37,649 nt of DNA from assembly GCA_029067805.1 (NCBI GenBank), contig JAIEDW010000222.1:1-37649 (forward strand), given 5' to 3'. Each line of letters opens with the position of its first letter. The stretch's first letter is position 1. A model generated the notes under the pieces. It was not told where the DNA came from. It saw only the letters and a program-made list of their open reading frames with translations, and ran no database searches. The translations under genes and the position numbers were made by a program. The DNA comes from Lachnospiraceae bacterium. Lineage in GTDB: Bacteria > Bacillota > Clostridia > Lachnospirales > Lachnospiraceae. This document shows, one piece after another, positions 1-37,649 of this stretch.

Positions 1-42
1 TATAAATTCTTTTACCGTTTCTCCTGTCATTTTTATACTCAT
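1..42 (-). CDS. Unknown protein, 5' end only; continues beyond left edge (MSIKMTGETVKEFI...)
   Basis: Minus-strand ATG at 40-42 preceded by GAAGGGAGC (SD-like); 14 open codons to the window edge; same strand as and downstream of the blaR1-like gene. Confidence 0.5.
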   Translation of the reverse strand, partial: MSIKMTGETVKEFI

Positions 43-157
43 GCTCCCTTCTTCACCTGTGAGCTTAGACTTTATGTATAAACCCACAGGTGAAAATCTT
101 AATTTTTCATTCAATAAATCAGCTCATGAAGTGTACCGATATTTTAAATGTTTTTCT

Positions 158-1507
158 TTAGTGAGGACATACACTATAAGATATTGATTGTATATTATCT
201 CCATAAATTATATGTCCGCATTTATTGCAACATTTGCCATCGTAATAATCTACCTTACACCCACCACTGCTATTTTTTGTATGCTTTGTAATCGTTCCCG
301 AAGTATAAGTATGGCTGCATGAGCCATATGTCTGATACTCGCCCTGTTCTGTATACACATCATAATGAACTTCTCCTGTTTCAGTTACAAAAAATGTAAG
401 ATCATCTGAAATTATATATTGTTCATATCCATCATATTTTGTCTCTTTTTCATTAAACAAAACAGCATCTTCCCAATTACTACAAAAAATAACGTCCTCT
501 ACCTTCTCATAAGGCTCATCAGAATACTTAATCGTCCTTTTCTCATACGCATAAACCGTCAATGATGACGCAAAAATCGCCCCTACAAGAATCAACAACC
601 CTACTACGCTGCTCATTTTTCCATATTTTTTTCTTATGTTTTTCATATTTAATATCCTTTCTTTTATCTGTTTTTTACTCAAACTAAAGCCTACAATCGG
701 CAAACCTACCGTACCTTCCTTTTCCGCAAAGTCGATAATCATCTTTGCGTAATCTCCTGTTTCTTGTAAACTTTTATTCATGGTAACTTTGTAATCACAA
801 TACATCTCCGAAGTTAAATTCCATCGGTACAGCAAATAATACACAAGCGGATTATAAAAATTTAGAACAACCACCCAAAACAATATGACCTTAACAAGAT
901 TATCCATAACCTTTATATGTACCAACTCATGACGCAGTACATCTTGCAGTTTCTTTTCCTCCCATTCAATATCTGGAAGGATGATCTTTCTATGTAAGAT
1001 TCCGATTGTAATTGGTGTTTTGATGCCGACACATAAGTATACTTTATTTTTTGCATTTCTTTTTGTTTCTTTTTCCAATTCTTCTAAGACCATTTCTCCA
1101 TTTTCATAAAGCACCACCCCTTTCATAATGTTCAGATAAACGGTAAAATATTTTTTAAGATATAGAATCAATCCGCCAAATCCCAAAAGCAGACTGAATA
1201 ACAATATGATATACACAGGCAGATTGGACACATATACGCCGTCTCGATATACAAATACCGTGTAATTCGTCATATTTTTTACAACACGCGTTCCTTGATA
1301 CCACGTCTTAATACCGAAATACCGATTCAGCCACTCCGTATACTCTGCTTTAAAATATCCAAACGGTACAAGAAATAAAATGATATTTACGGTAAGATAT
1401 ATTTTATGCCATGTAATCGGCAGATACCGCTTCGTCAGAAAAGAAACGCACAGGTAAATCCCTATCGCGATACTTCCCGCCAAGCTCATTGTATGCAGCA
1501 GCGTCAT
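158..1507 (-). CDS. BlaR1/MecR1-like M56 family membrane metallopeptidase
   Basis: Multiple TM segments, RHELVHIKVMDNL (HExxH), directly downstream of a BlaI-like repressor; Cys-rich C-terminal segment. Confidence 0.88.
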   Translation of the reverse strand: MTLLHTMSLAGSIAIGIYLCVSFLTKRYLPITWHKIYLTVNIILFLVPFGYFKAEYTEWLNRYFGIKTWYQGTRVVKNMTNYTVFVYRDGVYVSNLPVYIILLFSLLLGFGGLILYLKKYFTVYLNIMKGVVLYENGEMVLEELEKETKRNAKNKVYLCVGIKTPITIGILHRKIILPDIEWEEKKLQDVLRHELVHIKVMDNLVKVILFWVVVLNFYNPLVYYLLYRWNLTSEMYCDYKVTMNKSLQETGDYAKMIIDFAEKEGTVGLPIVGFSLSKKQIKERILNMKNIRKKYGKMSSVVGLLILVGAIFASSLTVYAYEKRTIKYSDEPYEKVEDVIFCSNWEDAVLFNEKETKYDGYEQYIISDDLTFFVTETGEVHYDVYTEQGEYQTYGSCSHTYTSGTITKHTKNSSGGCKVDYYDGKCCNKCGHIIYGDNIQSISYSVCPH

Positions 1508-1508
1508 A

Positions 1509-1907
1509 CTAATCCTCCTCTTGCGAAAACTCCTTTTCCACGATTGTCCTCAAATCGTCGGCAACCTTTTTATCAATCCCCTTGCCCCCGGTAAGCGCCG
1601 ACAAAAAGGAATAAACGGAACCGCCGTAAAAATCGTGAAGCAATTTTTCCGCCTTGCCCTTTTCATACTCCGTATCGGTCACTGCCGCGTGATACACTCT
1701 GTTTTTTCCTGTTTCGTCCGCCGCGATCAGCCCCTTATCCGACAGTCGTTTGATAAACGTATTGACTGTCTGCTTTTTCCACTCCTTGCCTTCCTCTTTT
1801 GTCAAAAAAGTCATGATTTCAACAAAGCTTTTTGCGCCTTCTCTCCACAAAAAATGCATGATTAAGCTTTCCGACTGTGTCATTTCATATATAATTTCTT
1901 TATTCAT
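1509..1907 (-). CDS. BlaI/MecI/CopY family transcriptional repressor
   Basis: Winged-helix pattern ESLIMHFLWREGAKSF...KKQTVNTFIKRLSDKGLI...YHAAVTDTEYEKGKAEKLLHDFYGGS typical of BlaI/MecI. Confidence 0.93.
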   Translation of the reverse strand: MNKEIIYEMTQSESLIMHFLWREGAKSFVEIMTFLTKEEGKEWKKQTVNTFIKRLSDKGLIAADETGKNRVYHAAVTDTEYEKGKAEKLLHDFYGGSVYSFLSALTGGKGIDKKVADDLRTIVEKEFSQEED

Positions 1908-1955
1908 ATCCGTGCTCCTTTTTCTAAGTTATATAACCTTTAACGCTTTTTCTTT

Positions 1956-1984
1956 ATTGTACTACAAACACATAATACTGTAAA
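1956..1984 (-). promoter_or_regulatory. Promoter of blaI-blaR1 pair with BlaI-type operator
   Basis: Minus strand TTTACA - 17 bp - TACAAT; perfect dyad TTGTAcTACAA (1957-1967) overlaps the -10. Confidence 0.6.
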
Positions 1985-2051
1985 GAATTTCCCAATCCAT
2001 CAAATATCAACAAAAGTTGACACGTTTTGCGAACTGTCTTACGGAATCAAA

Positions 2052-2092
2052 ATTGCCGACAGGTATACTCTATCGGCATACCTATCGGCAAT
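2052..2092 (-). terminator. Hairpin / probable terminator downstream of HIT gene
   Basis: ATTGCCGA-c-AGGTAT...ATACCT-a-TCGGCAAT stem followed on minus strand by TTTTGATT. Confidence 0.6.
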
Positions 2093-2117
2093 GAAAATTT
2101 ATTTCTATATTCTCTTC

Positions 2118-2528
2118 TTATTTCACGATCATATCCTTAATCTCGTCAAGCTGCGCATCCGTCATCTCCTGCGGCTTCATCACGAGGCTCTGGTTGTCGT
2201 CATTGTAACGCGGTATCAGATGCACATGGAAATGAAACACAGTCTGTCCCGCCACTTCATTATTATTCTGCACAATATTAAATCCGTCAGCGCCAAGCTT
2301 TTCCGTCATTAGCGTTGCCATTTTCTTTGCAAGCGGCAGCACCTTTGCAGCCGTATCATCCGCAATCTCATAAACGTTCTTATAGTGGTCTTTTGGCAAG
2401 ATCAGCGAATGCCCTTTTGTGGCGGGCGCCAAATCCATAATCACTCTGAAATCATCGTCCTCGTAGAGTGTCCTTGAGGGAATCTCACCATTTGCAATCT
2501 TACAAAAAATACAGTTTTCGTCTTTCAT
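2118..2528 (-). CDS. HIT family hydrolase (histidine triad)
   Basis: CIFCKIANGEIPS N-terminus and HFHVHLIPR histidine triad. Confidence 0.96.
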   Translation of the reverse strand: MKDENCIFCKIANGEIPSRTLYEDDDFRVIMDLAPATKGHSLILPKDHYKNVYEIADDTAAKVLPLAKKMATLMTEKLGADGFNIVQNNNEVAGQTVFHFHVHLIPRYNDDNQSLVMKPQEMTDAQLDEIKDMIVK

Positions 2529-2553
2529 TTTTATTACATCCTCCTATTAAATT

Positions 2554-3543
2554 TTAAAATACATACAGCGCATCCAGTGTCCTAAGCACCTTGAAATCGC
2601 CTTTCATTTTCATATCACCAGCCATAAATGCCCTCTGGAAGGTCATGCGCCCCTGTACAATCTCATTCATCACATCAGTAGAGAGCTGCATCTCCACATC
2701 AAAACTGTCACTGTCGCCGTAATAGCATTCCATTTCCGTGTGGTCAACTTTGACGATCAGCGGCTTTTTCGCCTCGGGAAGATTAAATTTGTACACTGCC
2801 CGAAAGCCCGCCTGTGGATGAAAGTGATCTCTTAAATCCTGTAAAAACATTGTGCTGTTCAGCTCTCCCGACACGCCCATCAAATCCTTGAACATGCTCG
2901 CAAGTTCTTGAATATCCTCTTTTTGCTTCTGCACATAAAAGTCGTCGCTTGCCAGCTCGGAAAGCTGCTCCGCCTCCTGTGGCGTCAGATTCAGACTCTG
3001 TGTGAACGACACTTTCTGTTTGACCGCCTGATTACTGCACGGAAAGACTGCCGTTTTTTGATTGATGGAGCGGTACAAATCCTCCGTGCGTTTTTCGATG
3101 ACTCTCGCATAATTGGGATTTTGTTCCAATTCCGATACGTCCGCAATATATCCACTGATTCCCGTCACGGGAAGTCCTCCCAAAATTTCCCACGCATTTA
3201 TAAGATCCATCATCGCGTCGCGCTCACCATATGTGGTTGACATCACGATTGGGCACATGTATATTTTTGCAATCTTTTCCTTATCCCCGTAAAGCCAGCA
3301 CGCATCCAAAAACTGCTGCATCCAGCCGCCGATACCAAACCACTCAACGGTCGTGGCAAGAATAACGCCGTCCGCGTCCTTTAACGTCTGGGGCAGCGTA
3401 ACGATATTATTTTTAAATTCGTACAGATCATAACGCTCCATGTTTACATTGAGCTCCCGCAGCACCTCCTGCATCTTGTTGAGCACATACAGCGTAGCAT
3501 CTCCAATCAGTCCTCTTCCTCCGTAATAAATATTAATTTTCAT
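2554..3543 (-). CDS. Flavodoxin-like/NADPH-dependent FMN reductase-like domain fused to C-terminal SCP2 sterol-binding-like domain
   Basis: N-term MKINIYYGGRGLIGDATLYVLNKMQEVL...DADGVILATTVEWFGIGGWMQQFLD; C-term VEMQLSTDVMNEIVQGRMTFQRAFMAGDMKMKGDFKVLRTLDALY typical of SCP2. Confidence 0.8.
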   Translation of the reverse strand: MKINIYYGGRGLIGDATLYVLNKMQEVLRELNVNMERYDLYEFKNNIVTLPQTLKDADGVILATTVEWFGIGGWMQQFLDACWLYGDKEKIAKIYMCPIVMSTTYGERDAMMDLINAWEILGGLPVTGISGYIADVSELEQNPNYARVIEKRTEDLYRSINQKTAVFPCSNQAVKQKVSFTQSLNLTPQEAEQLSELASDDFYVQKQKEDIQELASMFKDLMGVSGELNSTMFLQDLRDHFHPQAGFRAVYKFNLPEAKKPLIVKVDHTEMECYYGDSDSFDVEMQLSTDVMNEIVQGRMTFQRAFMAGDMKMKGDFKVLRTLDALYVF

Positions 3544-3559
3544 TCATTTACCTCCCGTT

Positions 3560-4195
3560 TTATCCCTGACGTTTCCAGCGAATCGTTTCCATGAGATACA
3601 TCGCCGCCATGATCAACACGCCGAAAACAAGTCCGCCCAAATGCGCCGCGTTATTGATGCCCTCCGACTGCATTCCGCTGTACACCATGTAAACAATCGC
3701 CAAAACCATTCTTTTTATCGAAATACCCTCGTAATGTCCGTCGTTTAAAACGACAAGCACCAGCATTGCGCCGATGAGTCCAAAAATCGCTCCGCTCGCA
3801 CCGATTGCAGTGTAATAATTCCGGCTGAGCACGACATTTATCATGGAAAAGATATCGCCGCCGATTCCCGAAAGAAAGTACAACAGCACAAATTTTGAGT
3901 GACCGATTACCCGCTCAAGCATCTCTCCAAGCGCAATCAGGAAAATCATATTACTTACAATATGAGAGATTCCGCCGTGCAAAAACATACTCGTAATGCT
4001 TCTGTAATATTCCCCATTTGAGAGGATACGCTCTGTGTTCATGCTTCCGGCGTCATAGATCATATCTGCAAGCGTTGTTTCCCCATACGGTATTTTTTCC
4101 GCATAGATACAACACAGATATACGAGAACATTGATTACAACAAGTACAAGCGTGACAATGCATTTTCGATATTGAAACGAATTCCTTTCTTCCAT
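3560..4195 (-). CDS. Rhomboid family intramembrane serine protease
   Basis: GASGAIFGLIGA catalytic Ser motif, NNAAHLGGLVFG His motif, FLHGGISHIVSNM. Confidence 0.95.
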   Translation of the reverse strand: MEERNSFQYRKCIVTLVLVVINVLVYLCCIYAEKIPYGETTLADMIYDAGSMNTERILSNGEYYRSITSMFLHGGISHIVSNMIFLIALGEMLERVIGHSKFVLLYFLSGIGGDIFSMINVVLSRNYYTAIGASGAIFGLIGAMLVLVVLNDGHYEGISIKRMVLAIVYMVYSGMQSEGINNAAHLGGLVFGVLIMAAMYLMETIRWKRQG

Positions 4196-4259
4196 TTAAT
4201 ATCGCCTTTCTCTATCAGATATCATTTCTTATTTTAAAAAATAAATTTAAGTTTCCTTA

Positions 4260-4289
4260 ATTATCGCATTATCTGTATCAAGTTGTCAA
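4260..4289 (-). promoter_or_regulatory. Predicted promoter of rhomboid gene
   Basis: Minus strand TTGACA - 18 bp - GATAAT. Confidence 0.5.
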
Positions 4290-4346
4290 TCTTGCAGTGA
4301 AATGTCGAAAAAAAATTTATTTACAATTTTTCCAGCAATTGATAAG

Positions 4347-4375
4347 TTGACATAACTTTATTATACTGTTACACT
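4347..4375 (+). promoter_or_regulatory. Predicted promoter of large surface protein
   Basis: TTGACA (4347-4352) - 17 bp - TACACT (4370-4375). Confidence 0.5.
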
Positions 4376-4470
4376 TTAATTGTCACGCAACACGTTTATT
4401 TTATTACTTCGGCGGCTGAATTCCGAGAAATATAGCTGCCAGAGTAATATGTATGAAAGGATTGTGAAAT

Positions 4471-7400
4471 ATGTTTCATAAAAAACGTTATCGCGCATTA
4501 TCACTTATTTTAAGCTTCACGCTTTTTATCGGTGGTGTTCCGACAACAGTGAACGCTGCTGAATTATATGACGAAAATGACACAAATGTCATAAATGATA
4601 TTTCGGAAATAGATATTACACAAGAAGAAACAGAAATTGAAAATGAATCCGAATCGGAAAAACAGACTGAAGCTGCTATCGAAATACAGCCTGAAAAAGA
4701 ATCTGAAGCTGCGATAGAAACGAAACCTACTGTAGAAACACAGCCTATCTTTGAATCGGAAACGATTTTTGAAAACGAATCCGAATTGGTTTTCGAAAAC
4801 GAATCGGAAATTTTTGAAAATGAATCCGAAACAATTTTTGAAAGCGAATCGGCATCAGATACAGAATCAGAACCGGATTTCGACTCCGATATTCAGGCTG
4901 CAATCGATGCATTTAACAAACTTGCCGCCGAAAAACCTTTGATGGCGCTCTTATACCGTACAGAAACTTATGACGTGCATCAAAGTCCCGCAACGGACAA
5001 AACAGTCGCCACGATAAACAGCGGTCATACACTCTACATAAAATCGGTAGATATTTCAGAAGACGGCATCTGGTATGAAGCTGCATTTTGGCTTAATGGC
5101 ACGGAGTACAACGGCTATGTCGAGTCATACTACCTTGCCTATTCCGACGAAGACTGGATCAACTGGGAAACAGAATATGACATGCATGTCATAATGCCAT
5201 ATGCGTTAAACGGCAAGATTGACACCTCGGATATCGATGCATTTCCGGCGTATTATCGGGATAAGCTAATAGCATTAAAGGAGCTTCATCCAAACTGGAT
5301 TTTTGTTCCGATGAACACGGGACTTGATTTTAATACCGTTGTCGCAAACGAAATGGGTGACAAAAGCTTGATCCAAAATACCAAAAGCAATGCGGAAAAA
5401 GGCTGGGTCGGAAAACTTCACGGAGGCAGCTGGTATTATGCCACAAAAGATGCCGTTTCATATTATCTCGATCCGCTCAATTTCCTCACGGAAGGTTACA
5501 TTTTCCAGTTTGAGCAGCTTACGTTTAATGGCTCTTACCACACAGTGTCCGCAATTCAGAACTTTTTAAACGGCACTTTTATGAAAGGCAAACTCCCCGA
5601 TGATTCCAGCAAAACGTATGCGCAGGCATTTTATGAAATCGGCAAAAGCAGAACGTTAAGCCCGATTCACCTTGCCTCACGCGTTTATCAGGAACAGGGA
5701 AGCGGCACATCCGCGCTGATTTCAGGTAAGTATAACGGTTATCAGGGATATTACAACTATTTTAATGTAGGCGCAAGCGGAAAAACCGATAAAGAAGTTA
5801 TCGAAAGCGGCCTTTCCTATGCAAAGTCAAAGGGCTGGAACACGCACTACAAATCCTTGTCCGGCGGTGCGGCAACCATCGGAAACGGTTATATTTTAAA
5901 AGGTCAGGACACACCTTACTTGCAAAAATTTGATATAGACGATAACTACAATCCACTCTATACGCACCAGTACATGCAGAATATTCAGGCGCCCGCAAGC
6001 GAGTCCTTAACCACAAAAAAGATGTATGCGAATGCCGGAAGTCTGGACTCTGCGTTTGTGTTTAAAATTCCTGTTTATACAGGTATGCAGGCAGAGAAGC
6101 ATCTCCAAAGCGTCACGCTTGACAAGTCTTCTCTTATTTTGCAGACACAGGATTCCTTAAGCGGAAATCCCTCAGACCTTGATGTGACGGACATGCTTAC
6201 AGTACGATACAATCCGGCAAATATGACCGATGAAATTTCCAACATTACATGGAGCTCGTCGAACTCAAAAGTTGCCAAGATTACTTCTACAAACAATTCG
6301 GAAACCGTAAAGGTCACTGCTGTAGGGGAAGGCATGGCAACCATCACGGTAACCGTGACTGCGATTAACAGCGCAACGGGCGAGAACATTGTAAAAACGG
6401 CATCCTGTCAGATCACAGTTCTTGCGCCCGCCAAAGCAATCGAAAATTGTGTTGTCACTTTTATGAATAAAGATAACGCAACCGTGTTAAAGACGGTTAC
6501 CGTTCCGTATGAAGGAAGCGTTGACGAAGAAAACATTCCTAAAATTTCAGTTAGCGACGACGAACTCTTTGTGGGATGGTTTACCGGCAAAGGAGGAACT
6601 GGCACACGCTTTGACGATACTACGGTATTGTCCGTGGAAAATACAGTCGTTTATCCTTATTGCGAAACGCAGGGAAAAGGATTTTACGTTCTTCCCATCG
6701 GCGATTACACATACACGGGAAGCGCGATCAAACCGGAAGTACAGGTCTATGACAGCATTTTAAACGCCGACGGAAGCCACAGACTGATCACACTTGAAAA
6801 AGGAAAAGATTATACTGTTTCCTATAAAAATAACAAAAACGTCAACACGGCGGACAGCGTTTCTCCTACGGTTGTGATAAAAGGCAAAGGAAATTACAGT
6901 GGAACGGAATACGCTTATTTCAATATCCTTCCGAAGTCGCTGACAGACAGTGATATTTCCGCCGATAACATGACAATCGCTTACAACGGAAAACTCCAGA
7001 AAGCTACACCTGTCGTAACCCGCTCGGGCAAAAAGCTTTCTGTGAAAAAAGATTTTACTGTGTCCTATCCGAACACCAACAAAAACGCATATAACGATGC
7101 GGGAACATACCCGATTGTCATAAACGGCACGGGCGGCTATTCGGGCACACGCATCATTTACCTGAAAATTACTTCCGATGTTCTGATGAGCAAGGTAAGT
7201 GTGGCAAAAATACCAAGTCAGACATATGATGAAACACTTGTAAAAAACGGCAGCGGCATGACGCCGAAAAACCTTCAAGTTACTTACAAAAACCGCACGC
7301 TCGAGGAAGGTATCGATTATTCCGTAAGATACGCAAACAACCATTCTGTCGGAACAGCAACTGCATACATCACAGCGAAAAACGGAAGCGGTTTTTCGGG

Positions 7401-8592
7401 CACGAAAGCGGTAACGTATAAAATCGTCGGCTCACCTATCAACAAGGCATTGGCGAACGGGATTGTATCGAAAGTTTACACGGGAAAAGAAGAGGATGTG
7501 AAGCAAGAAAATGTGTCGCTCTCTCTTGACGACGTAACGTTACGCGAAGGAGTTGACTACACTGTTTCCTATGTCAACATTACAAAAGCGGGAACTGCAT
7601 CGATTATTTTCAAAGGAATAAACGGTTACAGCGGTCAGCTTAAGAAAACGTATAAAATTACACAGCTTGATCTTGCGGATAGCGCGATTACGATGACTTA
7701 CACAACACAAGACGCGGCTGATAAACAGACTTCGATAAAATCGCTGTCGGAAATAACATCACCTTACATGAAGGGAAGCACTTGTCCGAATGTGCAGCTT
7801 TATCTGAACGGCACGCCGCTTACAAAAGGAAAAGACTATACCGTAAAATACACAAATAACAAGCAAATCACCACATCTGACTTAGAGGAAAACAAGTTTC
7901 CGTCTATAACCGTAACGGGAAAGGGCAGCTTCAAGGGAACGCTTACAGGCACATGGACGATTACGGACAGCCCATTTGGCGGTGAAAGCGACAAAGTAAA
8001 GCTTGTGTTAAAAGATGTGGTATATAAAAACGCACCAAACAAATTTAAAACTGCGATTACTTTAATCGACGCAAACGGAGCAAAACTTTCCAAAGGCAAA
8101 GATTATGACACGAATGTCACTTTCTCTTATGCGGAAGATACATTTGTGAATACCACTGACGGTGACCGCATAAGGAGAGAAAAAAATAAGCTTGTCGGTG
8201 ACACAGATATTCCCGACGCGGGAACCGAAATCCGTGTCACAGTAATCGGAAAAGGTGCATATGCGGGAAAAGATGAAAATGCTGTTGTTTCCAATACTTA
8301 TCGCATCGTAAGCGCCGATATTGCAAAAGCAAAAGTCCGTGTAAACGCAAAAGCGTATCAAAACGGCGATCCTGTTACGCTGACGGCTAACGATATTGAA
8401 ATTACATTAAACGGAGAAACGCTGAACTACGGCGAAGATTACACCATAGATACGACCACCTACGCAAACAATTTGAAAAAAGGAAAGGCAACCGTCATAC
8501 TCAAAGGCATTGGCAAAAACTACGGCGGCGAAAAGAAAATTTCCTTTACCATCGGTTCCAAAGCGCTTGTCTGGTGGAAAAATCTTTCATAA
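4471..8592 (+). CDS. Large secreted cell-surface protein: signal peptide, acidic repeat stalk, SH3-like region, glucosaminidase (GH73-like), BIG2-type Ig domain, tandem C-terminal repeats
   Basis: Signal peptide MFHKKRYRALSLILSFTLFIGGVPTTVNAA; LHPNWIFVPMNTGLDFNTVVANE...LASRVYQEQGSG...YYNYFNVGA glucosaminidase signature; ITWSSSNSKVAKIT BIG2; repeated GKDYTVSYKNN...GKGNYSG motifs. Confidence 0.88.
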   Translation: MFHKKRYRALSLILSFTLFIGGVPTTVNAAELYDENDTNVINDISEIDITQEETEIENESESEKQTEAAIEIQPEKESEAAIETKPTVETQPIFESETIFENESELVFENESEIFENESETIFESESASDTESEPDFDSDIQAAIDAFNKLAAEKPLMALLYRTETYDVHQSPATDKTVATINSGHTLYIKSVDISEDGIWYEAAFWLNGTEYNGYVESYYLAYSDEDWINWETEYDMHVIMPYALNGKIDTSDIDAFPAYYRDKLIALKELHPNWIFVPMNTGLDFNTVVANEMGDKSLIQNTKSNAEKGWVGKLHGGSWYYATKDAVSYYLDPLNFLTEGYIFQFEQLTFNGSYHTVSAIQNFLNGTFMKGKLPDDSSKTYAQAFYEIGKSRTLSPIHLASRVYQEQGSGTSALISGKYNGYQGYYNYFNVGASGKTDKEVIESGLSYAKSKGWNTHYKSLSGGAATIGNGYILKGQDTPYLQKFDIDDNYNPLYTHQYMQNIQAPASESLTTKKMYANAGSLDSAFVFKIPVYTGMQAEKHLQSVTLDKSSLILQTQDSLSGNPSDLDVTDMLTVRYNPANMTDEISNITWSSSNSKVAKITSTNNSETVKVTAVGEGMATITVTVTAINSATGENIVKTASCQITVLAPAKAIENCVVTFMNKDNATVLKTVTVPYEGSVDEENIPKISVSDDELFVGWFTGKGGTGTRFDDTTVLSVENTVVYPYCETQGKGFYVLPIGDYTYTGSAIKPEVQVYDSILNADGSHRLITLEKGKDYTVSYKNNKNVNTADSVSPTVVIKGKGNYSGTEYAYFNILPKSLTDSDISADNMTIAYNGKLQKATPVVTRSGKKLSVKKDFTVSYPNTNKNAYNDAGTYPIVINGTGGYSGTRIIYLKITSDVLMSKVSVAKIPSQTYDETLVKNGSGMTPKNLQVTYKNRTLEEGIDYSVRYANNHSVGTATAYITAKNGSGFSGTKAVTYKIVGSPINKALANGIVSKVYTGKEEDVKQENVSLSLDDVTLREGVDYTVSYVNITKAGTASIIFKGINGYSGQLKKTYKITQLDLADSAITMTYTTQDAADKQTSIKSLSEITSPYMKGSTCPNVQLYLNGTPLTKGKDYTVKYTNNKQITTSDLEENKFPSITVTGKGSFKGTLTGTWTITDSPFGGESDKVKLVLKDVVYKNAPNKFKTAITLIDANGAKLSKGKDYDTNVTFSYAEDTFVNTTDGDRIRREKNKLVGDTDIPDAGTEIRVTVIGKGAYAGKDENAVVSNTYRIVSADIAKAKVRVNAKAYQNGDPVTLTANDIEITLNGETLNYGEDYTIDTTTYANNLKKGKATVILKGIGKNYGGEKKISFTIGSKALVWWKNLS

Positions 8593-8631
8593 AAAAATAT
8601 CCCTGTCACTTTTTCGACAGGGATATTTTTT
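8592..8631. terminator. Symmetrical bidirectional terminator between convergent genes
   Basis: Perfect 16-bp stem AAAAAATATCCCTGTC / GACAGGGATATTTTTT with 8-nt loop; A/T tails on both sides. Confidence 0.92.
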
Positions 8632-9355
8632 ATACGTTCGCTTCTTTCGATTTTCCAAGATAAGCCGCTTTGATTTCCTCATTCTCCGCCAGCTCTTTTC
8701 CGGTACCGCTGAGCGTAATTCTGCCTGTTTCCATAACATACGCCCGATGCGCCGCTTTCAGCGCCATATTTGCATTCTGCTCAACCAGCAAAATCGTCAC
8801 GCCCTGTTTGTTGATTTCACGGATAATGTCAAATACGCCCTGAACGATGATTGGAGCAAGGCCAAGGGAAGGCTCGTCCATCATGATCAGTTTCGGTCTG
8901 CTCATCAACGCTCTTCCGATTGCCAGCATCTGCTGTTCACCGCCCGACAACGTACCCGCAAGCTGCCACGAACGCTCCTTCAATCTGGGGAACAGATCGT
9001 ACACCCATTTGATATCTTCATCCAACGCATCTTTTCTCATATACGCGCCGATCTTTAAATTTTCAAGCACAGTAAGGTCCGAAAAAACGCGCCGTCCCTC
9101 GGGAACAAGCGTAATTCCTTCAACTACAATTCGATCGGTAGGCAGCGATGCGATCTCTTTTTCGTTAAACAAAATACTGCCGCTCTCCGGTTTCTCCAAT
9201 CCGACGATGGAACGCAGCGTAGAACTTTTTCCCGCGCCGTTTGCGCCGATCAAGGTCACGATTTCTCCCTCTTCCACATGAAACGAGATGTCCTTTACTG
9301 CCTTAATTCCTCCGTAGGATACATTCAAATCCTTAATTTCCAATATACTACTCAT
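8630..9355 (-). CDS. livF: Branched-chain amino acid ABC transporter ATP-binding protein LivF
   Basis: GANGAGKSS Walker A, LSGGEQQMLAIGRALM signature, PKLIMMDEPSLGLAP; start set at MSSILEIKDL, upstream ORF extension overlaps livG. Confidence 0.95.
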   Translation of the reverse strand: MSSILEIKDLNVSYGGIKAVKDISFHVEEGEIVTLIGANGAGKSSTLRSIVGLEKPESGSILFNEKEIASLPTDRIVVEGITLVPEGRRVFSDLTVLENLKIGAYMRKDALDEDIKWVYDLFPRLKERSWQLAGTLSGGEQQMLAIGRALMSRPKLIMMDEPSLGLAPIIVQGVFDIIREINKQGVTILLVEQNANMALKAAHRAYVMETGRITLSGTGKELAENEEIKAAYLGKSKEANV

Positions 9356-10229
9356 CCTGTGCACCCCCCAGATAAGCCTCGATAACCCTCGGATTGTTGC
9401 GGACCTCCTCCGGCGTTCCCTCAGCGATGGATTTTCCGAAATCCAGCACATAAATCCTGTCGGAAATCTCCATAACCAAATCCATATGATGTTCAATCAT
9501 AAATATCGTCAATCCAAACTCATCGCGAATCCGTCCGATAAACTGTGTCAATTCAAGCGTTTCCTGTGGATTCATACCCGCCGCCGGCTCGTCCAAAAGC
9601 AAAAGCTCCGGCTTTGTCGCAAGCGCACGCGCAATCTCCAAATGACGCTGCTTTCCGTAAGGAAGCGAAGTTGCAAGCTCATCACGCACGTCTTCAAGCT
9701 CCATAATTTTTAAAAGCTCCTCCGATTCCTTGCGCATCTGCGCCTCTTCCTTTGCATTTAGTCGGAACGTTGCCGTAAAAATATTGCTGGTGCGAAGCAT
9801 ATGTTTTGCAATCAAAATATTTTCAAACACGGTCTGACTTTTAAACAAACGTATATTCTGAAACGTTCTTGCAATCCCAAGCTTTGTTACTTTATCCGGC
9901 GTCGGCGCCATAACGTGCTTTCCCGCATACAATGTGGCATTTTCCCCTTGATAAAGTTTTTTCATCTTTCCTTGAGGCGTATTTTGAATGATCTTATTTC
10001 CTTTATAATAAATCGCACCGTTCGTTGGCGCATAAACACCCGTGATTACATTAAATGCCGTTGTCTTTCCCGCACCGTTGGGACCGATCAGGGAAATGAT
10101 CTCACCCTTGCCAACCTTCAAACTTACATTATCCACAGCGACCACGCCGCCAAACTGCATAGTTATATTTTCCAACTGCAGCACAATGTTCTCATTTTTT
10201 CCTGTTTTATCATTGCTCATGGGTATCAC
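9348..10229 (-). CDS. livG: Branched-chain amino acid ABC transporter ATP-binding protein LivG
   Basis: GPNGAGKTT Walker A, GIARTFQNIRLF, LLLLDEPAAGMNPQE; start could be GTG 10229 or ATG 10220. Confidence 0.95.
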   Translation of the reverse strand: MIPMSNDKTGKNENIVLQLENITMQFGGVVAVDNVSLKVGKGEIISLIGPNGAGKTTAFNVITGVYAPTNGAIYYKGNKIIQNTPQGKMKKLYQGENATLYAGKHVMAPTPDKVTKLGIARTFQNIRLFKSQTVFENILIAKHMLRTSNIFTATFRLNAKEEAQMRKESEELLKIMELEDVRDELATSLPYGKQRHLEIARALATKPELLLLDEPAAGMNPQETLELTQFIGRIRDEFGLTIFMIEHHMDLVMEISDRIYVLDFGKSIAEGTPEEVRNNPRVIEAYLGGAQDE

Positions 10230-11301
10230 CCGCCTTTTTCACGCTTTTTTTGCCAAACCGCTTTTGAAAGAAGTTGTAGCAACCCTCTACAGAAAATTCC
10301 CGCGTTCCCATAATGCCCTGTCGGTAGAACAATACCATCGCCATGATGACAATCGCAAAGACAACTTTTCGAAAGCCCGGACGCAGCAAAGGCACATGGA
10401 AACTGCCAATATATAAGTTTTCATTATCGAGAAAACGAAGCCACCATTCCGAACATGCGATAAACAAGAACGAACTGATGCAGCTTCCCGTCACGGAGCC
10501 GATACCGCCGATTACTACAATTAACAAAATCTCGTAAGTCATCGCGGACTTAAACATCGATGCCTGTATCGTCGTCTGATACATCGCAAGCAGTCCTCCC
10601 GAAACTCCGGCAAAGAAGGAACTGATCACAAACGCAAGACGCTTGTGATGCGCAAGATTGATTCCCATTGCCTCCGCCGCAATCTCATCGTCGCGGATCG
10701 CCTTAAATGCGCGGCCATACGTCGAATTGATCAACAGCACAATCAGCGCAATGCAAATTCCCGACACGATAAACGGATACAGCACGGAGTGAAACGTCGG
10801 AAAACTTCTAAGCAGATTGGATCCGTTCGTTACGGGTCCCAATTTATCCCACTGGAAAACCGCGCGGATAATTTCCGCAAATCCCAGCGTCGCAATCGCA
10901 AGGTAATCACTTTTGAGACGCAGCACAGGAAGTCCGATCAAAAAGGCAAATATCGCTGCCACGAGTCCACCCGCAATCAAAGCAATCGGAACTGGAAGCG
11001 CAAAATTGATAATTCCGCCGTTATAATACTGATAAACGCTTGCTCTTGATGCTGACGGAATCGTCAAAATCGCATATGTATATGCCCCTAAGAGCATGAA
11101 TCCCGCTTGTCCCAGTGAAAACAATCCGGTAAATCCGTTTAAGAGATTCATGGACACTGCCACCAACGCATAAATAGCGCCTTTTTTTAATACGGTAAAA
11201 AGCATAGATCCGGAGGGCAATACTTGTTCAAGAATAAAAAGTATGATCAGCAACGCGGCAATCAGACCGACGTTCCATGTTATTTTTTTTGTTTTACTCA
11301 T
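10210..11301 (-). CDS. livM: Branched-chain amino acid ABC transporter permease LivM
   Basis: Polytopic; LNGFTGLFSLGQAGFMLLGAYTYA and AFKAIRDDEIAAEAMGI motifs; syntenic in liv operon. Confidence 0.94.
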   Translation of the reverse strand: MSKTKKITWNVGLIAALLIILFILEQVLPSGSMLFTVLKKGAIYALVAVSMNLLNGFTGLFSLGQAGFMLLGAYTYAILTIPSASRASVYQYYNGGIINFALPVPIALIAGGLVAAIFAFLIGLPVLRLKSDYLAIATLGFAEIIRAVFQWDKLGPVTNGSNLLRSFPTFHSVLYPFIVSGICIALIVLLINSTYGRAFKAIRDDEIAAEAMGINLAHHKRLAFVISSFFAGVSGGLLAMYQTTIQASMFKSAMTYEILLIVVIGGIGSVTGSCISSFLFIACSEWWLRFLDNENLYIGSFHVPLLRPGFRKVVFAIVIMAMVLFYRQGIMGTREFSVEGCYNFFQKRFGKKSVKKAGDTHEQ

Positions 11302-11315
11302 TTTCCGCCTCCTCC

Positions 11316-12200
11316 TTATACTTTATCCGTCGCTTTTTCGCCAAACAGTCCTGTAGGTTTTGCAATTAAAATAATGATTAAGAGGGCAAAAGTAAATGCA
11401 TCGGAAAAAGTCGTAAGCCCCAACCCTTTCATGATATTTTCACAAATTCCTATGATAAATGCACCAATAACTGCCCCCGGTATGGAACCGATTCCGCCAA
11501 ATACCGCCGCTACAAAGGCTTTCAATCCCGGCATCGCGCCGACAGTCGGTGTCACTCCTGTATAATTGGTAAAGAACAAAAGGCTTCCAACTGCTGCCAG
11601 AAACGTACCGATAACAAACGTCATGCTGACAACGGAATTAATCTTGATTCCCATAAGCTGCGATGTTTCAAAGTCTCTGGAAGCCGCACGCATCGCCATA
11701 CCGATTTTCGTATACTTAATCAGCAGCACCAAAATGACAACCAGTATGATTGTAAGGATCGGCGTGATCACCGTAACACGCTTCGTGGTCGTACCGAAAA
11801 TTGTTATGGTATCGCTAATCCAAGGAATTGCGGGATACTGCTGCGAAAGTCCGCCTGTTACATACAACGCAAGATTTTGTAAAAGATAGGAAACACCGAT
11901 CGCAGAAATCATTATGGACATACGCGGAGCGCTCCGAAGCGGCTTATACGCCACACGCTCTACCGTAAAACCGATTATTACTGTCACTACGATCATCAGC
12001 GGAATCGCTATGTACATTGGCATCACGGTAGCCGAATATACAAGCAACAGTCCCGCTACCATGAAAATATCACCATGTGCAAAGTTAATCAGACGCAAGA
12101 TTCCATAGACCATTGTATAGCCGATTGCAATCAGTGCATACTGACCTCCTACTGATATTCCTGCCATCAGATACGGCAGATTTCTTGAAATCCAATCCAT
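11316..12200 (-). CDS. livH: Branched-chain amino acid ABC transporter permease LivH
   Basis: GGQYALIAIGYTMVYGILRLINFAHGDIFMVAGL; GIGSIPGAVIGAFIIGI. Confidence 0.95.
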   Translation of the reverse strand: MDWISRNLPYLMAGISVGGQYALIAIGYTMVYGILRLINFAHGDIFMVAGLLLVYSATVMPMYIAIPLMIVVTVIIGFTVERVAYKPLRSAPRMSIMISAIGVSYLLQNLALYVTGGLSQQYPAIPWISDTITIFGTTTKRVTVITPILTIILVVILVLLIKYTKIGMAMRAASRDFETSQLMGIKINSVVSMTFVIGTFLAAVGSLLFFTNYTGVTPTVGAMPGLKAFVAAVFGGIGSIPGAVIGAFIIGICENIMKGLGLTTFSDAFTFALLIIILIAKPTGLFGEKATDKV

Positions 12201-12240
12201 AATGTTCCCCCATTCTTTCTCTCTCTACAAAAATAGGCAA

Positions 12241-12266
12241 GGCGGGAGAGTAACGCTTCCCCCGCC
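12241..12266 (-). promoter_or_regulatory. GC-rich hairpin between livK and livH (attenuator/stability element)
   Basis: GGCGGG...CCCGCC stem; on minus strand followed by TTGCCTATTTTTG. Confidence 0.55.
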
Positions 12267-12284
12267 ATTAGGTATCTCAGATTA

Positions 12285-13490
12285 TTATTTTACACCCTGA
12301 ACGGCTACGAAATCCCATGCGCCTGTTTCCGTGTTTGCGCATTTTACATAAGCCACATCACGAAGTGCATCTCCTGTTTCGTTAAATGCAATATCTCCGG
12401 ATACACCGGTATAAGTAACCTTCCAAAGCGCCTCATTTACTGCTGCAGGATCTGTTGAGCCCGCTGCTTTAAGCGCCTCCAACGCTACATAATACGCATC
12501 ATAACCCATCGCGGTTACGGCTGCGATCGTATCATCACCGCCATTGTTTGCCTTTGCGGTAGAGTCCGAATTAATCCAGTCCTTAATACCGTTATCAAAC
12601 TCTGTGTTACCGCCTTCCTGATAGAACGTCGTAACATAAATCTGAACATCTTTTCCTGATGCTGCATTTAAGATAACGTTGGAATCCCATGTATCACCTG
12701 CCATGAGAGGGATATTAAGTCCCTGTGCTGCCGACTGCTCAATAATAAGCGCTGCCGCTTCTGTTGAAACCGGTGCAAAGAATACATCTGCGCCTGCGTT
12801 TTTCGCAGAAGTGATATAGGAAATAAAGTCGCTGTTACCTTCTTGGAACGTTTCTTCAACAACTTCGCCGCCAAGAGCTACAAACGCCTCTTTGAAATAA
12901 TGTCCAAGACCTGTAGAATAATCATCACCGAGCTTTGTTAAAATATAAGCCTTCTTTGCGGAAAAGTTCTCGTTCGCAAAGTTTGCAAGTACCGTACCCT
13001 GGAACGGATCAAGGAAACAGATACGGAAATAATGGGTATTTCCCTCTGTAACCTGCGGATTTGTACAAGTTACGCCGATTGCCGGAATTCCCGCGTCTTT
13101 AAATACGTCCGAAGCCGCAATGGATACACCCGAACCGTAAGAACCGAGCACTACCGATACATTGGAACCTACAAGGGAAGATGCCGCAGACGGTCCTTTG
13201 TCGTTTGAAGACTCATTGTCTACGATCTCTAACTCTACCTTGTACTCTTCTCCGCCAATCTCCACGGTAGGCGTCTTTGAGTTTGCATACTGCATACCCA
13301 GCGTTTCCTGCTTGCCGCCCGCACCGTTATCTCCGGATGCCGGCTCGTATACACCAATTTTTACTACCTTTGCGCCATCGTTGGATGATCCTGTCGATGC
13401 CGCATTGTTGTTACCGCTTCCGCCACAGCCTGTCAACATTGTGCCGACCATTGCCGCAGTGAGAGCAAATGCCAATACTCGTTTTTTCAT
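12285..13490 (-). CDS. livK: Branched-chain amino acid ABC transporter substrate-binding lipoprotein
   Basis: Lipobox MVGTMLTGCGG; KIGVYEPASGDNGAGGKQETLGMQYA periplasmic-binding fold; operon context. Confidence 0.93.
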   Translation of the reverse strand: MKKRVLAFALTAAMVGTMLTGCGGSGNNNAASTGSSNDGAKVVKIGVYEPASGDNGAGGKQETLGMQYANSKTPTVEIGGEEYKVELEIVDNESSNDKGPSAASSLVGSNVSVVLGSYGSGVSIAASDVFKDAGIPAIGVTCTNPQVTEGNTHYFRICFLDPFQGTVLANFANENFSAKKAYILTKLGDDYSTGLGHYFKEAFVALGGEVVEETFQEGNSDFISYITSAKNAGADVFFAPVSTEAAALIIEQSAAQGLNIPLMAGDTWDSNVILNAASGKDVQIYVTTFYQEGGNTEFDNGIKDWINSDSTAKANNGGDDTIAAVTAMGYDAYYVALEALKAAGSTDPAAVNEALWKVTYTGVSGDIAFNETGDALRDVAYVKCANTETGAWDFVAVQGVK

Positions 13491-13562
13491 AATTTAATCC
13501 TCCTCCTATTCGTACACTTGTTAAAACTTGCACAAACCAGTACAAGTCTAAATACGCCTTAC

Positions 13563-13591
13563 AGTATAACATATGATTTACGGGATTTCAA
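13563..13591 (-). promoter_or_regulatory. Promoter of liv operon
   Basis: Minus strand TTGAAA - 17 bp - TATACT; AGGAGGAGG RBS before livK. Confidence 0.7.
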
Positions 13592-13676
13592 GGAAAATCG
13601 CTTTGTTAAGTTAATAATTTATCAATTTAACAGGGTAAAGCCCTCGCTGCAAACTGCTTTTTGATTCGTTGCTCAC

Positions 13677-13713
13677 AAAAAAAGTATTTGAAAAACGTTT
13701 CCAAATACTTTTT
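13677..13713 (-). terminator. Rho-independent terminator of MGMT-like gene
   Basis: AAAAAGTATTTG ... CAAATACTTTTT stem; minus-strand T7 run follows. Confidence 0.8.
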
Positions 13714-13725
13714 AAATAGCAATAT

Positions 13726-14043
13726 TTAATAAACAGGACGTTCCCACTGGTACCGCTTCATATCCACATATCCATCGATAAATTCCACGCCCTCCGCTTT
13801 TAAGAGTTCAACCTGTCGGTTGCCGCCACCAAATGCAAACGCGTCCGACACCTTGCCCTCCTTATTGACAACGCGGTAGCAGGGAATGTTGTCGGGATCG
13901 GGGTTGACATGCAGTGCATATCCGACCACTCTCGCCCACCGCTTATTACCCGCAATCGCCGCAATCTGACCGTAAGTTGCCACTTGACCGTACGGGATTT
14001 GCTTTACGACTTCATATATTTTTTCAAATGTTGACTGTTCCAT
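13726..14043 (-). CDS. MGMT family protein (methyltransferase/alkyltransferase-like), PCYR variant
   Basis: IPYGQVATYGQIAAIAGNKRWARVVGYALHVNP...IPCYRVVNKEGKVSDAFAFGG; start set at MEQSTFEKIYEVV. Confidence 0.9.
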   Translation of the reverse strand: MEQSTFEKIYEVVKQIPYGQVATYGQIAAIAGNKRWARVVGYALHVNPDPDNIPCYRVVNKEGKVSDAFAFGGGNRQVELLKAEGVEFIDGYVDMKRYQWERPVY

Positions 14044-14095
14044 GAGATGTTTTGCCTTTCTATTTTCGTTTGCTCGCATTTAAGTTTTTATTATA

Positions 14096-14680
14096 CTACT
14101 GTTTCTGTCCCATAAAAAGAGCTTTGTACCTCGCTTCATAAAAGTCATCTGCAATCTTCTCAATTTCCTTAGTCGGTATCTCCGCAATATTCCCCAAGAA
14201 TTTCTCCCGCAAAGCCGCTATTTTTGCACTCGATTTCTCCAATGCGATTTTCGCCTCATACTCCTCATCCAACCACGCAATCTCTTCCTCCATTGTAGCA
14301 GATGTTCCGTCCGGTTTAAAATAATACACAGTGGGATCTTCATATCGCTTTTCAATCTCCGCATACAGCTTGGCATAGGCAGAGCCGGCGGCATTGATCA
14401 CATCTTTGTATTCATACGCTCCTTTTTCTTCCCTGATGCCTTTCAAAATGTCTGCCATCGTATCGGAAAGCTTTGTTACACTTCGGCACACGGTATGCTT
14501 CAAGCGATTCTCAATTTCCGCCCTATTCTTTTTCGGGTCAAAACCTACTTGTTGTTTAAAAACATTCTGTGCATTATCCGCCTTATTCAATTTTTGCTCA
14601 TAAAAACAACGCGCAGATTCCCTGCTTATTTCAGAACTTATATTCACATTATAAGCATTTCCACCAATTTTGATTGCCAT
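14096..14680 (-). CDS. Hypothetical protein (helical, charged)
   Basis: Open ORF, 194 aa, same strand as neighbours, no recognised domain. Confidence 0.7.
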   Translation of the reverse strand: MAIKIGGNAYNVNISSEISRESARCFYEQKLNKADNAQNVFKQQVGFDPKKNRAEIENRLKHTVCRSVTKLSDTMADILKGIREEKGAYEYKDVINAAGSAYAKLYAEIEKRYEDPTVYYFKPDGTSATMEEEIAWLDEEYEAKIALEKSSAKIAALREKFLGNIAEIPTKEIEKIADDFYEARYKALFMGQKQ

Positions 14681-14937
14681 TCTTCCATCCCTCTATTCTC
14701 ACAAACTTTTTAAAGTAAATAAGGATAATCCTTAAATTTGCAGCTCTTAATTAAAATATCGGATTTTTCCGAATTTAACTAATAGATATTCCATAAAAGG
14801 CTGATTTAACAACGCAATCGGGCGGAAATGTATTCTCAATATTTGACTGCATAGAACACGTAGATTCGCCATTTTGCATATAAAATTTAACTGCTTCCGA
14901 GAAAGTAATAGGAAAGATTTTCCTAATACACCTTAAT

Positions 14938-14989
14938 AAAAAAACAGAAGCCCTTCCATTTTATGGAATAAAAGCTCCTGTCTTTTTTC
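14938..14989 (-). terminator. Terminator downstream of GH28 gene
   Basis: Minus strand ACAGGAGC...TTCCATaaaATGGAA...GCTTCTGTTTTTTT. Confidence 0.75.
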
Positions 14990-15019
14990 AACAAAACTTT
15001 TAAACGATCCCTTATGTCT

Positions 15020-16393
15020 CTATTCTCCGTATACAATCCGCCCACAATTTGTAATCTTTTTCTCTACATTCGCCACGATGCTTGAATTCTCAATCACAAT
15101 ATTGTCAATTACTGGAAGACCATCGGTTTCTCCAACAATCTCAAACGCGCCAAGGTCAATTCCTTCCGCTTTTAAGCCGTATTCTGCGCCGCTGCAGATA
15201 ATATTTTTCAAGGTGATATTTCTGAAATAAGGGATATCGTCCGCTTTCACTACCGCTGCCTTCTGCGCTGACTCACGGTAATCAAGCACATACGCCATGG
15301 TAAAGATAATCGCTTCTTTCTCGATATCCATCATCTGTATTCCGTCAAGCGTGATATCCTCAACCACACCGCCTCTGCCGATCGCCGACTTAAAGCGGAT
15401 ACCGACATCTGTTCCGATAAAGGTACAGTTTTTGACTTCAACGTTTCTCACGCCGCGTGACATTTCACTTCCGACCACGAAACCGCCGTGTCCGTGATAA
15501 ACAGTGCAGTTGCTTATCCGCACATACTCTGTCGGAACCTTAATCTGTCTTGCCTTTTCGCCCTTTCCGGACTTCATGCAGATCGCATCGTCACCTACAT
15601 CGAAAGTGGTTCCCGTTATCTCCGCATATTGACAGGATTCCAGATCAAGTCCGTCCCCGTTTTGCGCATAGTAAGGATTTCTTATATTTGCATTCTTAAT
15701 GGTAACGTGCCGGCAAAAGCAAGGGTGCAGATTCCATGCCGGTGAATTTTGCAGTGTTACGTTTTCTATCAAAATATGATCGCACCGGTACAAACGCACC
15801 ATCACAGGGCGGAAGAAATCCCAGTATTTCTGCGCCGTATCGAGATTTTCCAATTCCGGCGAATTTTGCTTACTCATATTCCAACCGTCAAAGCTTGTCT
15901 TAGTGGGCAGCCATATCTGACCGTCTTTTTCCGTCACGGTATATTCCGATTTTTTGAGCAGAGCGTCCCACTGCCTCTGCGTCATCTTAAACTGCTTGAT
16001 CGGACGCCAAAGCTGACCGTTTCCGTCAATTGTTCCTGTTCCCGTAATCGCTATGTTTGACGCATTTTCCGCCGTAATCGGTGACTTTGCGCGGATACAC
16101 TCCATTCCTTCAAAATCCGACATGTAAAGCGGATATTCTTCCTCGTTTTTATCAAAGAGCAAAACCGCGCCGTTTTCCAAGTGCAAATCAATATTTGACT
16201 TTAATTCGATCGGACCTGTGAGCCAAATTCCGGCGGGAATCACGACTTTTCCGCCGCCCTCTGCATTTGCTTTTACAATCGCCGCATTGATTTCTTTCGT
16301 ATTGGATTTCGTACCTCCGTTCACAGCCCCGAAATCTTTGATATTGTACTCCCTGTCGGGAATTTTTGGTAATTCAACCGTAAAATCTTTCAT
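15020..16393 (-). CDS. Glycoside hydrolase family 28 (polygalacturonase-like), no signal peptide
   Basis: NGDGLDLES, VGDDAICMKSG, GHGGFVVGSEMS, IRFKSAIGRGG (GH28 motifs); YNIKDFGAVNGGTKSNTKEIN pectate-lyase-fold start. Confidence 0.93.
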   Translation of the reverse strand: MKDFTVELPKIPDREYNIKDFGAVNGGTKSNTKEINAAIVKANAEGGGKVVIPAGIWLTGPIELKSNIDLHLENGAVLLFDKNEEEYPLYMSDFEGMECIRAKSPITAENASNIAITGTGTIDGNGQLWRPIKQFKMTQRQWDALLKKSEYTVTEKDGQIWLPTKTSFDGWNMSKQNSPELENLDTAQKYWDFFRPVMVRLYRCDHILIENVTLQNSPAWNLHPCFCRHVTIKNANIRNPYYAQNGDGLDLESCQYAEITGTTFDVGDDAICMKSGKGEKARQIKVPTEYVRISNCTVYHGHGGFVVGSEMSRGVRNVEVKNCTFIGTDVGIRFKSAIGRGGVVEDITLDGIQMMDIEKEAIIFTMAYVLDYRESAQKAAVVKADDIPYFRNITLKNIICSGAEYGLKAEGIDLGAFEIVGETDGLPVIDNIVIENSSIVANVEKKITNCGRIVYGE

Positions 16394-16438
16394 TTTTGCT
16401 TTTGCTCCTTTCTCATGGAACGATTTTTTATCTCTTTC

Positions 16439-16467
16439 AGTATAAAGTAAAATCTGAGATTACGCAA
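16439..16467 (-). promoter_or_regulatory. Predicted promoter of GH28 gene
   Basis: Minus strand TTGCGT - 17 bp - TATACT. Confidence 0.45.
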
Positions 16468-16507
16468 TTTATTTAAACAATATCGTTTCAATTTCTACTG
16501 TCTTATT

Positions 16508-17425
16508 TTACACTATTTGAAGTCCTGCAAGCTGTTCTATCTCCGCAATACTGAGTTCAGAGCATTCCGCAATCTCCTCAATAGTCAACTTTCCCATTTT
16601 CAGTAAATTAATTACCATCTCTTTTTTGGCTTCATTTATGCCTTTATTTAAAATCTTTCGTGCCTCTGTTTCAATCAATGCTCCGCCCATAATATCACCT
16701 ATGCCTTTCTGCACATTCTCATACTTTTGAGTAATTGCTTTAATCACATCACCGGAAAGCTCTATAATTGTCCGTTTATCAAAGGCTCCTATCACTTCCC
16801 GTTTTTCCAGTTTATCAAGTCTTTCCAAAATACCCTGATATTCCGCTTTCAATTCCTCCAGTTTTTGCTCATTACTATTATACTGCGGAAACCCTTTCTC
16901 ATGTGAAAAAATATAGAATGGAATTAAAAGCAGTAACTGTTTTTCAAAAAGATCATCAAGGGAGTACGTCTGCACTTTCATAATCGGCACATCATATTGC
17001 ACTGTTCCACCCGGTGTCTTTATTACATACTGCATTTTATCCGGCATCTTTTTATAAGATCGAAGATACAGCGCTGCTGTATGAGGAAATGTTACTGTTA
17101 GCGCTTCTCTTGTAACCTCACCCTCGTCAAGCGCAATCTGTGCATCATATTCAAACAATCGCACCATAATCTTGCCGTCCGGAAAACCACTTTCACATTC
17201 TATATGATACTTTTTCTTTATCTTACCGTATATTGTAAAATTGGTATCCGTTATTCGTTCCTTATCTGCTGCATCCTGCTGATCGATAAAATGCTCATTG
17301 GGAAAAAATTTGATTTCTTCATTTCCCGTGTATTCTTCCTTAAAAATTTCATTAATCACCGGAATGATCAATTTTCGACAATCATTCAGAATTGTCCTAA
17401 ATGCTCCATCATATATGTTTCCCAT
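16508..17425 (-). CDS. Rpn family recombination-promoting nuclease / putative transposase (PD-(D/E)XK)
   Basis: NEHFIDQQDAADKERITDTNFTIYGKIKKKYHIECESG, DVPIMKVQTYSLDDLFEKQLLLLIPFYIF; start MGNIYDGAFRTIL with AGAGGAAAGGC RBS. Confidence 0.82.
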   Translation of the reverse strand: MGNIYDGAFRTILNDCRKLIIPVINEIFKEEYTGNEEIKFFPNEHFIDQQDAADKERITDTNFTIYGKIKKKYHIECESGFPDGKIMVRLFEYDAQIALDEGEVTREALTVTFPHTAALYLRSYKKMPDKMQYVIKTPGGTVQYDVPIMKVQTYSLDDLFEKQLLLLIPFYIFSHEKGFPQYNSNEQKLEELKAEYQGILERLDKLEKREVIGAFDKRTIIELSGDVIKAITQKYENVQKGIGDIMGGALIETEARKILNKGINEAKKEMVINLLKMGKLTIEEIAECSELSIAEIEQLAGLQIV

Positions 17426-17506
17426 GCCTTTCCTCTCTCGTTCTACGACTTCATCATACCATTTTCTGACCGCAAATACAAGCAATTCCCTATGCTTGTT
17501 TCCCTA

Positions 17507-18964
17507 TTATAAATAAGTAAAACAACTCCTTCCAAACCGTAGTTTATCCCCAGGTTCTAATGCTACGGGCGTGTTAATCGCAATCACTTCTCCGTTGTGT
17601 ACCGTTCCATTCGTGGAATTTAAGTCACAGACACACACTTTTCCGTTGTATTCCTCGAACCGTGCATGCATTTTACTGACAGCAGTGTCATTTATGATTA
17701 AATCGGAAACGCCTCCAAGTTTTCCGACTGTCAAAGGCAGACAATCAAGCGGTACTTTCACCTCTTTTCCGTTGACGCTGCCGCGAAGAACTCTCTCCTC
17801 TATCATTGCTCCGCCAAGACAGACAGTTTCGTTTACATTTCCCATAGAAATTGTTTCTTTATCATATTTCTTGCAGGGTATATCTTTGGTTGTTAAATCA
17901 TTATCAAAATCTCCTTTCATCAGTTCCGCATAGATTTCGTCTTCCTCATCCTCATTCAACTGCGCGATCGCATTCTTTTGCTTTACCGCCTTTATATAAC
18001 ACACAAAGAATAGCGCTGCTGCCACAAGCGCCATCGCCACCGCCCCATACATATAAAGTTCATTATCACTGCTAAGCGCAAAAAGTTTCAGTGTCCTTGC
18101 GCAGACAATGACCGTTCCCGCACAAAGCGCTATAAAAACGCAAAAAATGCCTCCTATGAGCTGCTTCTTGTCGCCGCCTTTACTGCAACCGCACAAGTCT
18201 TCATTATCGCCATCATCATATATTTCGTAATCCTCCGATACAAGACTGCTGTAACGCGGTTGTACGCTGCCGTTATTTCTACTGTTGTCATTTATTTCTG
18301 CAAGCGGATTTTCCGGCGTAAAACAAAATTCACTTGATTTTTCATTGTGATACGCTGTATTTTGAGAACTGCTTTTTTCTGAAACTTGTTCCATCGGACA
18401 TTCCATAAACTTATGGATTTCACTGAGCACATAATTCGGATTTCTGGTATAGCGATACACTTGATATCCCAGCATCACAGCTTGTTCATCCGTATGATCG
18501 ATACGTGTTAGAAGTTCATCAACAAACTCCACAAAAGAGACGCGCACATCACCCGTATAGTCGGGATAGCACACAAAATACGGCTCCATACTTTCCACAT
18601 TGACATAGATAAAATCCGGTCGAATAATAATCTGCTCACCACTTAATAAATACTCCTCAAGTCTGTTAAACAGATTGATGCAACCCAAAAACAGGGCACG
18701 CAGCTCTCTGTATTTTAACGCGCTTTTTTCCATTATCCGGTCAAGTGACTGTAGCGAATTGATTTCATAATAATACTTGCTTTCTCCGTTTACTTGTCTG
18801 TATGTAATCGGCAAAAGTCCCTGTATTTTGTTATCCAAAAGCATTCTGACACGATAATTTTTACTGTTGTCGTCAGCGGTTCCAAAAAAATCACATTTTC
18901 CGAGTGTCATATAATTATGATTCATACTCCTCTCATAGCTGACCAGCGGTAAATCTTCTCTCAT
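17507..18964 (-). CDS. FHA domain membrane protein (DUF6382-like N-terminus, two TM, C-terminal FHA)
   Basis: VSKMHARFEEYNGKVCVCDLNSTNGTVHNGEVI FHA signature; hydrophobic segments in middle; C-terminal gene of Tad locus. Confidence 0.88.
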   Translation of the reverse strand: MREDLPLVSYERSMNHNYMTLGKCDFFGTADDNSKNYRVRMLLDNKIQGLLPITYRQVNGESKYYYEINSLQSLDRIMEKSALKYRELRALFLGCINLFNRLEEYLLSGEQIIIRPDFIYVNVESMEPYFVCYPDYTGDVRVSFVEFVDELLTRIDHTDEQAVMLGYQVYRYTRNPNYVLSEIHKFMECPMEQVSEKSSSQNTAYHNEKSSEFCFTPENPLAEINDNSRNNGSVQPRYSSLVSEDYEIYDDGDNEDLCGCSKGGDKKQLIGGIFCVFIALCAGTVIVCARTLKLFALSSDNELYMYGAVAMALVAAALFFVCYIKAVKQKNAIAQLNEDEEDEIYAELMKGDFDNDLTTKDIPCKKYDKETISMGNVNETVCLGGAMIEERVLRGSVNGKEVKVPLDCLPLTVGKLGGVSDLIINDTAVSKMHARFEEYNGKVCVCDLNSTNGTVHNGEVIAINTPVALEPGDKLRFGRSCFTYL

Positions 18965-19476
18965 GTTCCTTCCTCCGTTTCCTTATTGATTTCATGAATC
19001 AATTTGTTAATCACGCGAAACTCCCGTACGATTCTTGTCGGTCTGTGCCGTCTTGCCTCGGCGCTTATATCAAGCGTTAAATCAACTCCCGAAACATACT
19101 CACACAGCCACCCCATAAGCGGCATGTTTCCCACACAATGATAATTCACAGTCACGAAATCCGCGGAAACGGACACGTCATAGGAAAAATCGTGCAGCGC
19201 AAAAAGCTTGCCATCCACAAGCGTATCCGCCGCGCGATACGCCTCCTCGTACGCTTCCTGTGCGCTTTTTATATGATTTCCCGTTCCGCGGAGCGCAGCC
19301 TCATATGCGCTCTGCTCCAAAATGCACCTGTCGTAACTGTAAAACGCAAGAAATATCATCATTACGGTAAACAACAGCGCCATCGGAAAAATAAGCGCAG
19401 CCTCCACTGTAAAATAGCCGTCCTCTTGTTTTTTTATTGTATTGGGAGTTGCGCCAATCTCTATATCAAAACACAT
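18961..19476 (-). CDS. TadE-like pseudopilin
   Basis: QEDGYFTVEAALIFPMALLFTVMMIFLAFYSYDRCILEQSAYEAALRG; start set at MCFDIEIG (16-nt overlap with upstream peptidase gene). Confidence 0.75.
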   Translation of the reverse strand: MCFDIEIGATPNTIKKQEDGYFTVEAALIFPMALLFTVMMIFLAFYSYDRCILEQSAYEAALRGTGNHIKSAQEAYEEAYRAADTLVDGKLFALHDFSYDVSVSADFVTVNYHCVGNMPLMGWLCEYVSGVDLTLDISAEARRHRPTRIVREFRVINKLIHEINKETEEGT

Positions 19477-19883
19477 GTCACATACCCCATAAACAGCGCA
19501 GGAATAAAAGGCAGTCTTGTTTTTCGATTCCCCTTTTTTAACAGCAATACAGCTATCGATATCAACGCCATTATCATAGACGCAAGACATACTGTCGCAA
19601 GACATTCCCGAAATCCAAGCGCGATGCCAAGCGCGGCTATGACAAGTCCGTCGCCTCTGCCAATCTGTTCTCTACTGAGCATCGACAATCCAACGGCGCA
19701 TATTCCAATCAAAGCGCCACCCACGGCATTCCATATTCCATAATCGACTCTTACAAAAATGCTTGTAAGGCTCACAAGCGTCAACACAACAATGAAGCCC
19801 CTGCTAATTTGTCTGCTTTTTAAATCCATCACCGCCGCCGCAAAAAGCAGTAATCCCATTATTACGATAATTCCCAAAAACAT
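19461..19883 (-). CDS. Prepilin peptidase (A24/TadV-like), second copy in locus
   Basis: AAAVMDLKSRQISRGF and GRGDGLVIAALG (GxGD) motifs, polytopic. Confidence 0.82.
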   Translation of the reverse strand: MFLGIIVIMGLLLFAAAVMDLKSRQISRGFIVVLTLVSLTSIFVRVDYGIWNAVGGALIGICAVGLSMLSREQIGRGDGLVIAALGIALGFRECLATVCLASMIMALISIAVLLLKKGNRKTRLPFIPALFMGYVTCVLI

Positions 19884-19959
19884 ATTTCTAACCTTATTCC
19901 TTTCTTAATTTATATCTCATCTTTTCTGATGTTCTTTCAACACTTTAGTGACACGGCAT

Positions 19960-20904
19960 TTAATGCGCTCCGCCACATTTGCTGCACGCTCCCCGCCCGC
20001 CGACTTTGGAGAGCGGCACCTCAAGAATCGTGCGCTTTAATTTACTGCATTGAAGTGACGAGTGATACCGTGTCCCGTAATCGGTAATATACACAGTACT
20101 TTTCTCCTCCTTACCGCACTCCTCACAAGGATAATATTTCGCGCCGCCCTCATTTCTCTTGCTCTCCAATACCGCCATATTTACAGGCACTATGGAGAGC
20201 TTTAGATAGGAACATGCTCTTGACCTGTGATAAACCGTACCGTCAGGCGTAATATAAACCTGTTCCTCATCGGCATTACTGCCTGCTGCCGCCGCATTAT
20301 CATATCCTGTCCATGCGCGCGTAAGCATACGATTATACATTTTAAATTCTCCGAATCCTACAATTGCCACAGGCGGTTTTATCGTGTAGGTTGCAACCAA
20401 ATCAATACAATCGTTCTCCTCCAAGACGGATGACCGATACCATCCAATCCCTGATACGCCGCCTTTGATTGGAGAACCGTTAAGATATTTCTCTCCAAGA
20501 ATATTTTTCACACGATTTGACGCATATCCGTATGTAAGTCCAAGTGACTCCAATTTTCCCACATCATTATCAAAAGCTGTTTTATACTCATACGCACAGA
20601 CTGCCATTTCCTTTGATGTCAGATGCATCGCCGCGCTCATATTGCTCTGCGCTCTGTATATTTCAAGAATGGATATCACATTTAAAAATGCAAAGAGAAA
20701 AAGCGGAAGTACAAACGCCGCCTCTACTGTCATACTTGCCTTTAATCGTTTCGGGAGGCGCAAGGATACCCTCTTTTTTACAGAAAGCATATCAAACATA
20801 TTTTTTATTAGCTTAATTGGATTATTATCTTTTTTAATAAAGCGCTTTCCTATCCTCCTTTTTTGTTTTCTTCTGTTTCCAAAGGGCATCCTTTCACCTC
20901 CCAC
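19960..20904 (-). CDS. TadE-family pseudopilin with tandem C-terminal Cys/His modules
   Basis: LKASMTVEAAFVLPLFLFAFLNVISILEIYRAQSNM; two modules VYITPDGTVYHRSRACSYLK...CEECG and VYITDYGTRYHSSLQCSKLK...CSKCG. Confidence 0.8.
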   Translation of the reverse strand: MGGERMPFGNRRKQKRRIGKRFIKKDNNPIKLIKNMFDMLSVKKRVSLRLPKRLKASMTVEAAFVLPLFLFAFLNVISILEIYRAQSNMSAAMHLTSKEMAVCAYEYKTAFDNDVGKLESLGLTYGYASNRVKNILGEKYLNGSPIKGGVSGIGWYRSSVLEENDCIDLVATYTIKPPVAIVGFGEFKMYNRMLTRAWTGYDNAAAAGSNADEEQVYITPDGTVYHRSRACSYLKLSIVPVNMAVLESKRNEGGAKYYPCEECGKEEKSTVYITDYGTRYHSSLQCSKLKRTILEVPLSKVGGRGACSKCGGAH

Positions 20905-22364
20905 TACTCATAACACATCTTTTTCTCAAACACGAAGTCATGACCTTGTGCATCTGTAAATCCGAAATGTATCTTCATATAATCAAGGCATCTGTCGATT
21001 CGAAAATGTTCATTTCCTTCCGTCTGCCTGATATCCATCTCAACTATATCAAGACTTCTTACCACTTTTTTCTGCTTATCCATAAGCCCCAAAAGTATGC
21101 GCAAATACGCCTGATAAGATAGTCCGTCGTCTTTTTTTCCACTGCCCTCAAAATCACCCGACAAAATTCCCAAAAGAGAAAGACTCCACTGGTTCTCCTT
21201 TTTTATAAGCGGAACTTTTCCTCCGTCAAGAAGGTTTCTTACATCCGCCGCAGATTCCGCAAGCGCCCACATTCCCAAAAGGATTTCTTTTAACAAGGGC
21301 GCAAGCTCCGGAGATAATATGAGCGCACAGATAAACTTTGCCATACTCTCCGCCTGATTTTTCATATTTGCGCTGTTGTAAGCAGATATCAGATTACCCA
21401 CGGATCTTATCGCAAAGAGTGTTGCAAGACATGCCGAAAGATTTGACGCATCACTGCTATAACCATATAAAATATACTCGATCTGATAGCTTAGAAAACT
21501 GTCCTCTTTTTTATCACGGTAGTTTCCGCACATTTTCATCAAATACTCGCCGTAGATCAGTTCATCTACAAGTCCGTCCGCTTTTTCTGCGCCCTCATGC
21601 AGTCCGATACCCGCGTTTGCCTTTCCCGCGCGAATTCGCGCCGAATAGTAATCCTTTGTATTTACAGAGGTATCCGACATCTTTTCACCGTCCGGCATAG
21701 CAAGTTTTAAAAGTCCTCCTCCGATCAGCTTGTCGACAAGTTTCGACACTTTGCCGTAAGAAGCGCCGTCGGCAGTTTCTGCATCATATTCGATAATTTC
21801 TTTTTTAACAAGCGCTTCCTCAAACGCATCTTTTTGTTTCTTTATCTCTGCCGCCACATCACGCGTATGCATCTCGTTTTCCTCTACCACGGCAAGATGT
21901 TCTTTCACAGAGTTGATGATATCTCCTCCATACACAGCTTTCATATACGCAACGGCCTGTGCCTTCCAAACAGCGCCGTAGTCGTCGCCCGCATAGGACA
22001 CTTCGCTGATTTCCAGATATGGATTCGTCAGTTTTAAATAGGTAATGCCTCCAAATAATCCTACATCTTTATCAGGATCCATGTTTTTCCCGAGATATTC
22101 GGATAAATGTGTTTGCACTTTGCCTATTCCTCCGTCTTTGCCGCCATAAGACGAATCGATAAAAAATAACTCGTACTGCGTTAAGACTTCTCGGTTGTAT
22201 TCCGCAAAAACAGAATCAACTCCCAAATCCGCAATCAATTCTGCCTGCGCCCTTGTGGCGCCTATTGCTGCTCCCTCTATGAGAGCCAAGAGCAGCGACA
22301 GGACAATGCCAAATACAAGAGAAAGGTACACTGTCAGATATGCATGTTCTCTTTTTTGAATCAC
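20904..22364 (-). CDS. Tad-locus associated protein, DUF5702-like
   Basis: REHAYLTVYLSLVFGIVLSLLLALIEGAAIGATRAQAELIADLGVDSVFAEYNREVLTQYELFFIDSSYG typical of Firmicute Tad-locus DUF5702 proteins. Confidence 0.75.
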   Translation of the reverse strand: MIQKREHAYLTVYLSLVFGIVLSLLLALIEGAAIGATRAQAELIADLGVDSVFAEYNREVLTQYELFFIDSSYGGKDGGIGKVQTHLSEYLGKNMDPDKDVGLFGGITYLKLTNPYLEISEVSYAGDDYGAVWKAQAVAYMKAVYGGDIINSVKEHLAVVEENEMHTRDVAAEIKKQKDAFEEALVKKEIIEYDAETADGASYGKVSKLVDKLIGGGLLKLAMPDGEKMSDTSVNTKDYYSARIRAGKANAGIGLHEGAEKADGLVDELIYGEYLMKMCGNYRDKKEDSFLSYQIEYILYGYSSDASNLSACLATLFAIRSVGNLISAYNSANMKNQAESMAKFICALILSPELAPLLKEILLGMWALAESAADVRNLLDGGKVPLIKKENQWSLSLLGILSGDFEGSGKKDDGLSYQAYLRILLGLMDKQKKVVRSLDIVEMDIRQTEGNEHFRIDRCLDYMKIHFGFTDAQGHDFVFEKKMCYE

Positions 22365-22382
22365 AATCTGATGTTCCTTTCG

Positions 22383-22550
22383 TTAAATCTTATTCGCGTT
22401 TGTCGAAATTGTCTTTAATATCTTTTCCACAACCTTCTTGATGCTGTCCTTAAAAAGCGCCACCAAAGCAATCAACACTACGATGATCAATACAATCTCC
22501 ACTGTTCCCATTCCGTCTTCTTCTTTCATAAAACATATCAAATTTTTCAT
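22383..22550 (-). CDS. Flp-type (type IVb) pilin, 55 aa; absent from supplied ORF track
   Basis: Reading the minus strand: MKNLICFMKEEDGMGTVEIVLIIVVLIALVALFKDSIKKVVEKILKTISTNANKI*; G-M-G-T-V-E-I prepilin-like site plus single TM helix; between tadC and DUF5702 genes. Confidence 0.88.
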   Translation of the reverse strand: MKNLICFMKEEDGMGTVEIVLIIVVLIALVALFKDSIKKVVEKILKTISTNANKI

Positions 22551-22615
22551 AATTATTCCTCCACTTCTTTGTTTATAAATTTTCTTGTTTGTTATTTTCT
22601 TGTAAAAATATTATC

Positions 22616-23959
22616 TTAAAAATATGTCTTAAACGCCGGTACCATAATGACAATCATAATCATACACAAAAGCATCATCATCGGCATAAGCAGCTTTGTT
22701 CCTGCCTTTTCGCCAAATCTTCTTGCAGTATGCTTTCTTTCCTCGAATGCGTATGCTGCCTCCTCGCGCAAAAGCGCCGCAAGGTTTGTCGCTCCCTTTT
22801 TTACATTTTGTGAGAGCATGGTACTAAGCCTGTTATAACACTGTACTCTGCATCGTCGCCCAAAGCGTTCATATGCCTTTGTCTGCGCGACTCCGCTTTC
22901 CATTTCATAAATTGTTAAAAGCATTTCCTCATAGGCATACCGTTTTCTTCCCGTTTCCTGTTTTCTTGCACGATAGTCTTTTGCCACTCTCTGCCACGCG
23001 TTTGGAACGGTCATTCCGGCTCCGATTAAAAGTGCAAGTGCACTGACAATTTCCGGATAATCAAGCTGTAGCTGTTCCTTTCTGTCATTTACCTGTTTCT
23101 TTAAATCCCTGTCCGTACCAAAATACAAGATTAGAGCAATTAGCGGCGTAGCAATTAAAAACAACAGCTCCGTATAGTTTTTTCTGTAGCTCCAGCTTAT
23201 TTTCTCCTTGTTGATTTCTGACGGAAGTGTCATAAATTCATAATCTCTTGTTTCGCTCTGTATCTTTTGAAGTGCTTTCAAGATCTGTTCCGACTGCGAC
23301 GGTTGCACTGCTTTTGAATACACCATACAGCTTAATTCATGACGCGCCTCAAAGCTTTCGCAGCTAATAATTGCCGTAAGTTCCACAAGTTTTGGTACAT
23401 CAAGGATATCCTCCTTAAGCGCTCCGTGACGATTGATATAAACGTCGTCTGTCTGCCATTCCACGGTAAACGGAAATCCCGAAATCCCATCGATAAGATT
23501 AAGATCATACACAACTTTATCAAACGACTCATTTTCTCCAAGCATGTTTGTTTCCAAAAGCGGTATAAACTCCCTTAAAAGGTCATTTAGTTCCGTACCA
23601 CTATACTGTTTTTCCTCAACCGATAAATCGACTTCATATGTACCGTTTTCGCTTTTTCCCACAAGGGTTACATTTTTTTCACCGTCACCGTACGGATTTC
23701 GCTCAATGCGGTTATCGACAATCACTGTCTGCGTCCCGTCTTTTATCCACAACAAAAGTGACAGCGTAAGTCCGACAATTATAACTATGATACAAAGCGA
23801 CAATTTCTTGATCACATATTCTCTTTGCCGTTTTTGTGTATCACCAGCGGGTTCTAGAGCTTGCAGCGCCTCATGCACTGTATTGTCATGTAATATTTTA
23901 TTTGGCTTTTTCGACATGTTATCCAGTCTGTTATAAATGAATTCCGCAATCTTTTTCAT
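22616..23959 (-). CDS. TadC-like type II/IV secretion inner membrane platform protein
   Basis: EIVSALALLIGAGMTVPNAWQRVAKDY...LTIYEMESGVAQTKAYERFGRRC...LSTMLSQNVKKGATNLAALLREEA (T2SSF domain). Confidence 0.85.
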   Translation of the reverse strand: MKKIAEFIYNRLDNMSKKPNKILHDNTVHEALQALEPAGDTQKRQREYVIKKLSLCIIVIIVGLTLSLLLWIKDGTQTVIVDNRIERNPYGDGEKNVTLVGKSENGTYEVDLSVEEKQYSGTELNDLLREFIPLLETNMLGENESFDKVVYDLNLIDGISGFPFTVEWQTDDVYINRHGALKEDILDVPKLVELTAIISCESFEARHELSCMVYSKAVQPSQSEQILKALQKIQSETRDYEFMTLPSEINKEKISWSYRKNYTELLFLIATPLIALILYFGTDRDLKKQVNDRKEQLQLDYPEIVSALALLIGAGMTVPNAWQRVAKDYRARKQETGRKRYAYEEMLLTIYEMESGVAQTKAYERFGRRCRVQCYNRLSTMLSQNVKKGATNLAALLREEAAYAFEERKHTARRFGEKAGTKLLMPMMMLLCMIMIVIMVPAFKTYF

Positions 23960-23980
23960 ACTTTATAGCCTTTCTTAAAC

Positions 23981-24160
23981 CGTAACTGTTCAGTAAATGC
24001 GTAAACCTGCTAAACAGTCACCTTAAACTGTAACTGTTCAGTACCTTCACAGTTACGAGCAATAATCTATGCAAAATCGCTTACGCGATAGATTTTTGCC
24101 TGTAAAATTTTCGTTTTCATACGGTTTACGCAGTAAATGCGTAAACCTGCTAAACAGTTA
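23981..24160. repeat. Structured intergenic block with a 28-bp direct repeat (23991-24018 and 24131-24158) and several inverted repeats
   Basis: CAGTAAATGCGTAAACCTGCTAAACAGT present twice; hairpins GGTTTACGC-N7-GCGTAAACC, GTAACTGT-N11-ACAGTTAC, AATCTAT...ATAGATT. Confidence 0.9.
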
Positions 24161-24162
24161 CT

Positions 24163-24963
24163 TTAAACCTCAATATTTAAAATCTTGTCGGACAGTTTAC
24201 ACGCAAGTCCATATACTACTAACGCAGCCGTCATGATCAGCCAACCTGCAACATTGTGATAAAGGCTTTCAAAATACCCCTTTGATGTAATGGAAATATA
24301 AAAGATAATGAGAAATGGAATATAGCGCATAATGGTCTGCTCAAGCTTTTTCTCACTCATTACGGTATCAATTTCCAGTCTGACCGCCTGCTTATCTCCG
24401 ATAATTTCCGCAGTGTTAGCGATTATTGCCTGCATATTGCCGCCGCTTCTTTTTGCAATCTGAAAAATATCCGCAAAATCTCTGATGTCCTGCACGCCGC
24501 TTCGCTTTGCCAGGTTAAGGAGCGCGCCTTCAAGCTGCTCGTTGTTGGCGAGTTTTCTAAGCAGCAAACTAAGTTCATGCGCCATAAGGGAACCTCTTCC
24601 ATACAAAATGATAAGTTCCTTGTAAGCTTCCTGAAACGCATTCTCAATGCTGTAACCTGCCTGAAGATTTGACGATATACTCAAAATGACATCTCGAAAT
24701 TCAATTTCAAGCTGCTGTTTTCTCTTCTGACAAAGCTGCTCTTTTTTATTCTTAAGCGACAATATGGCAAACGGTATCAATAAAAAGAAGGCAAAAACGC
24801 TGTCATAAAACAAATATGCCATTACTCCTATAAACATCGTTTCCAACGTCATATAAAACACTGCTTCTTTTCCCGTGAAACGATATACTGAATAGTCTGT
24901 CATTGGCGGATGCCTGCCCCGACCGACTTTCACTTTGTTTTTTTGTGGTGTTATAAAATTCAT
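24163..24963 (-). CDS. TadB-like type II/IV secretion inner membrane platform protein
   Basis: EFRDVILSISSNLQAGYSIENAFQEAYKEL...LANNEQLEGALLNLAKRSGVQDIRDFADIFQIAKRSGGNM (T2SSF). Confidence 0.88.
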   Translation of the reverse strand: MNFITPQKNKVKVGRGRHPPMTDYSVYRFTGKEAVFYMTLETMFIGVMAYLFYDSVFAFFLLIPFAILSLKNKKEQLCQKRKQQLEIEFRDVILSISSNLQAGYSIENAFQEAYKELIILYGRGSLMAHELSLLLRKLANNEQLEGALLNLAKRSGVQDIRDFADIFQIAKRSGGNMQAIIANTAEIIGDKQAVRLEIDTVMSEKKLEQTIMRYIPFLIIFYISITSKGYFESLYHNVAGWLIMTAALVVYGLACKLSDKILNIEV

Positions 24964-24966
24964 TTT

Positions 24967-26196
24967 TCACATTTCTCCATTCATCATTAATTTTTCAATA
25001 TTGGTAAGTTTATCAACCTTTACAAGTTTTCCGACAACCTTTTCTTTTTCTTCGCCGATTTCCTCAAACTGGTAAATCGGCTTTGTCACAATCTCACCGT
25101 CTTCAAATCCGAGAATTTCCGTAATCTCAAGCACTCTGCGGGATTTGTCGCGCAGTCTGCCCAAATGAACAATGAGATCCACTCCTGACGCAATCTGTCT
25201 TCTCACAGCAGCAAGCGGAAGTTCCATTCCCATAAGTACCATTGTTTCCAGTCGGGAAAGCATATCCCTCGACGAGTTTGCGTGGCCTGTTGAAAGGCTT
25301 CCGTCATGTCCGGTATTGAGCGCCTGTAACATATCAATCGCCTCACTGCCGCGCACTTCCCCGACAATTATTCTGTCGGGTCGCATACGAAGCGCTGATT
25401 TGATTAAATCCCGGATAGTAATTGCTTTTGCGCCCTCCGTATTCGCGTTTCGCGTTTCAAGCCGTACAAGATTTGGGATTTCCTGTAACTGCAATTCCGC
25501 GGAGTCTTCTATTGTTATGATTCGTTCACTTTTTGGAATATCATGCGATAATGCATTTAGAAATGTAGTTTTACCGGAACCGGTTCCACCACTGATAAAG
25601 ATATTGTAGCCTGCTCTCACAAGCTTTGAAAGTTCTCCCGCAGCTTCTTCTGTGATTGATCCAAAACTGATCAAGTCACTCATGGAAATCGGTTTGTCGG
25701 GAAATCGTCGTATTGTCACGATTGGTCCGTTTAACGCCACGGGCGCAAGCACAATATTGACACGCGCACCGTTTTCAAGCCTTGCATCTACAATTGGAGA
25801 TGCCTCGTTTACAGCCCTGTTGCATTTTGCCACTATCTGCTGTATTACGTCCTCAAGCTTTTCCTTCGTATCAAAATGTTTCTCCCATTGATAAATACGC
25901 CCCGCCTTTTCCACAAAAATATTGTCGGTGCCGTTTATCATGATTTCCGTCACATCATCGGAATCGATAAGCTCTTGCAGTACATCCATTTTTCTTATCG
26001 AATAAAAGACACTTTTTCCAAGTTCCTCTCGCTGTTCCAGAGAAAGTCCGACGCTTCGCCCAAGTCCCAAGACCAGATCATCAATCATCTCCTGTATCTC
26101 CTCATCAGATACCTCCCGTGACAAGTCGATGCGTTCCCGGACACTGCTTGCAATCTGTTGTTTACAAGTTTCATATACCGTTAATTGATTGTCCAT
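24967..26196 (-). CDS. CpaF/TadA secretion ATPase
   Basis: FISGGTGSGKTTFLNAL Walker A, RIITIEDSAELQL, RPDRIIVGEVRGSEAIDMLQALNTGHDGSLSTGHANS. Confidence 0.97.
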   Translation of the reverse strand: MDNQLTVYETCKQQIASSVRERIDLSREVSDEEIQEMIDDLVLGLGRSVGLSLEQREELGKSVFYSIRKMDVLQELIDSDDVTEIMINGTDNIFVEKAGRIYQWEKHFDTKEKLEDVIQQIVAKCNRAVNEASPIVDARLENGARVNIVLAPVALNGPIVTIRRFPDKPISMSDLISFGSITEEAAGELSKLVRAGYNIFISGGTGSGKTTFLNALSHDIPKSERIITIEDSAELQLQEIPNLVRLETRNANTEGAKAITIRDLIKSALRMRPDRIIVGEVRGSEAIDMLQALNTGHDGSLSTGHANSSRDMLSRLETMVLMGMELPLAAVRRQIASGVDLIVHLGRLRDKSRRVLEITEILGFEDGEIVTKPIYQFEEIGEEKEKVVGKLVKVDKLTNIEKLMMNGEM

Positions 26197-27190
26197 TTTG
26201 AGTCAAAACTCCTTTCATATACGCTCCAAGCTGTGAAACGGAAAGCTGCTCCAGGTTGAACGGATATTCTTTCCAATCTTTCATCAAATGGAAGTGCACA
26301 CTTTTTTTAAGCACCGCACCAAGCTCCTTTTTTTGCATCAGCTGTTCAAACTGTGTACGCATCGCGCTTGAAAGACTGTCCTTTCCGGATAAAATATAAG
26401 ATGTATCACTTCTCTCAAGCAAATGATAAAATCCTTTGCATGTTTCGGTTAAATCCACCACAATATATGCGTAGTCACTGCTGTATAAGAGTGCATCAAA
26501 ACATCTTTTCCATTCATCCTCCTCAATTTTCATCAAATCGGAATAATCAAGAGCGGGCGGCAGATAATCAACGCCGTGTATCGTTCTTTTGATTCCCTCA
26601 AGCTTGTATAAAAGCTTGTCTGAATGTTTCAAGACGAAATACATAAAATCAGTTATATCCGCCTCGTATTTTATCCCCAAAAGCTGTTCAAAACCCGAAA
26701 ACGGCTGCATACTGATATAAAGCGTTTTATTTCCCATATCGGAAAACACCTGTGCTACGGTAAGCGCCGCGATACTCTGCCCTTTATGTCTGTCGGGAGC
26801 GTAAAAACTGATAAGCTTTGAGGGTGTTCGTCCTTTGCTTTCAATGCTCCTACATTCCTCATCTAACGCAAACGCATCAAGAACCTGACTCATTAGCCGA
26901 TCTACCGATTGATACTTTTCCACTATACTGTATCCTGTGATCCCTACAAGCCCGTTTTCTTGTAAAATGAAGATTTTCTGTGCATTTATATTTCTGACGC
27001 TTGTGTCATAAATCCCTTCACTTACAAGAACAATCTCAAACGGTTCTTCTTTTGACGCCGCTTTTGCTTCCTTTATGGAATCAAAGACCATAATTTCAAA
27101 CCCCGCAGGATTTTTCTTCACAAGATACGCCTGCATCATCGAAAGATACTCTCGGTCCTTATCACATATTGCCAGTCTTTTTTTACTCAT
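26171..27190 (-). CDS. CpaE/TadZ-like protein with receiver-like N-terminus and MinD-like fold
   Basis: MSKKRLAICDKDREYLSMMQAYL...FEIVLVSEGI receiver-like; SFYAPDRHKGQSIAALTVAQVFSDMGNKTLYISMQP MinD-like with deviant P-loop; adjacent to cpaF. Confidence 0.75.
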   Translation of the reverse strand: MSKKRLAICDKDREYLSMMQAYLVKKNPAGFEIMVFDSIKEAKAASKEEPFEIVLVSEGIYDTSVRNINAQKIFILQENGLVGITGYSIVEKYQSVDRLMSQVLDAFALDEECRSIESKGRTPSKLISFYAPDRHKGQSIAALTVAQVFSDMGNKTLYISMQPFSGFEQLLGIKYEADITDFMYFVLKHSDKLLYKLEGIKRTIHGVDYLPPALDYSDLMKIEEDEWKRCFDALLYSSDYAYIVVDLTETCKGFYHLLERSDTSYILSGKDSLSSAMRTQFEQLMQKKELGAVLKKSVHFHLMKDWKEYPFNLEQLSVSQLGAYMKGVLTQNGQSINGI

Positions 27191-27323
27191 GCCTATTTGA
27201 TATTCCTTTCTTATTTTGTAAAATATATCTTTATAAAAAGATTTGTTCACTTATATCTTGACAAAGTTGCTTTCACACGATATTCTTATAAGCAAAGAAG
27301 GAACGAAGTTTACTACCGTACAG

Positions 27324-27857
27324 CTATTGCTCATGCGGCCTGCTCGTTTCTTTTTTTATTCTTACAAGGTCATATAAATATAACTTTCCGTCTTCATCAC
27401 ACCTTACAAGCATTCTTGTTGAAAAAATATTGTACCGCTCCAAATTTCCTAGCTCGTCGTAAACAGGTATTCCGAAACGCGTATTATATCGATACCAACC
27501 ATACTTTGCCTTTGATCCATGCTTATGATTATAATCAGGATATTGTGCCTTGTCTGCTGCAATTTGAACTAATTCATTTATTGCAGAAGGAATGTTTGCT
27601 TTTGCTTTCTTATTTGCGCCTTTCAAATTTTTTGTATCCTTGGAATGACTGAATTCATCTGGGAAGTCGGATCCAATATAGATTTTTTCGGAAGTCTGCT
27701 CAATTTCAAAATATGTTCCAATATATTCTTTTAAATACTCTTCCACTTTTGTCCAATCAACTTCTTTTCGCGACCGAAATCTTATATCGTTAATAAGAAC
27801 AATTTTTCTTCCGTCCAAATCTGTTATAACGTTCACATTTTTATCCACTGCATTCAT
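27324..27857 (-). CDS. LPD3-like (large polyvalent-protein-associated) standalone domain protein
   Basis: DLDGRKIVLINDIRFRSRKEVDWTKVEEYLKEYIGTYFEIEQTSEKIYIGSDFPDEF...LKGANKKAKAN...GWYRYNTRFGIPVYDELGNLERYNIFSTRMLVRCDEDGKLYLYDLVRIKKETS; start set at MNAVDKN. Confidence 0.6.
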   Translation of the reverse strand: MNAVDKNVNVITDLDGRKIVLINDIRFRSRKEVDWTKVEEYLKEYIGTYFEIEQTSEKIYIGSDFPDEFSHSKDTKNLKGANKKAKANIPSAINELVQIAADKAQYPDYNHKHGSKAKYGWYRYNTRFGIPVYDELGNLERYNIFSTRMLVRCDEDGKLYLYDLVRIKKETSRPHEQ

Positions 27858-27867
27858 TTTTAATCTT

Positions 27868-28368
27868 CTAATACCCCCCAAAACACATGATCATCAAGCT
27901 TATAAACGCGGGTATCGACAGTCTTATTACACATTTTTTATTTTTCTTATCTACAATGTAATTGTCAATGCTGCCTGTGAGCGCCGCTTTTTTTAGATAC
28001 TGTCCAAGATAAAACAATCGTTGTCTGCTCTCGCGAAAGAAAAGCATTTTTATGACAGAAAGGACTGCGGCAAGCGCAAAAGTGACGATCAGATAGGCTA
28101 TTAACTGCTTCTCCTGTATAAAACAGGCTGTCATCATAAGCAGTTTGATGTCTCCGGCGCCCAGCCCTCCGATGAGGTAAAATGGGTAAAATGCCAGAAA
28201 AATAATGATCATCGCAATACATGCCCCAAGCATTTCAACGACAGAATATGACATACATGTCATAATCAATCCGGACACGATTCCCACAAGGATACATAGA
28301 TTAGGTATTTTGTAAGACCGCAAATCCATGCATACGGCAACACAAAACACACCTATGAGAATTGCCAT
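27868..28368 (-). CDS. Prepilin peptidase (A24), first gene of Tad locus
   Basis: CMDLRSYKIPNLCI and GGLGAGDIKLLMM catalytic Asp motifs, polytopic. Confidence 0.92.
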   Translation of the reverse strand: MAILIGVFCVAVCMDLRSYKIPNLCILVGIVSGLIMTCMSYSVVEMLGACIAMIIIFLAFYPFYLIGGLGAGDIKLLMMTACFIQEKQLIAYLIVTFALAAVLSVIKMLFFRESRQRLFYLGQYLKKAALTGSIDNYIVDKKNKKCVIRLSIPAFISLMIMCFGGY

Positions 28369-28490
28369 TTTTTAACTTCCTTTTCATTCTTTTTTAATTT
28401 TATATTCGTTTGAAAAATTTGTCGGAAACCGACGGAATTTTTTGAATTTGATCAGGCGACTTATAAAGCACGCTGACGCTCGATGTTCTG

Positions 28491-28519
28491 ACTATATCAT
28501 ATCAAAAAAAAATTGTCCA
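28491..28519 (-). promoter_or_regulatory. Predicted promoter of Tad locus
   Basis: Minus strand TGGACA - 17 bp - TATAGT, ~120 nt upstream of first gene. Confidence 0.6.
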
Positions 28520-28651
28520 CCCTATTTTTTCTTTTTGTAAATTTTTACCAATGATAGTAGACAAATTTTTACTGTTTTTATATGTTTTAATGCTTCTTTT
28601 TTTGCATAAAACAAATCTTCAAAATCTATACTATTAATACGAAAGTAAAAT

Positions 28652-28708
28652 ATCGAGTGCATACGTATATATACGTTGTACACTCGATTACAAAAAGCTT
28701 CGCTTTTT
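28652..28708 (+). promoter_or_regulatory. Leader hairpins upstream of DUF2508 gene
   Basis: ATCGAGTG...CACTCGAT (28652-28688) enclosing 14-bp palindrome ACGTATATATACGT; then AAAAAGCttcGCTTTTT (28692-28708) followed by ATTTT. Confidence 0.5.
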
Positions 28709-28753
28709 ATTTTAATGCTTTACGCTGTCGCAATTTCAAGAAAGGACTTTTTT

Positions 28754-29128
28754 ATGAAAACATATTTCAGCCTTAAAAAGATACTTAATCCCTCTTCTTC
28801 CGGACAACCAAATGCTGCCGTGGCGCCGGCTGCGACAACGCCGCGCGAGGTTCTTCTTTCGGATATTACCCAGACGCAGAGAGCGCTCGAAATCGCATAC
28901 TCGGGTTTTGACAATGTGACAGATCCCGACTTAATTGACTGCTACATCTACGAAATCGATTCTGCGCTGAAACGATACCGCTTTTTGCTTCAGCAGGCGG
29001 AACGGATGCAACTCTACGAGCAGTTTACGTCCTGTAAAGCCTTTGACGCTTATGAGGAAGATCCACAGGAGGATACGATACCGACCCTTCCGTCTATACC
29101 GTATAACCTCTCCCTGTATCATAATTGA
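28754..29128 (+). CDS. DUF2508 (YaaL-like) family protein
   Basis: LLSDITQTQRALEIAYSGFDNVTDPDLIDCYIYEIDSALKRYRFLLQQAE; start MKTYFSLKK preceded by AAGAAAGGA. Confidence 0.75.
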   Translation: MKTYFSLKKILNPSSSGQPNAAVAPAATTPREVLLSDITQTQRALEIAYSGFDNVTDPDLIDCYIYEIDSALKRYRFLLQQAERMQLYEQFTSCKAFDAYEEDPQEDTIPTLPSIPYNLSLYHN

Positions 29129-29570
29129 CAAGACTTTCGTTGACATCTTCCCTTCCGTATGTAAGACCGGCATAAACATCCTGAATATTGTCCATAAGCG
29201 GCCCCGATTCATCCTGCTCGCTTACAGTGGCATACGCGTCGTGAAGCTTTGTGAAAATCGTTTTTAAGGCGTCAAGATTCTCTGTCTTGTTTCCGAAAAT
29301 ATCGTTTGCAAGCTCCCTGTCCGCAAAACAATAGATCGCAAACAAATTCTTGGAAATCGCATACTCAAAATTTAGGCTTGTGCGCATCTCGCTAACGCAA
29401 TCTCTTGCAAGCTCCAGATTGCGCACAAACTCCTGTGTATCCTCCGCTTCATATGCCATCTTAGCATCTTCCAGATACACCAAAAGCATCTCATACAAAA
29501 TCACAACAAGCTGCGTACGGTTCGCCTGCGTAATCCGCCTTGTAAACATCTGTTTGTTTTCCTTTGTCAT
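29094..29570 (-). CDS. fliS: Flagellar chaperone FliS-like protein
   Basis: MTKENKQMFTRRITQANRTQLVVILYEMLLVYLEDAKMAYE...LNFEYAISKNLFAIYCFADREL; directly downstream of flagellin. Confidence 0.75.
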   Translation of the reverse strand: MTKENKQMFTRRITQANRTQLVVILYEMLLVYLEDAKMAYEAEDTQEFVRNLELARDCVSEMRTSLNFEYAISKNLFAIYCFADRELANDIFGNKTENLDALKTIFTKLHDAYATVSEQDESGPLMDNIQDVYAGLTYGREDVNESLVNYDTGRGYTV

Positions 29571-29621
29571 TTTGCCCTCCATACTGCCGCTATGCGAATT
29601 TTTGAAATTTTCTCACACTAT

Positions 29622-31241
29622 TTACTGTAATAACTGCAACACTTGCTGCGGTCTTTCATTTGCCTGTGCAAGCATTGATGTTGATGCCTGTACAAGCACT
29701 TGAACCGTTGTATATTCTGTCATTTCTTCCGCCATATCAACGTCCATAATACGAGAATAAGCCGCCGTCATGTTTTCCTCTGTTGTGTCAAGATTTGTGA
29801 CTGTGTGCTCAAGACGGTTTGTGTATGCACCGATCTTCGCACGCACTGCGGAAAGATAATTGATTGCCCTGCCGACAATATTGATTGATTCCGTCGCTGA
29901 ATCCTCTGTTCTCACATCAAGCTTATTCACACCCAGATATATCGTGTTGAGATCCGGAATTTCAATATCCAGATACTGTCCCTCGTTTGCACCGACCTGA
30001 ACGCGCATCGCACCCATTCCCGTAAGATTAATCGCAACGCAGTCATCCTTGTCGCTGCTGCCGACCGTATAAACCGTATCGGAAATGATCTCTTTCTGAT
30101 AAAGATAATCCTGCATTGTCACCGTCGGATCGCTCAAATTTAAATCCAGTGGCAGATCAGTTCCCGCCGAACTGTCATATGTAATCGTCATCTTGCCATT
30201 CGCATCACAGGTCATATCCGTTATCTTTACATTGCTTTCGCCTTTTGCGACAAAGTAATCGCTCAGCACTTCCGCTACATATTTATAATTTTCCGAAGAA
30301 ACATGATCCAGAGCAGTATCATCACCTACCGTAAATTTACCAATCATATAGCGCTCTCCGTCCGGTGCGGTAACGTATACTTTTTGGTATGTACTTGTTG
30401 AATAAGTTACCGTACTGACCTCGGTAGAAGCAAGTCCCGTTGCTTCTAACGCTTCCTTATCGTTGACGGCAAGTTTCACTTCAAAATCGTTTGATGCTTT
30501 TATGACCACATATTCATCTTCGATCGACACAAGCGAATCGCTCGGAAATGCCTTCAAACCGGTTGAATTTTCGGCATCCTTTTTATAAGAATCCAAATCC
30601 TTCTCCATCACAAGCGCGTCTCTGACATCATCGGCGCTGCTGATCTGAAAACTTTCTTTATTTTCAACCTTGGCAACAGATTTGCCGTTGTTGGCATAGG
30701 TGGTGATACTTTTTTCTGTATAAGTATATTTAATCGTTCCGATAACATATGTACCGCTTATAACACCGTCCGAATAAGACATTACTTTTATATTTTCCGT
30801 ATTGGTATATCCCTTATACGCAAATGTTCCGTCGAGAAGCGTTTGCGCATTGAACTGTGTCGTGTCCGCGATTCTGTCAAGTTCTTGAATCAGCTGGTCA
30901 ATCTCAACCTGTATCTTTGCTCTGTCATCCTCGGAGTTCGTGCCGTTTGCCGATTGAACCGAAAGTTCATTCATTCTCTGAAGAATATCGTGCATCTCCG
31001 TCATCGCACCATCAGCTGTATTTACCACGGAAATACCGTCGTTTGCGTTTTCATTTGCACGCACGATGCCTCTGATCTGCGCCTTCATTTTTCTTGCGAT
31101 CGCAAGTCCTGCGGCGTTGTCCGATGCTCTGTTGATTTTATAGCCGCTCGAAAGTCTTAAAGTTGATTCCGAAAGTCTGGAATCGTTATTACCCAATGAA
31201 TTCTTTGCCACAATCGATGAAACGTTAAAATTAATTCTCAT
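29622..31241 (-). CDS. Flagellin with enlarged central region
   Basis: N-term MRINFNVSSIVAKNSLGNNDSRLSESTLRLSSGYKINRASDNAAGLAIARKMKAQIRG; C-term VRAKIGAYTNRLEHTVTNLDTTEENMTAAYSRIMDVDMAEEM...SMLAQANERPQQVLQLLQ. Confidence 0.97.
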   Translation of the reverse strand: MRINFNVSSIVAKNSLGNNDSRLSESTLRLSSGYKINRASDNAAGLAIARKMKAQIRGIVRANENANDGISVVNTADGAMTEMHDILQRMNELSVQSANGTNSEDDRAKIQVEIDQLIQELDRIADTTQFNAQTLLDGTFAYKGYTNTENIKVMSYSDGVISGTYVIGTIKYTYTEKSITTYANNGKSVAKVENKESFQISSADDVRDALVMEKDLDSYKKDAENSTGLKAFPSDSLVSIEDEYVVIKASNDFEVKLAVNDKEALEATGLASTEVSTVTYSTSTYQKVYVTAPDGERYMIGKFTVGDDTALDHVSSENYKYVAEVLSDYFVAKGESNVKITDMTCDANGKMTITYDSSAGTDLPLDLNLSDPTVTMQDYLYQKEIISDTVYTVGSSDKDDCVAINLTGMGAMRVQVGANEGQYLDIEIPDLNTIYLGVNKLDVRTEDSATESINIVGRAINYLSAVRAKIGAYTNRLEHTVTNLDTTEENMTAAYSRIMDVDMAEEMTEYTTVQVLVQASTSMLAQANERPQQVLQLLQ

Positions 31242-31271
31242 GATTTGCCCCTTTCTATATCCGCAAATGTT

Positions 31272-34200
31272 TTATTTTTCTGTCTCCTTGAGCGCCGTTA
31301 AAAACGCCTTTGCCGTCTGATAAAGTACGGCTGTCGATGTCTTGTTCTGCGCTTCCTGCGGCTGTCTGTCCTGTCCGAACTTGTAAAAATCAACCGCGTT
31401 TGACTGTACAAGGCTTATGCTGACATTTTTTTCATTCTCTTTTGCAAGCTCGCCTTTAACTGTCTGTTCAAGTTGTTTAAAGTCTGCTGCCTCTGTCTTG
31501 TTTTCATATACGATCATACCGGAAATGTTCTTATCCGTCACGTCAAACTCCGCCGCCACTTTTCCGAGCGCATCGGTTTCGAACGTGATCGATACCTTTC
31601 CTGTTTCCGCCGCATTGTGATAAATTTTCAAGTTGACGGAAGTGATCTCACCTTTGATATTCATGGGAACCTCGTAGTTTTCTTCCCTCGCAAGATTTCC
31701 CGCAAGCGCAAGTCCTTTGTACAACGACTGTGCCGCTTTCACATCAATATAAGATACACCGTTTCTCTCAATCAGCTTCTCGACAGCTGCCCCTGCCTTG
31801 TCAATCATCTCTTGGTAAGCTGCTCCAGCGCTTTCTTTTCCTGTAAGCGCTTGTGTAAACCGCTCGGACTGCGCAAGTATGCTTTCTTCTGTATCATCAG
31901 AAACATCTTCGTACGCAAGGTCCGTATCCTCGTCTGTCTCCGATGAATCGGCGTTCTCAATAATCTGCCTGAACAGGGAGCCTCTGTCAACCATCAGCAT
32001 TTCCGCCGCGTAAATATTGTCGAGGCTGACCGTCTGACCGTAATCAATTAAGGATTCGATTACCTGCTCCTCTATTTGCTGTGCCTCTTGCAGACTTTCC
32101 TGGAAATTCTTTAGATTTTCCTTCTTCCACGCGTCCTGCTTTTCCTGTCTTTCTGACATCTGTGTCATCTTTATGCTATCCGCAAACTGTTCAATTGTTG
32201 TTGATTCTGATATTTCCACGTCTTTGAGTTTTTCTACATCAGTCTTTTCGGCAAGCTCTGTGTTGATTTCACCCGAAAGTCTTGCGTAATACCGCTCCTG
32301 CTGCTGCCGCGCATCGTCGGAGTTCTCTTTGTGGAAACCGCTCATAATCTGCTCGTCAATCGCTTTGCCCTTTGTGATCAGCTCTTCGAGTGCGCCAAAG
32401 CCGTCATCTACGCGAATGTCCATATTTTTGTCTGTATTAGAGCGTATCGCCGAGAGCATATTTTTGAAGTTCATCTGTGCGCCCGAAGCGACCACACTTC
32501 CGATGACTGCTCCGTCCGATTTTTCAATCTGACGGAAAAGCCTGTAAATGCCGATATACGCTTCCCGCTCGGATTCCGAAATGCTATCCGCTCTGTCAAG
32601 CTTCTGCAAAAATACCGAATATTTTTCCGCATCCGCGTCAAAATCTCTGCTTTTATCGTTCAAATAGTTATCCAGCTCTTTGATGGTCATTTCAAGCGGA
32701 TTTTTCTGCTCTCTGATCATCTGAAGCGTTGTCGCGGGTGTCATTTTGTTTATCACGCCGTTTATCTGACTATCTGCTTCTTTAATCTTATTGATATTCT
32801 CCTCGGTAATCTCCATACTGTTGTAACCGAGAATGCGAACGGCACGCCTGTTTGCGTCGCTCATTTCAAGCTTCATATCCTCAAGAATATCATCTACATT
32901 GCGAAATGCCTTTTTGATGTTGTCACCCAAATCTTTTCTCGGCGCGGTCATCAGTGTTTCGTATGCCTGTGATGCTTGTCTCTGCTGATTCTGGTTTTGA
33001 CCTTTATGTTCTTCCTGAAGCTCATTTTGAAGAGCCGTTCCTTCTTCATGAATACGATTTAAGGTATAGGGCTGTGCGCCCGTTATCATCTTTCCAATAA
33101 ACGCTGCGGGAATTTGGGAAATTTCTTTTGTCTTGGTAATCGTTTCCTCAAATAACAGGGCTCTCTGTGCGTTCTCTTCTACGCTTCCGCCTTGATATAA
33201 GGAAGCTCTGAGTGCCTCCTCCGTTTCCCTTAACGCCTCAACCAGTTTAGAAAGTTCTGTCGTGTCAACGGAAATACCCGCCTTTAAAAGACGTCTGTTT
33301 GCCTCCTCGCTCATCATCAAACGGATTTCTTCCAGCTGCCGTTTTGCCTCGATTTCCTTAAGGGATTCCTCATCAGCCTTTCTCTCTGTAGGTTCCCCTT
33401 GTGTCATTTCGATCGTTTCCTGCGCCTGCGCAAGATTTTTGATATTCATCACGTCACCGGATTCTGCCACAGCGTGAACTGCCTCATCTGAGATGCTCTC
33501 CACAGTTTCCATGAGCTCCTTTGCCTGTTCCGCAATAGGCTCCTCGCCTGTTAAAAGCGCGTTTGTCGGTGTCTTTCCGTTTTTCATCGCAGTCACGCAT
33601 AATTGCTCTAACTCCTGCTGTTCCAACGGGAGCTTTAAATTTTTCAGATCTGACACAAGTGTCAGATTTTCGACATTTAACTCAATTCCTGACTCCACAA
33701 GCCACTTTGCGGCATCCATTGCGTCGGAATCCAGTCCCGCCTGTTTTACCACCGATGCCATCTGCTTTTCGAGGTTCTCCCAGTTGATGCTGTCCGCTTT
33801 TTTTGCATAATAATTTGCGCCGCCGGAAAAGCCGTCACTGTAATACCCCTGTGCCTGCTGCATACTGCCTGCACTTGAAAATTGTGCTTTATAAATATTC
33901 TCAATCGTAGGCGCCTTGTGATTGACTACCATGTACTTGATCGCTTCGTCGGAAATCTCCGTGATGCCCGATGCCTCCATGATTGCCTGCACCAGTTCTT
34001 CCACGTTCTCATTTGTAATAGGTATGTCACTTTCGGGAAGCAGTTTCGATAAATCGTCTGCAAGTTTTTCGGCATTTATTCTGCTCCCAGTAATCTCTTC
34101 TATTTTTTCAACGTCCAGATTGTCGTTGTATCCTGTGATTTCCACGCCTGCCTGCGCAAGTGTCACCTTGATCTGATCAACTACATTGACATATGTTTCC

Positions 34201-34511
34201 ACATCGACGCTTGCGGGGTTAAAACCTTCTTCCTGCATTTTTTGCAGGTCCTCCCCGGAAACAGTATTAGACATCACTACCATAAAGTCTTTCTGGACAC
34301 TAACGTCTGTATTAGCCGCCTGCTGCATAATATCTTCTGCGGTCAATCCGTGACCATATGCTTCGTTATCCATAACTTTATCAGCGATGTCTGTTTGATA
34401 CCCACTGCCCCACGTTGTCTGTGTGGCTGTCTGTGGTTTATATGTAGTTGTTGTCGTTGTCTCGGCGCTTGCCGGCATTGTTGCGGAAATCTGTGAATTT
34501 AATGTAACATT
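31272..34511 (-). CDS. DUF6240-like giant flagellar-cluster protein with FliK-like C-terminus
   Basis: 1079-aa ORF from MNVTLNSQISATMPAS; located 30 bp upstream of flagellin; repeated helical modules; C-term VPMNIKGEITSVNLKIYHNAAETGKVSITFETDALGKVAAEF. Confidence 0.7.
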   Translation of the reverse strand, partial: NVTLNSQISATMPASAETTTTTTYKPQTATQTTWGSGYQTDIADKVMDNEAYGHGLTAEDIMQQAANTDVSVQKDFMVVMSNTVSGEDLQKMQEEGFNPASVDVETYVNVVDQIKVTLAQAGVEITGYNDNLDVEKIEEITGSRINAEKLADDLSKLLPESDIPITNENVEELVQAIMEASGITEISDEAIKYMVVNHKAPTIENIYKAQFSSAGSMQQAQGYYSDGFSGGANYYAKKADSINWENLEKQMASVVKQAGLDSDAMDAAKWLVESGIELNVENLTLVSDLKNLKLPLEQQELEQLCVTAMKNGKTPTNALLTGEEPIAEQAKELMETVESISDEAVHAVAESGDVMNIKNLAQAQETIEMTQGEPTERKADEESLKEIEAKRQLEEIRLMMSEEANRRLLKAGISVDTTELSKLVEALRETEEALRASLYQGGSVEENAQRALLFEETITKTKEISQIPAAFIGKMITGAQPYTLNRIHEEGTALQNELQEEHKGQNQNQQRQASQAYETLMTAPRKDLGDNIKKAFRNVDDILEDMKLEMSDANRRAVRILGYNSMEITEENINKIKEADSQINGVINKMTPATTLQMIREQKNPLEMTIKELDNYLNDKSRDFDADAEKYSVFLQKLDRADSISESEREAYIGIYRLFRQIEKSDGAVIGSVVASGAQMNFKNMLSAIRSNTDKNMDIRVDDGFGALEELITKGKAIDEQIMSGFHKENSDDARQQQERYYARLSGEINTELAEKTDVEKLKDVEISESTTIEQFADSIKMTQMSERQEKQDAWKKENLKNFQESLQEAQQIEEQVIESLIDYGQTVSLDNIYAAEMLMVDRGSLFRQIIENADSSETDEDTDLAYEDVSDDTEESILAQSERFTQALTGKESAGAAYQEMIDKAGAAVEKLIERNGVSYIDVKAAQSLYKGLALAGNLAREENYEVPMNIKGEITSVNLKIYHNAAETGKVSITFETDALGKVAAEFDVTDKNISGMIVYENKTEAADFKQLEQTVKGELAKENEKNVSISLVQSNAVDFYKFGQDRQPQEAQNKTSTAVLYQTAKAFLTALKETEK

Positions 34512-34581
34512 CATACAAATTCCCCATACTTTCCGTATCATATATATTTTTTACAGATAAATAATCTGTTTTCTATTAGAT

Positions 34582-34609
34582 ATGTCGGAATCTTTCGGGA
34601 AAAACTTTA
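34582..34609 (-). promoter_or_regulatory. Sigma28/SigD-type flagellar promoter
   Basis: Minus strand TAAAGTTT-N12-TCCGACAT versus consensus TAAAGTTT-N11-GCCGATAA. Confidence 0.65.
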
Positions 34610-34633
34610 GAAAAAGTAAATAAAGAATATAAA

Positions 34634-34667
34634 ATTCGGTCATATACTCTTTCGTACATGACCGAAT
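34634..34667 (-). terminator. Probable terminator downstream of glgB
   Basis: ATTCGGTCAT...ATGACCGAAT stem, followed on minus strand by TTTATATTCTTTATTT. Confidence 0.65.
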
Positions 34668-34686
34668 CCTTCTTAATTATAATATA

Positions 34687-36600
34687 TTAGAATGTATAAA
34701 TAACTGCCGTAAGAGGCGGAAGATTGAACGTGATATACTGTTCCTTATAATCACACAAGCCTTTTCTCGCCTTAAGCGATTTTGACACCTTATTTCCGTT
34801 TCCGCCGTACTTCACCTCATCGGAATTGAGGATCAGCTTATATTGTGTATTTTCCGGAACACCGACTTTGTATTTTTCGTACATTACCGGTGTCATATTA
34901 ATTACGAACAACATTTTCTGCTTTCCGTCTTTTGACTTTCGTACAAAGCTGTAGATGCTCCTGTCCTTGTCGTCCGCATTTATCCACTCAAAGCCGCTCC
35001 AGTCGTTGTCAATCTCATATAAACAGGGACTTTCTTTATAAAGCTTGAGCAAGGTACCCATAAAGTCATGCATTCCCTTATTCAAAGGTTTTGCAAGCAA
35101 AGCCCAGTCAAGTTCTCTCGCCTCGCTCCACTCGCGCTCCTGTGCAAAATCCTGTCCCATGAACAACAGCTTTTTGCCTTCATGTCCGAACATAAAGGTA
35201 TAGAGGTTTCTGAGATTTGCATATTTATCAATCTCATAGCCCGGCATCTTGTTTACCAAAGAGCATTTTAAGTGCACAACCTCATCGTGTGACAACGGCA
35301 GAATATAATTCTCCGCGCTGTTATAGCTCATGGCAAACGTAAGTTTGTTATGGTTCCCGCTCCTAAAGAACGGATCCAACTTCATATATTCTAAATAGTC
35401 ATGCATCCAGCCCATATTCCATTTAAACGAAAATCCCAAACCGTCGTCTTCGGGTCTTGCGGTTACTTTCGGCCATGCAGTCGACTCCTCCGCAATCGTC
35501 ATAACGCCGGGATGCGCGCCATGAATTACGGAATTTAAGTGCTTAAAGAACTCAATCGCGTCAAGGTTCTCGTTTCCGCCGTACTTGTTTGCCACCCACT
35601 CTCCATCTTTCTTACCGTAATCAAGATAAAGCATTGATGCCACAGCGTCCACGCGAAGTCCGTCTATATGGAATTCGTTGATCCAGAAAAGCGCATTCGC
35701 AATTAGGAAATTTTTTACTTCCGTTTTACTGTAATTAAAAATCTTGGTGCCCCAGTCAGGGTGCTCGCCGAGCCGCTTATCGGGATGCTCGTAAAGACAA
35801 GTTCCGTCAAACTCGCTCAAGCCGTGGGCATCTCTCGGGAAGTGGGCGGGTACCCAGTCCAAGATAACGCCGACGTTGTTTTTATGCAAAAGGTCTATCA
35901 AATAACGGAAATCATCGGGATTGCCATATCTTGAGGTAGGCGCATAGTAGCCGGTTACCTGATATCCCCATGATCCGTCAAACGGAAATTCCGCGATACC
36001 CATAAGCTCGACATGCGTATAGGGCATTTCCTTTAAATATTCCACAATTCGGTCTGCAAATTCGCGATAGTTGTAGAAACCATCCTCTGTACCGTCAGGA
36101 TGTTTCATCCATGAACCGATATGACACTCATAAATGGACATGGGCTGACTGTTCATGTCTTTTTTGTCGCGCTCTGTCATCCATTTCTTGTCGCCCCATT
36201 TGAAGTGATTTAAGTCATACACTCTCGACGCGTTACCCGGACGCATTTCCGCATAATTTGCATACGGATCCGCCTTATAGAGCTTATTACCGTTTGGAAG
36301 CACGAGCAAATATTTATACATCTGTCCTTCCTGAACACCCTCTATAAACGTTGCAAAAATGTTGCTCTCGTCGCCGAGCCGCTCCATGGGCGCTGCGGTT
36401 TCGTTCCAATCATTAAATTCGCCTACGACATATACCTCTTTTGCATTCGGCGCCCAGACTGCAAAAAAAACACCCTTTTTTTTGCCCTCTTTACTAAAAT
36501 GCGCACCCAGCTTTTTGTATATTTCGTAATGTGTTCCCTGTCCAAATACGTACTGGTCTGCCTCTGAAATAAAAACTGTCGTTTCTTCGGTTTTCGCCAT
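34687..36600 (-). CDS. glgB: 1,4-alpha-glucan branching enzyme (GH13 with CBM48)
   Basis: VWAPNAKEVYVVGEFNDWN, DWVPAHFPRDAHGL, DGLRVDAVASMLYLDY, TIAEESTAWP, LPLSHDEVVH. Confidence 0.97.
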   Translation of the reverse strand: MAKTEETTVFISEADQYVFGQGTHYEIYKKLGAHFSKEGKKKGVFFAVWAPNAKEVYVVGEFNDWNETAAPMERLGDESNIFATFIEGVQEGQMYKYLLVLPNGNKLYKADPYANYAEMRPGNASRVYDLNHFKWGDKKWMTERDKKDMNSQPMSIYECHIGSWMKHPDGTEDGFYNYREFADRIVEYLKEMPYTHVELMGIAEFPFDGSWGYQVTGYYAPTSRYGNPDDFRYLIDLLHKNNVGVILDWVPAHFPRDAHGLSEFDGTCLYEHPDKRLGEHPDWGTKIFNYSKTEVKNFLIANALFWINEFHIDGLRVDAVASMLYLDYGKKDGEWVANKYGGNENLDAIEFFKHLNSVIHGAHPGVMTIAEESTAWPKVTARPEDDGLGFSFKWNMGWMHDYLEYMKLDPFFRSGNHNKLTFAMSYNSAENYILPLSHDEVVHLKCSLVNKMPGYEIDKYANLRNLYTFMFGHEGKKLLFMGQDFAQEREWSEARELDWALLAKPLNKGMHDFMGTLLKLYKESPCLYEIDNDWSGFEWINADDKDRSIYSFVRKSKDGKQKMLFVINMTPVMYEKYKVGVPENTQYKLILNSDEVKYGGNGNKVSKSLKARKGLCDYKEQYITFNLPPLTAVIYTF

Positions 36601-36617
36601 AAATAGTTACCCCCAAT

Positions 36618-37649
36618 TTACATAAAATCGCGTTCTTTGAGGACAATCATATCCTCGTTATCATATCTTCTGGCAAACAATATATCCACAAAATTCTTAA
36701 CCTTAGACTTTTTCGATTTCCAGATCGCTTCGTCTATGATCTCTCTTACTTCGTCCTTTGTTACCACATGATTCCCGCTCTGTATGTTTGCAATTCTGGT
36801 ATAAAGGGCAAGCGTACCAAGCTCGTCAATAGAATATTCCAGCGCCAGCGCGTAATTTCTGGCATATGCTACAAGCGCATTGTTGTCCATCTCCATCAGG
36901 TCGATTCGGATATTAAAGTAATCCGCAATCATTGCCTGTTTTTCCAAAAGCCTTGTAATCTCTTTCTTCGTGTCCTCGATAATGACAACAATTCCGAGAT
37001 TATCCTGATTGAGAAGTGTCGCAAGCTCATAGAGTTTTTCCTCGGTCATACCGTTTGCCTTCTCTATTATAATACCACCATTATCCAATTTCTCAAATAC
37101 TTCTTTTAAATTTCTTTGATTTAATTTTTCACCTGTGATTTTTGCCACCTTAGCGGAGAAATTCGGATCGGCAGCCTGAAATTCCCGAATCAGATTCTTT
37201 GCCATTTTCACAGTATCTATTCCGGCGTCACCCGTAATAATGACATTTCCCGTAAATGCGGCAAGCGTCATGTTTTCAAGCGCGTAAAGAATCTGCTTTT
37301 TGATCTTTTTGGTCACGGCAAAATTTTCGAACAGCTTCTGCTCCTCGACCGTAAATTCGCGGACCTCCTCGCGTTTTGCACCTGTCGTTTCTCTCTGCGC
37401 CGTTTCCACGATTCGCTCGGAAAGAGAACTTAAATCCGCCGTATTCATTTTGATTTCCTGTGTCTTTAAAGCATCCTCTTTCGCCGTTTCCGCAATGCTT
37501 TCCGCATCTTCGGGGTCAAGCTCCCGCATCATCAGCTCATCGTCTTCATAATACTCTTCCGAATCGGAAGTTTCTGCTATTTCGTCTTCGTAGTTTGTTT
37601 CCTCTGCTGTCTGCGATTCCTCATAACTTACCTCTACTTCGTCCTGTGC
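36618..37649 (-). CDS. AAA-like protein with degenerate Walker motifs and acidic N-terminal extension (5' truncated by window)
   Basis: ORF remains open to the window edge: ...AQDEVEVSYEESQTAEETNYEDEIAETSDSEEYYEDDELMMRELDPED; GNVIITGDAGIDTVKMAKNLIRE, GGIIIEKANG. Confidence 0.65.
   Translation of the reverse strand, partial: AQDEVEVSYEESQTAEETNYEDEIAETSDSEEYYEDDELMMRELDPEDAESIAETAKEDALKTQEIKMNTADLSSLSERIVETAQRETTGAKREEVREFTVEEQKLFENFAVTKKIKKQILYALENMTLAAFTGNVIITGDAGIDTVKMAKNLIREFQAADPNFSAKVAKITGEKLNQRNLKEVFEKLDNGGIIIEKANGMTEEKLYELATLLNQDNLGIVVIIEDTKKEITRLLEKQAMIADYFNIRIDLMEMDNNALVAYARNYALALEYSIDELGTLALYTRIANIQSGNHVVTKDEVREIIDEAIWKSKKSKVKNFVDILFARRYDNEDMIVLKERDFM

Follow-up and report, generated by a model that had tools for sequence, protein, structure and literature searches.

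A predicted mobile LPD3-like gene and its convergent structured RNA in a Lachnospiraceae Tad operon: a candidate toxin-antitoxin-like module

Introduction

Why does a gene for a charged, globular protein stand between two genes of a Tad pilus operon, and what might it do there? The question is raised by a window, i.e., the whole stretch of 37,649 nucleotides that was analysed, from a member of the Lachnospiraceae. A sequence-only reading of this DNA had noted a likeness of the protein to LPD3, and it had suggested a domesticated phage or toxin module coupled to pilus production, possibly in DNA uptake, contact-dependent delivery or immunity. LPD3 is one of about 40 domains of polyvalent proteins with unknown function (PMC5512222).

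The gene and its place in the Tad operon

The gene, here called X, encodes an LPD3-like protein of 177 aa and occupies positions 27324–27857 of the minus strand, with its ATG start codon at 27857 and its stop codon at 27326–27324 (open reading frame and translation, alignment of 36 sequences, AlphaFold2, Foldseek). The coordinates, the length and the motifs quoted in the sequence-only reading are all present as claimed, and only the strand had been left unstated. X is a real gene rather than a chance reading frame, since homologs with 43–83% identity were found in 28 loci of a species-level genome collection, mostly from Lachnospiraceae with 49–83% identity, as well as in 27 of 98 related genomes, and since 21 columns are invariant in the alignment of the 36 sequences. 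The invariant polar residues are E68, S72, K86, N88, H113, N143, Y162, and D163, and the protein ends in a tail with the sequence KKETS.

As described before, X lies directly behind the prepilin peptidase gene (27868–28368, minus strand; Peptidase_A24, E 1.8e-13), 10 nt past its stop codon, and is followed by a TadZ-like gene (26171–27250, minus strand; TadZ-like_ARD below cut-off). Both genes border the insertion and lie outside the module discussed here. The TadZ-like gene probably starts at the ATG at 27190 and not at the GTG at 27250, since its relatives align from residue ~20. The run on this far side of X reads TadZ-TadA-TadB-TadC-DUF5702. Genes for FliS and flagellin adjoin the Tad locus (28676–31241); the order FliS-prepilin peptidase-TadZ recurs in related genomes, and the adjacency of flagellin and Tad genes is unusual.

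Being codirectional with two Tad genes and so close to the peptidase gene, X could be taken for a functional accessory of the pilus. This is hardly credible and largely refuted. Of the related genomes, 19 share the prepilin peptidase-TadZ-TadA order, most of them with FliS upstream; in all 19, the peptidase-TadZ junction measures 0–91 bp and is devoid of X. No Tad genes were found near the other X loci. By conserved synteny, X is thus not a component of the Tad pilus, and the proposed link of X to pilus production, to DNA uptake or to contact-dependent delivery is not supported. The sequence-only reading had named absence from other Tad loci, as for a random recent insertion, as the outcome that would speak against it, and this is what was found. 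The reading of the operon is to be corrected accordingly: X is an incidental passenger there.

Spread and mobility

Several of the related genomes carry two or three copies of X, and many have decayed copies. Among 399 genomes sampled more widely from the phylum, X was confined to members of the Lachnospiraceae. A second copy, 52% identical, lies on contig C105 of the genome that contains the window (locus L002; G000:C105, ~1220–1741). A 122-bp direct repeat of 95% identity borders this copy: the 3' end of the upstream gene recurs after X, which hints at a route of cassette insertion.

The surroundings of X vary by locus. Its neighbours include genes for NAD synthase, a nitroreductase, a ComEC-like protein, a xanthine/uracil-type permease, a GNAT acetyltransferase, a tRNA methyltransferase, and a TraG/VirB4-type conjugation ATPase. 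No neighbour genes are conserved beyond close relatives, and the DNA upstream of X is unrelated between distant copies. In loci L004 and L005, X directly follows the TraG/VirB4-type ATPase gene. Loci L006–L008 keep remnants of the end of this VirB4/TraG-type gene. In L004–L008 and L019, a hairpin (CGTATCAGATGTCGAAAGATGTCTGATACG in L004) lies upstream of the ribosome-binding site of X. X was also found in six IMG/VR contigs and in one unannotated phage-labelled record, and it had no match in a plasmid collection. No transposon ends and no common insertion motif were seen in the flanks of X, and no transposase or integrase recurs beside it in the loci compared. The mobile-element ancestry proposed earlier is borne out by the viral contigs, by the position after the conjugation ATPase gene and by the fold discussed below. 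From its distribution, X is judged to be a mobile passenger of mobile-element ancestry, restricted to Lachnospiraceae, that has landed in the Tad operon.

In some copies, X is combined with a helix-turn-helix (HTH) domain. Such a domain is fused to its N terminus in L015, L018, L031, and L032, and one of a different type in L141, whilst an HTH protein is encoded beside X in L010 and L012. Pfam confirmed HTH_3 in L010, L018, and L032, and the other assignments were read from the sequence. Apparently, the XRE/HTH_3 fusions arose at least twice independently.

Relation to LPD3

The LPD3 likeness claimed in the sequence-only reading could not be found with Pfam on the protein of the window, which gave no usable family match in Pfam, NCBIfam or PHROGs. 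The curated cut-off of the LPD3 family (PF18798) is 27 bits; the window protein did not match the model at all, and those of its relatives that did match stayed below this value. Among the 36 members, the LPD3 HMM matched three, with a best E-value of 0.053. When the model was scanned over the whole genomes of 60 relatives, independently of X, two of the three matches were divergent X copies (G003:C96 and G018:C47), scoring 19.0 and 19.2 bits, under the cut-off. The copy in G018:C47 aligns to positions 9–114 of the 114 HMM positions, and LPD3 positions 41–111 were also matched in a divergent member. Conversely, in other Clostridia the X profile reaches parts of open frames of 1080–2805 codons (E 2e-6 to 3e-5). 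In one of these frames, LPD3 positions 3–113 are matched, again under the cut-off. A direct comparison of X with a small and poor LPD3 alignment by hhalign gave a probability of 3% and an E-value of 0.014, over the helical part only. The HMM search that the sequence-only reading had recommended thus reaches LPD3 only below the threshold and in divergent members.

The predicted structure adds to this picture. The AlphaFold2 model of X, built with 36 sequences, is confident (pLDDT 90.6, pTM 0.86). Compared by Foldseek with the viral structures in BFVD, it aligns over its full length with the LPD3 regions of phage polyvalent proteins, the best matches having E-values of 2.7e-9 to 2e-7, TMq values of 0.66–0.71 and a probability of 1.00. 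Ten matches have an E-value below 0.001 (TMq 0.51–0.71), nearly all of them to large phage proteins, including polyvalent ones, and A0A8S5TZQ3 and A0A8S5N3G2, both named LPD3, are among the top eleven. By this comparison, X has the fold of the LPD3 regions in polyvalent proteins. The part that corresponds to the Pfam LPD3 core, judged from the secondary structure of the model and from the sub-threshold HMM matches, comprises residues ~64–170 (27348–27668, minus strand), with helices at 65–98 and strands at 101–106, 121–133, 139–153, and 159–169. Since the confident model matches phage LPD3 regions over its whole length, X is regarded as a divergent, stand-alone relative of LPD3 by remote homology, and not as a formal member of the Pfam family. 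The claimed likeness thus holds at the level of the fold and of the weak HMM matches.

A nuclease-like fold, which the sequence-only reading had proposed to look for, did not emerge. The PDB contained no match by sequence and no convincing match by fold, i.e., only NTF2-like structures with a TM-score of ~0.27, and an identity as a BECR nuclease is, therefore, not claimed. Searches of Pfam, NCBIfam, PHROGs, and PDB sequences revealed no resemblance to any known toxin. PADLOC, applied to the 36 members, produced a match of 0.0078 to a candidate family in three of them, which was discarded.

A convergent structured RNA gene

The most informative feature of the locus had been passed over in the sequence-only reading. 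When the flanks of X copies were compared, ~75 nt just past its stop codon proved strikingly conserved. In the window, this segment contains a putative gene of ~62 nt for a structured non-coding RNA (27296–27357, plus strand), the 3' half of which is antisense to the last codons and the stop codon of X. It is preceded by a predicted promoter with a -35 box, TTGACA (27258–27263, plus strand), and, after a spacer of 17, a -10 box, TATTCT (27281–27286, plus strand), which was recognized in the downstream flank. Covariation and folding define an outer stem, P1, with its 5' arm at 27297–27309, and an inner hairpin, P2/P3, at 27316–27338 (27316–27320 pairing with 27334–27338, and 27322–27324 with 27329–27331). 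The 3' arm of P1 and a U-tract, together resembling an intrinsic terminator, lie at 27342–27357, inside the KKETS codons of X, as read from the flank and from folding; all these elements are on the plus strand. The general layout is the same across copies: TTGACA-17-TATNNT, a hairpin at the distance of a transcription start, and an end of T6–7 inside the last codons of X.

The position of the promoter is conserved in 46 of 49 loci, where a score of at least 9/12 was found at the required place, vs 5.5% of shuffles; for at least 10/12, the figures are 41 of 49 loci and 0.9%. In these 46 loci, the predicted RNA start is within a few nt of the base of the hairpin. A covariance model, R1, built on 21 sequences, matched all 50 sources searched, including divergent ones, and scored 89.7 bits in the window. 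In an alignment of 47 distinct RNA sequences, which was fitted to the structure, 97.9% of the cells are paired and nine of 17 pairs show two-sided changes (24 cells); an alignment based on sequence only already gives 96.9% and five such pairs. None of 500 shuffles reached any of the measures, and slid controls were 51–64% paired. A MAFFT alignment (A3) was kept out of the covariation analysis since it misaligned the P1 arm in short variants. The inner stems P2/P3, which are not needed for termination, covary as well.

The RNA is assigned to the strand antisense to X because its G-U pairs fit only there: ~105 of 748 cells are G-U on the modelled strand, and on the opposite strand they would turn into A-C mismatches. 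In 39 of 43 sequences, the modelled strand also gives the better fold (mean -18.7 vs -13.0 kcal/mol), and the window copy has a fold z of -3.0. In addition, the coding sequence of X is constrained where the two genes overlap. At shared amino acids, codon identity amounts to 47.7% in residues 1–165 vs 90.7% in residues 166–177, and AAA at residue 168 and GAA at residue 170 are present in all 36 X sequences. Because of this jump, the KKETS tail may owe much of its apparent conservation as protein to conservation of the RNA. The overlap is unusual in that a single DNA segment codes for the C terminus of X and for a terminator stem of the RNA.

Since promoter, covariation, strand-specific G-U pairs, synonymous constraint, and fold z agree, the segment is considered to be an RNA gene linked to X, with selection acting on its strand, its structure, and its promoter. 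Rfam 15 gave only chance-level scores, far under the gathering threshold, and a new family of structured non-coding RNA, of which expression is presumed, is well supported. Neither X nor the RNA falls into a family described in Pfam, NCBIfam, Rfam or PADLOC, and no description of either was found in the open-access literature.

Two other views of the hairpin have to be weighed here. It could be a DNA site that serves to mobilize the X cassette, like an attC site or a transposon end, as X moves as a compact cassette with the hairpin at its 3' end and one copy is bordered by the 122-bp repeat described above. A conserved promoter at fixed spacing, strand-specific G-U pairing and a U-tract speak against such a site, and the common target motif and the recurring transposase or integrase are missing from the loci compared, which makes this view very unlikely. 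Alternatively, the RNA could act as a cis-acting brake on expression or as a shared bidirectional terminator, and the mobile-element gene that it serves would not encode a toxin. X might then be, e.g., an invasion or counter-defence factor, the copy number or dose of which is limited by the antisense RNA, as by RNA-OUT in IS10. X is indeed mobile, multicopy and LPD3-like, it follows a conjugation ATPase gene in two loci, and the hairpin read on the sense strand is likewise T-rich on its 3' side. However, neither a brake nor a terminator requires the near-consensus promoter in 46 of 49 loci or the conservation of the non-coding loop, which is 96% identical in clade 1, where the proteins are mostly 65–83% identical, and the G-U pairs favor the antisense strand. 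We consider this alternative rather unlikely.

Linkage of the RNA to X

The RNA model matched 27 of the 98 relatives, the same count as for X, with nearly every match at the 3' end of X. Where the scan of these genomes missed the RNA at an X copy, it was present on inspection; every copy of X has the RNA gene converging on and overlapping its 3' end. RNA copies without an X match mostly lie beside X remnants, and several of those keep the promoter. In 41 loci with an open X frame, the promoter scores at least 9/12 in 40 and 8/12 in the other. A search for the exact RNA pattern in viral contigs yielded nothing, but the covariance model found the RNA in all six X-encoding contigs, and phage-labelled copies of X carry it, too. 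The excess of loci with a dead X and a live RNA may partly reflect the larger size of X. At L138 (G037:C21, ~1348–1408), an RNA hairpin occurs without X and without a promoter; it is lengthened into an inverted repeat (TCTGTATAATAAAAAAG...CTTCTTTTTGTTATTATACAGA) and was possibly reused as a terminator.

Co-inheritance would also suit a ribonucleoprotein in which the RNA is the active partner, directed at, e.g., RNA of an invading phage or mobile element, and X its protein cofactor or processing enzyme. The invariant polar residues of X and an unpaired RNA segment, GUUUACUACCGUAC, conserved in clade 1, could be accommodated in such a complex. Nevertheless, no target was identified, and a strict cofactor model does not predict that the RNA persists beside dead X genes. 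A ribonucleoprotein is an improbable explanation.

How the module may work

The reading that we favor, with about an even chance of being correct, is that of a mobile, Lachnospiraceae-restricted, RNA-controlled toxin-antitoxin-like module, in which the toxicity of X, its restraint by the RNA and the route of that restraint are presumed. X, as a soluble protein, and the convergent 62-nt RNA would constitute a mobile two-gene module. The RNA would have a strong promoter of its own, close behind the end of X, and would terminate with its U-tract inside the last X codons. The two would most likely work as an RNA-controlled toxin-antitoxin pair, and X would be released when transcription of the RNA is lost or arrested. 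This reading is favored because the convergent promoters, the near-consensus RNA promoter and the 3' overlap resemble known pairs. The many decayed X copies and the retention of the RNA promoter in 40 of 41 intact ones speak for it as well, and an HTH domain fused to or encoded beside X is as expected of a self-regulated module. Against it, X is far bigger than typical type I toxins and has no homology to known toxins. The RNA, for its part, consists of one hairpin instead of the tandem repeats of type III systems and shows no special signal of complementarity to the 5' region of X.

If the RNA restrains X, we favor an effect on the protein itself or on another target over plain pairing with the X mRNA. 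In cis, the two transcripts would be complementary with any sequence, yet the loop is nearly invariant in clade 1, and P2/P3 covary in spite of being dispensable for termination. A more specific proposal, which we hold at somewhat short of an even chance, is that an RNA antisense to the C-terminal codons of a protein with an LPD3 fold binds and neutralizes, or guides, that very protein, as a hitherto undescribed conflict module of Lachnospiraceae. If true, this would offer the first biochemical handle on the LPD3 domains in polyvalent proteins of phages and conjugative elements. In any case, natural stand-alone LPD3-like proteins with a dedicated structured RNA make the function of LPD3 directly testable.

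Comparison with known systems

Polyvalent proteins are multidomain proteins with 2–15 domains and more than 1000 aa, whereas X is a stand-alone protein of 170–180 aa. Unlike LPD3 as described (PF18798; PMC5512222), X comes with a convergent RNA partner, and its KKETS tail is coded across this RNA.

In the type I toxin-antitoxin system par of pAD1, a convergent sRNA antitoxin is found on the 3' end of the toxin gene (PMC7472228), and the antitoxins of txpA/RatA and bsrG/SR4 likewise are convergent sRNAs that overlap the toxin 3' ends (PMC8167048). The X locus shares with these three systems the convergent promoters, a short structured sRNA and its overlap with the 3' end of a protein gene, as well as terminator stem-loops that are complementary between the two transcripts. 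Also the general type I arrangement, with the sRNA gene convergent with or divergent from the toxin gene, is present at the X/RNA locus, if X is taken as the toxin. In contrast to these three systems, the overlap at X is located in the coding sequence, and the conservation of the loop exceeds what pairing in cis needs. Furthermore, type I toxins usually are hydrophobic peptides of less than ~60 aa, with exceptions such as SymE, whereas X is a charged globular protein of 177 aa. In E. coli, SymE/SymR and RalR/RalA have nuclease-type, non-membrane toxins under the control of antisense RNA (PMC8167048); thus, type I control extends beyond membrane peptides. Neither is related to X in sequence, and SymR pairs in the 5' UTR and not at the 3' end.

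With the type III systems ToxIN, CptIN, and TenpIN, and with AbiF/RCd22 (PMC12373285), the module has in common a conserved structured RNA, a mid-size mobile protein and a phage or ICE context. However, the type III antitoxin RNA consists of tandem repeats upstream of the toxin gene, whilst the RNA described here is a single hairpin, located downstream, convergent and with its own promoter, and X shows no homology to ToxN, CptN, TenpN or AbiF in Pfam. A type III-like neutralization of X by direct RNA binding is suggested only by the conservation of the loop. If this is how the pair works, it would represent a conflict module with a toxin-antitoxin architecture outside both classical type I and type III.
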